NCBI RefSeq assembly: GCF_026341775.1
Contig: NZ_JAPEOB010000001.1
Coordinates: forward strand, 1,364,001-1,428,000
DNA length: 64,000 nt
DNA from: Streptomyces sp. NBC_00654
GTDB lineage: Bacteria > Actinomycetota > Actinomycetes > Streptomycetales > Streptomycetaceae
Reading direction: 5' to 3'
Position 1 is the first letter of the stretch, and each line of letters opens with the position of its first letter. The notes beneath the pieces are model-generated. The model saw nothing but the letters and a program-made list of their open reading frames with translations. It did not search any database and was not told the DNA's origin. Made by a program: the position numbers and the translations under genes. Below, piece by piece: positions 1 through 64,000 of this stretch.

Positions 1-311
1 CGGACTTCGCCGCGGCTCCGCTGCGGGAATGGGCCGACGCCTGCTCGCTCGCCGCCCTGGAGGTCCACCTGCGCTACGACGCGTACGGGGACCAGGAGGC
101 GCTGCGGCGCTGCCGGACCGGCGAGGAGAACGGCATCGGCCCGCTCGTCGCCGGGGAGCTGCGCCGTCAGACGCGGATCCTGGAGATCCTCGCGGAGAGT
201 GCCGGTACACGGGGCGGCGGCGCCGGCCTGCGACGGGCGCTCGACCTGTCGACGGAGGGCCGGCGGGTGCTGCGCGCGGTGATGTCACGGCGGGCCCGGG
301 GGCAGAGCTGA
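1..311 (+). CDS. C-terminal part of an unidentified protein
   Basis: A codon-biased open frame enters from the left edge (first full codon at 3) and stops at 311, giving about 102 residues. It is Leu/Arg/Glu-rich and looks helical, with no motif I recognise and no signal or membrane segment. The N-terminus lies outside the window, so function cannot be assigned. A strong inverted repeat at 441-484 may terminate this transcript. Confidence 0.6.
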   Translation, partial: DFAAAPLREWADACSLAALEVHLRYDAYGDQEALRRCRTGEENGIGPLVAGELRRQTRILEILAESAGTRGGGAGLRRALDLSTEGRRVLRAVMSRRARGQS

Positions 312-330
312 AGGCCCGTCACCCGGGCGG

Positions 331-424
331 GCACTTGGGCCGTCACCGGGGCGGCGGTACGGGAGTCGCCGGAGCGGAAGCCGGGCCCGTCACCGGCCGG
401 CGGAGCGGGAGTCGCCGGAGCGGA
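331..424. repeat. Two imperfect direct repeats of about 45-50 bp
   Basis: The string gggagtcgccggagcgga occurs twice, ending near 379 and 424. Each copy is preceded by a gggcc(c)gtcaccgg block. The copies lie in the noncoding gap between the partial gene and the sigma factor. Confidence 0.6.
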
Positions 425-440
425 TGTCCGGCCGAGGGAC

Positions 441-484
441 GACGACCGGGGCCGCCACCCCCCACAGGAGAGGCCCCGGTCGTC
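441..484. terminator. Perfect 13-bp inverted repeat, probable terminator
   Basis: gacgaccggggcc (441-453) pairs exactly with 472-484 across an 18-nt loop. There is no U-run, as is usual in Streptomyces. It lies 130 nt after the first stop codon and about 200 nt before the sigma-factor start. It could instead be a leader structure of the sigma gene. Confidence 0.5.
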
Positions 485-687
485 TTCCACGGGGTCGCAG
501 CACGACCCCGTACTCCTCTCAGCGCCGCGGCCGCGTTTTCTGTCACACCGCGCTGTGTCAGTGAACTGTTGCGGGTTGTACAAGCCATGGACGCGACACC
601 CGCCGAGCACGTAGCGTGCTGAGTCGCGCAGAGTGGCGCAGCAGTGGTGACCAGCTGCGATTCAGGACATCAGGGCGGGTTGAGGGA

Positions 688-1455
688 GTGCTGGGGGACG
701 ACGCGGAGCTGACCGCCGCGGTGCTCGCGGCACAGGACGGGGACGAGGACGCCTTCCGTGCTGTGTACCGCGCGGTGCAGCCGCGGCTGTTGGGCTACAT
801 ACGGACACTGGTGGGGGAGCCGGACGCGGAGGACGTGGCGTCCGAGTCGTGGCTGCAGATAGCCAGGGACCTCGGCCGGTTCAGCGGTGACGCCGACCGG
901 TTCCGCGGATGGGCGGCCCGGATCGCGCGCAACCGCTCCCTGGACCATCTGCGGATGCGCAGCAGGCGCCCCGCCATCGGCGGCGACGAGTCCGAACTGA
1001 CCGGCAGGCCGGGCGACTCGGACACCGCGGGCGATGCCATCGAGGCGCTGGACACCGACCGCACCATGTCGCTCATCGCCCAGCTGCCGCAGGACCAGGC
1101 CGAGGCCGTCGTGCTGCGGGTGGTGGTCGGCCTGGACGCGAAGAGCGCGGCGCAGACCCTGGGCAAGCGGCCCGGCGCCGTACGTACCGCCGCGCACCGT
1201 GGCCTGAAACGGCTGGCGGAGCTGCTCGGCGCGGACCCGTCGGAGGAGGCGGGGGACCGGACACCGGACCCGGGCGGGACCTTCGACCGGGCGGCGGAGC
1301 CGGGGCCGGACGACGGTGCAGGTCAAGGTGGATCCGGGGGAGCGGAACTGGGCGCTCTGCCCGCGCAGCGCCCCGGACGTCATGGTTCGGCGGCACCCGC
1401 CGGTGTCATTCCCGGTGTGACGCATTCACGCCCGTGGACGCAGAAGGACATGTGA
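688..1455 (+). CDS. ECF-type RNA polymerase sigma factor
   Basis: An extracytoplasmic-function sigma factor expected to direct RNA polymerase to a small regulon. Region 2 is visible at about residues 20-95 (AFRAVYRAVQPRLLGYIR, then the DAEDVASESWLQIARDL and RFRGWAARIARNRSLDHLR helices). Region 4 lies at about 125-180 (LPQDQAEAVVLRVVVGLD, then an HTH ending RTAAHRGLKRL). A low-complexity Gly/Pro/Asp tail of roughly 65 residues follows region 4, which is longer than a minimal ECF factor. I chose GTG 688; an in-frame GTG at 616 would add 24 residues with no sigma homology. The stop (1453-1455) overlaps the next ATG (1455), so the membrane protein is translationally coupled and may be its regulator. 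Confidence 0.85.
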   Translation: MLGDDAELTAAVLAAQDGDEDAFRAVYRAVQPRLLGYIRTLVGEPDAEDVASESWLQIARDLGRFSGDADRFRGWAARIARNRSLDHLRMRSRRPAIGGDESELTGRPGDSDTAGDAIEALDTDRTMSLIAQLPQDQAEAVVLRVVVGLDAKSAAQTLGKRPGAVRTAAHRGLKRLAELLGADPSEEAGDRTPDPGGTFDRAAEPGPDDGAGQGGSGGAELGALPAQRPGRHGSAAPAGVIPGVTHSRPWTQKDM

Positions 1456-2621
1456 TGGCCGACGAGCACTACGAGTGGCTTGACAAGGACGCGGCGGAGA
1501 AATTGCTCCGCGGCGAACCGGTCGTACCCGTCGGTGATCACGCCCGCACCGACGCCCTGCGGCTCACCCGGGCGCTGGGCGAGGCCCGGTCCGCCGCCCG
1601 CCCGCGCGGCGGTGAACTGCCGGGTGAGGACAGGGTGATCGCCGCTTTCCGGCAGGCGGGCCACGGGGCCGGGGCGAACGCCCGCGCCGCGAAGAGATCC
1701 GCCGCCGCGGCGCACGGACAATCCGGACTGCTGGACTCCGTACGGATCGGCGGCGCGGGCCCGGCAGTGCCCCGTCGCTCGCGCTGGAGCCGCCCCGTGC
1801 GCTTCGGCCTGGTCGTCTCGCTCGCGGGCTGTGCGCTCGGCGGGGTGGCGGTCGCGGCCGGAACCGGCATCATCACCGGGCCGTTCGGCGGCCGGCACAC
1901 CCCGGCCCCGGCGGCCTCCGTCTCGGCCGCCGCGTCGCCCGGGGAACTGGGATCCGGGCTGCCGGACGACGACGGACCGTCCGTCGGCCCGTCCGCTCCG
2001 GCCGACCCCGGCACCACACCCGACGCCTCCCACTCGCCCGGGGACGGGCGGACCGGGGTGGACGGCACCGACCGCCGGCGCACCGACGAGGGCACCGCGG
2101 CCGGGACCGCCACGGGCAGCGGCGGCGGCACGGACCGGCCGGACGGCGCCGGACCCACGGACGGCTCGGGGGACGACGCCGACGCCGAGGACCTGCCCGA
2201 CGGCCCGGGCGACGCCGCGTCCGGCACGTGGTACGAGAAGTCGCTCAAGGCCTGCCGGGACTACCGCGACGGCAAGCTCGACGAGAGCAGCAGGCGCCGC
2301 CTCATCCGGCTGGCGAAGGGCGAGAAGAACCTGGAACGGTTCTGCGAGCGGCTCCTGGACGAGGCCGACGGGGACGGCCAGGGCGGCGACGGCGGGAACG
2401 GCGGCGACGGCGGATCGGGGGAGGGCGGCGGCAACGGCGGTTCGCTCCCGGCGATCTCCTTCCGTACGCAGCCCGCGGGCGCCGGTACGGGTCCGGGCGC
2501 CGGAGCGGTCCCGGGCGTGGGGACGGGTTCGTTCGCCGGGCCGGCCGGCGGTCAGGAAGGCGCCGCCGCCTCGTCCGCGGCCCCGCAGTCCCTGGCACCG
2601 AACGCCTCGGCCATTCGCTGA
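1455..2621 (+). CDS. Single-pass membrane protein coupled to the ECF sigma factor
   Basis: 388 residues. A cytoplasmic-looking N-terminus of about 115 residues is followed by one hydrophobic segment (about 118-140, FGLVVSLAGCALGGVAVAAG). Then come a long Pro/Ala/Gly/Asp-rich linker, a short charged module (about 257-300, WYEKSLKACRDYRDGKLDESS) and a Gly-rich C-terminus. The TGATG overlap with the sigma gene and the N-in topology fit a membrane anti-sigma factor. No HxxxCxxC zinc anti-sigma motif is visible, so this role rests on gene order. The extracytoplasmic part may lie in the cell wall. Confidence 0.7.
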   Translation: MADEHYEWLDKDAAEKLLRGEPVVPVGDHARTDALRLTRALGEARSAARPRGGELPGEDRVIAAFRQAGHGAGANARAAKRSAAAAHGQSGLLDSVRIGGAGPAVPRRSRWSRPVRFGLVVSLAGCALGGVAVAAGTGIITGPFGGRHTPAPAASVSAAASPGELGSGLPDDDGPSVGPSAPADPGTTPDASHSPGDGRTGVDGTDRRRTDEGTAAGTATGSGGGTDRPDGAGPTDGSGDDADAEDLPDGPGDAASGTWYEKSLKACRDYRDGKLDESSRRRLIRLAKGEKNLERFCERLLDEADGDGQGGDGGNGGDGGSGEGGGNGGSLPAISFRTQPAGAGTGPGAGAVPGVGTGSFAGPAGGQEGAAASSAAPQSLAPNASAIR

Positions 2622-2856
2622 CCTGCGCTTTTCGCTTCGCCCGGAAGGGCCTCACCCTCAGGTGTGACGTTTTTCGGCGGCGGGGCGCAGTACAGAGTGA
2701 GCCGACTGGTCATCGGCAGCGCTATGAGCCGGGGTTCCCCCCGTACCTACGGCTCGGCGCATCGGCGCGGGCGGGACATGTTCCCCCGGTCCCGTCCGCG
2801 CCCCTTTCCTTCGCTCGTCCGGCGTCGGCGCGAGCCGCGTCCGGCGTCGGCGCCCG

Positions 2857-3864
2857 CTACCAGTAGATGACGACCTTGTCGCCGTTCTTCACCTGCGCGT
2901 ACAGTGCGGCGATCTTCCCCTCGTCCCGGACGTTCACACAGCCGTGCGACGCGCCGCTGTAGCCGCGGGCCGCGAAGTCCGAGGAGTAGTGCACCGCCTG
3001 GCCGCCGCTGAAGAACATCGCGTACGGCATCGGCGAGTCGTAGAGCGTCGAGACGTGGTGCCGGGACTTCCAGTACACGGCGAACGTCCCCTCGCGGGTG
3101 GGCGTGTACTGCGAGCCGAAGCGCACATCCATCGAGGAGACGACCCGGCCGTCGATCATCCACGACAGGGTCCGGCTGTTCTTGCTGATGCACAGGACCC
3201 GCCCCGTCATGCACCGCTCGTCCGGCTCGGTCGCCGGCCGCTCGGTCGGCGGGTCCAGCTCCGCGGCCGTCGGCGTCCGGGTCATACCGAGCAGCTTCTG
3301 CCAGGTGACGGCATCGGTGCTGCCGGTGCGGTCGAGCTCCCGCTTGCCCTGGAAGGACTGGACGGCCGCGACGGTGACGGTGCCGTAGTAGCCGGTGGGG
3401 GTGCGGCCGAAGTGGCCGATCTGGCGGAGCCGGGCCTGGAGTTCCCGTACCTGCTTGCCCTGTGACCCGGTCTTCATCAGGACCGCCGGCCGCGGCGTGG
3501 GCGGCGCGGTGCTCGGCTGCGGCACGGGTGCGGTCGCCGAGGGCGTCGCGGTGGGGCCGCCGCCCGGCTTCGCGTCGTCGGAGGGAGTGGCGAAGGGGCG
3601 CGGGGTGGGGCTCGCCGCCGGGGTGCCGGAGGCCGGGGCGGGCGGTGGCACCGGCTCCGTACCCTGGGCGGCCTGGGCCCTGCAGCCTGCCGCCAGCGCG
3701 GTGACGGCGAGCACACCGACCGCCGCCCGCGTCGCGGAGGAGCGCCTCCCGCGGCGCCGGCGCACGCCCGGACCGCCGCCGCTCACCCCGCTCACCCCGC
3801 CCGTACCGCTGCCGCGGCTCGCACCGCTTCCATCGCTTCCATCGTCTACGGCTCTGCCTGTCAT
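2857..3864 (-). CDS. L,D-transpeptidase lipoprotein (YkuD) with peptidoglycan-binding domain
   Basis: 335 residues. It is predicted to form 3-3 peptidoglycan cross-links, or attach proteins, outside the membrane. An Arg-rich stretch and hydrophobic segment end in the lipobox LAAGC (Cys61), predicting lipid anchoring. A Pro-rich linker leads to a PG_binding_1 domain (GSQGKQVRELQARLRQIGHF, then the VQSFQ helix). The C-terminal YkuD domain has the conserved His (about 292) and the catalytic motif SHGCVNV with Cys about 309. ATG 3864 is chosen because it directly precedes the basic signal region; an upstream in-frame start at 4011 would add 49 Pro-rich residues. It is divergent from the acyl-CoA mutase gene. 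Confidence 0.88.
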   Translation of the reverse strand: MTGRAVDDGSDGSGASRGSGTGGVSGVSGGGPGVRRRRGRRSSATRAAVGVLAVTALAAGCRAQAAQGTEPVPPPAPASGTPAASPTPRPFATPSDDAKPGGGPTATPSATAPVPQPSTAPPTPRPAVLMKTGSQGKQVRELQARLRQIGHFGRTPTGYYGTVTVAAVQSFQGKRELDRTGSTDAVTWQKLLGMTRTPTAAELDPPTERPATEPDERCMTGRVLCISKNSRTLSWMIDGRVVSSMDVRFGSQYTPTREGTFAVYWKSRHHVSTLYDSPMPYAMFFSGGQAVHYSSDFAARGYSGASHGCVNVRDEGKIAALYAQVKNGDKVVIYW

Positions 3865-4108
3865 CCTCGGTCCCCCTGCCTCGCCCGGTGGTTCCGGTGT
3901 CCCGCCCGGTGGTTCCGGTGTCTCCTTGGACGGATTCCCGCCCTGCCCGGTTGCCGAATCCTGCGCATGATGGGAACGGCGCGTCCAGACCGGTACGGGT
4001 CCTGTGAGCAAGGTCCCAGCCGGTGGCTCTCCACCGGTCGCGCGGGCGCCGCTACAGTCCGTCGCGAGATTTATTACCAGTAGGTAGCTTGAAGGGGAGG
4101 CGCATCAG

Positions 4109-5689
<1,581 letters not shown>

Positions 5690-5693
5690 TGTT

Positions 5694-5826
5694 GCCCCGG
5701 CGTCTCCCGGCGTCTGCTGGTGCCTCCCGGTGTTTCCTGGCGTCTGCTGGCGCCTCCCGGTGCCTTCCCGGTGCCTTCCCGGGGTCTCCTGATGCCTCCC
5801 GGCGCATGCCGGCGTCTCCCGCAGTG
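5694..5826. repeat. Degenerate short tandem repeats
   Basis: Irregular repeats of a ggcgtctcccggtgcct-like unit (about 12-18 nt, at least seven copies) fill the gap between the mutase and leuE. No coding signal. Confidence 0.6.
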
Positions 5827-5834
5827 AAACGCCT

Positions 5835-5870
5835 GGACGGAGTGTCGTGCCGCCGTGCGACACTCCGTCC
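5835..5870. promoter_or_regulatory. Perfect 13-bp inverted repeat abutting the leuE start codon
   Basis: ggacggagtgtcg (5835-5847) pairs exactly with cgacactccgtcc (5858-5870) across a 10-nt loop. The right arm ends at the base before ATG 5871. It could be a repressor operator at the promoter of a leaderless mRNA, an RNA hairpin controlling initiation, or a terminator for the mutase. Confidence 0.55.
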
Positions 5871-6536
5871 ATGCTGGGTGTCACCGATCTTCCGACCTAT
5901 CTCGCCGGCCTGGTGCTGATCGTCCTTCTGCCGGGGCCGAATTCGCTGTACGTGCTCTCCGTCGCCGCCCGGCGCGGTGTACGGACCGGCTATGTGGCCG
6001 CCGCCGGTGTCTGGACCGGGGACACGGTCCTGATGACGCTCTCCGCGCTGGGCGCCGCCTCCCTGCTCCAGACGACTCCGCTGCTGTTCACCCTCGTCAA
6101 GTACGCGGGAGCGGGCTATCTGACCTGGCTGGCCATCGGGATGCTGCGGGCGGCCGTGTCGCTGTGGCGCGAGCGGCACCGGCGGGTGGCCGAGCTGACG
6201 GACGAGGCCGGGGCGCCGCAGGCGGCGGCCGAGATGGAGCGGCCCTACCGGCGGGCGCTGGTGGTCAGCCTGTTCAACCCGAAGGCGATCCTGTTCGTGA
6301 TCTCCTTCTTCGTGCAGTTCGTCGAGCCCGGCTACGCCTACCCGGCCCTGTCCTTCCTCCTGCTGGGCACGCTGCTCCAGTTCGCCAGCTTCCTGTACCT
6401 CTCGATGCTCATATTCGGGGGCACCCGGCTGGCCTCCGCGTTCCGCCGCCGCAAGCGGCTCTCGGCGGGGGCCACTTCGGCGGCGGGCGTGCTGTTCCTC
6501 GGATTCGCGGCGAAGCTCTCGATCAGCAGTATCTGA
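5871..6536 (+). CDS. leuE: LysE/RhtB-family amino-acid exporter, LeuE-like
   Basis: 221 residues, about six hydrophobic segments. The N-terminal signature VLLPGPNSLYVLSVAARRG is typical of the LysE/RhtB superfamily. The FNPKAILFVISFFVQF segment closely resembles E. coli LeuE, an exporter of leucine and related amino acids. The role is efflux of a hydrophobic amino acid across the membrane. ATG 5871 is chosen because the upstream frame from 5847 reads through the palindrome. No Shine-Dalgarno is visible, suggesting leaderless translation. It is convergent with the MarR regulator. Confidence 0.82.
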   Translation: MLGVTDLPTYLAGLVLIVLLPGPNSLYVLSVAARRGVRTGYVAAAGVWTGDTVLMTLSALGAASLLQTTPLLFTLVKYAGAGYLTWLAIGMLRAAVSLWRERHRRVAELTDEAGAPQAAAEMERPYRRALVVSLFNPKAILFVISFFVQFVEPGYAYPALSFLLLGTLLQFASFLYLSMLIFGGTRLASAFRRRKRLSAGATSAAGVLFLGFAAKLSISSI

Positions 6537-6557
6537 CCGGCCGCGGCCGTCGGCCGG
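6537..6557. terminator. Short GC-rich inverted repeat between convergent genes
   Basis: ccggccg (6537-6543) pairs with cggccgg (6551-6557) directly after the leuE stop and before the end of the MarR gene. It is a weak bidirectional terminator candidate. Confidence 0.4.
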
Positions 6558-6559
6558 GT

Positions 6560-7018
6560 TCAGTGGTGCCAGGCCTGGCCGCCGACGTTGTGGATCATCC
6601 GCTGGAGGACCTTGAGCGCGGCCACGAACTCCTCGGGCGGGATGCCGTCGTGGATGTCCGCACTGGCCCGCGTCACGCCGCCGAGCGCCCTTTCGCGCAG
6701 CGCGTGCCCCTCGGCGGTCAGCCGCAGCCGGGTGTCCGGTGCCTGGGTGACCAGACCCTGCCCGATCAGGGCGTCGACCTCGGGCTCCATGCTGTCCCCG
6801 ACGTCCAGGTAGCCCTTCAGCATCGTCACCAGCTCCTCGCGGACCCGGCCCTCCCCGTCCGCGTCGCCGAGCTGGTTGAGGACCCACCACCGGGGCTGGG
6901 TCAGACCGTGCTCCGCGAGCGCGGCCCGGATGTGTGTCACGGCCGCCTTGTGCGCGGCCCAGGCCCAGTACCCGATCGGCTGACGGGCAAGACCCGCGTC
7001 ATCGTGTGAGTAGTCCAT
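6560..7018 (-). CDS. MarR-family winged-helix transcription regulator
   Basis: 152 residues. A central winged helix (LTQPRWWVLNQLGD, LVTMLKGYL, MEPEVDALIGQGLVTQ, then wing RLRLTAEGHALRERA) lies between helices used for dimerisation, the MarR layout. Such proteins usually repress efflux or stress genes and respond to small ligands; LeuE and the acyltransferase are adjacent candidates. ATG 7018 follows a TTGACC-19-TACCGT promoter by only a few bases, so the mRNA is likely leaderless. Confidence 0.82.
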   Translation of the reverse strand: MDYSHDDAGLARQPIGYWAWAAHKAAVTHIRAALAEHGLTQPRWWVLNQLGDADGEGRVREELVTMLKGYLDVGDSMEPEVDALIGQGLVTQAPDTRLRLTAEGHALRERALGGVTRASADIHDGIPPEEFVAALKVLQRMIHNVGGQAWHH

Positions 7019-7025
7019 GGCCCGA

Positions 7026-7055
7026 CGGTAGGAACTCAACCACGCTTGAGGTCAA
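7026..7055 (-). promoter_or_regulatory. MerR/SoxR-type promoter with 19-bp spacer upstream of the MarR gene
   Basis: On the minus strand, ttgacc and taccgt are separated by 19 bp. The spacer carries the dyad cctcaagc-gt-ggttgag. Over-long spacers with a dyad between -35 and -10 are characteristic of promoters activated by MerR-family proteins. The dyad overlaps the last codons of the acyltransferase gene. Confidence 0.45.
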
Positions 7056-8250
7056 GGGACGTCCGGGAGAGGGCGCCCCGCAGCAGCGGGGTGAACCGCC
7101 GCTCCACGAACCGGTGCAGCAGCCAGGCCAGCGCCAGCATCGCCGCCACCGTCAGCGCGAACGTCCCCCAGGCCGGTACGCCCAGGCCCCGGTGCAGGGC
7201 CCCCACGACCACCCAGCCGAGGTGCTCGTGCACCAGATAGAAGGGGTACGTCAGCGCCCCGGCGACCGTCAGCCACTGCCAGTCGATCCGGTTCAGGGCC
7301 CCCAGCGCGATGGCCGCGACCGCGGCGAAGCCCGCCGTCACGACCAGGACGATCACCGTGGACGAACGGTAGGAGAAGGCGTCCGGGCCGGCCGGGTGCC
7401 ACAGGTCCGCCACCGCGTAGTGCTGGCCCAGCAGCCAGCTCACCCCGACGATGCCCCAGGCCAACGCGTCCCGACGGTCCCGGTGCACGAGATACAGACC
7501 GATGCCGCCGATGAAGTACGGGGCGTACTCCGGCATCAGGAGCACATCGAGGAACGGCTCGCCCGAGGCCTTCGCCAGTGCCGCCGCCAGCGTCCACACG
7601 GCGCAGAACAGCACCACCCGCCGCCGGTTCGCCCCGGGCAGCACGACGCACAGCGCGAACAGGGCGTAGAACCGCACCTCCGCCCAGAGCGTCCAGCACA
7701 CCCCCAGCACCCGGTCCACGCCCAACGGCTGCTGGAGCAGTGTCATGTTGACGAGCGCGTCACTGGGCGACACCGCCTCGTACGCCACCCAGGGCAGCGC
7801 GAAGACGAGGGTCACCAGGGCGACGGCCACCCAGTACGCGGGCATCAGCCGGGAGACCCGCGAGGCGAAGAACGCGTTCAGTGAACGGCCCCAGCCGCTC
7901 ATGCAGATCACGAAACCGCTGATCACGAAGAAGATCTGCACCCCGAGACAGCCATAGGCGAACCAGCTGTGGGCGGTCGGGAACTGCACCGCCGCGGAAC
8001 TGCCCCACGCCTCGGTGATGTCGCCGCCCCGGCCGCCGTAGTGGTAGCCCGCGACCATCAGCGCGGCCAGCAGCCGCAGCCCGTCCAGGGCGCGCATCCG
8101 GACCTTCGGCCGCGCGGGCGACGGGTCCCGCGGCCGGGCTCCGGACGATTTCTCCGGGGTGGCCCGGGGGGTGCTCCGGGGGGCGGAGAGGGGGAGCGTG
8201 GCGGCGCGGGCCGCCGTGCCCGCGTCCTGCGGTGTGATGGTCAAGGCCAC
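7036..8250 (-). CDS. Membrane acyltransferase (acyltransferase 3 / OafA family)
   Basis: 404 residues with about ten hydrophobic segments after a disordered Pro/Ser/Arg-rich head of about 50 residues. The first transmembrane region has the family signature LDGLRLLAALMVAGYHY (the catalytic-type His follows), then GVQIFFVISGFVI and SRVSRLMPAYWVA, typical of enzymes that O-acylate extracytoplasmic glycans or lipids. It lies next to, and divergent from, the glycopolymer locus, so polymer acylation is plausible. The start is GTG 8250; a shorter form from Met51 is possible. Confidence 0.82.
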   Translation of the reverse strand: MALTITPQDAGTAARAATLPLSAPRSTPRATPEKSSGARPRDPSPARPKVRMRALDGLRLLAALMVAGYHYGGRGGDITEAWGSSAAVQFPTAHSWFAYGCLGVQIFFVISGFVICMSGWGRSLNAFFASRVSRLMPAYWVAVALVTLVFALPWVAYEAVSPSDALVNMTLLQQPLGVDRVLGVCWTLWAEVRFYALFALCVVLPGANRRRVVLFCAVWTLAAALAKASGEPFLDVLLMPEYAPYFIGGIGLYLVHRDRRDALAWGIVGVSWLLGQHYAVADLWHPAGPDAFSYRSSTVIVLVVTAGFAAVAAIALGALNRIDWQWLTVAGALTYPFYLVHEHLGWVVVGALHRGLGVPAWGTFALTVAAMLALAWLLHRFVERRFTPLLRGALSRTSLDLKRG

Positions 8251-8331
8251 TCCATTTCAGCCGGTGCGCCGCGTCAGCGTAGGGCGCGGAGAGGGGCCAA
8301 AACGCCCGGGAGGCACGCAGTTTCCCGGGTC

Positions 8332-8372
8332 GACAGAGCGAGTTCATCCAAGGGCCGTCCAGGTTTCCTACG
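8332..8372 (+). promoter_or_regulatory. Possible PHO box upstream of the GT29 operon
   Basis: gttcatccaag begins near 8341 and is followed at 11-nt phase by less conserved units ending tttcctacggt. The first unit matches the GTTCAYC core of PhoP direct repeats. Much weaker than the boxes at 15.2-15.35 kb. Confidence 0.3.
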
Positions 8373-8410
8373 GTGACGCGAAACCGAGATCCGCTCCGCG
8401 GACTCCCGCC

Positions 8411-8441
8411 CCTCCCGTCCCGCCGGAGACGGGACGGGAGG
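8411..8441. promoter_or_regulatory. Perfect 12-bp inverted repeat in the leader of the GT29 operon
   Basis: cctcccgtcccg (8411-8422) pairs exactly with 8430-8441 across a 7-nt loop, about 75 nt before the GT29 start. It could be an attenuator, an mRNA stabiliser or an operator. Confidence 0.45.
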
Positions 8442-8514
8442 CACGGACGTCCGCGACCGCCGTACGCAACCCACGCCCCCTTTCCCCTCCACAGGCACAG
8501 ACGCTTGGAGCGCC

Positions 8515-10146
8515 ATGACGAAAGCCCGCACCCGCTGGCCACGGCAACGTCACGCGGAGGTCCCGGCCCGACCCGAGGGCGATACGTCAGCGGCAGCCGA
8601 CGTCACCCCCACCGACCTGGAGACCTGCCTGCGCGCCTGTGCCGCGCACAGCGGCAAGCTGGTCGCGGGTCTGGACCGGCGCCGTACGGCACTCGCGGAA
8701 GCGCTGCGTCAACTGCTCGCCGCCCACGCCGCCCACGCCGCCTCGGCCCCCTCCGCTCCGGCGGCCGCGCTGGCACTGCTCCGGCGGCCCGGCAAGGAGC
8801 CGGCGGGCGCCGGCGCCGTCCTCGGCGACCATCTGATCGACCCGCTGCTCGCCGTCGGGAACAAGGCGCTGGACTGCGAGTACGAGGACGAGACCAAGCT
8901 CGCCCTCCTCGTCGCGGACACCCTGCTCACCCAGCGCAGGCGCTCCCGGGGCGGCTGGCGGCTGCGGGCCCGCATCCTGGAGTCGATGGGCGCGGAGAGC
9001 GCCGCCGTCGCCGCGTACGAGCGCTACCTCGCCCTCACCGAGGACGACGGGTTCGGTGTGGCGGCCAAGGTCGCCGGACTGCGGGAGGGCGCCCGGCTCC
9101 AGGCCGAACTGCTGTACCGGCTGGCCGAAGGCTGCCCCGAGGCACGGGAGTTCGCCGAGCGGCCCGTCACCGAGTCCTGGGCCGCGGGCCTGGAGCGGCA
9201 GGCGCGCGGCGACCGGCCCGGTGCCAGGGCCCGGCTGATCGGCGCGCTGCTGGCCCAGAGCCGTGACGGCACGCCCGTCACCGAGGTGCAGGAGACGGTG
9301 TCCCAGTACCTCGGCCTGGCGCGCGAGGCCGCCGGGATGCCCGGCAGCGGTGGCGGTACGTACGCGGGGGCCGGCAGCCCCGGCGCCGCACGGCGCACCG
9401 GTCCCGTCGACCCCACTGGACTCGCCGACCCCATCGGACCTGCTGACCCCGCCGGTCCCGCCGAACTCACCGCTCTCACCGCCCTGTACGCCGAGCAGCG
9501 CAGGATCCGGATACGCGGCCCGCTCGACGACCCCTCCTTCGGTGGCGTCCAGTGGCTCACCCTCGGCGAGTTCCGCAACCGCATCGCGGGCAAGTCGGTC
9601 TGTCTGATCGCCAACTCCCAGCGGTTAGGCGCCAGTTCGCTCGGCGCCGAGATCGACGCCTACGACCTGGTCGTCCGCTTCAACTCGTACCGGATCGACC
9701 CCGTGGCGACCGGCCGGCGCACCGACATCCACGCCAGCATCCACAAGCACGGGTTCAACTGGGACCAGCGGGTGGACACCCGGCTGATCTTCGGCGGCGT
9801 CTCCGGCGACTGGAAGCACTCGCTGCGCAACCGGCTGGTGCCCGGCGCGCAGACCTGCCTGGGCGACGAGACGCTGCGCTGGCCGATGCGTGACATCGGG
9901 CGGGTCGGCACGGAGGACTGGCCGGCGATACCCACCACCGGGTTCAACATGCTGTGGCTGCTCGACTTCCTGGACGTCAGCCCGCGACTGGACCTGATCG
10001 GCTTCGACTTCTACGAGAGCGGCGCCTACCGGCTGCCCGGGGCGATGAAGATGCCCATCACCGCCGTGCACGAGTACACCAGCGAAAAGGCGTGGGTCAT
10101 GGAACGCGCCCAGAGCGTCACCGATACGAGGATACGACTGCGATGA
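8515..10146 (+). CDS. GT29 sialyltransferase-like glycosyltransferase
   Basis: 543 residues. The N-terminal 330 or so are alpha-helical and repeat-like, ending in a Pro/Asp/Gly linker. The C-terminal 190 have the layout of family 29 sialyltransferases: an L-motif-like segment at about 362-394 (VCLIANSQRLG, EIDAYDLVVRFNSYR), an S-motif-like segment at about 475-503 (IPTTGFNMLWLL, DLIGFDFYESG), and a terminal HEYTSE matching the His-x4-Glu of motif VS. Transfer of a CMP-activated nonulosonic acid to the surface polymer is inferred, supported by the nearby neuA/neuB-type genes. No export signal, so cytoplasmic. Its stop overlaps the next ATG. Confidence 0.8.
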   Translation: MTKARTRWPRQRHAEVPARPEGDTSAAADVTPTDLETCLRACAAHSGKLVAGLDRRRTALAEALRQLLAAHAAHAASAPSAPAAALALLRRPGKEPAGAGAVLGDHLIDPLLAVGNKALDCEYEDETKLALLVADTLLTQRRRSRGGWRLRARILESMGAESAAVAAYERYLALTEDDGFGVAAKVAGLREGARLQAELLYRLAEGCPEAREFAERPVTESWAAGLERQARGDRPGARARLIGALLAQSRDGTPVTEVQETVSQYLGLAREAAGMPGSGGGTYAGAGSPGAARRTGPVDPTGLADPIGPADPAGPAELTALTALYAEQRRIRIRGPLDDPSFGGVQWLTLGEFRNRIAGKSVCLIANSQRLGASSLGAEIDAYDLVVRFNSYRIDPVATGRRTDIHASIHKHGFNWDQRVDTRLIFGGVSGDWKHSLRNRLVPGAQTCLGDETLRWPMRDIGRVGTEDWPAIPTTGFNMLWLLDFLDVSPRLDLIGFDFYESGAYRLPGAMKMPITAVHEYTSEKAWVMERAQSVTDTRIRLR

Positions 10147-12494
10147 CGGCTCCCACCCCCGCGAACGTGCTCCCCGGGACCCCCGCGAACGCGCTCGGCG
10201 GAACCTCCGCGAACGCGCTCACCGGCAAGCGCCGCGTCGCCTTCGCGAGCTTCGTCGACGAGAACTACCTGCCCGGCTTCCTGACCCTGCTCCGCAGCCT
10301 CGCCCTTTCCAACCCGCAGGTCTGCGAGGACTTCCTCGTCCTGCACGACGGACTGCGCCCCGCCTCGGTCGCGAAGATCCGCGCCCTGCACCCGCGCGTC
10401 GACTTCCGGCGTGTGGACGCCGACCACTACGACACGTACGCCAAGGGCGACCAGGACAACTACCTGGTGCGCAAGGCGTACTTCATCCTCGATGTGTTCC
10501 GGGTGCGTGACTACGACACCGTGATCACGCTGGACACCGACATGGTGGTCCTCGACGACCTGGGCGAGCTGCTCCGGCTGCGCGACGGCCTCGCCGCCGT
10601 CCCGCAGTTCTTCTACGGGCAGCACAAGCTCAACAGCGGGCTGCTGGTCATCCAGCGCGAGTATCTGAGCGACGAGTTCTGTGCCGAGCTGGACGAGGTC
10701 GGCCGGGCCGGTACGTATGAGTTGGACAAGCACGACCAGGGCATCCTGAACGCCGTGCTGGACGGGGACTTCCTCCGTCTCGACGCCCGCTACAACTTCG
10801 TCAAGCGGCGGCTCTCGGGCGACCTCCCGGTCCCCGAGGGCACCGCGATCCTGCACTTCACGGGGCGGCACAAGCCCTGGCAGGGCGGCGAGGCGGGGTA
10901 CGGCGAGGCCGAGGCGCGCTGGCACGCGTACGAGCTGTCCGACGCCGACTTCCACGCGGCGTACCTCGCCGCCGGCACGCCCAAGCACCACGACCTGCTG
11001 GTCCACTACGGCACCCCGCACGTCCTGCGCACCGGCGATGTGGAGAGCGCCCGCAGGGTCGCCGCCGCCCATATCGGCGCGGGGGAGTACCAGGAGGCCG
11101 CCGACCTGCTGGGCCGGGTCCGTATCCCGGTCGACGAGGCCTGGCCGCACGAGGTGCTGGGGCACGCCCTGATGAGCGTCTCCCGGTACGAGGAGGCCCG
11201 CGCCCAGCTGCTGCTGGCCACCGCCGCGCCGAACCGGGCCGCGACCGCCTTCGGCCGGCTCGCCCAGATCGCCTGGATCCACGGCGACGACGAGGGGGCC
11301 GCGGACTACGCCCGCCAGGGGCTCGGTGTCGACCCGACGCACCGGGCGAACCGGCTGACGCACCTGCGCACCACCGGCCTCGTCCCGCCCGCCGAGGGCC
11401 CCGCCTCCGGCCAGCTCGCCCATGTCGCCTTCTACATGGAGCGCCAGGGCAACGCGGGCGACAAGCTGCTGCCCGAGAGCGTACGGCTGGCCTTCGGCCA
11501 GGACACCGGACCCGGACGCTGGCACTCCGTCCACGCCCACCGCCTCTTCGACGAGGCGGCCCTGGAACGGGTCAACGACCGCCGCGGCCTGGTCATCGGC
11601 GGCGGCGGGCTCTTCATCCCGGACACCGCGCCGAACGGCAACAGCGGCTGGCAGTGGAACGTGCCGGACGGGCTGCTGGAGCGGATCGACGTCCCCGTCA
11701 TGGTGTACGCGGTCGGCTTCAACGCCTTCGACGGCCAGGCGTACGGGCACGGCCGCGACCGTTTCCTGTCCAGCCTGCGCACCCTCGTGGAGCGCTCCGC
11801 GTTCTTCGGGCTGCGCAACCACGGATCGATCGAGAAGGTCCGCGACCTGCTGCCGCCCGAGCTGCACCACAAGGTGCGCTTCCAGCCCTGCCCGACCACG
11901 GTCACCCGGCAGCTGGTCGACGGCTGGCAGGACCCGGCCACCCGCGAGGACACCATCCTGGTCAACGCCGCGTACGACCGGGCGGGACTCCGCTTCGGCC
12001 ACGACTACGGGCACTTCCTCGGCGAGATGGCCACCGCCGTCACCGCCCTGGGGGAGCTGGCCGGGGTGAAGTGCGTCGCGCACTCGCTGGACGACGAGCG
12101 GATCGCGTTCGACCTGCGGCGCGAGTACGGCATCTCGCTGCCGGTCATCCCGATGTACGACTTCGACAACGACGCGATCCGGGACACCTACGCGCGTACG
12201 AAGCTGGTCATCGGCATGCGCGGACACGCGGGCATGATCCCGTTCGGCTGCGGGACGCCGGTCATCAGCCTGATCTCGCACCCCAAGATGGCGTACTTCC
12301 TGGCCGACATCGAGCGGCCCGAGTGGGGCATCTCCGTCCACGACCGGCACCTGGGCGCCCGCCTCACCGAACGGGCGGCCGGGCTGCTGGCCGACCACGC
12401 GGCGGCGGTGGCCGATGTGCACGGCCGGCAGCGGGAGCTGTGGAAGGTCACCGAGGCGAACGCGGCGGACCTGCGCGTGATCCTGGGGCGCTAG
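10143..12494 (+). CDS. Fusion of a GT8 glycosyltransferase and a polysaccharide pyruvyltransferase
   Basis: 783 residues. Residues about 30-275 form a GT8 (glycogenin/LgtC-like) domain with the metal-binding DTDMVVLDD (about 131), LNSGLLVIQ, KHDQGILN and the family motif HFTGRHKPW (about 238). A middle part (about 300-410) resembles tetratricopeptide helices. The rest is a polysaccharide pyruvyltransferase domain (GDKLLPESVRLAF, VIGGGGLFIPD, GLRNHGSIEKV, VIGMRGHAGMIPFGCGTPVISL). It may add a hexose and a pyruvate ketal to one polymer unit. Start ATG 10143 overlaps the previous stop (ATGA). The stop codon tag (12492-12494) lies inside the left end of a MITE-like element. Confidence 0.82.
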   Translation: MTAPTPANVLPGTPANALGGTSANALTGKRRVAFASFVDENYLPGFLTLLRSLALSNPQVCEDFLVLHDGLRPASVAKIRALHPRVDFRRVDADHYDTYAKGDQDNYLVRKAYFILDVFRVRDYDTVITLDTDMVVLDDLGELLRLRDGLAAVPQFFYGQHKLNSGLLVIQREYLSDEFCAELDEVGRAGTYELDKHDQGILNAVLDGDFLRLDARYNFVKRRLSGDLPVPEGTAILHFTGRHKPWQGGEAGYGEAEARWHAYELSDADFHAAYLAAGTPKHHDLLVHYGTPHVLRTGDVESARRVAAAHIGAGEYQEAADLLGRVRIPVDEAWPHEVLGHALMSVSRYEEARAQLLLATAAPNRAATAFGRLAQIAWIHGDDEGAADYARQGLGVDPTHRANRLTHLRTTGLVPPAEGPASGQLAHVAFYMERQGNAGDKLLPESVRLAFGQDTGPGRWHSVHAHRLFDEAALERVNDRRGLVIGGGGLFIPDTAPNGNSGWQWNVPDGLLERIDVPVMVYAVGFNAFDGQAYGHGRDRFLSSLRTLVERSAFFGLRNHGSIEKVRDLLPPELHHKVRFQPCPTTVTRQLVDGWQDPATREDTILVNAAYDRAGLRFGHDYGHFLGEMATAVTALGELAGVKCVAHSLDDERIAFDLRREYGISLPVIPMYDFDNDAIRDTYARTKLVIGMRGHAGMIPFGCGTPVISLISHPKMAYFLADIERPEWGISVHDRHLGARLTERAAGLLADHAAAVADVHGRQRELWKVTEANAADLRVILGR

Positions 12495-12679
12495 GGCGTG
12501 TGTCGAAAGTCCCGCCTGGCTCGCGACGTCCGGCACGCACGCTCGCCGCGTTGTCCGCGTTGTCGGAGTGTTCTCGTACGTCCAGTACGAGGACACTCCT
12601 CCGCCTTGCGATCGCACGCACCGGACGCCGTGAGCCCCGCCCTTCGGGCGGACGGCGCTACTTTCGACACACGCCCTAG
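12491..12679. mobile_element. MITE-like element with 20-bp perfect terminal inverted repeats
   Basis: CTAGGGCGTGTGTCGAAAGT at 12491-12510 is exactly repeated in inverse at 12660-12679. Subterminal segments (gcgacgtccggcacgcac and its partner near 12620) are also imperfectly inverted. The 189-bp element has no transposase. Its CTAG ends may be a target duplication or part of the termini. It supplies the stop codon of the upstream gene. Confidence 0.75.
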
Positions 12680-12733
12680 GCGGGGGGCGACGGGAGGCCG
12701 GGCGGCCGGCGGGAGCCGGCGCACGAACGGCCG

Positions 12734-12765
12734 CGGGGCGGGCCCGGACCACCGGACCCGCCCCG
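12734..12765. terminator. Bidirectional terminator between convergent polymer operons
   Basis: A 14-bp GC-rich stem (12734-12747 with 12752-12765, one mismatch) and 4-nt loop lie between the GT8 fusion and the polysialyltransferase-like gene. Confidence 0.6.
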
Positions 12766-12816
12766 TCGGCCGTCGGCCGTCGCCGTCGCCATGGCCGACG
12801 CCGACACCCGCGACGG

Positions 12817-14193
12817 CTACCCGCGCACCGCGCGCCGCAGCGACCGCGCCCGCTTCGCCACCCTGCGTACCGTCGCGTTGCGCGGCAGGAACGCGAACTG
12901 GGACGGCACCGCCCCCGGCAGCGCCAGCGCGGTGAGCCGGCGCCGCTTGAAGTACCGCCAGGTCACCGGCGTCAGCCGGTCCGCGAGATACCGCTCCGCC
13001 TCCGGCCGCAGCTGCGGGTATATCCGGGGCTGCATGGCGAACCCGACCGCCCGCACCAGCGCGGACACCTCCTGCTCGGCACCGTCCGAAGGCCGCTGCG
13101 CCAGCACCGCCGCCCGGTCCCCCAGCTCCGGCAGCAGGGCGTCCACCAGGGTGACCGGCACCCGGTTGCTGTTCTCGTACGGAGCGAGCCGGTCCAGCAG
13201 CAGCTCCGTGCCGACCCGGGCGACCGGCAGCCCGTAGAACGCGGACGCGGTGAGCAGCGCCGTCGAGAAACAGCCGACGACCAGCGCGGGCCGCATCCGC
13301 TCGTAGAGGACCTCCGCGAGGACCGGCGCGGTGAGGATCCCGGCGTCCAGCACGGTCAGTTCGGCACCGAGCCGCTCCGCCTCCGCCTCCATCGCCCTCG
13401 ACCACTGGGCCGGAGCCGTCGGATGCGGCTTGAACACCAGACGGGTGTGGCCGAGTGCCACCGCGCCCCGCATCATCCGCAGGTGCAGGTTCTCCTCCTC
13501 GGCGGCGGAGATGAGCCCCAGCGCGGAGAGGTACTGGCCCAGCAGCAGCGCGGGCGACTCCACCGACGGCAGGCCGGCCGGCACACCGGCCAGTTCGGCC
13601 AGCACCTCGCGGAACGCCTCGGTCCGCACGATCTGCGGCACCACGCCGAACTCGGTGAGCAGCAGCGGCTTCAGACCCGGCACCAGGTCCAGATGCAGCA
13701 GCCGCCCCACCCGCGTCCCGACCAGTGGGTCGATCTTGTTGCGGGTCGGCCCGTAGCTCATCAGCCCGTCGGCGTACACATCGACCGGCGCGCCGGAGAA
13801 GATCTGGGTGATCGCCATGGCCGGGTTGACCTGGATCGACTCGACGGCCAGCTCGACCTCGTCGTCGCCGAGCCCCCAGGCGAGCCGCAGATACCGCTCC
13901 CACAGGGGTACGTCGTCGGGGCGCGGCGCCCAGCCGCTCGGGTGGAAGGGCGCGATGGTCCCGTTCCAGGACACCACGTCGTCGAAACGGCCGCGCAGCC
14001 GCTCGAAGCCCGGCATCGCGTCGAGGGACGGGGTGGTCTCCGGGATCGCGGCGTTGTTGCAGACGAGCAGGATGCGGCGGTCGGCCGGAGCGAAGCAGTC
14101 GGTGTCCAGGGCGGCGGCGAGCGTGGCCGCGCCGTAGAGGGTGGAGGCGGCGAAGATCTGGGTGGTGCGGCGGCGCGACGGGGACAGGCTCAT
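12817..14193 (-). CDS. Polysialyltransferase-like glycosyltransferase
   Basis: 458 residues, no signal or membrane segment. The region around residue 254 (LGHTRLVFKPHPTAP) has the His-Pro motif of bacterial sialyl/polysialyltransferases. It is followed by VVGCFSTALLTASAFYGLPVARVG, matching the Ser/Thr motif that contacts CMP in those enzymes. The C-terminus is Arg-rich. It likely transfers a CMP-nonulosonic acid or related sugar in polymer assembly. ATG 14193 overlaps the stop of the upstream GT2 gene (ATGA), so the two are translationally coupled. Family membership is by motif pattern only. Confidence 0.7.
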   Translation of the reverse strand: MSLSPSRRRTTQIFAASTLYGAATLAAALDTDCFAPADRRILLVCNNAAIPETTPSLDAMPGFERLRGRFDDVVSWNGTIAPFHPSGWAPRPDDVPLWERYLRLAWGLGDDEVELAVESIQVNPAMAITQIFSGAPVDVYADGLMSYGPTRNKIDPLVGTRVGRLLHLDLVPGLKPLLLTEFGVVPQIVRTEAFREVLAELAGVPAGLPSVESPALLLGQYLSALGLISAAEEENLHLRMMRGAVALGHTRLVFKPHPTAPAQWSRAMEAEAERLGAELTVLDAGILTAPVLAEVLYERMRPALVVGCFSTALLTASAFYGLPVARVGTELLLDRLAPYENSNRVPVTLVDALLPELGDRAAVLAQRPSDGAEQEVSALVRAVGFAMQPRIYPQLRPEAERYLADRLTPVTWRYFKRRRLTALALPGAVPSQFAFLPRNATVRRVAKRARSLRRAVRG

Positions 14194-15182
14194 GCTGCCG
14201 TCGCCTCCTTCGCGGCGACGGGCCGCCGGCGCAGCCGGCGCAGAAGGGTCGCGCGCTGGACGTCCATGGAGTCGAGCGCGTCGTCCAGCACCGGCTGGGG
14301 CATGCGCTTGAGTGCCGCCGCACTGAGCGATTTCAGGGTGCGGGCCACGGGCGGTTCGAACCTCTCGATCGAGCTCATGTGATGGGAAATGATCGCGCAG
14401 TACGTGCGTACCGCCTTCGGCAGCAGCACTTCCGCGTCGCGGTCCTCCGCGGTTTCCCGGACGACCTGGTCGAAGGAGCGAATGAAATCGAGCTGACGCA
14501 CATCACCGATCTGTGTCAGTGAGGAAGCCACTCCGCGCCGGTAGAAAATACCCAGCATTCCGAGTACCGCGAAGGAATCCGCGCTGCGGTGCAGCCGCCA
14601 GATCCACGGCCGGTCCTCGGCCGTGCGCAGCCCGTCGGTGAAATGCAGCAGCCCGCGGTCCAGCAGCCGGCGGTGGTAGAGGCCCGCCCAGGCGTACGGA
14701 TAGTCCACCGACGTCGACCGGTCGGCGGGCAGGATCGCCTCGCGCGGGTCCATCACCCGCTCGCGCCCGCCGTGCGGGACGCGGTGCACCGTACGGCTGG
14801 TGCCCTCCACCTGGACATGGTCGGTGCGCACGAAGTCACAGCCCAACGCCTCGGTACGGGCCAGGAGTTCGGCGTAGTGGCCGGGCGCCAGCCAGTCGTC
14901 GCCGTCCAGGAAGGCGAGGTACTGGCCGCGCGCCGCGTCCAGGCCCGTATTGCGGGCGGTGGCCAGCCCTCCGTTCCGCTCGTGTCTGAGCAGGACCACC
15001 CCCGGGATGTCGTCCTGGGCCCGGCGCAGGATGTCCGCCGTCCCGTCGGTCGAACAGTCGTCGACAAGGATGAACTCGAAGTCCTCACGGGCGTTGGCCC
15101 GTAGGCTTCTGAGCGTGTCGGGCGCGTATGTCTGCACGTTGTAGAACGGCACGATGACGGAGAGCTTAACCACCCGCATCAC
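14190..15182 (-). CDS. Glycosyltransferase family 2
   Basis: 330 residues. The GT-A fold is clear: LSVIVPFYNVQTYAPDTLRSL, ILVDDCSTDGTADIL (nucleotide-binding Asp residues), NGGLATARNTGLDAARG and FLDGDDWLAP (the DxD-like metal site). An RTAEDRPWIWRL segment carries a likely catalytic Asp. Residues beyond 230 are helical and acceptor-specific. It adds a sugar from an NDP donor to the surface polymer. Start GTG 15182 or the adjacent ATG 15179. It leads a two-gene minus-strand operon from the divergent promoter carrying PHO-like repeats. Confidence 0.85.
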   Translation of the reverse strand: MMRVVKLSVIVPFYNVQTYAPDTLRSLRANAREDFEFILVDDCSTDGTADILRRAQDDIPGVVLLRHERNGGLATARNTGLDAARGQYLAFLDGDDWLAPGHYAELLARTEALGCDFVRTDHVQVEGTSRTVHRVPHGGRERVMDPREAILPADRSTSVDYPYAWAGLYHRRLLDRGLLHFTDGLRTAEDRPWIWRLHRSADSFAVLGMLGIFYRRGVASSLTQIGDVRQLDFIRSFDQVVRETAEDRDAEVLLPKAVRTYCAIISHHMSSIERFEPPVARTLKSLSAAALKRMPQPVLDDALDSMDVQRATLLRRLRRRPVAAKEATAA

Positions 15183-15224
15183 GCTAGGGCGGTGCCCGGC
15201 ATTTGCCTTGTCCCCAGGGGGGAT

Positions 15225-15257
15225 GGTCGGTGAACGGCGAATGTTGGAATGATGAAC
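15225..15257 (-). promoter_or_regulatory. PHO-box-like triple 11-nt repeat, minus strand
   Basis: Read on the minus strand, three units lie in exact 11-nt phase: GTTCATCATTC (15257-15247), CAACATTCGCC (15246-15236), GTTCACCGACC (15235-15225). The outer two match the PhoP direct-repeat core GTTCAYC. They sit 43-75 bp upstream of the GT2 gene. Confidence 0.55.
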
Positions 15258-15298
15258 CAGGACGAATCCGGGGCCGATTCGCCAAGCGTCGGCGGGCT

Positions 15299-15353
15299 GT
15301 TAACCATTTGTTGCCGCTCCGTTGGGCCGCCCATTCACCTGCTTTCCTAACTT
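15299..15353 (+). promoter_or_regulatory. PHO-box-like 11-nt phased repeats, plus strand
   Basis: Units in 11-nt register: GTTAACCATTT, GTTGCCGCTCC, GTTGGGCCGCC, CATTCACCTGC, TTTCCTAACTT. The fourth carries a TTCACC core; the others are degenerate. The array ends 7 nt before the GTG at 15361. Confidence 0.4.
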
Positions 15354-15360
15354 CTACGTC

Positions 15361-16743
15361 GTGCCCCCACGTACCAGTAATACGGCTGATCCGGCCGAAA
15401 CCGCCGCCGCGGACACCGCGGCGCTGCGGGTGGCCGTCCTCGCCGACTCCGACACCCGGTGGAAATGGGGCGCGCTCACCGCGCGCCGTCTGACCGCCGC
15501 GGCCGGCACTCCCGCACGCCCCGTACAGCTGAGCGGACTGCTGCTGCGCGGCCGGGCCACCCCCACACCCCGGCAGCTCGCCGAGGTCGGCGAGGTCGGC
15601 ATCGACGCCGGCCGGGTGCGCGAGGTGACCGCCGTCGAGTTCCTGCACACGGTGCGCGAGGAGGCGTACGACCTCGTCGTGCTCTCCCTCGTCGGCGGCG
15701 GGGTCCAGGCCATGCTGCACGGCCTCGCCGCCCTCGCTCTGCCCCGCAGACCCGTGATCGTCACCGGCTATGTGGGCGTCGTCTACGAGAAGCTGGCCGA
15801 CGGGCTCCTGCTGCGGCACGGCGCCGATGTCGTCCTCGCCAACTCCCGCCACGACGCGGAGCGGTTCCGCGCGGTGTACGAGGGAGTGGGCGCCGATGCC
15901 TCGGCCGTCACGGAGGCGGCGCTGCCCTTCCTCGGCGGCGAGCCGCACCGGCCCCAGGAGGGCCGCGACACCGTCGTGTTCGCCGCCCAGCCCTCCGTAC
16001 CGGCCTCCCGTGCCGACCGCACGTACCTGCTGCGCAGGCTCGTCGAGCACGCCCGGCTGCACCCGCGCCGCGAGGTGCTGCTGAAGCTGCGCTCCAAGCC
16101 GGGCGAGCACACCACGCACATCGAGGAGCTGCCCTACCAGCGCCTCGCGGAGAGGCTGCCCGGCGGCCTGCCGCCCAACCTCCGCCTGGTGTACGGGCAC
16201 ATGGGCGAGGTCCTGGACCGCACCGACCTGCTGGTCACGGTCTCCTCGACGGCCGCGCTGGAGTCCCTGCACCGGCGCATCCCGACCGCCGTCCTCACCG
16301 ACCTCGGTGTCCGCGAGACCCTCGGCAACCACCACTTCGTCGGCTCCGGGCTGCTCACCTCCTGGGACCGTCTCGACGGCGGCTTCCGCCCGCGGCCCGA
16401 CGAGGAGTGGCTGGCCGGCCAGGGAGTCGCCGCCGACGGCACGTACGAGGGTGCCTACGACCGGGCCCGCGCCAGGGTCGGCGCGCTGCTGGAACGCGGC
16501 GACCGGCTCCCGGCCCTGTCCCCCTACTACACGCCCGCCACCGCCCCCGGCTATCTGCCCGGCATCCTCGCCCGCCACCACCTGGCCCCCGACGGTCACC
16601 CGCTGCCCGGCGCGGCGGCCCCCCAGGAGACCGGCCGGGTACGGGGCGCGGTGCGCGAGACCGTACGCAACGCGGCACGCGGCGCCTACCGCCAGGGCGT
16701 CCAGCGGGTGGCCCCCGTGATCCGCCGGATGGGCGAGCTGTGA
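15361..16743 (+). CDS. Putative glycosyltransferase, GT-B-like
   Basis: 460 residues, soluble. The N-terminus (LRVAVLADSDTRWKWGALTARRL) and middle (PVIVTGYVGVVYEKLADGLLLRHGADVVLANS) look like a GT-B N-domain. The C-half has VVFAAQPSVPASRADRTYLLRRL, LLKLRSKPGEHTTH and DLLVTVSSTAALESLHRRIPTAVLTD, resembling the nucleotide-binding half of CDP-glycerol/polysialyl-type transferases. I believe similar Streptomyces proteins are annotated as DUF6716, but this is recollection. GTG 15361 gives a near-leaderless start behind phased repeats. It heads the operon with the CMP-nonulosonate synthetase and NeuB genes. Confidence 0.7.
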   Translation: MPPRTSNTADPAETAAADTAALRVAVLADSDTRWKWGALTARRLTAAAGTPARPVQLSGLLLRGRATPTPRQLAEVGEVGIDAGRVREVTAVEFLHTVREEAYDLVVLSLVGGGVQAMLHGLAALALPRRPVIVTGYVGVVYEKLADGLLLRHGADVVLANSRHDAERFRAVYEGVGADASAVTEAALPFLGGEPHRPQEGRDTVVFAAQPSVPASRADRTYLLRRLVEHARLHPRREVLLKLRSKPGEHTTHIEELPYQRLAERLPGGLPPNLRLVYGHMGEVLDRTDLLVTVSSTAALESLHRRIPTAVLTDLGVRETLGNHHFVGSGLLTSWDRLDGGFRPRPDEEWLAGQGVAADGTYEGAYDRARARVGALLERGDRLPALSPYYTPATAPGYLPGILARHHLAPDGHPLPGAAAPQETGRVRGAVRETVRNAARGAYRQGVQRVAPVIRRMGEL

Positions 16744-16763
16744 CCACCACTTCAGGAGCATCC

Positions 16764-18107
16764 ATGACGCCGCCACAGAACTCCCCGACGACGCCGGACC
16801 CCGCGCGGACACCGGCCCGGAACCCCTCGAAGCCCACCGTGCTCGCGGTGATCCCCGCCCGCGGCGGTTCCAAGGGGGTCCCCGCCAAGAACCTCGCCCA
16901 GGTCGGCGGCGTGCCGCTGGTAGCCCGCGCGGTCCGCGCCTGCCTCGGCGCTCCCGAGGTCACCGACGTCGTCGTCACGACCGACGACGCGGCCATCGCC
17001 GAGGCGGCCCGGACGGCGGCCGAGACGTACGGCGCCGCCCAGCGGCTGCACTGCGTCCGGCGTCCCGAAGCCATCGCCGGGGACACCTCCACCAGCGAGG
17101 CGGCCGTCCTGCACGCCCTCGACGCGTACGAGGCCATGCACGGCCGGAGCGTGGACGTGGTGCTGCTGGTCCAGTGCACCAGCCCGTTCGTCACCCGCGA
17201 GGACATCGACGGCGTCGCCGTCGCCGTCGCGCGGGAGGGCGCCGACACGGCGGTCACCGTCGCCCCGTTCCACGGCTTCGTGTGGCGCGACGGCGCCGCG
17301 GTGGAGGAGGGCAGTTACGGCGTCAACCACGACAAGGCCGTGCGCCCCATGCGCCAGGCCCGCCCCCAGGACCTGCTGGAGACCGGCGCCGCCTACGCCA
17401 TGGACGTGGCGGGCTTCCGTGCCCACCGCCACCGCTTCTTCGGCCACACCGCGCTGGTCCGCACGGACCCGGCCCGGGTGCTGGAGATCGACGACCCGCA
17501 CGACCTCGAACGCGCTCGCGCGCTCGCCCCGCTCCTGGACCCGGCCCCGCTGCCCACCCGCGCGGACATCGACGCCGTCGTCCTGGACTTCGACGGCACC
17601 CAGACCGACGACCGGGTCATGATCGACTCCGAGGGCCGCGAGACCGTCTCCGTACACCGGGGCGACGGCCTGGGCATCGCCGCGATGCGCAGGGCGGGCC
17701 TCCCGCTGCTGATCCTCTCCACGGAGCGGAACCCGGTCGTCGCCGCCCGCGCCCGCAAGCTCAAGGTCCCCGTCCTGCACGGCATCGACCGCAAGGACGA
17801 GGCGCTCAAGCAGTGGTGCGACGAACAGTCCATCTCCCCCGAACGCGTCCTCTACGTCGGCAACGACGTCAACGACCTGCCCTGCTTCGACCTCGCGGGC
17901 TGGCCCGTCGCTGTCGCCAGCGCCCATGACTCGGTACGCGCCGCGGCGCGCGCCGTCACGACCACCCCGGGCGGGTTCGGCGCCATCCGCGAGATCGCGG
18001 CCTGGCTGCTGGGCCCCACCCTCACCACCACGGCTCCCACCCTCACCACCACAGCTTCCACCCTCACCACCACGGCCCCGGCCGTCCCCACCGTCCCCAC
18101 CAAGTAA
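16764..18107 (+). CDS. neuA: CMP-nonulosonate (CMP-Neu5Ac/Kdn) synthetase fused to a HAD phosphatase
   Basis: 447 residues. Residues about 25-250 form the cytidylyltransferase, with VIPARGGSKGVPAKNLAQVGG, VVTTDDAAIAEAA and LLVQCTSPFVTREDI. It activates a nonulosonic acid with CTP. Residues about 265-420 are a HAD phosphatase of the KdsC/NeuA C-domain type (VVLDFDGTQTDD with the nucleophile Asp, then YVGNDVNDLPCF). The same fusion occurs in animal CMP-sialic acid synthetases and in some bacterial NeuA proteins. The phosphatase could dephosphorylate the 9-phosphate precursor made by the NeuB partner. ATG 16764 follows an AGGAG with 5-nt spacing. The C-terminus is a Thr-rich repeat tail. Confidence 0.88.
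   Translation: MTPPQNSPTTPDPARTPARNPSKPTVLAVIPARGGSKGVPAKNLAQVGGVPLVARAVRACLGAPEVTDVVVTTDDAAIAEAARTAAETYGAAQRLHCVRRPEAIAGDTSTSEAAVLHALDAYEAMHGRSVDVVLLVQCTSPFVTREDIDGVAVAVAREGADTAVTVAPFHGFVWRDGAAVEEGSYGVNHDKAVRPMRQARPQDLLETGAAYAMDVAGFRAHRHRFFGHTALVRTDPARVLEIDDPHDLERARALAPLLDPAPLPTRADIDAVVLDFDGTQTDDRVMIDSEGRETVSVHRGDGLGIAAMRRAGLPLLILSTERNPVVAARARKLKVPVLHGIDRKDEALKQWCDEQSISPERVLYVGNDVNDLPCFDLAGWPVAVASAHDSVRAAARAVTTTPGGFGAIREIAAWLLGPTLTTTAPTLTTTASTLTTTAPAVPTVPTK
18013..18078 (+). repeat. Three 21-bp tandem repeats at the neuA 3' end
   Basis: Three near-identical 21-bp units encode PTLTTTA, PTLTTTA and STLTTTA at the C-terminus of the synthetase-phosphatase. Such runs can change copy number by slippage. 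Confidence 0.75.
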
Positions 18108-18120
18108 GGAACGCACCACC

Positions 18121-19047
18121 ATGAACGCCTCCCGCCTGCGCACCTTCGGCACCCGCACCGCCGGCACCGGCCGCCCCGTCTACATCACCGGCGAGATCGG
18201 CATCAACCACAACGGCGACCTCGACAACGCCCTCGCGCTGATCGACGTGGCCGCCGAAGCCGGCTGCGACGCCGTCAAGTTCCAGAAGCGCACCCCGGAG
18301 ATCTGCACCCCGCGCGACCAGTGGGACATCGAGCGCGACACCCCCTGGGGCCGGATGACGTACATCGACTACCGCCACCGCGTCGAGTTCGGCGAGGACG
18401 AGTACCGCACCATCGCCGAGCACTGCGCCAAGCGCGGCATCGACTGGTTCGCCTCCCCGTGGGACACCGAGGCCGTCGCGTTCCTGGAGAAGTTCGACGT
18501 CCCCGCGCACAAGGTGGCCTCGGCCTCCCTCACCGACGACGAACTGCTGCGCGCGCTGCGCGCCACCGGCCGCACCGTCATCCTCTCCACCGGCATGTCG
18601 ACCCCGCGCCAGATCCGCCACGCGGTGGAGGTCCTCGGCTCGGACAACATCCTGCTCTGCCACGCCACGTCGACGTACCCGGCGAAGGCCGAGGAGCTGA
18701 ACCTGCGGGTCATCAACACCCTCCAGCAGGAGTACCCCAACGTCCCGATCGGCTACAGCGGCCACGAGACCGGCCTGCAGACCACGCTGGCCGCCGTCGC
18801 GCTCGGCGCCACGTTCGTCGAGCGCCACATCACCCTGGACCGCGCCATGTGGGGCTCCGACCAGGCCGCCTCCGTCGAGCCGCAGGGCCTGACCCGCCTG
18901 GTCCGCGACATCCGCACCATCGAGGCCTCCCTCGGCGACGGCGTCAAGAAGGTGTACGAGTCGGAGCTCGGCCCGATGAAGAAGCTCCGCCGCGTCGCGG
19001 GCGTCGTCGCCGAGAGCGACGCGGCCCCCGAGCCGGTCGCGGTCTGA
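18121..19047 (+). CDS. neuB: NeuB-family nonulosonate synthase without SAF domain
   Basis: 308 residues, a TIM-barrel that condenses phosphoenolpyruvate with a hexose or N-acylhexosamine (or its 6-phosphate) to a nonulosonic acid. Hallmarks: YITGEIGINHNGDLDNAL, GCDAVKFQKRTPE, WFASPWDTEAVAFLEKF, KVASASLTDDELL, VILSTGMSTP, YSGHETGLQTTLAA and FVERHITLDRAMWGSDQAAS. Bacterial NeuB proteins are usually about 340-350 residues with a C-terminal SAF lid. This protein ends after the barrel plus about 30 residues, so the lid seems absent. Known Streptomyces walls contain Kdn rather than Neu5Ac, so Kdn is a plausible product. It lies 13 bp after neuA with an AAGGA RBS. Confidence 0.88.
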   Translation: MNASRLRTFGTRTAGTGRPVYITGEIGINHNGDLDNALALIDVAAEAGCDAVKFQKRTPEICTPRDQWDIERDTPWGRMTYIDYRHRVEFGEDEYRTIAEHCAKRGIDWFASPWDTEAVAFLEKFDVPAHKVASASLTDDELLRALRATGRTVILSTGMSTPRQIRHAVEVLGSDNILLCHATSTYPAKAEELNLRVINTLQQEYPNVPIGYSGHETGLQTTLAAVALGATFVERHITLDRAMWGSDQAASVEPQGLTRLVRDIRTIEASLGDGVKKVYESELGPMKKLRRVAGVVAESDAAPEPVAV

Positions 19048-19057
19048 GCGCCGACCG

Positions 19058-20110
19058 GTGAACCTCGCCTTCGTCGAGAGCCCGGTCCAGCTCCTGAACG
19101 TCCTGGAGTGGACCCACGCCATGGGGGGAGGGGACCCGGCCGCCACCACGGTCGTCGTCCTCCCCCCGGTCGACCCGATGTCGCGCGGCCAGCTGCGCAG
19201 GATGGCGGAGCTGGCCCGCGACGAGGGCGTCACCGTCCGCTGGCAGGAGGCGCGCGGCGAGTCCGGCGCGCCTCTCAAGGCCCTGCGCGCCCTGACCGGG
19301 CTGGTCAGGCGGGCGGACCACATCGTGATCGGTGACCCGTTCTCCCGGTACGTACAACTCCTGCTCACCCTGGTCCGTGCCCCGCGCCTCACGGTGGTCG
19401 ACGACGGCACGGCCACCATGGAGTTCGTCGCCCAACTGGCCCGCGGTGAGCGCCTGGTGCGCTGGCACCGCCGGGGCAGCAAGGGCCCGCGCGAACTGGT
19501 CCTGGCCCCGGTCACCGCGACCGCCCGCCGCCGCTTCACCCCGACGGCGAACCGCACGGTCGAGGTGTTCACCGCCATGCCGGTCCAGGCTCCGCCCGGC
19601 ATCACGGTCACGGCCAACGACTTCTCCTGGACCCGCACCCGCTTCGGCCCGCCCCGCATCAGCAAGGGCGCGGACCTGGTCGGCACCTCCCTGGTGGAAA
19701 CCGGCGTCGTGGACCCGGTCCCGTACCAGGAAGCCGTCGCCGCGCTGGCCCGCACCCACGGCGCGACCCGCTACTTCGCGCACCGCCGCGAGTCCGCCGA
19801 AAAGCTCCACGCGCTGGAGGCAGCCACCGGCCTGGAGATCGTCCGCCCGGACCTCCCCCTGGAACTCATCGCCCGCCGGGGCCCCATCGGCCGCACGGTC
19901 CTGAGCTTCCCCTCCACCGTCGTCCACACCCTCCCCCTGGCCCTGGCCGGCACGGGCGTCAGGGTCGCGGTCTGCGACATCGCCCCGGAATGGCTCCGCG
20001 ACACGGCCTCCCCACGCGCCCAGGGCTTCCTGAGCGGCGTCACGGAAACCGCCCGCGACGTACAGCGCCTCGCCCCGTGGCGGGCCACGGCGGTGACGGC
20101 GGAGGGGTGA
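19058..20110 (+). CDS. Polysialyltransferase-like protein, last gene of the nonulosonate operon
   Basis: 350 residues, soluble. The start MNLAFVESPVQLLNVLEW is typical of the bacterial polysialyltransferase-like group, in which the first strand reads FVESPLQ. A VVDDGTATMEF segment at about 110 supplies the D/E-D/E-G motif carrying the general base. RYFAHRRES replaces the usual His-Pro motif, and SFPSTVVHTLPLAL the Ser/Thr motif. It is likely the enzyme that adds or polymerises the CMP-activated sugar. GTG 19058 lies 10 nt after the NeuB stop. The donor is inferred from its neighbours. Confidence 0.75.
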   Translation: MNLAFVESPVQLLNVLEWTHAMGGGDPAATTVVVLPPVDPMSRGQLRRMAELARDEGVTVRWQEARGESGAPLKALRALTGLVRRADHIVIGDPFSRYVQLLLTLVRAPRLTVVDDGTATMEFVAQLARGERLVRWHRRGSKGPRELVLAPVTATARRRFTPTANRTVEVFTAMPVQAPPGITVTANDFSWTRTRFGPPRISKGADLVGTSLVETGVVDPVPYQEAVAALARTHGATRYFAHRRESAEKLHALEAATGLEIVRPDLPLELIARRGPIGRTVLSFPSTVVHTLPLALAGTGVRVAVCDIAPEWLRDTASPRAQGFLSGVTETARDVQRLAPWRATAVTAEG

Positions 20111-20137
20111 GGGCGGGACGTCGAGCCGTGCGCCGCG

Positions 20138-21658
20138 TCACTTCTCGCGGCGGGGCTCCAGCATCCGGGTCAGCAGATTACGGGTGGCCCGCTGGACCTG
20201 AGGGTTGATGTAGGCCGGATCGTGCAGGGCGAGCGGCCAGTGGAAGGTACCGGCGACGAAGACGAACGTGCCCTGCTTGTTTTCGCACAGGCTGGTGTTC
20301 TGCATGCTGCGCCCGCGCCCCCAGCTGTCCACGTAGGGGGACGCGGCGAGCAGAGTCTGCTCGCTGTCCGCGGGCCGGGGCATCGACGGGTCGAAGCCGT
20401 CCGCCTCGACACCGATGAGGTCCGGGAGCTTGTCACCGTCCCGCAGCCCGGTGCCCGACCAGAACCAGTGACCGCTCTCGCGCACCACGAGGGGTGCGGG
20501 TTCCTTCAGAATGCCGTTGTACTGCACGCCCAGCAGACCCTGCTCGGCCTTCCGATGCTTCTTGCCGAGCTTGCGCCAGCGCACGGTGGGCCCCGCGGTG
20601 CCGGGCTCGGGGTCGGAGGCTTCCTTGTAGCAGGTCACCACCCGGCCGTCCCGGCCGTCGGCCGCGGATTCGAGCCGGATGTGGAAGTAGATGTTGTTCG
20701 AGGCGAGGAACGCGAGATGGGTTCCGGCGTCGACCGCCTCCTCGGCGCAGTCGCGCATCTCCTTGGACCAGTACTCGTCGTGCCCCGAGAAGACGACCGC
20801 GGTGTACTTCGCCGGATCGATGCGTCCCTCGTGCAGATCCACGCTGCTGGCATAGGTGATGTCGTACCCGGCCGCCTCCGCCCAGCGCGCGGCACTGGTG
20901 TCCATGTTGAACCACCGGGGTGCACCGGTCTCGACATAGGGCCGGTCGAAGGAGACCCGGACGGCGCGCTCGTCGTTCCCGCCGATCTTTCCCTCGGCGG
21001 TGTAGCCCTTGTACAGGTTCTTCCCGGTGCGGCCGTCGAACGGCCAGAGGTTGTACGCCTGGTACGTGGTGAAGGGGAGGACCATCAGGAGGTCGGACCG
21101 GCGGTCGGTGTCCCGGACGACGAACGGCGTGAAGCTGCGGAATCCGTCTTCCGAGGTGAAGACCGCCATGAATATCCCCGACAGCCAGTCCTCGGGTATC
21201 TCCAGGGTCCAGGTCACCGGCCAGTCGCAGGCGATCATCCCGGTCCCGGCATCCGGCTCCGGTCTCTTCCGGGGCTTCGCACGGACCGGCTCGCTGGTCA
21301 TCAGATGCCGGGCACCTGAACCGTCGTAGTGTCCGACGCGGTAGACCGCAATCGTGCATTCCTGAGCACGGTGGGCCGAGATATGGAAGCCGATCGATTC
21401 ACCACGGCTCACCGAGGTCTTCGACGCGTAGCCCTGTATCTGGATGGCCTTGTCGTCGGCGCCCCGGGTACCCCCGTGCCCGACCGCCCACTCGTCCGAG
21501 CCGACCGCGCGGTTCTCGCTCACCACGGGGTTGTTCCCCGTGCTCGCCCTGGGCCGCTGTGGCAGGGACTCGGCCTCGCCCCGCAGCTGATATCCGGCCA
21601 CGGCCACGGCCCCGACTCCGAGGGCTCCAAGGGCAGCACGACGGGACACTTTCGACAC
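20138..21658 (-). CDS. Exported N,N-dimethylformamidase large-subunit-like protein
   Basis: 506 residues. The N-terminus SKVSRRAALGALGVGAVAVAGYQL has a twin-arginine pattern, so export by TAT is likely. The rest resembles the large subunit of N,N-dimethylformamidase: a beta-sandwich (VSRGESIGFHISAHRAQECTIAVYRVGHYDG), a conserved core (YQAYNLWPFDGRTGKNLYKGY) and a glutamine-amidotransferase-like domain (VVFSGHDEYWSKEMRD, then HLAFLASNNIYFHIR). In this family the domain is best seen as a fold; the true substrate is unknown. GTG 21658 is chosen because GGAG lies 8 nt upstream; GTG 21700 would add 14 residues before the twin Arg. Confidence 0.75.
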   Translation of the reverse strand: MSKVSRRAALGALGVGAVAVAGYQLRGEAESLPQRPRASTGNNPVVSENRAVGSDEWAVGHGGTRGADDKAIQIQGYASKTSVSRGESIGFHISAHRAQECTIAVYRVGHYDGSGARHLMTSEPVRAKPRKRPEPDAGTGMIACDWPVTWTLEIPEDWLSGIFMAVFTSEDGFRSFTPFVVRDTDRRSDLLMVLPFTTYQAYNLWPFDGRTGKNLYKGYTAEGKIGGNDERAVRVSFDRPYVETGAPRWFNMDTSAARWAEAAGYDITYASSVDLHEGRIDPAKYTAVVFSGHDEYWSKEMRDCAEEAVDAGTHLAFLASNNIYFHIRLESAADGRDGRVVTCYKEASDPEPGTAGPTVRWRKLGKKHRKAEQGLLGVQYNGILKEPAPLVVRESGHWFWSGTGLRDGDKLPDLIGVEADGFDPSMPRPADSEQTLLAASPYVDSWGRGRSMQNTSLCENKQGTFVFVAGTFHWPLALHDPAYINPQVQRATRNLLTRMLEPRREK

Positions 21659-21753
21659 AGCGCACACTCCGAGGCCCGGACGCCAGGCCTCTCGCCTCAC
21701 GCGTCGTCATCTGCGTGACCGGAGAGCACCCGCTTCCTGTGCGACGCCTGTCA

Positions 21754-21823
21754 ACAATCGCTGATTGTATGGATGTGAAGGACCGGAAACGCAGAGATGG
21801 ACAGTGTGTAATCGCACACACTG
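21754..21823. promoter_or_regulatory. Two palindromes upstream of the dimethylformamidase-like gene
   Basis: ACAATC-gct-GATTGT (21754-21768) touches a TTGACA box read on the minus strand. CAGTGTGT-aatcgc-ACACACTG (21802-21823) lies 34 bp further upstream. The first looks like an operator. The second could be an operator or a hairpin ending the preceding transcript. Confidence 0.4.
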
Positions 21824-21834
21824 CGGGGTCAGTT

Positions 21835-21886
21835 GGGCAGGGGCAGTGACCGGCATCGTGGAACGAGCCGCCCACAGCCCCTGCCC
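21835..21886 (-). terminator. 10-bp stem with long loop after the surface-protein gene
   Basis: gggcaggggc (21835-21844) pairs exactly with 21877-21886, just beyond the stop of the minus-strand surface-protein gene. The 32-nt loop makes it a weak candidate. Confidence 0.35.
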
Positions 21887-21892
21887 TTCGCA

Positions 21893-24800
21893 TCAGCTGC
21901 CGTACCGCTCCACGGCATAGGAGCGCGCGAAGCTGTAACCGGTCAGCGCCTCCCAGCTGCTCACCGGCTTGGCAAACGTACGGTTCGCCTGCGCCGACCA
22001 GGTCCACGCCCTGATCGTGCCGTCGTCGTACCCGTACAGGGCACCGAAATCGTCCATGCCGTCGCCGTTGTAGTCGCCGATGACGATCGACATGTGGTCG
22101 CGCCACATCGCCCCGGCGGGCGTCGTCCACGCTTCGGCCACAGAACCGAAAGTGCCTGTCGCACTGCTGGGGAAGGTGTAGATGCTGTCGTGACCGTCGG
22201 CGTAGTCGTACCAGGCCGCGATGTCGTCGCGCCCGTCACCGTCGAAGTCCCCGGCATGGACCGTTGTCCGGTTCCAGTCGCCCCACGACGTGCTGGTCCA
22301 TGAGCCGACGGGATAGGTGAACCCACCGGTCGGTGCCGCGAGGAAGGTGAAGATCTTGTTGCTTCCGTCGGAGTATCCGTGGAAGACGGCCAGATCATCT
22401 CGACCATCCCCGTTGAAGTCCCCCGTCACCTGCTTGTCACGGGAGGACGTCCAGTTGCCGGAAGGGCTCGACCACGAGCTGAACGGGGCGTTGAAACCAC
22501 CCCGGACATCCGCGGTGAAGGTCCACAGGGCGTCGCGGCCGTCCGCGTAGTCGTACCAGACGGAGACGTCGTCACGGCCGTCACTGTTGAAGTCGCCGCT
22601 GCTCAGGGTCATGCGCTTGAAGCTCCAGTTGCCGGCCGGAACCTGCCACGACACGAACGGGGCAGCGAAGTTCCCCTGCGTGTTGCCGAGCCAGGTCCAC
22701 AGGGCGACCCGGCCGTCGTCGTAGCCGTAGACAGCGGCGACATCGCCGATTCCGTCGCCGTTGTAGTCACCGGTGGTGCGCTTCATCCGACTGACCGCCC
22801 ACGAATCCGCGGGCACGTTCCACCCGGTGAGCGGGTTCCTGAACGTACCGTCGGAGTTGGTCGGGAAACTGTGGATGGTGTCCGACTTGTCGGTGTGGTC
22901 GTACCAGTCGGCCATGTCACTGCGGCCGTCGCTGTTGTAGTCGTGCCTGAGGGCGGTGCCGCTGCTCCAGAGCGACTGGCCCTTGGCGTTGTGGATGACG
23001 AGGTTTCCGCGGTCCTGCAGGACCGCATACCCTTCCGCACCACTGGTCTTCGAGTCCCACAGGACGGTGGTGCCGTCCGCCTTGTAGACCACCAGGTTGC
23101 CCTTGGTCTGCATGACCGCCATCGCGCCGACGTTGCCGGCGGTCTTCGTCGACCACAGACGTTTGCCGGCGTTGGAGGTGATCTCCAGGTCGCCGTCGTC
23201 CTTCATGGTTAGTTCGGCCGACCGCGAGATGTAGGACTGCCCGCCCGTGAGCGTGGTGCCGGCCGGGATGCGGATGCCGCCGACGGCGCCGTCGATCGGG
23301 AACGCGGCTCCGAAGGAGAACTCGGATCCGGTCACCTTCCCGGGCCAGCCGGTCATGGTGTTGTCGGACTTGCGGGCCCAGAGATCGGCCATGCCGTCCC
23401 CGGTGAGGTCACCGACCGTGCCGAGAGTCGGGTAGGTACTCGCGGGGAATCCGCCGGCGATCTTCACCCGAGCCGTAGTGCCTCCCCAGGCGGTCGGGTC
23501 GAGAATCCCGTTGGGTCCCTCGCTGCCGTAGGTCCGCAGGATGTCTCCCGTGGCCTTGTTCCGGAGCCACAGGTCGGCAAGCCCGTCGTTGTTCAGGTCG
23601 CCCGGCGCCAGGACGGTGAACTTGTCCCAGTCGTCGCCTCCCACCAGCACAGGAGGGCTGAGCCGTTTGGTGTAGCCGCCGAAGTAGGCCCACAGGAGCT
23701 TGCCCTGCTGCACCAGCAGATCGGGTCTGCCGTCCGCGTTGATGTCACCGGGTGCGATGACCTGGCCTGCATCGCTCCAGTGGTCGTTACCGGTCCAGCC
23801 GGGCTCGCCGAAGCAGCCGGAGTCCTCGTCGACGACGGGGCATTTGACGGTGAGAGGCTGCTTGCCCTCCTTGTAGTTGGTGGTCGCGATGCCGAGACCG
23901 TTGTTCGTGTACGTCCAGAGGACCTTCCTCTTGAGGGCCGGGTCGTACTCAAGAGTGACCAGGTCGGTGTATCCGTCCTGACCCCAGTCCGTGCGATAGG
24001 TGATCGACGCGTCGTCGAAGGCCTGCCCGCCGTTGGTCGCCGAGGAGAATTCGCCGTTCTGCCGGCCCGAGTAGGTGAGCAGAGTGCCGTTGGAGTCGAC
24101 GCTCCAGATGTCCTTGCTGCCGTCGCCGTTGAGGTCGCCGGGAGCGTCACGGGCTGCCGAACGGGTCGCGTAGAAGATGTATGTCGCGGTGTCGGACTGG
24201 TTGCCCGCCTTGTCGACGCTGTACGCGTAGATGAAGTGGGCGCCGTATCCGGGTGCGCGTACGGTGACCGGGACCCCGGGCAGCACGTCGTTGAGCTCCG
24301 GAGCGGAACTGGACCACCAGACGTAGTGGTCCACGTCCGTCACACCATTGGGTGCGAAGCCGAATTTTCCTTCCTCACGGGCCTTGCCGGTCGTACTCGG
24401 CCACCCGTTCTCACCCGACGGGAACTTGCCGTCCAGGGACGAGATCGTCGGCGGTGTGCCCGGACGCGTACGGTCCACCGAGAACTTGCATGTGGGGCTC
24501 CAGCCCGAGGTGGCCTTCTGGGCGTCCTCGGCGCGGACCTTCCAGGTGTAGTCCCCGGTGGGTATCAGCGCGTCGGTGGTCGGCAGAGTCGCCACTCGCC
24601 CCTTCAGAGCACCGATCGACCGGTCGATGACCGGCGTGCTGCTGCCGCTCCTGAAGACCTGGAACTGCGCACTCAGGTTTCCGGCGTCGGGATCGTCGAT
24701 CGTGGCGAACAGGCTCACCTGGGTGTTGCCGATCAGTCCGCCCGCGGAGCAGGACGTCTTCGGATTCGTACCGAGACCGGAGGGAGCGTTGGGCGGATTG

Positions 24801-26284
24801 TTGTACTCGGTCTCCAGGACAGCGGTCTTGGCGTCGAACTTCTTCCAGCCGAACGTGTCGCTCTCGTTCTCCGCGTAGAGGCCGAGAGTGAGACTCGACC
24901 ACTTGCCCGCCGCGGCTTCGCGCGCCTTGGCGGTCACATCGAACTCAAGGTTGCCCGCCGCGCAGTCCTTGCTCCAGCCTTTGGACTCGTTCACCGTCTT
25001 CAGCGGCGAAGTACCCACCTTCGCGGGCTGGTTGTTCCAGGTCGTCTTCTTCGAGATCGCCTTGGTCTGCCAGATCTCGACGGGCCTGTCCTGGCAGGAC
25101 CAGGACCACACGTTCTTGATCCGGAAGGTCGACGACTTGACCTCGGCACCCTTGATGCTGTCGGTGTCGACCTGGAAGAAGGAGCGGGAAAGCCCGTTCG
25201 TCTCGTTCTCGTAGCCGACCCGGGCAACTTCGTTGGCGTTCCAGAAGGACGATTTGGGGTATTTCTTGTAGACCCGGGTCCAGTTCTCCTTCTTGCCCCA
25301 GGCCCAGGACGGGTCGATATAGACGGGGTATGTGGTGGCGGAACCCGTCAGCAGCGCCTGGTCGGGCTTGATCTCGATGCTGTCGCCACTGACAGTGGTG
25401 GGCATCTGCGCATCGGCCGCGCCCGGTGGTGGCTCGAATATGTCACCGGCCGCCGACCCCTCACCGGCGACGGTGGCGGACCTGGCTGCCGGCGTCGAGG
25501 AATCCGTACGGGAGTCCCACATCAGGGGAGTCGGGCTGGTGAACACCGTCTGCCCGGCGGGATCCACGGCGGCGAGGCTGCCGGACTCCGCGTCCGCCGA
25601 CACGGTGAGACCGACCGTCTTCATCTTGTAGGTAAGAGTGGCGAGTTCGGGATTTCTGGCCGCTTCGGCGGTCTTGACGACGAAGAGCTGGGAAAAGCCC
25701 TCGACCTCGGCCTTGAGTTGGAGGTCGACCCCGGGCAGCACCTCGCTGTACGTGGCCACGTTCTCGGTGAGCACCGGCGTGGGCAGTTCGGTCGGCCAGG
25801 ACAGCGTGAGCGTACGGCCGTCCTTGACCCCGGACAGCAGGGGGCCGGTGCCACCGCCGGAGAACGCGACACTGACCGTCGACGCTCTCGGTACCACGGT
25901 GCCGTCGGCGGCGAACGTCAGGCTGGGGTCGGTCGCCACCCAGGCCCCGTCCCGGAAGAGCCGGATCGGTGATCCGTATCGCTTGACGGAGAACGAGCCG
26001 TCGGGCTGTGCCCAGGTATCGGACACCTCGGTGCGCGCGGACATCAACTCGGCTGGGCTGCCGGTCGACTTGGCCTTCTCCAGAGCCCTGTCCTCTTCGC
26101 TGACGGAACCGTCGTCGACCGGGTCGTCAGCGGCGAGGGCGGCGCGCGGTGCGACGCCGGGCGAGGCCGTGGCGGTGACCGGAACGAGCGCTCCGGCTGA
26201 GCCGATGGCCGCGGCCAGAAGCAAAGAAACAGACCGATATGGCGGTTTGTTTCTCCTTCTGTGTTGCCTGGGTGTGTGTCTCAT
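21893..26284 (-). CDS. Large secreted DNRLRE / FG-GAP / bulb-lectin surface protein
   Basis: 1463 residues. A Sec signal (Arg/Lys-rich N-terminus, SVSLLLAAAIGSAGALVPVTATA) leads to a helical and beta region. About residues 320-430 match DNRLRE domains (WTRVYKKYPKSSFWNANEVA, then IWQTKAISKKTTWNNQP). An Ig-like stretch follows (FQVFRSGSSTPVIDRS). Several FG-GAP/VCBS repeats (DLNGDGSKDIWSVDS, DINADGRPDLLVQQG) come next, then a bulb-type lectin-like domain (about 1030-1120, ELTMKDDGDLEITS, LVVYKADGTTVLWDSK). It ends in six DYNGDG/DFDGDG repeats with Ca-loop-like Asp patterns. It is divergent from the RHS toxin and probably acts with it at the cell surface. ATG 26284 follows GAGGGG. Confidence 0.8.
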   Translation of the reverse strand: MRHTPRQHRRRNKPPYRSVSLLLAAAIGSAGALVPVTATASPGVAPRAALAADDPVDDGSVSEEDRALEKAKSTGSPAELMSARTEVSDTWAQPDGSFSVKRYGSPIRLFRDGAWVATDPSLTFAADGTVVPRASTVSVAFSGGGTGPLLSGVKDGRTLTLSWPTELPTPVLTENVATYSEVLPGVDLQLKAEVEGFSQLFVVKTAEAARNPELATLTYKMKTVGLTVSADAESGSLAAVDPAGQTVFTSPTPLMWDSRTDSSTPAARSATVAGEGSAAGDIFEPPPGAADAQMPTTVSGDSIEIKPDQALLTGSATTYPVYIDPSWAWGKKENWTRVYKKYPKSSFWNANEVARVGYENETNGLSRSFFQVDTDSIKGAEVKSSTFRIKNVWSWSCQDRPVEIWQTKAISKKTTWNNQPAKVGTSPLKTVNESKGWSKDCAAGNLEFDVTAKAREAAAGKWSSLTLGLYAENESDTFGWKKFDAKTAVLETEYNNPPNAPSGLGTNPKTSCSAGGLIGNTQVSLFATIDDPDAGNLSAQFQVFRSGSSTPVIDRSIGALKGRVATLPTTDALIPTGDYTWKVRAEDAQKATSGWSPTCKFSVDRTRPGTPPTISSLDGKFPSGENGWPSTTGKAREEGKFGFAPNGVTDVDHYVWWSSSAPELNDVLPGVPVTVRAPGYGAHFIYAYSVDKAGNQSDTATYIFYATRSAARDAPGDLNGDGSKDIWSVDSNGTLLTYSGRQNGEFSSATNGGQAFDDASITYRTDWGQDGYTDLVTLEYDPALKRKVLWTYTNNGLGIATTNYKEGKQPLTVKCPVVDEDSGCFGEPGWTGNDHWSDAGQVIAPGDINADGRPDLLVQQGKLLWAYFGGYTKRLSPPVLVGGDDWDKFTVLAPGDLNNDGLADLWLRNKATGDILRTYGSEGPNGILDPTAWGGTTARVKIAGGFPASTYPTLGTVGDLTGDGMADLWARKSDNTMTGWPGKVTGSEFSFGAAFPIDGAVGGIRIPAGTTLTGGQSYISRSAELTMKDDGDLEITSNAGKRLWSTKTAGNVGAMAVMQTKGNLVVYKADGTTVLWDSKTSGAEGYAVLQDRGNLVIHNAKGQSLWSSGTALRHDYNSDGRSDMADWYDHTDKSDTIHSFPTNSDGTFRNPLTGWNVPADSWAVSRMKRTTGDYNGDGIGDVAAVYGYDDGRVALWTWLGNTQGNFAAPFVSWQVPAGNWSFKRMTLSSGDFNSDGRDDVSVWYDYADGRDALWTFTADVRGGFNAPFSSWSSPSGNWTSSRDKQVTGDFNGDGRDDLAVFHGYSDGSNKIFTFLAAPTGGFTYPVGSWTSTSWGDWNRTTVHAGDFDGDGRDDIAAWYDYADGHDSIYTFPSSATGTFGSVAEAWTTPAGAMWRDHMSIVIGDYNGDGMDDFGALYGYDDGTIRAWTWSAQANRTFAKPVSSWEALTGYSFARSYAVERYGS

Positions 26285-26527
26285 TTCATTCCCCTCATGA
26301 AGTTCACAATTTCCGCGCCGACTTTAGGTCGTGACGTACGGGGCGGGGAATGGTGAATTCCGAAATGGACGGCAATGTGACGCCGCAGGGGTGGAGAGGA
26401 TTGGCTGACTAGTGATGCGTTTTCGGTACAGAAGGGGCAAGCTGTGCACACTTCAGGGGGTAGTGACTTTTCTGTGGAGATCCTGTTAGCTTCCGACGGT
26501 CATTCGTGGGGCGGCAAGGGGTGGGGT
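26285..26527. promoter_or_regulatory. Divergent promoter region of the surface protein and the RHS toxin
   Basis: A 243-bp gap, less GC-rich than its neighbours. A gttagcttcc segment at about 26484-26494 is a possible -10 for the RHS gene. I see no clear operator. Confidence 0.35.
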
Positions 26528-29500
26528 ATGCGCAGATTCAGAAGGACATGGTTGGCTATGCCATTGTCCGCAGCACTCTTGGTGGGAATTCTCCCGGGAG
26601 TGGCCTTTTCGGCTGATCCGGCTGAGGCGTCCGCGCGCCCGTCCACCCACATCGAGCAGCCGAAGGCCGTGCCGGTGGTTCCGGTCGAGTTTGGTGGCAA
26701 GAAGCGCAAGGACGACGCCAAGAGTCATCCCTGGCGGTCTCCGAAGGTCACCTGGCCGACCGCGTCGAGTGCCGACGTTGTGCTGGATCCCGCGAGCGGG
26801 AAATCCGTCCGGCCCGAGGACAGTTCGCCGGTCTCGATCGCCGCAGCCGCCACACATGCCACGACTGCCGGAACGCGGCAACGCAAGACCATGTCCGCGG
26901 AGGCCGGTCCGCCGGTGAAGGCCAGGGTCTCGGTCGCGAGCCGGGCCGCCGCCGACAGGGCGGGGGTGGACGGTCTGCTGCTCTCGGTGGAGCGCAGCGA
27001 CGAGAAGGCCGGCGTCCAGCCGGTGAGCGTGGCCGTCGACTATTCGACGTTCCAGGGGGCGTACGGCGGAGACTGGGCCGCACGGCTACGCCTCGTCGAA
27101 ATGCCCGCGTGCGCGTTGACGACGCCGCAGAAGTCGGGGTGTGGCACCACCACTCCGCTCAAGACCGTCAATGACACCGAGCGGAGGACGCTGTCGGCGA
27201 CCGCCTCGGTATCCGCAGGCGCACCGACTGTGCTGGCGGCGACAGCAGGGGAGTCGGGCGCGTCCGGCTCGTACAAGGCCACACCGCTCCAACCTTCGGG
27301 GGCGTGGAGTGCGGGTGGCTCGACAGGGTCGTTCAACTGGGCGCAGGAGATCGGAGTTCCGACCGTCCCCGGCGGACTGAAGCCCAGCGTTTCGCTGAAC
27401 TACTCGTCACAGAGCGTCGATGGCCGGACTGCCGCGTCGAACAACCAGCCCAGCTGGATTGGTGACGGGTGGTCCTGGGAGCCGGGGTACATCGAGCGGC
27501 GGTACAAGTCCTGCAACGATGACAAGGACGGCGGCACCAACACCACCAAGGTCGGTGACCGGTGCTGGTTCAACGACAACGCGACGCTGTCCCTCGGTGG
27601 CAAGACGACCGAGTTGGTGCATGACGCGGCCAAAGGCTGGCACCCGGCCCAGGACGCGGGCGAGAAGATCGAGAAGCTGACCGGCGCCTCCAACGGTGAC
27701 AAGGGCACCACCGGCGTCGATGGTGCCGGTGAGCACTGGAAGGTCACCACGACGGACGGGACGCAGTACTTCTTCGGCCTGAACCGGCTTCCCGGCTGGA
27801 GCGATCACGGCACGGCGGACGATGACCCGGTCACCAACTCCACCCTCACCGCACCTGTCTTCGGCAACCAGACCGGCGAGCCCTGCTACAACGCGTCGTT
27901 CGCATCCGCCTGGTGCCAGCAGGCATGGCGCTGGCAGCTCGACTACGTCGTCGACGTACATGGCAACGCGATGTCGTACTACTGGAAGACCGAGACCAAC
28001 AACTACGGCCGCAATGTCTCGGAGACCACGGGCAAGGCGACGGTCACCCCGTACGACCGTGGCGGGTACCTCGACCACATCGACTACGGGCTGCGTCACG
28101 GAGGTGCTTATACGGGCAAGGCAATGGGACGGGTCGACTTCGGTGTCGACGAAAGGTGTCTCAGCAGCTGTGGAACCTTCGACGCGGCGAACGCGAAGAA
28201 CTGGCCCGACGTCCCTTACGACCTGTACTGCAAGGACGGTGCGACGGAGTGCAAGGACCAGTACTCGGCGAGCTTCTGGTCCCGGAAGAAACTCTCCACG
28301 ATCACCACGAAGGTGCTGACCGGGGGGACGTACAAGGACGTTGATTCGTGGACGCTCAAGCAGGGCTTTCCGGCCTCCGGTGATGGCCTCTCCACGCCCA
28401 TGTGGCTGGAGTCGATCCAGCGCACCGGAAAGACAGGAGGCAGCGAGACGCTTCCGCCGGTGACCTTCGCGGGTGAGCAGTTGGCCAATCGGGTCGACAA
28501 GACCGGGGACGGTCTGGCTCCGTTCATCCGGTTGCGCATGAATCAGGTGATCAATGAGACCGGTGGTGAGATCGGCGCGTACTACTCCGATCCCGACTGC
28601 ACTGTGACCACGTTGCCGGCCGCTGACGGGACGAACAAGACCCGTTGTTTCCCCGTGAAGTGGGCCTTCGAAGGAGAAACGGCCAAGCTGGACTGGTTCC
28701 ACTCGTACGTGGTGACCAAGGTCCAGGAGGGCGACAGACGTGACGAGACTCCGGACACGATCACCAAGTACAGCTATCTGGACGGCGCAGCGTGGGCCAA
28801 GAGCACGGATGAGTTCACCAAGAAGGACGACCGGACCTACTCGGTGGCTCGCGGGTACGGCCGGGTGCAGACACGTACGGGCGGCATCGAATCGGGGCCG
28901 ACGCTGACGGAGGCTCGCTACTTCCGGGGGATCGACGGCGCCGCCGTGGAGAACTCGGCAGGCGCGGCGGTCACGGACCGTGAGCAGTTCGCCGGCGTGA
29001 CGCGCGAGAGTGCCACGTACAACGGCGACGACACCTCCAAGCTCGTGTCCGCTGTGTCCTACACCCCTTGGCGTTCGGCTCTCACGGCCAGCCGGACCCG
29101 CGCCGACCTGCCGGACCTGGAGGCGTACCTCACCGGCACGCTGAAGGAGGAGGAGCGGACTTCGACAGCGTCCGGCACCCGGACCACCTCCCTGACACGG
29201 ACATTCGACGGCTACGGGCAGGTCACTTCCGAGTCCGATACGGGCGACACGGCGAAGACCGGGGACGAGAAGTGCACCACCACCACGTACGTCGCCAACA
29301 CGACGAGCCGTCTCCTCGATGTGGTCGCTCAGAAGAAGACCGTGGCGGCACTGTGCGGCGACGCGGCGGGCACGGGGAGTGTGATCAGCGACGAGCGCAT
29401 GTACTACGACGGAGCTACGTCGTTGACGGCTGTGCCGTCCAAGGGCGACGCGACCAAGGTCGAGAAGCTCAACGGCCTCGGCACGGGCTACGACACGGTG

Positions 29501-32500
29501 GCCGCGACTCCCGCAGCCGACTTCGATGTCTACGGACGGGCGCTGTCGGCCACCGATGCCTACGGCAAGGAGACCGAAACGGTCTATACGCCGGTGCAGG
29601 GGGAGGTGCCGACCAGGACTCTGGTCACCAACCCTCTCGGCCACCAGATCACCACTGACGTGGACCCACTGCGCGGTCTGCCGGTCAAGGTGACCGATGC
29701 GAATGCGCGGGTCACGTCGACCGCGTACGACGCGCTGGGCCGGGTGACGAAGGTCTGGCTGCCTTCCCACCCCGCCGCCACCCAGCCCGATCTGCCGAGC
29801 CAGTCGTTCGAGTATCAGATCCGCAAGACCGGTCCCGTCGTCGTCACGACGAAAACCCTTAACTACCGTTCCGCCTATGGGGTCTCGTACACCTTTTATG
29901 ACGGACTGATGCGGGAGATGCAGTCTCAGGCGAAGTCCCCGGACGACGAGGGACGCCTGGTCACCGAGACCCGCTACAACAGCCGAGGGCAGGCCTGGCA
30001 CAGCTCGGGTGTGTACTACGCCACCGGGGAGGCGGAGCCCGTCCCGGTGACCGCGATGGATCTCAAGTACCCGGACGCGACCGAGACGCTCTTCGACGGC
30101 GCGGGCCGCACTGTGGCCCTGATCTCACGCAACCACGGTGAGGAGACCAAGCGCACCACCACGAGCTACACGGGCGATACGACGACCGTCATTCCGCCCG
30201 CTGGCGGAACCGCGACCACCACCGTCACGGACGCTCTAGGCCGTACCACGGAGCTGAAGCAGTACACGGATGCGGGAAGGGCCAAGTCCCAGTCCACGGT
30301 GTACACGTACAACAAGCTGGGGCAGTTGGAGCAGGTCACCGATCCGTCGGGTGCGACCTGGAAGTACGGCTACGACGCCGCAGGCCGACAGGACCATGTC
30401 GAGGATCCCGACAAGGGAGCTTCGGACACCGCGTACGACGAGGGCGGGCGTGCCACCGATGTCACGGACGCCCGTGGCATCACTCTGCACACCGCCTACG
30501 ACGATCTGGGGCGCCCCACCGCGCTCACCCGGGGCGCCACGAAGCTGGCCGACTGGGAATACGACAAGTCTTCCAAGGGCCTCGGGCAACTCTCCAGCAC
30601 GACTCGCCATGACGGGGGAAACACTTACATCAGCACGGTCGTCAATTACAACGCTTTCTACAAGCCGGTCGTGAGCCGCTTCACCGTTCCTGCCTCGGAA
30701 GGCGCCCTGGCTGGTACGTACGAGTGGACGGACGTCTACAACACCATTACCGGCCAGCTGATGGAGTCGGCGCAGCCCGCCATGGGCGATCTCCCGGACG
30801 AGGCTGTCACCAACGCGTACGCGTTCAGCGCCGGCCTTCCCGTGTCGGTGTCCGGTGGTGACGACATCGCCATCCTGGCCTCGGTGAGTTACGACCACTA
30901 CGGTCGTCCTCTTGAGCAGGCGTTCGGCGCAATTGCCCAACAGCTCTGGAAGAGGCGTCAGTACGACCAGCACACGGGGGAGCTGACCCAGGCTTCCACC
31001 GAGCGTGACGTCGAGCCGCGCTTCATCGACAACGTCAGCTACACCTATGACCTCGCAGGCAATATCAAGAAGATCGGTACGGTAACCGGCCAGGACGCCA
31101 CCGTCGTCAGCGACACCCAGTGCTTCGGTCTCGACACCCTGCGCCGCATCACCGACGCCTGGACCGCGACCGATGACTGCGCGGCCGCGTCCCCGACCGC
31201 GGCGGTTATCGGCGGTCCGGACCCGTACTGGACCACGTACACCTACGATGCCGTCGGCAACCGCAAGACCGAGACCCAGCACACCGCAGCGGCCGGTCCC
31301 GCCACGGATACGGTGCGCACGTACCAGGCTCCCGAGGCGGGAACGCACAACCTTCCCGGTATCACACAGACGGGCACGAACCAGCACACCGAGACCTATA
31401 CCTACGACGAGACAGGCAACACTCGGACCCGCAAGATCGGCAACGCCGATCTGCAGGACCTCACGTGGGATACCGAAGGCCATCTGGCTTCCGTCACCGA
31501 AGTCACCAGCACCACCAACTACCTGTACGACACGTCGGGTAGCCGCATGGTGCGACGCGACTCGACCGGGACCACGCTCTACCTGCCCTTCGGCAACGAA
31601 CTGCACCTCGACAAGGCCGGCAAGGTCACGGGTACCCGCTACTACACCGCAGCGGGTGAAACCGTAGCCCTGCGCAAGGGCGGGAAGCTCAGCTTCCTGA
31701 TCAACGACCACCACGGCACCAGCACCACTCAGGTCTCCGCGGACGCGGCCCAGACCGTCACCCGTCGTCAGAGCACCATCTTCGGCGCGCCCCGTGGTTC
31801 CCAGCCCACAACATGGGCCGGGGACAAGGGATTCGTCGGCGGAACGAAGGACCCCGACACCGAACTCACCCACCTCGGCGCCCGCGAGTACGACCCGGCC
31901 AGCGGCCGCTTCATCAGCGTCGATCCGATCCTGGACCTCGCCGATCCCCAGCAGGCACACGGCTACACCTACGCGAACAACAACCCCGTCTCCTTCAGTG
32001 ATCCCAGCGGGCTGCGGCCCGACGGCCCGGTCGGTGGCAACGACTACAACGATGTCCGCAGTACGACTGATGGTTCGAACAACGGGAAGGCCGGCAGCGG
32101 ATGGTTCCGCGACAGCCAAGGAGGCTGGAGCTACCGACACCAGCAGTACTGGCCCGGGCACCTCGGTAGCAAGGTAAGCGGCGTCACCACCGTCTCCTAC
32201 TCCTGGTCCTCGCGCGTGAGGGCGAAGGGGAAGCCCGTCAGCGGCTATGTGATCCCGCACCCGAAGGTCGCCCCGAAGAACTTCTACACGAAGTGGGTCG
32301 CACCGATCGCGGTATCCGTCCTGCTGCCGGATGTGCAGGCATGGCAGGACTGCGGCGGCGGTGACCTGAGCCAGTGCGGCTGGTCGGCCACGGACCTTCC
32401 GCTGCTGAAGCCTCTGAAGGCGATCAAGGGGGCCAAGAAGGCCGTTGACGCCGCCTCGACTGCGGCCAAGAAGTGCCACAGCTTCCTGCCGGGCACCCGA

Positions 32501-33208
32501 GTTCTGCTGGCAGATGGCACAAGTAAGAAGATCGAGGACGTCGAGAAGGGGGACGTCGTACTCGCCACGGACCCGGATACCGGTGAGACACGGTCCAAGG
32601 AAGTCATCGAGACCATTCTGACCAAGGATGACAAGGACTTCACCGAGCTCAACGTCACCACGGATATGGGCGAAGCCAGCATCGTCGCCACGGACACCCA
32701 TCCCTTCTGGTCGGTGAACCAGAAGAAGTGGCTCGACGCGGGGAAAGTACAGCCGGGGACCAAGCTGCTCACATCCGATGGTCGTGATGTCGAGGTCACT
32801 TCGACGCGGCACTATACGAAGCGGCAGCAGACGCACGACCTCACGGTTGAGGGCATCCACACGTACTATGTGCTGGCGGGTGCCACGCCGGTCCTCGTGC
32901 ACAACTGCAATCTGTTTGATGGACCTGGCTGGCAACACGTGCTGGATGAGCACGTAGATGGAAGTCCGGGAGTGGTTTCAGGAAACACTACTTTCTCCAA
33001 TTATATGGATCTGGATGAAATTGGAGAATTGATTGAGGGTGCCGCTAAAACTCCCGGGCGGCGAAATACCCCTGATGCAACTGGGCGTCCTCGCGACGGA
33101 ACAATTCACACGTACGATTTCGATTACCCTGTTGGGTCTCGAGGTGAAACTAGCGTCGAAGTGATTCTCAATCCAAACGGATCTCTGCGTACCGCCTACC
33201 CGAGGTGA
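26528..33208 (+). CDS. RHS/YD-repeat polymorphic toxin with HINT domain and C-terminal toxin tip
   Basis: 2226 residues. A Sec signal (MRRFRRTWLAMPLSAALLVG, then VAFSA) predicts export. An N-terminal part with a conserved GSFNWAQEIGVPTVPGGLKPSVSLNYSSQSVDG segment leads into many YD repeats (residues about 950-1750, such as YDAAGRQDHVEDPDKGASD and YDDLGRPTALTRG). The RHS core sits near 1780 (HLGAREYDPASGRFISVDP, then YANNNPVSFSDPSG). A HINT autoprotease spans about 1983-2126 (CHSFLPGTRVLLADG, TDTHPFWSV, and the end TPVLVHNC). The last 100 residues, after HNC, are the variable toxin. They start GWQHVLDEHVDG and end TAYPR, suggesting a BECR-fold ribonuclease. GC and codon bias drop sharply at the toxin tip. 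ATG 26528 precedes the signal; 26444 would add 28 residues. Confidence 0.88.
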   Translation: MRRFRRTWLAMPLSAALLVGILPGVAFSADPAEASARPSTHIEQPKAVPVVPVEFGGKKRKDDAKSHPWRSPKVTWPTASSADVVLDPASGKSVRPEDSSPVSIAAAATHATTAGTRQRKTMSAEAGPPVKARVSVASRAAADRAGVDGLLLSVERSDEKAGVQPVSVAVDYSTFQGAYGGDWAARLRLVEMPACALTTPQKSGCGTTTPLKTVNDTERRTLSATASVSAGAPTVLAATAGESGASGSYKATPLQPSGAWSAGGSTGSFNWAQEIGVPTVPGGLKPSVSLNYSSQSVDGRTAASNNQPSWIGDGWSWEPGYIERRYKSCNDDKDGGTNTTKVGDRCWFNDNATLSLGGKTTELVHDAAKGWHPAQDAGEKIEKLTGASNGDKGTTGVDGAGEHWKVTTTDGTQYFFGLNRLPGWSDHGTADDDPVTNSTLTAPVFGNQTGEPCYNASFASAWCQQAWRWQLDYVVDVHGNAMSYYWKTETNNYGRNVSETTGKATVTPYDRGGYLDHIDYGLRHGGAYTGKAMGRVDFGVDERCLSSCGTFDAANAKNWPDVPYDLYCKDGATECKDQYSASFWSRKKLSTITTKVLTGGTYKDVDSWTLKQGFPASGDGLSTPMWLESIQRTGKTGGSETLPPVTFAGEQLANRVDKTGDGLAPFIRLRMNQVINETGGEIGAYYSDPDCTVTTLPAADGTNKTRCFPVKWAFEGETAKLDWFHSYVVTKVQEGDRRDETPDTITKYSYLDGAAWAKSTDEFTKKDDRTYSVARGYGRVQTRTGGIESGPTLTEARYFRGIDGAAVENSAGAAVTDREQFAGVTRESATYNGDDTSKLVSAVSYTPWRSALTASRTRADLPDLEAYLTGTLKEEERTSTASGTRTTSLTRTFDGYGQVTSESDTGDTAKTGDEKCTTTTYVANTTSRLLDVVAQKKTVAALCGDAAGTGSVISDERMYYDGATSLTAVPSKGDATKVEKLNGLGTGYDTVAATPAADFDVYGRALSATDAYGKETETVYTPVQGEVPTRTLVTNPLGHQITTDVDPLRGLPVKVTDANARVTSTAYDALGRVTKVWLPSHPAATQPDLPSQSFEYQIRKTGPVVVTTKTLNYRSAYGVSYTFYDGLMREMQSQAKSPDDEGRLVTETRYNSRGQAWHSSGVYYATGEAEPVPVTAMDLKYPDATETLFDGAGRTVALISRNHGEETKRTTTSYTGDTTTVIPPAGGTATTTVTDALGRTTELKQYTDAGRAKSQSTVYTYNKLGQLEQVTDPSGATWKYGYDAAGRQDHVEDPDKGASDTAYDEGGRATDVTDARGITLHTAYDDLGRPTALTRGATKLADWEYDKSSKGLGQLSSTTRHDGGNTYISTVVNYNAFYKPVVSRFTVPASEGALAGTYEWTDVYNTITGQLMESAQPAMGDLPDEAVTNAYAFSAGLPVSVSGGDDIAILASVSYDHYGRPLEQAFGAIAQQLWKRRQYDQHTGELTQASTERDVEPRFIDNVSYTYDLAGNIKKIGTVTGQDATVVSDTQCFGLDTLRRITDAWTATDDCAAASPTAAVIGGPDPYWTTYTYDAVGNRKTETQHTAAAGPATDTVRTYQAPEAGTHNLPGITQTGTNQHTETYTYDETGNTRTRKIGNADLQDLTWDTEGHLASVTEVTSTTNYLYDTSGSRMVRRDSTGTTLYLPFGNELHLDKAGKVTGTRYYTAAGETVALRKGGKLSFLINDHHGTSTTQVSADAAQTVTRRQSTIFGAPRGSQPTTWAGDKGFVGGTKDPDTELTHLGAREYDPASGRFISVDPILDLADPQQAHGYTYANNNPVSFSDPSGLRPDGPVGGNDYNDVRSTTDGSNNGKAGSGWFRDSQGGWSYRHQQYWPGHLGSKVSGVTTVSYSWSSRVRAKGKPVSGYVIPHPKVAPKNFYTKWVAPIAVSVLLPDVQAWQDCGGGDLSQCGWSATDLPLLKPLKAIKGAKKAVDAASTAAKKCHSFLPGTRVLLADGTSKKIEDVEKGDVVLATDPDTGETRSKEVIETILTKDDKDFTELNVTTDMGEASIVATDTHPFWSVNQKKWLDAGKVQPGTKLLTSDGRDVEVTSTRHYTKRQQTHDLTVEGIHTYYVLAGATPVLVHNCNLFDGPGWQHVLDEHVDGSPGVVSGNTTFSNYMDLDEIGELIEGAAKTPGRRNTPDATGRPRDGTIHTYDFDYPVGSRGETSVEVILNPNGSLRTAYPR

Positions 33209-33213
33209 TGGCG

Positions 33214-33663
33214 ATGGAAGAATTGTCTCTGCATTGGAATATGGTTCGGCCCGGATCGGCCAACCTCATTCTGCGATTTCCGCATGAGGTCATCGAAGTG
33301 CACACCACATATGTGGGAGATGGTCTCCGCTCTGTAGTGCAAGCTGCCATCGATCTCCGACTGGGGTCAAGCTCGGCAACGGCCTTCCTTCCTGCCGAAC
33401 CTGCGGGTACCTTCCTGTTTTTTACGGGAGCAGACGAAGAGGTGTACTTGCAGGTCGTTCAATTCGCGGACATGGAATCAGAGTCTCGTCGCTGGAGTGG
33501 CGGCAATCTGCGATGGTGCGGTCGGATCGACGTTCGTACACTTATCCGCAGCGTAGTGGTAATGGCTGACGACGTGCTCGTTCAGTGTGGCGGAGCTGAC
33601 GCGTATGCAAGGGAGTGGGGTGGAATCACTTTCCCGATTCGCGAGTTGGGGAATCTCCGGTAG
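33214..33663 (+). CDS. Probable immunity protein for the RHS toxin
   Basis: 149 residues, soluble, acidic, with an alternating beta/helix pattern (NLILRFPHEVIEVHTTYVG, GTFLFFTGADEEVYLQVVQF, IRSVVVMADDVLVQCGG). No family recognised. It starts within 6 nt of the toxin stop and shares its low GC. In polymorphic toxin systems the gene directly after the toxin tip encodes the specific inhibitor, so immunity is inferred from position. GAGG at 33202-33205 best fits ATG 33214; GTG 33205 and ATG 33208 overlap the toxin stop and are alternatives. Confidence 0.7.
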   Translation: MEELSLHWNMVRPGSANLILRFPHEVIEVHTTYVGDGLRSVVQAAIDLRLGSSSATAFLPAEPAGTFLFFTGADEEVYLQVVQFADMESESRRWSGGNLRWCGRIDVRTLIRSVVVMADDVLVQCGGADAYAREWGGITFPIRELGNLR

Positions 33664-33768
33664 ACCGTGATCCTGGTGTGCCCAGCAGGCAGATGAAAAA
33701 GGTCTCCGAGCGGATGCGGACGCCGTGGTAGCGCCGCCCGGCTTCTGGATGTAGTGAGTGCAAACCTA

Positions 33769-33799
33769 AAGGCCCGTCAGGCTGGTTCTGACGGGCCTT
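33769..33799 (+). terminator. Rho-independent-type terminator after the immunity gene
   Basis: aaggcccgtcag (33769-33780) pairs perfectly with ctgacgggcctt (33788-33799) across a 7-nt loop. A strong hairpin about 105 nt past the immunity stop. Confidence 0.75.
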
Positions 33800-33859
33800 C
33801 AGCGGGTCTTGAAGGCAGTAGTTGACGGCAACGCTCCCCGTACGAGAGGAAGGCTGACC

Positions 33860-34315
33860 GTGGCCCGCACCGAGTACTACGACGACCCGGCGCGCCCAAG
33901 CCGAACAGCGCGGTCGTCACCGCATCCGCCGTTGTCACCGACGACTACGGGCGCATCCTCCTACAGCGCCGCCGCGACAACGACCTATGGGCCTTGCCCA
34001 GCGGAGGCATGGACCTCACCGACCCCCTACCCGGCACAGACGTCCGCGAGGTCAAGGAAGAGACCGGCCTCGACGTAGAGATCGCCGGCCCTGTGGGCAC
34101 CTACACCGACCTGAAACACATCATCGCCTACACCGACGGCAAGGTCCGCCGACAGTTCAACGTCTGCTTCACCGGTGGCCAACTAGCAATCTCTGACGAA
34201 TCCACCGAACTCCGTCGTACCGCCGGAAGAGATCGAACATCTGCTGATGCAATATACCCAACGACTCAGGATCCAATACTTCCTGGAACATCGCGAGAAG
34301 CCGTGCGTGGGCTGA
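33860..34315 (+). pseudogene. Nudix hydrolase pseudogene with two frameshifts
   Basis: Joining three frames reads VARTEYYDDPA, then SAVVTASAVVTDDYGRILLQ, LWALPSGGMDLTDPLPG, the Nudix box REVKEETGLDVEIAG, GKVRRQFNVCFTGGQLAISDES, and finally PPEEIEHLLMQYTQRLRI to a stop at 34313-34315. The first shift is near 33890-33900 and the second near 34210-34220. Relatives would be about 150 residues. Nudix enzymes hydrolyse nucleoside diphosphates linked to other moieties. The catalytic box is intact but no single frame encodes the protein, so it is probably dead. A sequencing error at both sites is the alternative. Confidence 0.75.
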
Positions 34316-34594
34316 ACCGCCTGACGGCAGTAGCGACGGCAACAACTCCGCACAACTACGCAGCTCACCGGACCGGCAAACCGCACTTGACCCTGCGAGA
34401 AATAAAGTCGAAGGCTTCGAGTAGCACGCACACTATGTGCTGGTGGGCGAGACTCCGGTCCTCGTCCACAATTGCGGAACGGCTGATCCCTAAAGTTTCA
34501 AGCGGACCGAGGCATTGTCCGGTGAAGAGGTAGCCGCTGTCCTTCCATCCCGCCCCTGATGCCTCGCGTTCCTGGAGTTCCCGGTTGCGGCGCA
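34316..34594 (+). other. Gene debris containing an orphan HINT tail
   Basis: At 34431-34493 the frame reads HYVLVGETPVLVHNCGTADP and a stop. This closely matches the end of the RHS toxin's HINT domain (YYVLAGATPVLVHNC) but follows an in-frame stop (tag, 34421-34423). It is a relic of another toxin C-terminal cassette, with its toxin lost beyond a few codons. The rest of the segment shows no coding signal. Confidence 0.7.
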
Positions 34595-34595
34595 G

Positions 34596-34814
34596 TTAGA
34601 GGGAGCACAGGCACGGCGTGGGCAGAGCGATTCGCCGTTCGGAGCTCGGGGTCTTGGTCGGGAGGGCGGTCAGGCCGCCGGAGTTGGCGCGCCAGATGTT
34701 GGAAGTTTCGATGGCCAGGTCGAGATCTTCCCAGTGCAGGTCGGGGCGGAGTGCGAGTTCGAACAGTAAGTAGCAGGTGGTGGCTCGGGGGTGCTGGGAG
34801 AATATGGCGGGCAT
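34596..34814 (-). CDS. Short unidentified ORF, possibly a gene fragment
   Basis: 72 residues with strong Streptomyces third-position bias, so likely real or recently real coding DNA. It reads IFSQHPRATTCYLLFELALR, then DLDLAIETSNIWRANSGGLTALPTKT. No signal peptide, membrane segment or family recognised. No RBS before ATG 34814, and the frame stays open upstream for a short way, so it may be the remains of a larger gene. A 34-residue peptide frame lies upstream on the same strand (34834-34938). Confidence 0.4.
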   Translation of the reverse strand: MPAIFSQHPRATTCYLLFELALRPDLHWEDLDLAIETSNIWRANSGGLTALPTKTPSSERRIALPTPCLCSL

Positions 34815-34833
34815 CTTCGGCAGGAAGTGGTTT

Positions 34834-34938
34834 CTAGCTGATGAGGCAGGAGTTGCCGGTGTGTACGTGCAGGGATGCTGCGAGTGATCTCTCCTCGCGT
34901 ACCGCGTGTTCCAGCGTGGACTTGAGTAGGGAATGCAT
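34834..34938 (-). CDS. Possible 34-residue peptide
   Basis: ATG 34938 opens a 34-codon frame (MHSLLKSTLEHAVREE, ending TGNSCLIS). It is divergent from the XRE regulator and upstream of the unidentified short ORF. An amphipathic start and a Cys/Ser-containing tail are all that can be seen. There is no clear RBS, so it is only a candidate small gene. Confidence 0.2.
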   Translation of the reverse strand: MHSLLKSTLEHAVREERSLAASLHVHTGNSCLIS

Positions 34939-35157
34939 GCACGCTGACGTCAACTGGGAGCCGCCACCAAAGCCCGAGTTCCGGACAAGTCGGGGGGAGG
35001 GGCGTCGGGTAGGTCCGTTCGGGCCTGTCAGGCAGCACCGTTCTTTTCCAGATCTCGCGCTGTGTCCCCATCCGGGGTGAACTGCCTGTCCCCAGGTGCC
35101 CGTTGGCGCCGGCCCCGGCGTAGCGTGGATGCTGACGTCCGCCTGTGGGGGTGACCC

Positions 35158-36384
35158 GTGCAGTTCCGCGAAGAGTCCAGCATCGGAGACCGGATCGCTC
35201 GGCTGCGACTGCGCCGAAAGCTCGCCCAGGAACGGCTCGCCGAGCGGGCCGGTGTCTCGGTGGATGTCGTGCGCAAGCTTGAGCAAGGAGTGCGCAATAC
35301 CGCCCGGCTCACGACTCTCAACGCCTTGGCCCGCGCCCTGGACGTGGAGCCGTCCGTGCTTGGCGGGCAGCCGACCACCTTCGAGGTGCGGGGCGAACAG
35401 GACCAGCCGTCCGTGCTCGCACTTCGACAGGCTGTCTCTCCGCTTGCTGATCTTCTCGGAGAGGAGGCCGACCCCGAGGAGCCGCCGTCTCTCGCGGATT
35501 TGCGTGCCGCCCTCCGTTCCACCGAATGCATCAGGCGCGACGGCCGGATCAGCGAGATCGGTGCGCTGCTGCCGCAGCTGATCAAGGACGCGCGTGCCGC
35601 CGTACGAGCTCACCATGGAGCCGAAGCCGCCGCCGCTCACGCTGTGCTCGCCGAGGCGTATCAGATCGCGGCGACCACACTGACGGCACTCGGCAAGGAG
35701 GACGCGGCGTTCACCGCCATGGAGCGGGCGGCCGAAGCGGCGCGGAGAGGGGATGACCCGCATCTGGAGACGGTCGGTGTCTCCACCCTTGCCTGGGTGC
35801 TGACCAGGCAGGGACGGCTGGCCGACGCGGAGCGGATCGCCGTCGCCACGGCCGAACGTGTGGAACCCACCTTCCGCTCACGGCCCGTCGAGCTGTCTCT
35901 CTGGGGCATCCTCCTGCTGCGCGCCGCGACCGCCGCCGTCCGCGCGGGTCGGCACGACACCGTGCGGGACCTGATCGGCCTTGCGGGCGCCGCCGCGGCC
36001 CGTATCGGTACGGACCGGCTCGACTACGCGACTCCGTTCGGTCCGACGAACGTGGGTGTGGCCAAGGTCAACTTCCTGGTGGAGATGGAGGAGAACGCCG
36101 AGGCGCTGAGCGCCGCGCGTGTCGTCCCCGATCTGCGGTCGCTGCCGCCCACCTGGCTCGCCCGCTTCCACGTGGACCGGGCGCAGGCCTGCGTGGAACT
36201 GGACAGGGCCGATGGGGCTACCCAGGCCCTGCTCGTGGCTGAGCGCATCGCGCCGGAGTGGATGCGGTACCACTCGACGAGCCGCCGGCTCGTCGCCGAC
36301 CTGCGGGGCAGGGAACGACGCCGTACGTCCCCCATTGCGGAGCTTGCCGAGCGGATCAACCTCGACGGGCAGGCTTGCGACTAG
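35158..36384 (+). CDS. XRE-family regulator with TPR-like C-terminal domain
   Basis: 408 residues. The N-terminal Cro/CI helix-turn-helix spans about residues 8-65 (IGDRIARLRLRRKLAQERLAERAGVS, then VVRKLEQGVRNTARLTTLNAL). The remainder is a helical repeat array of tetratricopeptide type (AHAVLAEAYQIAATTLTALGKEDAAF, VGVSTLAWVLTRQGRLADAERIA). This architecture is very common in Streptomyces regulators that pair with small neighbouring genes. It is probably cytoplasmic and ligand- or peptide-responsive. GTG 35158 follows a GGGGGTG RBS. A TTGGCG/TAGCGT pair at about 35103-35136 may be its promoter. Confidence 0.82.
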   Translation: MQFREESSIGDRIARLRLRRKLAQERLAERAGVSVDVVRKLEQGVRNTARLTTLNALARALDVEPSVLGGQPTTFEVRGEQDQPSVLALRQAVSPLADLLGEEADPEEPPSLADLRAALRSTECIRRDGRISEIGALLPQLIKDARAAVRAHHGAEAAAAHAVLAEAYQIAATTLTALGKEDAAFTAMERAAEAARRGDDPHLETVGVSTLAWVLTRQGRLADAERIAVATAERVEPTFRSRPVELSLWGILLLRAATAAVRAGRHDTVRDLIGLAGAAAARIGTDRLDYATPFGPTNVGVAKVNFLVEMEENAEALSAARVVPDLRSLPPTWLARFHVDRAQACVELDRADGATQALLVAERIAPEWMRYHSTSRRLVADLRGRERRRTSPIAELAERINLDGQACD

Positions 36385-36503
36385 GACGGGCTGCCCCAGT
36401 CGTCCCGCGGAGTCGCACGGGATGTCACTGGGCGGGCCCTGTGGCCGCGCCTAGCGTGAGGGAGCCGTCAGAAGAGGACGCTTCGCACGAATAATGAGGA
36501 TCC

Positions 36504-36791
36504 ATGCCGAACCCTGATGTCCGCCTGCTGCCGTGGTCCGACGCACAAGGCAAGGGGTGTCTTCTGATCACGGACAACGACGCGCCCGGACCCGTCTCGC
36601 GTGTCGCCGATCAGGTCGAAGCCGTACAGCTCGGCATGGGCCAGGAGCTGATCGGACACGCGGAGGAGATTCTCGGCGATCCGCGCGCCGATCCCGGGCA
36701 GGTTCGCTACCTGGCCGCCCGGCTGACCGAGGCCCTGGGGGACGCCGTGAGGGTGGCGGTGAGCAGGGGCGCGCGGGCCGGGCGTGGGTGA
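36504..36791 (+). CDS. Small conserved protein downstream of the XRE regulator
   Basis: 95 residues: PNPDVRLLPWSDAQGKGCLLITDN, then a helical part (VADQVEAVQLGMGQELIGHAEEILGD, YLAARLTEALGDAVRVAVSRG). I recognise this as a frequent small partner of XRE-TPR regulators in Streptomyces; its function is unknown. GAGGA lies 4 nt before ATG 36504. It is 119 bp after the regulator and probably in the same transcription unit or its target. Confidence 0.7.
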   Translation: MPNPDVRLLPWSDAQGKGCLLITDNDAPGPVSRVADQVEAVQLGMGQELIGHAEEILGDPRADPGQVRYLAARLTEALGDAVRVAVSRGARAGRG

Positions 36792-36814
36792 GGAGAAATG
36801 GGCACGAGGGGCCC

Positions 36815-37075
36815 TCCCACAACCCACATCCGTCCCAAGGCCCCGCATCCGTCCCGAGCCCCGCACCCATACCCGGCCCCGCATCCGTACCGGGCCCCGC
36901 AGCCGGCACCGCTCCGGCTCCGCGCCCGGCGCGCCTGCCGCGGGTGCCCGCGCGTCGGCCCCCGCGCGTCGGACCGCACGCGTCGGCCCCCGCCCTCGGC
37001 CCGCACGCGCCGGACCCCCGCGCCCCGCTCCCGCCCCGCTCCCGCCACGCTCCCGCCACGCCCCGTGCCCGACTT
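36815..37075. repeat. Low-complexity C-rich tandem repeats
   Basis: The gap 36792-37209 is noncoding. It begins with degenerate repeats of gccccgcatccgta/gtccc and continues into gcgtcggcccccgc and gctcccgccac units. No gene or hairpin stands out. The last 60 bp hold the amidohydrolase promoter, with a less GC-rich stretch at 37155-37175. Confidence 0.6.
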
Positions 37076-37209
37076 GCCGAAGAAGCGGCGGAGTGTACCC
37101 ACCACGCACCCCCCTCACACGCCCCCGCGCCCAAAAATGTTCGCCTGAGCGGCTGAAGTTTTGTTGATATGTGGCCAGTTGAGGGTGTGAGGGGCCTACT
37201 CTTCAACAG

Positions 37210-38448
37210 GTGAACCAGTTGAAGTCCCGCACCGATGCCCTTGCCGAGCTGTCCGGGGAAGCCGCTCTGCCCGGCACGCTGTCCGAGGAGCTCCGCGCCG
37301 AGCTGATCGCGTTCCGTCGTGATCTGCACATGCACCCCGAGCTCGGCAACCAGGAGTTCCGTACCACCGCGGCCATCAAGGACCGGCTGGAGAAGGCCGG
37401 GCTGAAGCCGCGGGTGCTCTCCATCGGGACCGGGCTGATGTGTGACGTGGGGGAGTGGGACGGGGTGACGCCCATGCTGGCGTTGCGGGCCGACATCGAC
37501 GCGCTGCCGATCCCGGACACCAAGGCGGGGGTCTCCTACCGGTCCACCGTGCCCGAGCGGGCGCACGCCTGCGGGCACGACGTGCACACCACCACCGTGC
37601 TGGGCGCCGGGCTCGTGCTGGCCGGGCTGGCGCGGCAGGGGCTGCTGCCCAGGGCCGTGCGGCTGATCTTCCAGCCCGCCGAGGAGGTGCTGCCCGGCGG
37701 CGCCACCGACGCGATCGAGGCCGGGGTGCTGGAGGGCGTCGGGCGGATCATCGGGGTGCACTGCGACCCGAAGGTGGACGTCGGGCGCATCGGGCTGCGG
37801 GCCGGGGCCATCACCTCCGCCTGCGACCGGCTGGAGGTGTCCATGGACGGGCCCGGCGGGCACACCGCCCGGCCGCACCTGACCACCGACCTGGTCACCG
37901 CCGCCGCCCGGGTGGCCACCGACGTACCCGCGCTGCTGGCCCGCCGGACCGACGCCCGCTCGGGGCTCGCCGTCACCTGGGGGCGGCTGGAGACCGGGCA
38001 CGCGTGCAACGTCATCCCGCAGCACGCCGAACTGTCCGGAACTGTTCGCTGCCTGGACCTGGACGCCTGGCGGGAGGCGCCCGACCTCGTGCACACCGCC
38101 ATCGACGAGGTGGCGGGCATGCACCGGGCCAAGACCGTGATCAATTACGTGCGCGGGGTGCCGCCCGTGGTGAACGACGCCGAGACGGTCGCCCTGCTCG
38201 ACGCCGCGATGACCGAGCGGCGCGGTTCGTACGCGATCGAGGACACCGAGCAGAGCCTCGGGGGCGAGGACTTCTCCTGGTACCTGGAGCACGTGCCGGG
38301 CGCGATGGCGCGCCTCGGGGTGCGTACTCCGGGGGACACCCGCGGGCTCGACCTGCACCGGGGGAACTTCGACGTGGACGAGGAGGCGATCACCGTGGGT
38401 GTGGAGCTGTTCACGGCGGCCGCGCTGCTCGACGGCAACCGTTCGTGA
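37210..38448 (+). CDS. M20-family amidohydrolase (peptidase M20D type)
   Basis: 412 residues. A zinc-dependent hydrolase of N-acyl amino acids or related amides: HMHPELGNQEFRTTAA, the metal-binding LRADIDALPI and HACGHDVHT, the catalytic/metal FQPAEEVLPGGA, then a dimerisation domain (SMDGPGGHTARPH) and a final metal-binding GGEDFSWYL. Cytoplasmic, no signal. Length is normal. GTG 37210 is the first start. It stands alone, 160 bp before the BMP lipoprotein, and may join the salvage cluster functionally. The substrate is not predictable. Confidence 0.85.
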   Translation: MNQLKSRTDALAELSGEAALPGTLSEELRAELIAFRRDLHMHPELGNQEFRTTAAIKDRLEKAGLKPRVLSIGTGLMCDVGEWDGVTPMLALRADIDALPIPDTKAGVSYRSTVPERAHACGHDVHTTTVLGAGLVLAGLARQGLLPRAVRLIFQPAEEVLPGGATDAIEAGVLEGVGRIIGVHCDPKVDVGRIGLRAGAITSACDRLEVSMDGPGGHTARPHLTTDLVTAAARVATDVPALLARRTDARSGLAVTWGRLETGHACNVIPQHAELSGTVRCLDLDAWREAPDLVHTAIDEVAGMHRAKTVINYVRGVPPVVNDAETVALLDAAMTERRGSYAIEDTEQSLGGEDFSWYLEHVPGAMARLGVRTPGDTRGLDLHRGNFDVDEEAITVGVELFTAAALLDGNRS

Positions 38449-38536
38449 GCTGTTCGGAGGCCATTCATGGACGCGCTGGACCACTTCTGTTCGCGACGAT
38501 CCGATAACGGCTTCCGTACGGGTCCTTATCTGACAT

Positions 38537-38552
38537 CTACGCGCGTTACGAT
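38537..38552 (+). promoter_or_regulatory. Palindromic operator candidate and -10 of the BMP lipoprotein gene
   Basis: ctacgcgcgtta (38537-38548) matches 10 of 12 positions of the perfect palindrome CTACGCGCGTAG found before add. It overlaps a TACGAT -10-like hexamer (38547-38552). A repressor bound here would block the promoter. Confidence 0.5.
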
Positions 38553-38608
38553 CGCCGCGAAACCAGCGCCGGAAGAGGCGCTTCGGTCAGGTTTGAAGGA
38601 GCCTTCCC

Positions 38609-39658
38609 TTGCGCCGGATCACCAGGATTGCCACCGTGGGCGTTGCGTCCGCAGCGCTTGCGCTCAGCGCCACCGCGTGTGGCGGAAAATCATCGTCGGA
38701 CGCCGGGTCCGACTCCAAGGAAGCCAAGACGGCCATCGCGTACGACATCGGTGGCCGCGGCGACCAGTCGTTCAACGATGCTGCCTACGCCGGTCTTGCC
38801 AAGGCCGAGAAGGAACTCGGCGTCAAGGGCACCGAGGCGGAGCCCTCCGACGGTGAGTCGGATGCCGACAAGGTGCAGCGCCTCACGGAGCTGGCCCGTG
38901 CCGGCAACAATCCGGTGATCGGCGTCGGTTTCGCCTACGCGCCCGCCATCAAGAAGGTCGCGCCGAAGTTCCCGAAGATCACCTTCGGGATCATCGACGA
39001 CGCCTCGGTGACCGGCGACAACATCGCCAACATCGTCTTCAACGAGGAGCAGGGCTCCTACCTCGCTGGTGTCGCCGCCGCCAAGGTCACCAAGACGAAG
39101 ACGGTCGGCTTCATCGGTGGTGTCGAGACTCCGCTGATCAAGAAGTTCCAGGCCGGCTACGAGCAGGGTGTCAAGGACACCGACCCCTCGGTCAAGGTCC
39201 AGTCGCAGTACCTGACCCAGCCGCCGAACTTCGACGGCTTCTCCAAGCCCGACCTCGGCAAGGCCGCCGCCCAGGGCCAGCTCGACAAGAAGGCCGACGT
39301 GATCTACTCGGCGGCCGGTCTGGCCGGTTCCGGTGCGATCGAGGCTGTCTCCAAGGCCGGCAAGTGGAACATCGGCGTCGACTCCGACCAGTACCAGCAG
39401 AAGGGCCTCGCCGCCTACAAGGCGAGCATTCTGACCTCGGTCACCAAGGACGTCGAGGACTCGGTCTTCAACCTGATCAAGTCGGTCAAGGACGGCAAGC
39501 CGGAGACCGGCGAGGTCCGCTACGGCCTCGACAAGGATGGCGTCGGCCTCTCGATGTCCAACCCGGCCTTCACCAAGATGACCGAGGTCATCGCTGCTGT
39601 GGACGAGGCGAAGAAGAGCATCATCGACGGCAAGATCACCGTCAAGACCACCCCGTAA
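38609..39658 (+). CDS. BMP-family nucleoside-binding lipoprotein of an ABC importer
   Basis: 349 residues. The signal ends at a lipobox with Cys24 (ALSATACGG), so it is membrane-anchored outside. It is the extracellular receptor of a BmpA/Med-type uptake system: IAYDIGGRGDQSFNDAAYAGL, IGVGFAYAPAIKKVAPKFPK, FNEEQGSYLAGVAAAKVTKT, VGFIGGVETPLIKKFQAGYEQG. This family binds purine and pyrimidine nucleosides, and the downstream deaminase and phosphorylase genes agree. The start is TTG 38609 with GAAGGAG 7 nt upstream. It is separated from the ATPase by 273 bp with two hairpins. Confidence 0.9.
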   Translation: MRRITRIATVGVASAALALSATACGGKSSSDAGSDSKEAKTAIAYDIGGRGDQSFNDAAYAGLAKAEKELGVKGTEAEPSDGESDADKVQRLTELARAGNNPVIGVGFAYAPAIKKVAPKFPKITFGIIDDASVTGDNIANIVFNEEQGSYLAGVAAAKVTKTKTVGFIGGVETPLIKKFQAGYEQGVKDTDPSVKVQSQYLTQPPNFDGFSKPDLGKAAAQGQLDKKADVIYSAAGLAGSGAIEAVSKAGKWNIGVDSDQYQQKGLAAYKASILTSVTKDVEDSVFNLIKSVKDGKPETGEVRYGLDKDGVGLSMSNPAFTKMTEVIAAVDEAKKSIIDGKITVKTTP

Positions 39659-39688
39659 CGGCTTCTGCCGTCCGGCTGGTTTCCTGTG

Positions 39689-39806
39689 GGCCCGGAGTGC
39701 GCGACACCGCCGCTCCGGGCCTGCGGAGTACCACTCGCAATACCTCGAAGAAGATCCGCCTCTCGCAGTGCTCCTCCGTACCGGCCCGGATACTGACATC
39801 CGGGCC
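39689..39806 (+). terminator. Two hairpins between the BMP gene and the ATPase gene
   Basis: ggcccggag pairs with ctccgggcc (39689-39697 and 39713-39721). ggcccggat pairs with atccgggcc (39783-39791 and 39798-39806, 6-nt loop). They may partly end transcription or protect the 3' end of the abundant receptor mRNA. Confidence 0.5.
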
Positions 39807-39840
39807 GTGCTGTGCACCTGTGTTTTACGATTCGGCAGCG

Positions 39841-39852
39841 CTACGCGTGTAG
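39841..39852 (+). promoter_or_regulatory. Palindromic operator candidate upstream of the importer ATPase
   Basis: ctacgcgtgtag matches 11 of 12 positions of CTACGCGCGTAG before add. It lies 80 bp before the ATPase start, suggesting a second promoter for the permease-deaminase-phosphorylase operon under the same regulator. Confidence 0.5.
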
Positions 39853-39931
39853 ACAGCCCTCCGGCGCGATAACTTCACCCCGCCCCTCAGCCACTCCGCT
39901 CCCGCTCCTGTCCGGCCAAGGAGAGTGCGTC

Positions 39932-41491
39932 ATCAACGCGTCCAGCAGCCCCCCCGCCGTAGAACTGCACGGCATCACCAAGCGATTCCCCGGCGTCGTC
40001 GCCAACCACAACATCGACATCACCATCGGCAAGGGCACGGTCCACGCCCTCGTCGGCGAGAACGGGGCCGGTAAGTCCACCCTGATGAAGATCCTCTACG
40101 GCATGCAGAAGCCGGATGAGGGAACCATCGCGGTCGACGGCGACCTGGTCTCCTTCAGTAACCCGGGCGATGCCATCGCACGCGGCATCGGCATGGTGCA
40201 CCAGCACTTCATGCTCGCCGACAACTTCACCGTCCTGGAGAACGTCGTCCTCGGCGGCGAGAAGCTGCACGGCATCGGGTCCGCGGCCCGCAAGAAGATC
40301 AAGGAGATCTCGGACGCGTACGGTCTGGGGATCCGGCCCGACGCACTCGTGGAAGACCTCGGCGTCGCCGACCGTCAGCGCGTGGAGATCCTCAAGGTCC
40401 TCTACCGAGGTGCCCGCATCCTCATCCTGGACGAGCCGACTGCCGTGCTCGTGCCGCAGGAGGTCGACGCGCTCTTCGACAACCTCCGTGAGCTCAAGGC
40501 CGAGGGCCTCACGGTCATCTTCATCTCGCACAAGCTCGGCGAGGTCCTGTCGGTTGCCGACGACATCACCGTGATCCGCCGCGGTACGACGGTGGGTACC
40601 GCCGACCCGGCGAACACCACCACGAAGCAGCTCGCCGAACTGATGGTGGGCAGCGAACTGCCCTCGCCGGAAACTCGCGAGTCGACGGTCACGGACGTTC
40701 CGATGCTCCGTGTCGAGGGTCTCGCGCTCAGTGTGACCGACCCCGACGGAGCCGTCCGCGACGTCCTCGCCGGGGTCGGCTTCACCATCCACAAGGGTGA
40801 GGTCCTCGGGATCGCCGGGGTCGAGGGCAACGGCCAGACCGAGCTGATCGAGACCCTGATCGGGATGCGGGATCCGGACGCCGGGGTGATCACTCTCGAC
40901 ACCGATGACGTTTCGCACGCCCCCACGCGCAAGCGGCGTGAGAGCGGCATCGGATACATTCCGGAGGACCGGCACCGGCACGGTGTCCTTCTGGACGCCC
41001 CGCTCTGGGAGAACCGGATCCTCGGCCATGTCACCGAGAAGCCCAACAGCCGGGGCTGGTTGCTGGACCCGGGCGCGGCACGTGCCGACACCGAGCGGAT
41101 CGTGCGCGAGTACGACGTCCGTACCCCTGGCATCGAGGTGACCGCGGCCTCGCTCTCCGGCGGCAACCAGCAGAAGCTGATCGTCGGCCGCGAGATGAGC
41201 CACAACCCCAAGCTGCTGATCGCGGCGCACCCCACCCGGGGTGTGGATGTCGGTGCCCAGGCGCAGATCTGGGACCAGATCCGTGAAGCGCGCCGCGAAG
41301 GGCTGGCCGTCCTGCTGATCTCGGCGGATCTGGACGAGCTGATCGGGCTCTCCGACACCCTGCGCGTCATGTACCGCGGCCGGCTGGTCGCCGATGCCGA
41401 CCCGGCCACCATCACTCCGGAGGAACTGGGCTCGGCCATGACCGGCGCCGCCACCGGTCACCTCGAAAGCCCGGAGGACGAGGCCCGATGA
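39932..41491 (+). CDS. ABC transporter ATPase, nucleoside (BMP-type) importer
   Basis: 519 residues with two fused nucleotide-binding domains, as in sugar and nucleoside CUT2/BMP importers. Domain 1 has Walker A GENGAGKST (about 42-50) and Walker B ILILDEPTAVL; its signature motif is degenerate (VADRQRVEIL). Domain 2 has a degenerate Walker A (GVEGNGQTE) but an intact LSGGNQQKLIVGRE. The start is odd: AAGGAGAG lies 6 nt before ATC (39932-39934), and no ATG, GTG or TTG occurs nearby in frame. The next upstream start is GTG 39812, with no RBS, adding 40 unlikely residues. The stop overlaps the permease ATG. Confidence 0.85.
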   Translation: MNASSSPPAVELHGITKRFPGVVANHNIDITIGKGTVHALVGENGAGKSTLMKILYGMQKPDEGTIAVDGDLVSFSNPGDAIARGIGMVHQHFMLADNFTVLENVVLGGEKLHGIGSAARKKIKEISDAYGLGIRPDALVEDLGVADRQRVEILKVLYRGARILILDEPTAVLVPQEVDALFDNLRELKAEGLTVIFISHKLGEVLSVADDITVIRRGTTVGTADPANTTTKQLAELMVGSELPSPETRESTVTDVPMLRVEGLALSVTDPDGAVRDVLAGVGFTIHKGEVLGIAGVEGNGQTELIETLIGMRDPDAGVITLDTDDVSHAPTRKRRESGIGYIPEDRHRHGVLLDAPLWENRILGHVTEKPNSRGWLLDPGAARADTERIVREYDVRTPGIEVTAASLSGGNQQKLIVGREMSHNPKLLIAAHPTRGVDVGAQAQIWDQIREARREGLAVLLISADLDELIGLSDTLRVMYRGRLVADADPATITPEELGSAMTGAATGHLESPEDEAR

Positions 41492-42606
41492 AGAAAATCG
41501 ACAAGGACCGGCTGATCCTGGGGTTCGCGGGCCCGGTCCTCGCCCTGATCGTCGCCATCGCGCTCACCACGGTGGTGCTGCTGGCTTCCGGGCGTAACCC
41601 CTTCGAGCCGTACCGGCTGATGTTCGAGTCGGCTTCGTATGTCGACGTGCAGGTCCTGATCATCAACCAGGCCGGTACGTACTACCTTGCCGCTCTCGCC
41701 GTCGCCGTCGGCTTCCGGATGAATCTGTTCAATATCGGTGTCGATGGGCAGTACCGCCTCGCCGCGATGATGGCCGCGCTCGTCGGGGCCAGCGTCACCC
41801 TGCCGGGGCCCCTCCAGATCGCGCTGATCGTCATCGTCGCGATGCTGGTCGGAGCCTTCTGGGCAGGCATCGCGGGCTTCCTGAAAACCACCCGCGGAGT
41901 CAGCGAGGTCGTCTCGACGATCATGCTCAACTCCATCGCCACCGCGCTGGTCGCCTGGCTCATCCTGCCGAAGAACTTCGGTGAGCAGCCGCCCGGCTCC
42001 AACAACCTGACCACCGGCGAGCTCCCGGAGTCCGGCTGGTTCCCGGGTCTGTCCATGGGGGCCGAAGCGGGCGAGATCTACGGGTTCACCTTCGTCGCCG
42101 CGGGCTGCGGTCTCGTCTATTGGTTCGTCCTCAACCGCACCCGATTCGGTTTCGACCTGCGGGCCACGGGAGCCAGCGAGAGCGCCGCCCAGGCTTCCGG
42201 CGTGGACGCCAAGAAGATGATCCTGACCTCGATGCTGATCTCTGGAGCGGTTGCCGGTCTCGCCGGTATGCCGACCCTGCTCGGTGACACGCACACCTAC
42301 AGCCTCGACTTCCCGACCGGCATCGGTTTCACCGGCATCACCATCGCGCTGCTGGGCCGGAACAACCCGCTCGGCATCGCCTTCAGCGCCCTGCTGATCG
42401 CCTTCCTGGACAAGTCGTCGGCCTCGCTCGACCAGTACGGGTACGAGAAGGAGATCGCCACGATCATGCAGGGCCTGATCGTGATCTCGGTCGTCGTCAG
42501 CTACGAACTGGTCCGCCGTTACGGCATCAGCCGCCAGCAGCAGAAGGTCGGCGAGGAACTCGCCGCCGGGCACGCACTCAAGACCGAGAAGGAGGCGGCA
42601 CTGTGA
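41488..42606 (+). CDS. ABC nucleoside importer permease 1
   Basis: 372 residues, about nine hydrophobic segments, BPD_transp_2 family. Visible family segments: FRMNLFNIGVDGQYRLAAMMAAL, GFLKTTRGVSEVVSTIMLNSIA, FDLRATGASESAAQASGVDAKKMI and GFTGITIALLGRNNPLGIAFSALLIA. It forms half of the transmembrane channel fed by the BMP lipoprotein. The start overlaps the ATPase stop (ATGA) and its end overlaps permease 2 (GTGA), ensuring balanced synthesis. Confidence 0.9.
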   Translation: MKKIDKDRLILGFAGPVLALIVAIALTTVVLLASGRNPFEPYRLMFESASYVDVQVLIINQAGTYYLAALAVAVGFRMNLFNIGVDGQYRLAAMMAALVGASVTLPGPLQIALIVIVAMLVGAFWAGIAGFLKTTRGVSEVVSTIMLNSIATALVAWLILPKNFGEQPPGSNNLTTGELPESGWFPGLSMGAEAGEIYGFTFVAAGCGLVYWFVLNRTRFGFDLRATGASESAAQASGVDAKKMILTSMLISGAVAGLAGMPTLLGDTHTYSLDFPTGIGFTGITIALLGRNNPLGIAFSALLIAFLDKSSASLDQYGYEKEIATIMQGLIVISVVVSYELVRRYGISRQQQKVGEELAAGHALKTEKEAAL

Positions 42607-43868
42607 GCACCAGCAAAGTCTCCGCCGCGACCGCCGTCCCCAAGAAGGGTGCTGGGCGCCGCAAGCTCACCCTGCCCGTCGTCCTCCTGATCATCGCGGG
42701 CGCGCTCGCACTGGTCTCACTGGTCCGTCTGATCAGTGGCGCCAACGACGTGACCTCCGTGGGGCAGGTCGCGGGCGCGCTGGAACTGGCCGTTCCGATC
42801 GGCCTGGCCGGGCTCGGCGGTCTGTGGGCCGAACGCGCCGGCGTCGTCAACATCGGCCTCGAAGGCATGATGGTGCTGGGTACCTGGTTCGGCGCCTGGG
42901 CAGGATTCCAGTGGGGCCCGTGGGTGGGAGTGCTGTTCGGGATCCTCGGAGGTGCGCTCGGCGGGCTGCTGCACGCGGTCATCACCGTCACCTTCGGCGT
43001 GAACCACATCGTCTCCGGTGTGGCCATCAACATCCTCGCCGTCGGCCTCACCCGCTATCTCTCCAACTTCGCCTTCGACGGCGTTGAGGGAGGTTCGTCC
43101 AAGCAGTCGCCCCGCATCGATCCGATCGACAAGATCACTATTCCGGGGCTGTCCGACTGGATGCAGGATCTGCAGCAACAACACTGGTTCCTGATTTCCG
43201 ACATCGCGGGCATCATCGGTGGACTCGTCACCGGCCTGTCCCTGCTGACGGTCGTTGCCCTGCTGCTGGTCCCCGGCACCTGGTGGATCCTGTGGCGCAC
43301 GTCATTCGGTCTGCGGCTGCGTTCCTGCGGCGAGAGCCCGGTGGCCGCCGAGACGCTCGGCGTCAATGTCTACAAGTACAAGTACATCGCCGTCACCGTC
43401 TCCGGCGGCCTGGCCGGACTCGCCGGTGCCTTTCTGGCGATCGTTGCGACCGGCATCTACCAGGAGAACCAGACCGGCGGGCGCGGCTACATCGGTCTTG
43501 CTGCCATGATCTTCGGCAACTGGATGCCGGGCGGGATGGCGCTGGGTGCCGGTCTCTTCGGGTTCACCGACAGCCTCAAGCTGCGCGGCGGCGCCGAGAA
43601 CGTGCACGCGATGCTGTTGTTGCTGGCGATCCTGCTGGTGATCGTGGTGTTCTGGCAGCTGTACCGCAGGAAGTACATCGCGGCAGTGATCTCGGCAGCC
43701 ATCTCCGCGCTGCTGTTCACCTGGTACGCGCTGACCGACCAGGTACCCAGCCAGTTCGTCGACGCCGCCCCGTATGTCACCACGCTGCTGGTCCTCTCGC
43801 TCTCCGCGCAACGGCTGCGGATGCCGAAGGCCGACGGTGTGACGTACCGCAAGGGCGAAGGCAAGTGA
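42603..43868 (+). CDS. ABC nucleoside importer permease 2
   Basis: 421 residues, about ten hydrophobic segments. The signature GLWAERAGVVNIGLEGMMVLG and later FGLRLRSCGESPVAAETLGV and GGRGYIGLAAMIFGNWMPGGMA are diagnostic of the second permease of BMP-type nucleoside importers. Around residues 160-200 there is a hydrophilic insertion (SSKQSPRIDPIDKITIPGLSDW), likely an outside loop. GTG 42603 overlaps the stop of permease 1. Its stop overlaps the start of cytidine deaminase. Confidence 0.9.
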   Translation: MSTSKVSAATAVPKKGAGRRKLTLPVVLLIIAGALALVSLVRLISGANDVTSVGQVAGALELAVPIGLAGLGGLWAERAGVVNIGLEGMMVLGTWFGAWAGFQWGPWVGVLFGILGGALGGLLHAVITVTFGVNHIVSGVAINILAVGLTRYLSNFAFDGVEGGSSKQSPRIDPIDKITIPGLSDWMQDLQQQHWFLISDIAGIIGGLVTGLSLLTVVALLLVPGTWWILWRTSFGLRLRSCGESPVAAETLGVNVYKYKYIAVTVSGGLAGLAGAFLAIVATGIYQENQTGGRGYIGLAAMIFGNWMPGGMALGAGLFGFTDSLKLRGGAENVHAMLLLLAILLVIVVFWQLYRRKYIAAVISAAISALLFTWYALTDQVPSQFVDAAPYVTTLLVLSLSAQRLRMPKADGVTYRKGEGK

Positions 43869-44269
43869 CGGCTCCCGCCGCGGCAGAGGCCGACTGGGGC
43901 CGGCTGAGGGCCGCCGCCCGGGACGCGATGTCCCGGGCGTACGTCCCCTACTCGGGCTACCCGGTCGGCGTCGCGGCCCTGGTGGACGACGGACGTCTGA
44001 TCGTCGGCTGCAACGTCGAGAACGCCTCGTACGGCCTCTCGCTGTGCGCCGAGTGCGGCCTCGTCTCCCAGCTGCACGCCACCGGCGGCGGCCGGCTGAC
44101 CCACTTCACGTGCGTGGACGGCACCGGGGCGATCCTGGTGCCGTGCGGCAGGTGCAGGCAGCTGCTGTACGAGTTCGGGGGGCCGGAGCTCGTCCTGGAG
44201 ACCCCGGACGGACTCCGTACGCTGGACGAGATGCTGCCGCAGGCGTTCGGCCCGCAGCACCTCGGCTGA
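43865..44269 (+). CDS. cdd: Cytidine deaminase
   Basis: 134 residues, a normal homotetrameric length. It hydrolyses cytidine and deoxycytidine to uridine and deoxyuridine. Zinc site and catalysis: NVENASYGLSLCAECG (Cys-Ala-Glu with the proton-shuttling Glu) and PCGRCRQLL. Substrate residues are in YVPYSGYPVGVAALVDDG. GTG 43865 overlaps the permease stop, so uptake and deamination are coupled. Confidence 0.93.
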   Translation: MTAPAAAEADWGRLRAAARDAMSRAYVPYSGYPVGVAALVDDGRLIVGCNVENASYGLSLCAECGLVSQLHATGGGRLTHFTCVDGTGAILVPCGRCRQLLYEFGGPELVLETPDGLRTLDEMLPQAFGPQHLG

Positions 44270-44333
44270 GGGCCCGAAGGACCGTTCCCGGCCGGGCACC
44301 CGCGCACCGGGTGCCCGGCCACCACCCCCCCCT

Positions 44334-44419
44334 GTACGCACACCCCGTACGCAGACCCTCACGTACGCAGACCCTCACGTACGCAAACCCTCATGTACGC
44401 GACGACCCTCACGTACGAA
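44334..44419. repeat. 16-nt tandem repeats before the thymidine phosphorylase gene
   Basis: About five copies of cgtacgcagaccctca, slightly degenerate, end 27 bp before ATG 44446. They could be a slippage-prone spacer or a multi-site protein target. Confidence 0.7.
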
Positions 44420-44445
44420 CGACACGGCCGGAAGGACTCCAGAAC

Positions 44446-45723
44446 ATGGACGCCATCTCCGTCATCCGCACCAAGCGGGACCGCGGCGAACTGACCCCCG
44501 AGCAGATCGACTGGGTCATCGACGCGTACACCCACGGCCAGGTCGCCGACGAGCAGATGTCCGCGCTGGCCATGGCGATCCTGCTGAACGGCATGAACCG
44601 CGCCGAGATCGCCCGCTGGACCGCCGCGATGATCGCCTCCGGCGAGCGGATGAGCTTCTCCGAACTCTCCCGGCCCACCACCGACAAGCACTCCACCGGC
44701 GGCGTCGGCGACAAGATCACGCTGCCGCTCGCCCCGCTGGTCGCCGCCTGCGGCGCCGCCGTGCCGCAGCTCAGCGGGCGCGGCCTCGGCCACACCGGCG
44801 GCACCCTCGACAAGCTGGAGTCCATCCCCGGCTGGCGCGCCCATCTCTCCAACGAGGAGATGCGCCACGTCCTGGACACCACCGGCGCGGTCATCTGCGC
44901 CGCCGGTGACGGGCTCGCCCCGGCCGACAAGAAGCTGTACGCGCTGCGCGATGTCACCGGCACCGTCGAGGCCATCCCGCTGATCGCCAGCTCGATCATG
45001 TCCAAGAAGATCGCCGAAGGCACCGGCGCCCTCGTGCTGGACGTCAAGGTCGGCTCCGGCGCCTTCATGAAGACCATCGAGGACGCCCGCGAACTGGCCT
45101 CCACCATGGTCGCGCTCGGCACCGACAGCGGTGTACGGACGGTCGCCCTGCTCACCGACATGGCCACCCCGCTCGGACTCACCGCGGGCAACGCCCTGGA
45201 GGTACGGGAGTCGGTGGAGGTGCTGGCCGGCGGCGGCCCCAGGGACGTCGTCGACCTCACCCTGGCGCTCGCCCGCGAGATGCTGGACGCGGCCGGGCTC
45301 AAGGACGCCGACCCGGAGAAGGCCCTGGCCGACGGCTCCGCGATGGACGTGTGGCGCCGCATGATCTCCGCCCAGGGCGGCGACCCGGACGCCGCGCTCC
45401 CCGTCGCCCGTGAGCAGCACGTGGTGACCGCTCCCGCCACCGGCGTACTGACCCGCCTGGACGCGTACGACATCGGTGTCGCCGCCTGGCGCCTGGGCGC
45501 GGGCCGCGCCCGCAAGGAGGACCCGGTGCAGGCGGGCGCGGGCGTCGAGCTGCACGCCCGGCCCGGGGACGCCGTCACCGAGGGGCAGCCGCTGCTCACC
45601 CTGCACACGGACACCCCGGAGAAGTTCGAGTACGCGCTGAAGGCCCTGCCCGGGGCGTACGACATCGCCCCGGCCGGTACGGACTTCGCCCCGCTGCCCG
45701 TGGTGCGCGAGCGCATCGCGTAA
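44446..45723 (+). CDS. deoA: Thymidine (pyrimidine-nucleoside) phosphorylase
   Basis: 425 residues. It cleaves thymidine/deoxyuridine with phosphate to base and deoxyribose 1-phosphate. All hallmarks are present: MDAISVIRTKRDRGELTPEQI, DKHSTGGVGDKITLPLAPLVAACG, SGRGLGHTGGTLDKLESIPGW, IASSIMSKKIAEGTGALVLDVKVGSGAFMK and a C-terminal domain with a lipoyl-like hammerhead fold (VTAPATGVLTRLDAYDIG, DPVQAGAGVELHARPGD). GGAAGGA lies 9 nt before ATG 44446. It follows cdd by 176 bp, completing deamination then phosphorolysis. Confidence 0.93.
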   Translation: MDAISVIRTKRDRGELTPEQIDWVIDAYTHGQVADEQMSALAMAILLNGMNRAEIARWTAAMIASGERMSFSELSRPTTDKHSTGGVGDKITLPLAPLVAACGAAVPQLSGRGLGHTGGTLDKLESIPGWRAHLSNEEMRHVLDTTGAVICAAGDGLAPADKKLYALRDVTGTVEAIPLIASSIMSKKIAEGTGALVLDVKVGSGAFMKTIEDARELASTMVALGTDSGVRTVALLTDMATPLGLTAGNALEVRESVEVLAGGGPRDVVDLTLALAREMLDAAGLKDADPEKALADGSAMDVWRRMISAQGGDPDAALPVAREQHVVTAPATGVLTRLDAYDIGVAAWRLGAGRARKEDPVQAGAGVELHARPGDAVTEGQPLLTLHTDTPEKFEYALKALPGAYDIAPAGTDFAPLPVVRERIA

Positions 45724-45728
45724 CCCGG

Positions 45729-45788
45729 GGACCGGCAGACCGGCAGACCGGCAGACCGGGAGAGCGGGGACCCGGCAGACCGGGGGAC
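45729..45788. repeat. 9-bp tandem repeats after deoA
   Basis: Four or more accggcaga units, then degenerate copies, between the deoA stop and its terminator. Confidence 0.6.
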
Positions 45789-45796
45789 AACGCGCG

Positions 45797-45837
45797 CGGC
45801 CCGCCGCACGGATCTCGAAGATCCGTGCGGCGGGCCG
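45797..45837. terminator. Strong bidirectional terminator between deoA and the subtilase gene
   Basis: A perfect 19-bp stem (45797-45815 with 45819-45837) and 3-nt loop between convergent genes. Confidence 0.8.
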
Positions 45838-45889
45838 CTGTCGTACGGAGCGTCGGCCCTCGCCGGGCCTCAGCGTCTGCCGTTCCCGG

Positions 45890-48800
45890 TCACTTGCCCA
45901 GGTACGCGCTGTGGATCGTCACCGACGACTTGTTGCCCTTCTTGTCCGTGACGTTGGCCTTGAAGGAGATGGCCTTCCCCTTCGCCGGGTTCTTCACGGA
46001 GATCTTGTTCTTCTTGACGGTGACCTTCTTCCAGGTCTTGCCGTCGTTGTAACTCACGTACACCGTGAGCGACTTGAGGTTCTTGCCCGCCGCCGCGCCC
46101 TGCACCTTCACCGGCACCGAGACGGTCCTGCCCGCCTTCGCCCGGCCGTCCGTGCCCAGGGCGGGGGTGAAGCGGACCGTGGACGCGGGAAGCTGGGCGT
46201 CCGCGGTCTTCTTGGAGCGGAAGGACCAGCTCGCGTCGACCCGGGTGGACAGCGCGCTGATCTTCGCGCTGTGCCGGACCGAGGTCGTCAGCTTGTAGTC
46301 GGCGGCGGCCGAGGGGACCTTGAAGAACTCGGTGCCCGTCAGCGGGTCCTCGTTCTGGGCGATCTTCTTGCCGTTGCGGTGGAGCACCGTCTTCACCGAG
46401 GTGAGGTCCGGGGAACCGTAGTTGCCCTTGCCGTCGGCCAGGACGGGCAGAGCGGCGGTGATCTCGTTGCCGCTGCGGAAGATGCCGGACTCCTTGGACA
46501 CCAGCGGCCCGAAGACCCCGGTGTTGACGGTCCTCGTGTAGCTCTTGCCGCCCTTGTACGCGGCCTCGTCGCCGATCGCGTAGTACGCCTCGGTCAGCGG
46601 GAAGCCCTCCGGGCTGTGCCCGCCGGCCTGCGCGAAGTCGAAGCTCCAGCGGGCCTTGTCGAGGGTGGAGACCTTGACCGTGCGCGTACCGGGCAGCTTC
46701 TGCTCGGTCGCCGTGCCGAAGAGCTGATCGCTGCCGGGCAGCGTGGCCCAGGCGAAGATCTGGCCCGTCTTGCGGGTGACCGCACCGGCCCCCATGGACA
46801 CCTTCAGCGTGGCGAACTGTCCGGCCGTGAACTTACGGCTGTAGCCCGTCGCGACCTGCTGCACCGGTCCGCCGAGCGCGAGGTTGTACTCGCTCGACGC
46901 GCCCTTGCTCCAGCTGCCCGTCCAGCTCTGGGAGAGCGAGCCGTCGGTGATCTTCGGGCCGAGGTGGGCGGTGCCGAAGCCCTTCGTGTCCTCCAGGATC
47001 CAGCCGTAGCTCGCCTCGCTGTTCTTGGTGGAGACCGTGTACTCGGTCAGGAGGCCGCGGGACTTGGTGCCCTTCTCCGGCAGTGTGAAGGAGACCGGCT
47101 TCGCCGCGCGGGCGTCCAGTGTGACCGTGGTGTCCTTGCCGACGGTCAGCTTCGGCTGGGAGATCCAGTCGACGCCCGCCGCGGGGTCCTCGCTCACATA
47201 GAGGTTGGCGTTCAGCGTGTAGGTGCCCTTGGGCACCCGCACCTTGACCACGCCGTCGCTGAACAGCGGAGCGAGCGACAGCGCGCCGCCGAGCGCGTCC
47301 AGACCGGCCTCCGCGAAGGCGGGCGCCTTTCCGTCGCGGCCGAGGGCCTTCAGCGTCACGTCGTACGACTCGGCCTCGCGCTCGACGGCGGCCGCGGTGC
47401 GGACGGTCTGCCCGCCGCCGGTGCCCACGACATACGCGGAGTACGTGCCGTCCGCCGTGCCGCCGAGCCGGGTGTCGGTGCTCAGCGCCACATCGGCGCT
47501 GCCGCCCGCCGGGACGGTGACCTTGTCGGCGCCGAGGGTGAAGAAGCCGGCCGGGGCGGGCTTGCCCTGGGGGCCGGTGCCCGTCACCGTCAGATCGAGG
47601 GTGACATCGCTCGTACCGAGGTTGCGGTACGTCACCTTCTTCGTGGCCGGGGTGTCATCGGTGTGCGGCCACTGCTGCACGCCGAAGCTCACCGAGACCG
47701 GGTCGGCCACGATGGTCTGGCCGAGCGCCTTGTCGACCGCGATCCGCCCCGAACCCTGCTGGAACGGGTTGTACGCGCCCGGCTTGGTGGAGGCCGTCAG
47801 CGCACCCTTCAGCTCGCTGTACTTCCAGTCGGGGTGCTGCTGCTTGAGGAGTGCCGCGGCGCCCGCGACATGCGGGGTCGCCATCGACGTACCGGAAATG
47901 CTCAGATACCCGGGCGGGTTCTGGCCGACCTCCTGGTCGATGGCCGAACCGGGGGCGGCGGCGGCCGTGATGTCCACCCCGGGGGCGGTCACATCGGGCT
48001 TGATGGCGCCGTCACCGATGCGCGGACCGCGGCTGGAGAAGTCCGCCAGTACGTCCTTGTCGTCGACGGCACCGACGGTCAGCGCGGCGTCCGCGCTGCC
48101 CGGCGAACCCACCGTGCCGGCCCCGTCGCCCTCGTTGCCCGCCGCGATGGCGAACAGGACACCCTTGTCGGCGGACAGCTTGTCGACCGCCGCTTCGAGC
48201 GGGTCGATCTCGGGGGTGTCGCTGCCACCGAGGCTCAGGTTGACGATGTCGGCGCCCTGCGCGACCGCCCACTCCATGCCGGCCAGGATGCCGGAGTCGT
48301 CGCCGAAACCGTCGTCGTCGAGGACCTTGCCCTCAAGCAGCTTGGCGTCCGGGGCGACCCCCTTGAACTTGCCGGCCGACCTGGCGCCCGTACCGGCCGC
48401 GATCGAGGAGACATGCGTGCCGTGCCCGACGCGGTCCTTGGTGTCGGGCGAGGCCGTGAAGTTCTTCGACGCGAGGATCTGGTCCTTGAGGTCGGGGTGC
48501 GTGGCGTCCACACCCGTGTCCAGGACCGCGATCTTCACGCCCTTGCCGGTGTAGCCGGCCTTCCAGGCGGCCGGTGCGCCGATCTGGCCGACACTCCTGT
48601 CCAGGCTCGCCCGGCGCACCCCGTCCAGCCAGACCCGGTCGATGCCCGCCGCCGTGGTGCGCTGGGGGCTGTGGGACTGCTTGCTGGTGAGTGCCTGCCA
48701 GATGTCCTTGGCGTCGCGCTTCGGTGTGAGCAGCGACTCGGCGTTCAGCGAGGTCAGGCTCCGGCCGACCCGGGTGGCACCGGCGTCCCGCACCTCGGCC

Positions 48801-49237
48801 TTCGCGGCGGCTGCCTGCGCGCCCCGGTAGCCGACGATCAGCCGCAGGCCCTGCTTCTGGGCACGGCGGTTCTCCGGGCGGTTCAGCTCCGTGATGTCGA
48901 AGAGCCGCCGGTCCAGCTTGCCGGAGGTGATCAGCCGGTGGGCGTCGGCCGGTATGACGAGCGTGTGCCCGTCGCGTATCCGCTTCTGCACCGGTATCCC
49001 GGCGCGGCCCTTCGCGGGCTCGAAGCCCACGACGCGGCCCTTGGCGTCGACCGCGACCCGGTCGCCGGTGATGAGCGTCAGATGGTGCGCCGCCCCGGCC
49101 GTGGTGCCCGTGCCGGCGCCGGTCCGGTGGGCCCGGTCCGGCTGTGCCGCCGCGGGTGTGGCCATCCCCGCCGCGAGTGCCACGGCTGCCGCCGCGGCGA
49201 TGGTCGAAACACACGCGCTCTTCACGTGTCTGCGCAA
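45890..49237 (-). CDS. Secreted subtilisin-like serine protease (S8)
   Basis: About 1115 residues. A signal peptide (RRHVKSACVSTIAAAAAVALAAG, cut after PAAAQ) and a prodomain of about 190 residues precede the catalytic domain: Asp in KIAVLDTGVDATHPDL, His in DRVGHGTHVSSIAAG, oxyanion Asn in FAIAAGNEGDG, Ser in ISGTSMATPHVAGAAALLKQ. The large C-terminal half is beta-rich and may bind substrate or the wall. It degrades extracellular protein. The start is uncertain: TTG 49237 or GTG 49225 both lie before the signal, and a GGGGGAGAG sits near; longer frames upstream look noncoding. Confidence 0.85.
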   Translation of the reverse strand: MRRHVKSACVSTIAAAAAVALAAGMATPAAAQPDRAHRTGAGTGTTAGAAHHLTLITGDRVAVDAKGRVVGFEPAKGRAGIPVQKRIRDGHTLVIPADAHRLITSGKLDRRLFDITELNRPENRRAQKQGLRLIVGYRGAQAAAAKAEVRDAGATRVGRSLTSLNAESLLTPKRDAKDIWQALTSKQSHSPQRTTAAGIDRVWLDGVRRASLDRSVGQIGAPAAWKAGYTGKGVKIAVLDTGVDATHPDLKDQILASKNFTASPDTKDRVGHGTHVSSIAAGTGARSAGKFKGVAPDAKLLEGKVLDDDGFGDDSGILAGMEWAVAQGADIVNLSLGGSDTPEIDPLEAAVDKLSADKGVLFAIAAGNEGDGAGTVGSPGSADAALTVGAVDDKDVLADFSSRGPRIGDGAIKPDVTAPGVDITAAAAPGSAIDQEVGQNPPGYLSISGTSMATPHVAGAAALLKQQHPDWKYSELKGALTASTKPGAYNPFQQGSGRIAVDKALGQTIVADPVSVSFGVQQWPHTDDTPATKKVTYRNLGTSDVTLDLTVTGTGPQGKPAPAGFFTLGADKVTVPAGGSADVALSTDTRLGGTADGTYSAYVVGTGGGQTVRTAAAVEREAESYDVTLKALGRDGKAPAFAEAGLDALGGALSLAPLFSDGVVKVRVPKGTYTLNANLYVSEDPAAGVDWISQPKLTVGKDTTVTLDARAAKPVSFTLPEKGTKSRGLLTEYTVSTKNSEASYGWILEDTKGFGTAHLGPKITDGSLSQSWTGSWSKGASSEYNLALGGPVQQVATGYSRKFTAGQFATLKVSMGAGAVTRKTGQIFAWATLPGSDQLFGTATEQKLPGTRTVKVSTLDKARWSFDFAQAGGHSPEGFPLTEAYYAIGDEAAYKGGKSYTRTVNTGVFGPLVSKESGIFRSGNEITAALPVLADGKGNYGSPDLTSVKTVLHRNGKKIAQNEDPLTGTEFFKVPSAAADYKLTTSVRHSAKISALSTRVDASWSFRSKKTADAQLPASTVRFTPALGTDGRAKAGRTVSVPVKVQGAAAGKNLKSLTVYVSYNDGKTWKKVTVKKNKISVKNPAKGKAISFKANVTDKKGNKSSVTIHSAYLGK

Positions 49238-49454
49238 CTCTCCCCCTGGAGAATGAGGCGGTTCCTGGGAACCGTCGGTCCGCGGGAGCCGGTGAACTTC
49301 CGGTGCCCGCTGGTTCATCCACCAAGAGGCAAAAAGCGGCCAACAGGTTCGCGAAAGCGGCGTCGGGTCCGGAGTTGACGGAAACACGCGGGTGACTGGC
49401 CGGACACGTGCGCGGGGACGGACGGTCGGGCCGGGAGAGCGCGCGGGGGAGTGG

Positions 49455-49535
49455 GCGCTCACGGGGAGCGCGACGGGCAGGGACGCTCACGGGGAGCGCG
49501 CGGGCAGGGACGCTCACGGGGTACGGGCCCTCGCG
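49455..49535. repeat. Tandem repeats of about 26 bp upstream of the STAS gene
   Basis: Three copies of cgctcacggggagcgcg/gggcaggga-type units. Apart from these, the 376-bp gap from 49238 to 49614 shows no gene. Confidence 0.65.
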
Positions 49536-49614
49536 GGCCGACGGGCTCGGGCGGGACTTTCACCGGGTGCAGATGAGTTTCGGCGGCCGAAGGGGTCTGC
49601 CTGGTGTGGATGCC

Positions 49615-49956
49615 ATGAACCCGAACGTCCTCGTCGTCGCGGGCCGCGTCACCCGGTCCGCCGTGCCGGGGCTCTGCGCAGAGCTGGAGGCGCTGCTGCG
49701 GAGCCCACGAGCCGCCTCCCTCGAACCGGCCGGGGTGGTGGACTGCGACGTGGGCGATGTCGTCGGACCGGACCTGGCCCTGGTCGAGGCGGTGGCCCGG
49801 CTGGCGCTGGTCGCGCGCCGGGAGGGCGGCAGGCGACTGCGCCTCTGCCGGGTGCCGCCCGAACTCCGGTCGCTGCTGGACCTGGTGGGGCTGGCGGATG
49901 TGGTGGCGCTGGAGGCCCCCGTGCCACCGGAGACCCCCGGGGAACGGGTCCCGTGA
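49615..49956 (+). CDS. STAS-domain-like protein
   Basis: 113 residues. NPNVLVVAGRVTRSAVPGLCAELEALL, GVVDCDVGDVVGPDLALVEAVARLALVARREGGRRLRLC, then LLDLVGLADVVAL reproduce the strand-helix order of STAS domains of the anti-sigma-antagonist type, including a DVGDVV segment where the phospho-acceptor loop usually lies. No clear Ser/Thr is at that position, so phosphorylation control is doubtful. ATG 49615 is chosen at the domain edge; ATG 49573 would add 14 residues. Confidence 0.6.
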   Translation: MNPNVLVVAGRVTRSAVPGLCAELEALLRSPRAASLEPAGVVDCDVGDVVGPDLALVEAVARLALVARREGGRRLRLCRVPPELRSLLDLVGLADVVALEAPVPPETPGERVP

Positions 49957-49976
49957 GCGGCGCCGGCCGTGGGAAC

Positions 49977-50002
49977 GGCGCCCCGGCCGAGGCCGGGGCG
50001 CC
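49977..50002. terminator. Bidirectional terminator between the STAS and sigma genes
   Basis: A perfect 12-bp GC stem (49977-49988 with 49991-50002) and 2-nt loop between convergent genes. Confidence 0.7.
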
Positions 50003-50005
50003 TGC

Positions 50006-50995
50006 TCACGCGGCGTCGGCCGCGAGGTGGTCGGGCAGTCCGAACAGCGGGAACCAGCGCGGCGTGTCCAGGAAGCAGTGCATCCCGGAGATCGCCCCGT
50101 CCGTGATGTCGATGATCTGCAACGCCCACGGCACGAAGCCGGATCCCTCGGGATTCGGCTTGTAGTGGGCGAACGCCGGTGTTCCGTTGGCCTCGGTCGC
50201 CACCAGACGGGAGCCCGCGCAGCTCGCGCCGTAGGAGAGCATGAAGCCCGTGATGTCGTCGTGTCCCTTCAGCCACAGGTCGAACGGCGGCATCGTCATC
50301 ACCGCGTCCTCGTGGAGCAGCGCGGTCAGCGCCGTCATGTCGTAGCCCTCGAAGGCCGATACGTACCTCTCCAGGAGCTTCTGCTGTTCCGCGTCGAGCG
50401 GATTCGCGGTGTCCGGGGCGCGGTTGTCCGTGAGCGTGGCCCGCGCCCGCTGGAGGGCGCTGTTGACCGAGGCGACGGAGGTGTCGAGCAGCTCGGCGAC
50501 CTCGCTCGCCTTCCAGGCGAGGACCTCGCGCAGGATCAGCACGGCCCGCTGCTTGGGCGGCAGGTGCTGGAGCGCGGCGACGAACGCCAGGCGCACCGAC
50601 TCCTTGGCCACGGCGGCCTCCGCCGGGTCGGCCACCGAGGGCAGGATCCGGCCGTCGGGCATCGGCTCCAGCCAGGTGTTCTCCGGCAGCGGGTTGAGCG
50701 CCGCCTGCGCCAGCGGGGTCGGGCCGGTCAGATCCACCGGCCTGGCCCGCTTGTTGCCCGCGTTCAGCATGTCCAGACAGACGTTCGTCGCGATCCGGTA
50801 CAGCCAGGAGCGCAACGAGGAACGGCCTTCGAACTTGTCGAAGTTGCGCCAGGCGCGCACCAGCGTGTCCTGGACCGCGTCCTCGGCCTCGAAGGCCGAG
50901 CCGAGCATCCGGTAGCAGTAGCCGGTCAGCTCGACCCGGTGTCCTTCCAGACGGCTGTCGACACTCGCCGCGGCCGTCGTCGTCAGATCGCTCAT
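50006..50995 (-). CDS. ECF sigma factor with SnoaL-like C-terminal domain
   Basis: 329 residues. Region 2: YCYRMLGSAFEAEDAVQDTLVRAWRNFDKFEG, then SLRSWLYRIATNVCLDML. Region 4: LQHLPPKQRAVLILREVLAWKASEVAELL, then SVASVNSALQRARATL. The last 120 residues form a SnoaL/NTF2-like domain (LLERYVSAFEGYDMTALTALLHEDAVMTMPPFDLWLKG), as in SigJ/SigG-type ECF factors, where it controls activity in place of a separate anti-sigma. ATG 50995 is chosen; GGAG lies 2-6 nt upstream. It stands alone between convergent STAS and the transpeptidase gene behind it. Confidence 0.88.
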   Translation of the reverse strand: MSDLTTTAAASVDSRLEGHRVELTGYCYRMLGSAFEAEDAVQDTLVRAWRNFDKFEGRSSLRSWLYRIATNVCLDMLNAGNKRARPVDLTGPTPLAQAALNPLPENTWLEPMPDGRILPSVADPAEAAVAKESVRLAFVAALQHLPPKQRAVLILREVLAWKASEVAELLDTSVASVNSALQRARATLTDNRAPDTANPLDAEQQKLLERYVSAFEGYDMTALTALLHEDAVMTMPPFDLWLKGHDDITGFMLSYGASCAGSRLVATEANGTPAFAHYKPNPEGSGFVPWALQIIDITDGAISGMHCFLDTPRWFPLFGLPDHLAADAA

Positions 50996-51088
50996 CGCTC
51001 CACCCCAGTTGCGCTGTGACACCTATCGCTCAGCACTCCGGAAGCTACCGCAGACCACTGACAACGGGGGCGGGAAGCGTCAAAGCCC

Positions 51089-51805
51089 TCACGTACCGGG
51101 CTTGCGCCCGTACACGAAGACGTCGTCGCCCTTCTTCAGCATCTTCCAGTACGCCTTCGCGTCCGCGGGCCGCATGTTGACGCAGCCGCCCGAACCCGGA
51201 GGGTTGTACATGGACTTGGTGACGGAGTGGAACGCCTGGCCGCCGTCGAAGAACTGGGAGTACGGCATCCAGACCTTGTAGATCGTCGACCAGTGCTTGA
51301 TGTCGCGCCAGTAGACCTTGCTCGCGCCGGTACGCGTCTCCGCGCCGTCGCGTCCCGTCCGCACCGGCACGGGACCGAACTTCAGCTTCTTGCCGTCCTG
51401 GATCCAGCTCAGCTGCCGGGTCAGGTCCACGCACGCGACGCGGCCCATGTCGGTGGGGCACTTCCTGGCCTTGTTCGGGTTCTTCCCGGCGGCCTTCTGG
51501 GCGAGCATCGTGTTCATCGTGCGCCAGGTGAGCGGCCCCGCGTATCCGATGGTGGGCGTGATCCCGTGGGCCTTCTGGAACTTCTGGGTCGCCTTGCAGT
51601 CGGCCGTCGACTGTTTGCCGTCCACGGTCCGCCCGAGGAACTTCTCCACCTTCTTCTGGTACGGCCCGGTGGACTTCGTGCAGGACGCCGCCTGGGCCGC
51701 GGTGCCGGTGCCCAGTACCAGCGCGGGTGCCGCCACCAGACCGGCGACGGACAGCGCGACCCCGCGCCGCAGTCGTACGGTACGTATCTTCTCCGTCACT
51801 CCCAT
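51089..51805 (-). CDS. Secreted L,D-transpeptidase (YkuD)
   Basis: 238 residues. A signal peptide (VRLRRGVALSVAGLVAAPALVLG, cut near AQAA) and a small peptidoglycan-binding-like region (KFLGRTVDGKQSTADCKATQKFQKAHGI) precede the YkuD domain. The catalytic motif is FHSVTKSMYNPPGSGGCVNM: His and Cys are present, but SGGC replaces the more usual SHGC. It makes 3-3 wall cross-links or anchors wall polymers. It has no lipobox, unlike the transpeptidase at 2.9 kb. ATG 51805 is preceded by GGGGAG; TTG 51814 is an alternative. Confidence 0.85.
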   Translation of the reverse strand: MGVTEKIRTVRLRRGVALSVAGLVAAPALVLGTGTAAQAASCTKSTGPYQKKVEKFLGRTVDGKQSTADCKATQKFQKAHGITPTIGYAGPLTWRTMNTMLAQKAAGKNPNKARKCPTDMGRVACVDLTRQLSWIQDGKKLKFGPVPVRTGRDGAETRTGASKVYWRDIKHWSTIYKVWMPYSQFFDGGQAFHSVTKSMYNPPGSGGCVNMRPADAKAYWKMLKKGDDVFVYGRKPGT

Positions 51806-51967
51806 GTACGCCAACTCCCCTTCACGAGCAGTGCGTTGGTCTCGCCTGCTAGACGCGTGAAGGGGAGCGGACGGTTGCTCGCGGTGACGTCTCGGTTGCG
51901 TTGCGGTTCGGATCCGGCCGCTTCCGCCGTGCCCCGGTTCAACGGGTCGCCCGGGCCCGGGAGCCGT

Positions 51968-53293
51968 TCAGCGGGCCGCCGGGACCAGCGCGCGCCGTTC
52001 GGCCCGCGCGGCCCGGGTCCCGTACAGCGTGATCGATACGACGCCGAGGACCGCGAGCAGTCCCAGTGCCACCGTCCCCGCCCAGCCCCCGGCGTGGAAG
52101 GCGACCGCGCCGAGCGTGCCGCCCGCGCTGGAGCCCAGGTAGTACGCGGACTGGTAGAGCGCCGACGCCTGGGCGCGGCCGGTGGTCGCCGTACGGCTCA
52201 CGGAGGACGAGGCGACCGCGTGCCCGGCGAAGAACCCGGCCGTGATCAGCACCAGGCCCAGCAGGACGGCGAGCAGTTGGTCGGCCAGCGAGAGCAGCAG
52301 TCCGGCGGCCGTGGTGGAGACGGCCAGGTAGAGGGCTCCCCGGCGGCCGAGCCGGGCGACGAGCTGCCCGGCCGCGGCGGAGGAGACCGTACCGACCAGG
52401 TAGACCAGGAAGATCGAGCCGACGACGCCCTGCGGCAGGCTGAAGGGGGCCTCGACCAGCCGGTAGCCGATCACCGTGTAGACCGCGCCGAACACGGTCA
52501 TGAACAGGGCGCCGATCGCGTACAGCCGGCGCAGCAGCGGGTCGGCGAGGTGGCCGCCGACGGTCCTGGCCAGTGCCTTCGGGTTGAGCGAACCCGGCGT
52601 GAAGTTCCGGGCCTTGGGGATCATGAAGTGGAAGACCACCGCGCAGAGTGCGGCGAGCAGCCCGACGGCGCCCAGCGCGGCCCGCCAGCCCCACAGCTGG
52701 GCCACCCAGCCGGTGAGGATGCGCCCGCTCATGCCGCCGATGCTGTTGCCCGCCACGAACAGTCCGATCGCGGCGACCAGCGCCTTGGGCCGTACCTCCT
52801 CGGCCAGGTACGCCATCGCGGAGGCCGGCAGCCCGGCGAGCGCGGCGCCCTGCACGGCGCGCAGCGCGATCAGCCAGCCGAGCGAGGGGGCGAACGGTAC
52901 GAGCAGCCCCACCAGTACGGCGACCGTCAGCGAGGCGGTCATCATCTGCCGCCGCCCGAACCGCTCGGAGAGCGCGCTCAGCGGCAGCACGCACAGCGCC
53001 AGCGCCCCGGTCGCCGCGGAGACCGTCCAGCTCGCCTGCCCCGCCGTGGCGCCGAAGGAGGCGGAGACGGCGGGCAGCAGGGCCTGGGTGGAGTAGAGGA
53101 GGGCGAAGGTCGCGACCCCGGCGGCGAAGAGCGCGAAGCTCATCCGGCGGTAGCCGGGACGTCCGGGTTCGAGCCTCGACGGGGCCTCGACGGCCGCGGA
53201 GGAGGCGGCGGAGGCGGGCGGGACGGAGGCGGGCGACGACGGGGCTGCGGCATCCACGGCGAGGGTGGATGCCCCGGTACTGGCAGGAGGCAT
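51968..53293 (-). CDS. MFS efflux transporter
   Basis: 441 residues, twelve predicted membrane segments after a disordered Ala/Ser/Pro-rich head of about 45 residues. MFS motif A-like ALSERFGRRQMMTAS and the GLPASAMAYLAEEVRP and GNSIGGMSGRILTGWVAQLWGWR segments resemble YnfM-type sugar/drug exporters. The divergent LysR gene is its likely regulator, with the shared 62-bp gap holding both promoters. The substrate is unknown. Confidence 0.85.
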   Translation of the reverse strand: MPPASTGASTLAVDAAAPSSPASVPPASAASSAAVEAPSRLEPGRPGYRRMSFALFAAGVATFALLYSTQALLPAVSASFGATAGQASWTVSAATGALALCVLPLSALSERFGRRQMMTASLTVAVLVGLLVPFAPSLGWLIALRAVQGAALAGLPASAMAYLAEEVRPKALVAAIGLFVAGNSIGGMSGRILTGWVAQLWGWRAALGAVGLLAALCAVVFHFMIPKARNFTPGSLNPKALARTVGGHLADPLLRRLYAIGALFMTVFGAVYTVIGYRLVEAPFSLPQGVVGSIFLVYLVGTVSSAAAGQLVARLGRRGALYLAVSTTAAGLLLSLADQLLAVLLGLVLITAGFFAGHAVASSSVSRTATTGRAQASALYQSAYYLGSSAGGTLGAVAFHAGGWAGTVALGLLAVLGVVSITLYGTRAARAERRALVPAAR

Positions 53294-53355
53294 ACGTCGA
53301 AAGTAGGACGCCGCGTTTCATGCGTCCAATGCACGAACTCGTCATAATCGTTCCC
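53294..53355. promoter_or_regulatory. LysR-type operator between the MFS and LysR genes
   Basis: TTCATGC-gtccaat-GCACGAA (about 53317-53337) fits the T-N11-A dyad of LysR sites. A catAATcg element overlaps the LysR promoter. In such pairs the LysR protein usually represses itself and activates the divergent gene. Confidence 0.5.
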
Positions 53356-54309
53356 ATGGTGCATGAACGCAGCTCACGGCCTCGGCTGTCACCGAGTAGT
53401 TACGAAGAAGACATCCGCGCCGTCCTCGCGCCGAGGCTCGCGTACTTCGAGGCGGTGGCCCGGCACGAGCACGTCACCCGCGCCGCGCACGAGCTGGGGG
53501 TCCCGCAGTCGACCCTGTCGCGGGCCATGGTCCGGCTGGAACAGGATCTCGGTGTCGCCCTGTTCGCCCGCAACGGCCGCACCGTCTCGCTCACTCCGGC
53601 GGGCCGCACCTTCCTCGGCTCGGCGGAACGGGCGCTGGCCGAGGTGGAGAAGGCCGCCGACTCCGTACGGGCGGACGCCGACCCGACCGCGGGCCGGGTC
53701 TCCTTCGGCTTTCTGCACACCATGGGCTCCGAGACCGTGCCCGCCCTGATCCGCGCCTTCCGGGTCGACCACCCCGGGGTCCGTTTCCAGCTCGTCCAGA
53801 ACTACGGCGAGGCGATGATCGAGCGCCTGCGCGCGGGCGGCCTGGACCTCTGTCTCACCTCACCCGTCCCCGACGCCCCGGACCTGGTCGCCCGCCGCCT
53901 CGACGAGCAGCGGCTGCGCCTGGTGGTCCCCGACGACCACCGTCTCGCCGGGCGCCGCCGTGTCCGCCTCGCGGAGGCCGCCGACGAAGCCTTCGTCACC
54001 CTGGAACCCGGTTACGGCCTGCGGCGGATCACCGACGACCTCTGTACGGAGGCGGGCTTCACCCCGCGCGTCGCCTTCGAGGGCGAGGAGGCGGAGACGC
54101 TGCGCGGGCTGGTCGCGGCCGGACTCGGGGTGGCCCTGCTGCCGCCGCCCGCGGTGGCCCGGCCCGGCGTCGTCGAGCTGACGGTCACGGCGCCGCGCGC
54201 CGCCCGGGAGATCGGCGTCGCGTGGCTGGACGGTCACCCGGACACCCCGCCGGTCGCCGCCTTCAAGCGCTTCCTGCTCTCCCGCCGGGGCCACCTGCTC
54301 CCGGACTGA
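53356..54309 (+). CDS. LysR-family transcription regulator
   Basis: 317 residues. The N-terminal winged HTH is at about 25-85 (LAYFEAVARHEHVTRAAHELGVPQSTLSRAMVRLEQDLGVALFARNGRTVSLTPAG), followed by a linker helix and a two-lobed co-inducer domain of periplasmic-binding-protein type (GRVSFGFLHTMGSETVPALI, LRLVVPDDHRLAG, LVAAGLGVALLPPPAV). It regulates the divergent MFS gene. ATG 53356 is chosen; GTG 53359 is equally possible. Confidence 0.9.
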   Translation: MVHERSSRPRLSPSSYEEDIRAVLAPRLAYFEAVARHEHVTRAAHELGVPQSTLSRAMVRLEQDLGVALFARNGRTVSLTPAGRTFLGSAERALAEVEKAADSVRADADPTAGRVSFGFLHTMGSETVPALIRAFRVDHPGVRFQLVQNYGEAMIERLRAGGLDLCLTSPVPDAPDLVARRLDEQRLRLVVPDDHRLAGRRRVRLAEAADEAFVTLEPGYGLRRITDDLCTEAGFTPRVAFEGEEAETLRGLVAAGLGVALLPPPAVARPGVVELTVTAPRAAREIGVAWLDGHPDTPPVAAFKRFLLSRRGHLLPD

Positions 54310-54508
54310 GCCGCCGTCGGCCCCCGTACCGGGAGCTGCCCTCCCGCTGTCAGTGCCTCCCCCTAGAGTCACCCGCGTGACCGGGCCCTCCTGCCTTGCG
54401 GCGGTCCGGAAGTCGCACGACACCGTCGCCTCCGCATGCACGCGACACGGTCTCGTCGAACCGGCGCACCGCGCCAAACCGAGCAGGGCAGCAAAGGAGC
54501 AAGCAAGG

Positions 54509-56848
54509 ATGACCGATCAGGAATCCCGGTGCGCGGCCGCTCCGTCGAGCGACGACCTCACAATGGTTCACTCACCCCCGGGGTACCGCGTCATCACCGT
54601 CGAGGAGGCGGAGGAACGCTTCCGGATCTCCGACGATGTCTGGTACCCGTACGCCGACTTCGCCGACGAGCAGGAGATCCGCCTGTACGAGGGCGGTCTG
54701 CATGTCGCGGGGCACCTGGGGCCGGAGGGGGACGACGACTGGGTGCCGTACAACACCATCGTGGACGGTGACCTCACCGTCGACGGCGATCTGAAGTGGT
54801 GGGACGACAACAGCGGCAACTTCCTCGCCGTGACGGGCAGCCTGCGGGCCCGGAACGTGCTCCTGTCCGGCTGCCCGAGCATCCTGGTGCGCGGGAACCT
54901 GGAGGTGACGGGCGGCATCTGCTGCTCGTACGGCGACGACGGCGGCATCCTCACGGTGTGCGGCAGCACCCGCTCCCAACTCCTCATCAGCATGCTCTAC
55001 TTCAACCTGGTCTTCGCCGAGCAGCCGCAGGCCCTGCTCATCGCCGACCGCTACCGCAGCAACTGCCCGGTCGACTTCGGCGACGACGAACTGAGCGGCG
55101 TCCTGCTGCCCGAGCTGCTGGACAAGGACGGCGAGGCCGACGCGCGGAAGATCGAGGAGGCCATGGGCGAGGGGCGGCAGGTGCTGCGCGCCGGGGTGCG
55201 CCCGAGCCACGTCATCGCGCTGGAGGATCTGGACCTCCTGCTGGACCGGGCCGATGAGGTCACCGAACTCGACCTCTCCGGACGAATGCTCCGCGGCTTC
55301 CCGGAACAACTGCTCGCGTTCCCCCGGCTGCGCGTCCTGTCCCTCGCGGACAACGCCGATCTCGGCGCCATCGGCACACGCGTCGGCGAACTCACCGCCC
55401 TGGAAGAACTCGACGTGTCGGAAACGGGGCTGACCGGGCTGCCCGAATCCATCGGAGCCCTCCAGAACCTCCGGGTGCTGGACATATCCGGCAACCGCTT
55501 CATGGAACTCCCCGAGTCACTCGGTGGCCTCGGACGCCTGGAGGTCCTGCGCGCCGGGCATCTGACCTGCCGGCTCCCCGACTCGCTCGACCGGCTTCGC
55601 TCCCTGCGCGAGCTGGACCTGTCCCGCTTCCGCCCGGGGGCCCACCTCTCCGACACCCCGCTCGAACTCCCCGAAGTCGTCACCCGCCTGTCCGGACTGC
55701 GCTCCCTGGACCTGTCCGGCACCTGGCTGGCCTCCGTCCCCGACACCCTCCTCCGCCTCACCGGACTGGAGGAACTCAACCTCGACGACTGTCTGTCCGC
55801 CCGGATGACCCGGCTGCCCGAGCTGGCCCGGCTGCCCCGCCTGCGCGTGCTGCGCCTCAACGGCCACGCCCCGTCGAACGGGCGTCCACCGGGCCGCGAC
55901 CTGCTCTCCGGCATCTGGGACATCACCACGCTGGAACACCTGGAGATCGACCGCTGGGGCAGGAAGATCTTCGAGGGCAACAAGGCCCGCGAGTTCTTCC
56001 GCACACTTCCGGACGACGCGTTCGCCCGCACCCCGAACCTCCGGTACCTCGACCTGTCGTTCAACGAACTCACCACCCTCCCCGAGTCCTTCTTCGCCCT
56101 GCGGCACCTGGAGTTCGTCGGCCTGCGGTACGCCCAGCTCGACCAGCCCACCCGGGAGCGGCTGCGCAGCACGTTCCCGCAGGTCCGCGTCGACCTGCGC
56201 GACACCGGCACCCGCGGCGTCTCCCACGACGCGAACTGGCAGTCCGTGCATGCCCTGGTCAGGACCGGCGGCGCCAAGCTTCACGCACAGGAACACCACG
56301 AGGCCGCGGCCGCCTTCGAGGAAGCCCTCGCCCTCTGCGTCCCCGGCGACCGCTACTCCGACTACGACCAGCTCTACGCCCACTACGGCCTCGTCGACGC
56401 CCTCGGCCACCTCGTCGACAAGGCGTCGGACGCCGACCGCCCCGCCCTGAGCGCCGCACTCATCCGGTACGCCGAACAGGCGCTCGCCCTGGTACCCGAC
56501 ATGATCTGGCACTTCACCGACGAGGGCGCCTTCCAGGAAGAGGTCAAGCGCCGCACCGGCAACGCCCTCGCCTGGCAACTGCTGCACAGCGGCGAACCGG
56601 AACGTGCCCTGGCCGCCGTGGAACAGTCACTGTCGGTCTCCTCCGGCCCGGAGTACGACTTCGTCCGCGACACCCAGGTCCGCGTCCTGCTCGCCCTCGG
56701 CCGCACCGACGACGCCTACCGGGTCGCCGACCAGGTCCTCACCCGCGACCCGTCCTTCGACGACTTCACCGACATCGCCTCCTCCCCCGAGTTCCAGCAG
56801 TGGCGGCAGGCCCAGCGCATCGACAAGGCCCTCGGAGGCAACCGATGA
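54509..56848 (+). CDS. Leucine-rich-repeat protein with N-terminal beta and C-terminal helical domains
   Basis: 779 residues, no signal. The first 250 form a beta-helix-like part (VDGDLTVDGDLKWWDDNSGN, SGCPSILVRGNLEVTGGICC). Residues about 265-560 contain bacterial LRRs (VTELDLSGRMLRGFPEQLL, LEELDVSETGLTGLPESIG, LRVLDISGNRFMELPESLG). The last 200 are helical and TPR-like (AKLHAQEHHEAAAAFEEALALC). It is likely a cytoplasmic binding protein; no enzyme motif is seen. AAAGGAG lies 9 nt before ATG 54509. The HEAT-like gene follows with ATGA overlap, so the two products probably act together. Confidence 0.75.
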   Translation: MTDQESRCAAAPSSDDLTMVHSPPGYRVITVEEAEERFRISDDVWYPYADFADEQEIRLYEGGLHVAGHLGPEGDDDWVPYNTIVDGDLTVDGDLKWWDDNSGNFLAVTGSLRARNVLLSGCPSILVRGNLEVTGGICCSYGDDGGILTVCGSTRSQLLISMLYFNLVFAEQPQALLIADRYRSNCPVDFGDDELSGVLLPELLDKDGEADARKIEEAMGEGRQVLRAGVRPSHVIALEDLDLLLDRADEVTELDLSGRMLRGFPEQLLAFPRLRVLSLADNADLGAIGTRVGELTALEELDVSETGLTGLPESIGALQNLRVLDISGNRFMELPESLGGLGRLEVLRAGHLTCRLPDSLDRLRSLRELDLSRFRPGAHLSDTPLELPEVVTRLSGLRSLDLSGTWLASVPDTLLRLTGLEELNLDDCLSARMTRLPELARLPRLRVLRLNGHAPSNGRPPGRDLLSGIWDITTLEHLEIDRWGRKIFEGNKAREFFRTLPDDAFARTPNLRYLDLSFNELTTLPESFFALRHLEFVGLRYAQLDQPTRERLRSTFPQVRVDLRDTGTRGVSHDANWQSVHALVRTGGAKLHAQEHHEAAAAFEEALALCVPGDRYSDYDQLYAHYGLVDALGHLVDKASDADRPALSAALIRYAEQALALVPDMIWHFTDEGAFQEEVKRRTGNALAWQLLHSGEPERALAAVEQSLSVSSGPEYDFVRDTQVRVLLALGRTDDAYRVADQVLTRDPSFDDFTDIASSPEFQQWRQAQRIDKALGGNR

Positions 56849-57981
56849 CACCCGGACTTTCCGGGCGACCGGCCACGCGCCCCCTCACCGACCTCGACCA
56901 GGTGCCCTGGGCGGATCTCGCCCACTGCTACGGTCCGGCGACCGAGGTCCCCTCCCAGCTCCGCGACCTGGCCGGGCCCGGCGAGGAGGCCCGCACCCGG
57001 GCCTGGGACCGCCTGTGGTCCGACCTGAACCACCAGGGAAGCGTCTACGAGGCGACGGCCCACGCCGTCCCCTTCCTGCTGCATCTGCTCGCCGACGAAA
57101 CGGCTCCCCACCGCAAGGGGTTCCTGGGATACCTGTCCGCGCTGGTCACCGGCGAGGACGAGGGTCAGTACCTCCCGGACGGGTACGACCGCACGATGCT
57201 CGACGGGCGGCCGGCCGAAACCGCCGTGTACGAAGCCGTCGAAGCCGGCATCCCGACCGTCGTCGCACCGCTGCTGGACCACGACGACCCCGAGACGGCG
57301 ACCCTGGCAGCCGTGCTCACGGCATGGTTTCCTGGCGCCGCCCCGCATGTCCTGCCCGCACTGCGCCGGCTGTGCGCCAGGCCGTTGCCGCGCCCCCACC
57401 GCGCCACCGCCCTCGTGGTCCTGGGCCTGCTGGCCGGCGCCGCCGGCGACCGCTCCGACACGGCCCGGCTGGAGCGGATACTGCGGGACGGCGACGACCC
57501 CGACCGCTGGGCGGCGGCCGTGGCCCTGGCGAGGATCTCCGCACCCGGCCTCCCCGCCCCGGCGATCGGCGCCCTGACCGACGAGCTGGGCGTGATCTGC
57601 GCCGACCCCGACGCGTACGGGACGGTCGCCCGGGTGAGCTTCTGCGACGGCTTCGTGGCGGAGCCGGTACTGAAGACACTGCGCCGTCTGCCCGAGGCGG
57701 GCCGGGAGACCACCCGTGCCTGCCTCGCACGGATCCTGCGGCGAACCGAGGAACAGGAACCCAAGCCGTGGGGCACGGCCGTGACACTCGCCGGGTACGC
57801 CCTCCTCGACGCCGGCCGGCCGGCCGCCGCGGAACTGACGCCGTGGCAGCACGCCGTGCTCCGGGCGCTGCTCGACGGCGACACGATCTGGGCATCGGGA
57901 GAGCTTGGCCTGCTTCTTTCCTCCGCACACGGGATCCCCGATACCCCCGACGCACTGGAGGCGTGGCTGAGCCGCCCGTGA
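56845..57981 (+). CDS. HEAT-repeat-like helical protein coupled to the LRR protein
   Basis: 378 residues, soluble. A helical array: AVPFLLHLLADETAPHRKGFLGYLSAL, ETATLAAVLTAWFPGAAPHVLPALRRL, ARLERILRDGDDPDRWAAAVALARI and similar pairs. Arrays of this sort bind proteins or nucleic acids; no catalytic motif is visible. ATG 56845 overlaps the LRR stop and has GGAGG 6 nt upstream. Similar HEAT-like proteins often occur near LRR proteins in Streptomyces, but function is unknown. Confidence 0.7.
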   Translation: MTPGLSGRPATRPLTDLDQVPWADLAHCYGPATEVPSQLRDLAGPGEEARTRAWDRLWSDLNHQGSVYEATAHAVPFLLHLLADETAPHRKGFLGYLSALVTGEDEGQYLPDGYDRTMLDGRPAETAVYEAVEAGIPTVVAPLLDHDDPETATLAAVLTAWFPGAAPHVLPALRRLCARPLPRPHRATALVVLGLLAGAAGDRSDTARLERILRDGDDPDRWAAAVALARISAPGLPAPAIGALTDELGVICADPDAYGTVARVSFCDGFVAEPVLKTLRRLPEAGRETTRACLARILRRTEEQEPKPWGTAVTLAGYALLDAGRPAAAELTPWQHAVLRALLDGDTIWASGELGLLLSSAHGIPDTPDALEAWLSRP

Positions 57982-58026
57982 ACGGGCCTTAGGGGGCCGT
58001 TCACGGTCCCGCGGGGCGGGCCCCGC
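57977..58026. terminator. Paired inverted repeats between convergent genes
   Basis: cgtgaacgg (57977-57985) pairs with 57997-58005 and contains the HEAT-gene stop. A second stem gcggggc-gg-gccccgc lies near 58011-58026. Together they likely end both convergent genes. Confidence 0.6.
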
Positions 58027-58050
58027 GCCCACGGGGACGCCCCCACCGCC

Positions 58051-58809
58051 TCACCCCCGCAGCGACTTCCCGAACCCCGCGGCCAGCGGCATCCGCAGCC
58101 CCAGCGGCGGCGGCGCCGCCAGCGCGTCGGCCACCGGCCGGGCGTAGGACCGGGCGAACAGCGATCCCCGGACGAAGTCGGCGGCCAGCGCCTCCACCTC
58201 GGACCGGTGCTGACGCAGCGCGTGCCCGTCGGAGTGGACCTCGAAGCGGCAGATGTCCCGGTTGGACTTCTTGGCCCGCTCGGCCAGCCGGTAGGACAGC
58301 TCCGGGTCGGTGTGCGCGTCGTTCGTGCCGTGCACGATCAGCACCCGCCGCCCCACCAGCTGTTTCACCGGCTCCAGCTCGTCGGTGGCCTGCTCCGGCA
58401 GCCAGGGGGCCATCGCCAGTACGGAGTTGACGGCGTCGTGCCCGCCCGCCCGGAGCGCGGCCCGGCCGCCCATGCCGTGGCCGACGAGACAGACGGGGAC
58501 GTCCCCGTAGCGCCGTACGACCTCGTCGGCCGCCCACCGGGCGTCCGCCGCCGGGGCCGCGTCGCCGTTCCAGCCGCGGGCGCGGTAGCGCAGCACATGC
58601 ACCGCGAGACCGTCGCCCCGGCCCGCACGGGCCAGGGTCCGGGCGAACGGCAGCTGTGCCGCGTACGAGAAGGGGGAAGGACGGCGGCGCGAATCCGCCT
58701 CGCCGTCCGGGAGCAGCAGAACCACGCCGCTGACCTCAGGTGGTGCTCCGGCCGTGTTGACGGCCCGTCCCAGCCTCGCAGCAGGCAGGGGAAGTGCGCG
58801 CTGTGCCAT
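58051..58809 (-). CDS. Alpha/beta-hydrolase-fold protein lacking the nucleophile Ser
   Basis: 252 residues. The fold is clear: SGVVLLLPDGEADS, LAVHVLRYRARGWNGDAAP, VPVCLVGHGMGGRAALRAGG, RRVLIVHGTNDAHTDP (acid Asp) and VHSDGHAL (His). The nucleophile elbow GxSxG reads G110-H-G-M-G114, so Gly112 replaces the catalytic Ser. It may be a non-enzymatic member, perhaps a binding protein, or use another nucleophile. No signal peptide. It is divergent from adenosine deaminase by about 100 bp. Confidence 0.8.
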   Translation of the reverse strand: MAQRALPLPAARLGRAVNTAGAPPEVSGVVLLLPDGEADSRRRPSPFSYAAQLPFARTLARAGRGDGLAVHVLRYRARGWNGDAAPAADARWAADEVVRRYGDVPVCLVGHGMGGRAALRAGGHDAVNSVLAMAPWLPEQATDELEPVKQLVGRRVLIVHGTNDAHTDPELSYRLAERAKKSNRDICRFEVHSDGHALRQHRSEVEALAADFVRGSLFARSYARPVADALAAPPPLGLRMPLAAGFGKSLRG

Positions 58810-58884
58810 GACAGAACAGTGTCAGAAGGAGAGGTGTACTCCACCCGACTTCGCGGTCACTGTTACGCATCGGCGACCAGCGCT

Positions 58885-58906
58885 CTACGCGCGTAGGCGC
58901 TAGAGT
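58885..58906 (+). promoter_or_regulatory. Perfect palindromic operator candidate and -10 of add
   Basis: CTACGCGCGTAG (58885-58896) is a perfect 12-bp palindrome with a central CG. It lies just upstream of a TAGAGT -10-like hexamer (58901-58906). The ATG follows 7 nt later, so the mRNA is near leaderless. Similar sites occur at 38537 and 39841. Confidence 0.55.
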
Positions 58907-58912
58907 GCCAAA

Positions 58913-60067
58913 ATGACGAGCCAGACCCTGAATGTCCCCGACCCCGACCAGATCCGCCGCGCCCCCAAGGTGCTTCTCCACGACCATCTCGACGGTGGCC
59001 TGCGCCCCGGCACGATCGTGGACCTGGCGCGCGAACAGGGCTACGACGACCTCCCCGAGACCGAGCCCGACAAGCTCGGCATCTGGTTCCGCGAGGCGGC
59101 CGACTCCGGTTCGCTGGAGCGCTACCTGGAGACCTTCGCCCACACCTGCGCCGTCATGCAGACCCGCGACGCGCTGTTCCGGGTGGCCGCGGAGTGCGCG
59201 GAGGACCTGGCCGAGGACGGCGTCGTGTACGCCGAGGTGCGCTACGCCCCCGAGCAGCACCTGACCGGCGGCCTCACCCTCGAAGAGGTCGTCGAAGCGG
59301 TCAACGAGGGCTTCCGCGAGGGTGAGCGCCGGGCCCGCGCGGGCGGCCACCGCATCCGCGTCGGCGCGCTCCTCACCGCGATGCGGCACGCCGCCCGCGC
59401 CCTGGAGATCGCCGAACTCGCCAACCGCTACCGCGATCTGGGCGTCGCCGGCTTCGACATCGCGGGTGCCGAGGCGGGCTACCCGCCCACCCGGCACCTC
59501 GACGCGTTCGAGTACCTCAAGCGCGAGAACAACCACTTCACCATCCACGCGGGCGAGGCGTTCGGCCTGCCGTCGATCTGGCAGGCGCTCCAGTGGTGCG
59601 GCGCCGACCGCCTCGGCCACGGCGTCCGCATCATCGACGACATCGAGGTCGCCGAGGACGGCACCGTGACCCTCGGCCGCCTCGCCTCCTACGTACGCGA
59701 CAAGCGCATCCCGCTGGAGCTCTGCCCGACCTCCAACCTCCAGACCGGCGCCGCCGACTCCTACGCCACGCACCCCATCGGGCTGCTGCGGAAGCTGCAC
59801 TTCCGCGCCACGGTGAACACGGACAACCGGCTGATGAGCGGGACGAGCATGAGCCAGGAATTCGAGCGGCTGACCGAGACTTTCGGATACACGCTCGATG
59901 ACATGCAGTGGTTCACAGTCAATGCGATGAAATCAGCGTTCATTCCTTTCGATGAACGTCTGGCCATGATCAACGACGTCGTCAAGCCTGGATACGCGGA
60001 ACTGAAGTCCGAATGGCTGTTCCGGCAGACCGCTGCGACCAGCGGTTCTTCATCCTTCGCGGGCTGA
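58913..60067 (+). CDS. add: Adenosine deaminase
   Basis: 384 residues. It hydrolyses adenosine and deoxyadenosine to inosine. The zinc ligands start in [12 protein letters not shown] (His23, His25). [13 protein letters not shown] and [11 protein letters not shown] (catalytic Glu) follow, then [25 protein letters not shown] and [19 protein letters not shown] with the metal-binding Asp. Length and motifs are those of the actinobacterial Add. ATG 58913 lies directly behind the operator and -10. It acts on nucleosides taken up by the importer encoded 15-20 kb away. Confidence 0.93.
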
Positions 60068-60081
60068 GCGAACTAAAAGGG

Positions 60082-60116
60082 AAACGGCCGGGAGTCTGGT
60101 GTCCCGGCCGTTTTCC
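60082..60116 (+). terminator. Terminator after add
   Basis: aaacggccggga (60082-60093) pairs with tcccggccgttt (60102-60113), followed by a short T-run; 8-nt loop. Confidence 0.8.
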
Positions 60117-60202
60117 GCGTGTCGCCATGTTTGCGGTGGAGGTAATGAGCTGGCTACGTTGCAGAGCCCCTCACATTCCCTTCCCCCAAGGATGAATTCG
60201 CC

Positions 60203-60496
60203 ATGAAGAAGACTGCTGCCAGGACCCTCGGTGCCGCCGCTCTCGGTGCCGCTTTCGCCGCTGCCGCAGCCGGCAGCGCCTCCGCCGTCACCGCCCTGCC
60301 GGTCGACGCCGTGGCCGGTGCGCTCCCCGTCTCCACCAGCGCGCTGGACACCGTCGCCAAGTCCCTCCCGGTCCAGGAGACCGCGGGCAAGGTGCTCGGC
60401 GGCGAGGCCACCGACGCGGTCGCGCCCGTCACCGGCCTGCTCGGCGGCCTGCCCACCAAGGGCCTGTCGGCGAACGGGATCCCGCTCGGCGGCTGA
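60203..60496 (+). CDS. Small secreted protein
   Basis: 97 residues. A Sec signal (MKKTAARTLGAAALGAAFAA, cut near ASAVTA) leaves about 68 residues rich in Val, Leu, Ala and Gly (LPVDAVAGALPVSTSALDTV, VTGLLGGLPTKG). It is reminiscent of small Streptomyces surface proteins, but it lacks the chaplin Cys and motif pattern. Monocistronic between terminators. Function unknown. Confidence 0.7.
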   Translation: MKKTAARTLGAAALGAAFAAAAAGSASAVTALPVDAVAGALPVSTSALDTVAKSLPVQETAGKVLGGEATDAVAPVTGLLGGLPTKGLSANGIPLGG

Positions 60497-60591
60497 TCAG
60501 CACCGCCGCGGAGCATCACCGCACATGCCAGTGGGGCACACACCCGGACCGGGTGCGTGCCCCACCGCGCGTTCTCCCCGTGGTCCCCGGA

Positions 60592-60798
60592 TCACCAGGC
60601 CGTCGCGGAGGTGGCGGACTTCTCCGCCGGCAGCAGCACCCAGAGCGCCAGGTACAGCAGGAACTGCGGGCCGGGGAGCAGGCACGAGGCGAGGAAGATG
60701 ACACGCATCGTCCCGGCGGACATGCCGAAGCGCCGTGCCAGCGCCGCGCACACTCCACCGATCATGCGTCCTTCGCGGGGGCGGACAAGTGCGGCCAT
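60592..60798 (-). CDS. PspC-domain membrane protein
   Basis: 68 residues. REGRMIGGVCAALARRFGMSAGTMRVIFLASCLLPGPQFLLYLALWVLLP is the PspC domain: a short cytoplasmic helix, then one or two membrane segments. PspC proteins take part in envelope-stress responses; here it is a stand-alone small version. GAAGGAG lies 8 nt before ATG 60798. It is near the VanZ-like gene on the same strand. Confidence 0.88.
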   Translation of the reverse strand: MAALVRPREGRMIGGVCAALARRFGMSAGTMRVIFLASCLLPGPQFLLYLALWVLLPAEKSATSATAW

Positions 60799-60890
60799 GG
60801 TGGGCTCCTTCGCGAACCGTTGCGGAGGGAGCATCGTGTGTGCTCCCGATGTATCCATGGTGGCTCGCCGAAAGGGGATGGAGCATCGCT

Positions 60891-61445
60891 CTACGGTGCG
60901 ATGCCGACCCTGGTAATCGTCGGGGTCGAACCCCCAGGGGCCTCGTCCCTGAGTCGGGGGGCGTTTTGCACCCCCGGCTGCTCGCGGCGGCGCAGCCGCG
61001 CCCGGCAGGCCGGGACGACGAGCACATGGGCCAGCCCCACTCCGACCGTGTTCAGCAGCAGCGAGTCGATGTCCACGACCTGACCGGGCACCGCGGTCTG
61101 CGCGAGTTCGATGGCGAGCGAGATCAGGGCGCCGGCGGCCACCGTGCGCAGCAGTGAGGCCCATGGGGAGACGAAGAGCCGTCCCCCGGCCATCGGCAGC
61201 AGCACACCCAGCGGCGCCAGCAGGAGCAGCCCCTCACCGATGCGGCGTGCCGCCTCGACCGGGCCGAGCGCCAGATCCGCCTTGATACCGGCGAGTGGCT
61301 CGAAATTCGCGGCGGTCATCCAGGGAACGTCCAGCGGGCGCAGGGTCAGCCACCCGACAAGCAGCAGATGCGCGAAGAGGAAAAGGATCCCGGTCGCACG
61401 GAAGCGGATGACGGTCTGGCCGCCCGAACCTTGACGCACGCCCAC
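60891..61445 (-). CDS. VanZ-family membrane protein
   Basis: 184 residues, about four hydrophobic segments. The pattern GEGLLLLAPLGVLLP, AGALISLAIELAQTAVPGQVVDIDSLLLNTVGVGLAH has the conserved Glu, Gln and Asp-x-x-x-N residues of VanZ-like proteins. Some members affect teicoplanin resistance; most have unknown roles. The start is uncertain (GTG 61445 or 61439) with no clear RBS. The C-terminus is a disordered, charged tail. Confidence 0.78.
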   Translation of the reverse strand: MGVRQGSGGQTVIRFRATGILFLFAHLLLVGWLTLRPLDVPWMTAANFEPLAGIKADLALGPVEAARRIGEGLLLLAPLGVLLPMAGGRLFVSPWASLLRTVAAGALISLAIELAQTAVPGQVVDIDSLLLNTVGVGLAHVLVVPACRARLRRREQPGVQNAPRLRDEAPGGSTPTITRVGIAP

Positions 61446-61549
61446 CAAGACGTCACGACCGGCAGGATCGGTTCCGCGCGGTCGCAGGAAGGTCGCGGGG
61501 CGCGCCCGGTGCCCGCCGTGCCCCGGCGCGCGGCCGAGGACGCCCTACG

Positions 61550-61730
61550 CGGTCCTGTGACGTCCCGCGCGAGACGTGACGTCCCGTGGACCCGTGTGAC
61601 CCGCCCCGCGCGACGCCGTGACGTCCCGCGCCCGGTCCCGAGACGCCCCGCGCGACGCCGTGACGTCCCGCGCCCGGTCCCGTGACGTCCCGTGCGGCGC
61701 CGTGACGTCCCGCACGGCCCGGGGAGCCCG
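61550..61730. repeat. Tandem repeats built on gtgacgtcccgcgc
   Basis: At least six copies of (c)gtgacgtcccgcg, spaced about 20-42 bp, with a 42-bp higher-order unit around 61610-61690. They lie after the lipoprotein gene (minus strand) in a 290-bp noncoding gap. They could form hairpins or be a local amplification. Confidence 0.7.
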
Positions 61731-61735
61731 TCCGC

Positions 61736-62377
61736 TCAGCGCAGTTCGACCGCGCCGAGCGTCGGCACGTTCCTCGGCCGTGCCTTCGTCTCGGCGGTGC
61801 ACAGATAGCCACGCGGCGCGTAGTTCCCGGGGCCGCCGAGGACAACGGTGCCCGCGGTGACGAGCACCTCGTTCTCCGCGTATGTGCACACCAGCTGCGC
61901 CAGCGCCTCCGCCGACAGGTCCTCGGGCTGGACGTTCAGCCGCAGCGTGCCCGCGGGGTCGCCCGCGCGCCCCCCGGTGACCCGCAGGTCCGAGGGAACC
62001 GCCGTGGTGAAGCCGGCCCGCCGCTCGTCCGCGGCCGGCGGCGACCGCACCTCGTCCAGCAGGACCCGTGCGACCAGCAGCCGGTCGGAGCCCGTGTCCG
62101 GGATCGGTACGGTGCGGTCGACCGTCACCAGCTGCGAGGCACACACCAGGTAGACATCGGCCCGGATGCCGTCCAGCGCCTTCGTGGAGGCGTCCCCGGA
62201 GGACAGCCGGCACGGCACCCGGGACGGTGCCGCCCCCGCGTCCACCGGCACCGAGGTGCTCCGGATCCCGCAGCCGGACGCCAGCGCCGCGCAGGCCAGG
62301 GCGGCGGCCAGTGCCGAAGCGGCCCGCCGCGGGCGGCCGGTGCGGGGTGCGCGTGGCGCACGGTCGGCGCGTGTCAC
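61736..62377 (-). CDS. Lipoprotein of the afsQ operon
   Basis: 213 residues. The signal peptide ends at a lipobox (ACAALASGCGIRS, Cys about 36). The mature part is beta-rich with paired Cys residues (VPCRLSS, VYLVCASQL, LVCTYAE, YLCTAET) and no enzymatic motif. GTG 62377 overlaps the afsQ2 stop, so it is co-translated with the sensor kinase. Such coupled lipoproteins may modulate the sensor's extracytoplasmic domain; that is inference. Confidence 0.82.
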   Translation of the reverse strand: MTRADRAPRAPRTGRPRRAASALAAALACAALASGCGIRSTSVPVDAGAAPSRVPCRLSSGDASTKALDGIRADVYLVCASQLVTVDRTVPIPDTGSDRLLVARVLLDEVRSPPAADERRAGFTTAVPSDLRVTGGRAGDPAGTLRLNVQPEDLSAEALAQLVCTYAENEVLVTAGTVVLGGPGNYAPRGYLCTAETKARPRNVPTLGAVELR

Positions 62378-63927
62378 GTCGGCCCACTCTCCTCGTCGCG
62401 GCCGTCCGGCCCCGGTGTTCCGGGCCCGGCCGGACCGGCGGGCCCGGTGAGCTTCTCCGCGTCGCGCGGCAGCCTCAGTACGAACACGGCGCCGTCGCCG
62501 TCCGGAGAGTTCGCGGCCGTGATGTCACCGCCGTGGACATGGGCGTTCTCCATGGCGATGGACAGTCCCAGGCCACTGCCCTCGGAGCGCGGCCGTGAGG
62601 CGCTCGCCTTGTAGAAGCGGTCGAAGACATGCGGCAGGACGTCCTCGGGAATGCCGGGGCCGTGGTCGCGCACCTCGATGACCAGTTCCTCGCCCTCGGT
62701 CCGTACCGACACCCGTACCGGCGAACCGCCGTGCTTGAGCGCGTTGCCGATCAGATTCGCCAGGATCACGTCGAGCCGGCGCGGATCGAGCCGCACCATC
62801 ATCCCGCGCTCCGCGTCCAGGTCCACCGCGTCCAGCCAGGCACGGACGTCGATGCAGGCGGTGACCTGGTCGGCCACATCGACCGTGTCCAGCACGAGGC
62901 GGGCCGTACCCGCGTCGAAGCGGGTGACCTCCATCAGGTTCTCCACCAGGTCGTTCAGCCGCCGGGTCTCGCTCACCACCAGATGCACGGCGGGCGCGAT
63001 CATCGGGTCGAGGCTGTCGGCCTCGTCCTCCAGCACCTCGGCCACCGCGGTGATCGCGGTCAGCGGGGTCCGCAGCTCGTGCGACATGTCGGCGACGAAC
63101 CGGCGGCTCGACTCCTCCCGCGCCGTCATGTCCGCGACCTTCTTCTCCAGCGAGTGCGCGGTCCTGTTGAACGTACGCGACAGATCGGCGAGTTCGTCCG
63201 TGCCGGAGACCACGAGCCGGGTGTCGAGCTTGCCCTCGCCGAGCTTGCGCGCGGCGTCGCCGAGCCGCTGGACGGGCCGCAGCACGGTCGTCGCCGCCGC
63301 CTGCGCGAGCAGTGCCGAGCCGACCAGTGCCAGGCCCGTGGCTATCCCCAGCGACCAGGCCAGCGAGTTCAGGTCCGCCCGCTCCTGGTCGAGCGACTTC
63401 AGCATGTACCCCGTGGGGCCACCGCCGATGATCTTCGTACCGGCCACCAGATACGGCTTGCCCGCGATGCTCGTACGCTGCCAGAACAGGTGGTACTCAA
63501 ACTTGTTGCTCGACGTCAGCGGCTGCTTCCGGCTCACCTGCTTCTGGAGCGAGTCCGGCACATTGACCCGGGTGAACGTGTCCAGGTCCGAGTACCCGAC
63601 GATCGGCTTGCCGCTGTCGCGTTCGTCCACGAGCAGCACGCTGTACCCCGGGCTGCTGCTCGCCATCCGCGTGGCGGCGCTCTGCAGATCGTCCTTGGTG
63701 GGCCGCAGGGGCAGCGTGGCCGCCGTGCCCTGCATCTGCCGCCGGAAGTCCCCGAGCGCCGTGTCCTGGGTACGGGTGAGCACCGCCTCGCGGTTCAGCC
63801 AGTACGCGATTCCCGAGGCGGACACCGCGGCGGTCAGCGCGACCAGCGCGAACACGATGACGAGACGCAGTCGCAGACTGGTCCAGCGAAGACCCGCGCG
63901 AATCGACCGTGTGGCGGATTCGCTCAC
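62374..63927 (-). CDS. afsQ2: Sensor histidine kinase AfsQ2
   Basis: 517 residues. Two membrane segments (about 20-40 and 185-210) flank an extracytoplasmic sensor domain. A HAMP linker follows (TVLRPVQRLGDAARKLGEG). Then come HisKA with RRFVADMSHELRTPLTAI (phospho-acceptor His283) and the HATPase domain: N box NLIGNALKHG, EVRDHGPGIPEDVLPHVFDRFY and SEGSGLGLSIAMENA. It phosphorylates AfsQ1. In S. coelicolor this pair controls antibiotic production and development in response to nitrogen-source conditions. GTG 63927 overlaps the afsQ1 stop. The symbol rests on family plus gene order (response regulator, kinase, lipoprotein). Confidence 0.85.
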   Translation of the reverse strand: MSESATRSIRAGLRWTSLRLRLVIVFALVALTAAVSASGIAYWLNREAVLTRTQDTALGDFRRQMQGTAATLPLRPTKDDLQSAATRMASSSPGYSVLLVDERDSGKPIVGYSDLDTFTRVNVPDSLQKQVSRKQPLTSSNKFEYHLFWQRTSIAGKPYLVAGTKIIGGGPTGYMLKSLDQERADLNSLAWSLGIATGLALVGSALLAQAAATTVLRPVQRLGDAARKLGEGKLDTRLVVSGTDELADLSRTFNRTAHSLEKKVADMTAREESSRRFVADMSHELRTPLTAITAVAEVLEDEADSLDPMIAPAVHLVVSETRRLNDLVENLMEVTRFDAGTARLVLDTVDVADQVTACIDVRAWLDAVDLDAERGMMVRLDPRRLDVILANLIGNALKHGGSPVRVSVRTEGEELVIEVRDHGPGIPEDVLPHVFDRFYKASASRPRSEGSGLGLSIAMENAHVHGGDITAANSPDGDGAVFVLRLPRDAEKLTGPAGPAGPGTPGPDGRDEESGPT

Positions 63928-64000
63928 TGAGGCGAATCCAGCCGGTAGCCCACTCCCCGCACCGTACGGATCAGCGTCGGCGAGGACGGGACGTCCTCCA
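63924..64000 (-). CDS. afsQ1: Response regulator AfsQ1, C-terminal fragment
   Basis: Only the last 24 codons lie in the window: TLIRTVRGVGYRLDSPQ and a stop. RTVRGVGYRL is the final strand and wing of the OmpR/PhoB DNA-binding domain. The stop overlaps the afsQ2 GTG. The 5' part is outside the window; the name follows from the partner kinase. Confidence 0.8.
   Translation of the reverse strand, partial: EDVPSSPTLIRTVRGVGYRLDSPQ

Follow-up and report, generated by a model that had tools for sequence, protein, structure and literature searches.

The DNA analysed here is a 64,000-nucleotide stretch (the window) of the 9.6 Mb genome of Streptomyces sp. NBC_00654, and it contains an RHS-HINT polymorphic toxin gene (26444..33208, forward strand) followed by a partner gene. 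The reading frame of the RHS-HINT gene is open throughout and encodes 2254 amino acids if translation starts at GTG 26444, or 2226 if it starts at ATG 26528. Judged by eye, the N-terminus resembles a Sec signal, and we infer that the RHS protein is exported. RHS repeats, an RHS core, and a PT-HINT domain all score over the cut-offs of their Pfam and NCBIfam models. The RHS repeat-associated core (TIGR03696) spans 31814..32014 (forward strand, residues 1791-1857), and the PT-HINT autoprocessing domain (32474..32905, forward strand) contains a THPFW motif, ends in HN, and matches PF07591 over residues 2023-2154 with 63.4 bits against a cut-off of 27.7. The first Cys of the HINT domain was set at 32474-32476 by eye, and PF07591 itself begins at residue 2023. 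After the HINT domain the sequence reads HN/C, and this Cys is the first residue of a 100-residue C-terminal tip (CNLFDG...RTAYPR; 32906..33205, forward strand), which profiles, predicted structure, and conservation suggest is an EndoU-like domain of BECR fold. RHS repeats and core are thus followed by PT-HINT and then a C-terminal tip, the order of an RHS-HINT polymorphic toxin. The open reading frame, PF07591, and TIGR03696 agree with the first-pass annotation of this DNA, which had described a 2226-residue RHS protein with a HINT domain ending in HNC and a 100-residue tip. The same genome contains four PT-HINT places; among the three paralogues, both tips that were read (L086 and L088) are unrelated to the window tip. 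Divergent to the RHS gene, 21893-26284 of the reverse strand encodes a 1463-residue protein whose start looks exported and which, by eye, contains FG-GAP/VCBS-like repeats.

The partner, a putative immunity gene with a CdiI-ECL-like predicted fold, occupies 33208..33663 (forward strand). Its ATG at 33208 overlaps the RHS stop codon TGA by one base (TGATG) and gives a protein of 151 residues, with GTG 33205 and ATG 33214 as alternative starts. Total GC is 65.6% before the HINT domain, 60.5% in the HINT domain, 51.2% in the tip, and 56.1% in the partner gene, while GC at third-codon positions (GC3) is 0.84, 0.81, 0.43, and 0.58, respectively. The best GC3 change point is codon index 2155 (log-likelihood ratio 36.3), within one codon of the HN/C boundary, as the tip begins at 2154. 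Among 100-codon windows of the reading frame, GC3 is lowest (0.43) in the one that begins at codon 2149, and the minimum is 0.69 once the last 200 windows are excluded. Composition had been said to drop sharply exactly at HNC and to stay low through the next gene. Our data indicate that only in third-codon positions does the step coincide exactly with HNC, since total GC already dips within the HINT domain, and that the partner gene does lie below the backbone in GC, yet partly recovers.

All 31 aligned tips share H11, H16, R63, G65, T96, and P99 without exception, although the other 30 are 21-88% identical to the window tip. The alignment contains no invariant Lys, and position 98 is variable (Phe in 11, Tyr in 10, and His in 5 of the 31). 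The structure model of the tip (pLDDT 94.5, with only 51-53 in the first strand) consists of an N-terminal helical segment followed by a four-strand meander, the order of elements in BECR domains. A Ser or Thr in the fourth strand is a further BECR trait, and T96, which is Thr in all 31 tips, lies in strand 94-99. The best solved-structure matches of the model are RNase toxins, and the best match in BFVD (E 0.13) is a phage protein named Colicin D. A BECR fold, guessed earlier from the sequence, fits both the model and these matches, and we consider it very likely that the tip adopts this fold. The calculated pI is 4.66 for the window tip and 4.99 for the partner; the three type I tips (defined by a GSP motif) for which it was calculated are all acidic, and two type II tips have values of 9.89 and 9.42. 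An acidic putative RNase next to an acidic inhibitor is the main puzzling point of our reading.

Profile similarity suggests a nearer family for the tip, the compact EndoU-like domains. With hhalign, the tip profile matched a five-row compact EndoU profile at Prob 90.7-91.2 (E 1e-6 for a single comparison), and shuffle controls gave this link in 0 of 200 and 0 of 150 cases. The default match-column rule aligned 46 columns (the N-terminal half), and the full 79 columns were aligned under another rule. The strong link came only from the five-row compact-type profile, as Prob was 4.2 and 62.3 against the single EndoU sequences of L125 and L124, respectively. In profile terms the tip therefore appears to belong to the broad EndoU superfamily. 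PF14436 scored 16.9 bits on the window tip against a cut-off of 25.3, and of the EndoU His-His-Lys triad the two His are invariant among the 31 tips and the Lys is not. Since the score is below the cut-off and the lysine is not conserved, we refer to the tip as EndoU-like and not as PF14436. In Pfam searches at E up to 1, EndoU_bacteria was matched by 8 of the 15 members of tip alignment A1 and 6 of the 31 members of A3, while DUF4258, DUF6972, and three other families were each matched by a single member. DUF4258 was examined because one A3 member matched it (best E 0.0024), and it was present in 6 of 80 genomes. Neither the window tip nor its partner reaches the cut-off of any model in Pfam or NCBIfam, and scans with alignments of their relatives gave weak family matches only. 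The best value in PHROGs was 0.013, PADLOC gave no match at E up to 1, and PDB sequence searches with tip and partner returned no usable match. In a literature search on EndoU, Streptomyces, and immunity proteins, no title or abstract opening named the pair.

Bacterial EndoU toxins (PF14436, e.g., CdiA-CT STECO31) are among the closest known systems, and the HxxxxH ... TAYP order of the window tip is colinear with that of compact EndoU domains. The window tip differs from the bacterial EndoU toxins in being a single 100-residue unit rather than two subdomains and in having a different immunity family. An alternative is that the tip belongs with BECR RNases such as Ntox50, colicin D, and CdiA-Ykris and that its likeness to EndoU reflects the shared fold alone. 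We consider this unlikely, though it is the most credible of the alternatives, since the compact EndoU profile link (Prob 91) aligns HxxxxH to TAYP colinearly, EndoU_bacteria is the Pfam family with the most matching members, and no match to Ntox50 (PF15542) was listed. Compared with YxiD (B. subtilis 6633) and MafB2-CT, both Ntox50 BECR RNases, the window tip has the Thr of TAYP in place of the His of HxVP and contains two His in and after its first helix. R63 and T96xxP99 fit the Ntox41 motif ([RK]H, [KR], [ST]xxP) as described, a comparison with the motif and not with a family alignment; the residue before each conserved His is Q or E in the window, and R precedes the second His in 19 of 31 rows.

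We consider the tip to be probably an RNase. That it is instead catalytically dead or a non-RNase domain, such as a binding tip that requires a target-cell factor, might be argued from the lack of a conserved Lys, R63 at the place expected for Lys, the variable position 98, and the acidity of type I tips. This is improbable given that H11, H16, R63, G65, T96, and P99 are retained in all 31 tips despite 21-88% identity and that an immunity gene adjoins nine of nine type I tips.

The pairing of tips and immunity genes was scanned with profiles of the tips (A1, 15 sequences), of the window partner's family (immunity I), and of a second family (immunity II) against loci L001-L119. The count comprised 38 distinct tips with at least 75 matched residues, and duplicates and fragments below 75 residues (L062, L073, L078-L082, and L085) were excluded. 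Since the immunity profiles were partly built from these same loci, it is as an association and not as a blind prediction that we found immunity I within 300 bases of all nine distinct type I tips, the window counted, and beside none of the 29 tips of related types. The distance is 265 bases at L067 and at most 26 bases at the others, so that by position a putative cognate immunity gene lies 3' of the toxin in 9/9. Immunity II lies within 900 bases of 27 of the 29 other tips; neither family is found within that distance at L056, where immunity II is approximately 1.8 kb on, and at L077. The type I locus L046 has an extra distant immunity II 598 bases on. Had the partner shown no association with similar tips, the cassette idea of the first-pass annotation would have been refuted; instead, its family adjoins every type I tip counted. 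Our data indicate that tip and partner form, in all likelihood, a toxin-immunity pair, and the partner very probably protects the producer.

Structure prediction of the partner, proposed with that annotation, gave as best Foldseek match of the predicted fold the CdiI of Enterobacter cloacae (4NTQ), a CDI immunity protein, at 10% identity. The toxin of this CdiI resembles only colicin E3 and not EndoU. At 25 loci (L018-L042) relatives of immunity I (23-33% identical) have no tip in the flank (up to 1.5 kb, less in L031 and L033), which indicates that the partner's wider family also occurs alone. These solitary relatives would suit a housekeeping or accessory gene with no immunity role, a reading that is very improbable in view of the 9/9 pairing by tip type, the TGATG overlap, the match to a CDI immunity protein, and the retention of the gene beside a truncated tip in plasmid pSCL3 (see below). 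In L036-L038 the tipless relatives adjoin one similar second gene. Comparison by hhalign supported no shared sequence family for the two immunity types and the immunity beside compact EndoU tips: immunity I reached Prob 5.3 with the EndoU-side family and 1.6 with immunity II, and immunity II reached 6.8 with the EndoU-side family. The three may be alike in element order, which we regard as a lead only. In the PDB, the matches of Glr2806 (3e-4) and CpcN (5e-4) to the partner profile A2 were rejected, as no stretch passed alone and both were absent with the larger A4. No literature joining CdiI to Whirly or single-stranded DNA-binding proteins was found. Tandem immunity II genes lie behind one tip at L060:4393-5373 and L071:422-1402 (with identical tip sequence in both), and L046:4898-5251 contains immunity I followed by the distant immunity II; these three loci possibly represent stacked immunities.

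A search with the tip region returned 17 full-length proteins, one of which (P0004) is the window's own. The tips of the 16 other RHS proteins are 63-92% identical to the window tip, while their HINT domains are 38-61% identical and their best local backbone segments 28-41% identical, the figure of 28% (P0016) coming from an alignment of just 159 residues of the backbone. Conversely, the RHS-core-to-HINT stretch matched 52 of 295 genomes at 1e-60, own included, with 57 places beyond its own. We examined 29 of these 57, the best place in each best-matching genome, and left out L116, where a contig end cuts the locus. Other tips were found on 27 of the 28 readable loci and a related tip II on the remaining one (L099). 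The nearest backbones (L091, L092, and L093; 66, 56, and 56% identical) all contain unrelated tips. Among the weaker places, G217 carries tip I, its match to the stretch being confined to residues 254-454 (57%), and a compact EndoU tip forms the end of G111. A conserved backbone thus bears variable tips, and the same tip recurs on differing backbones. Conservation of the tip across all relatives of the backbone would have refuted swapping, and we found that the tip varies even among near backbones. The swapped toxin-immunity cassette proposed earlier is therefore borne out by like tips on distant backbones, other tips on near ones, and a partner that tracks the tip type. It is well supported that tip and immunity gene have been swapped as one cassette among RHS carriers.

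A displaced, shortened copy of the cassette on Streptomyces clavuligerus plasmid pSCL3 further supports swapping. There, an RHS gene ends in a different tip with its own downstream gene, and approximately 100 bases beyond that gene lies a window-type tip truncated by 19 residues at its N-terminus, with 90% identity to the window tip across residues 20-100. Behind it comes an intact immunity I gene that shares 83% identity with that of the window. The window itself contains a relic of an older cassette (34407..34523, forward strand), approximately 0.75 kb past the present immunity gene, which consists of a HINT tail (HAHYVLVGETPVLVHNC, directly preceded by a stop) and the opening 17 residues of another tip, which match the L118 tip at 82% identity and are interrupted by a stop. 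The cassette is thus seen in the active place and also displaced. Between immunity gene and relic, at about 33880-34310, a NUDIX-like hydrolase sequence apparently runs across two frames, as judged by eye.

Our preferred reading, to which we assign a probability of roughly 80%, is that the locus encodes a HINT-released, compact EndoU-like BECR RNase toxin with a cognate immunity protein, on a cassette that moves between RHS carriers. The RHS shell would bear and shield the C-terminal tip of the secreted toxin, and the HINT domain would cut itself between Asn and Cys (HN/C), freeing the 100-residue toxin. The tip would most likely cleave rival-cell RNA, either tRNA or rRNA, without a metal; tRNA as the main target has slightly less than an even chance. 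The role of base or acid may fall to H11 and/or H16, which lie within the first helix and directly behind it, with T96 of the last strand opposite, R63 stabilizing the transition state, and Tyr98 outside this proposed active site (His, His, Arg, Thr). Cleavage would leave ends with a 2',3'-cyclic phosphate. The 151-residue partner, with its CdiI-ECL/PUR/Whirly-like predicted fold, would bind and block the tip in the producer and its kin, and tip and immunity gene would travel as a single cassette between unrelated RHS carriers. A more speculative extension, which we think has only a small chance of being right, is that an actinobacterial compact EndoU-like clade exchanged Lys for an invariant Arg, that its acidic tip-I branch needs a target-cell factor, and that the immunity families, which have no detectable sequence similarity, share a CdiI-ECL/PUR/Whirly nucleic-acid-binding-like fold.

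An RHS toxin with a paired immunity protein is a well-known sort of bacterial weapon, and an RHS stalk, HINT, a variable tip, toxin-then-immunity order, and cassette swapping are among the polymorphic toxin traits described in Zhang et al. 2012 (PMC3482391; other literature cited for this analysis is PMC12700104, PMC9970974, PMC9086364, and PMC13392607). The architecture here is the same as in the systems described there, with the difference that tip and partner score over the threshold of no Pfam or NCBIfam model. Our analysis names a previously unassigned toxin-immunity pair found across several actinomycete genera, provides a clear case of cassette swapping from composition, backbone comparison, and displaced copies, and offers a candidate RNase, compact and EndoU-like, whose proposed active-site set is unusual, which aids the annotation of Streptomyces RHS proteins with nameless tips.

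At E 0.001 and with the own genome counted, tip relatives were found in 12 of the 295 genomes that represent the genus (one of the 12, L012, was not confirmed in the profile scan), in 21 of 245 of the order sample, and in 4 of 396 of the phylum sample. All types together occur in Streptomyces, Kitasatospora, Micromonospora, Glycomyces, Nonomuraea, Actinokineospora, and Promicromonospora, and Planotetraspora contains a 17-residue tip piece. None of 50,697 phage records matched at E 0.001, and matches were found in 2 of 72,556 plasmid records. Among the compact EndoU loci L124 and L134-L138, a HINT tail is in view in four of six (L135-L138), and for the downstream gene family of L134-L138 (A7) hhalign gave no match to either immunity I or immunity II. 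L123 and L127 (G133:C17) are two EndoU matches within one open frame of 19,630 amino acids.
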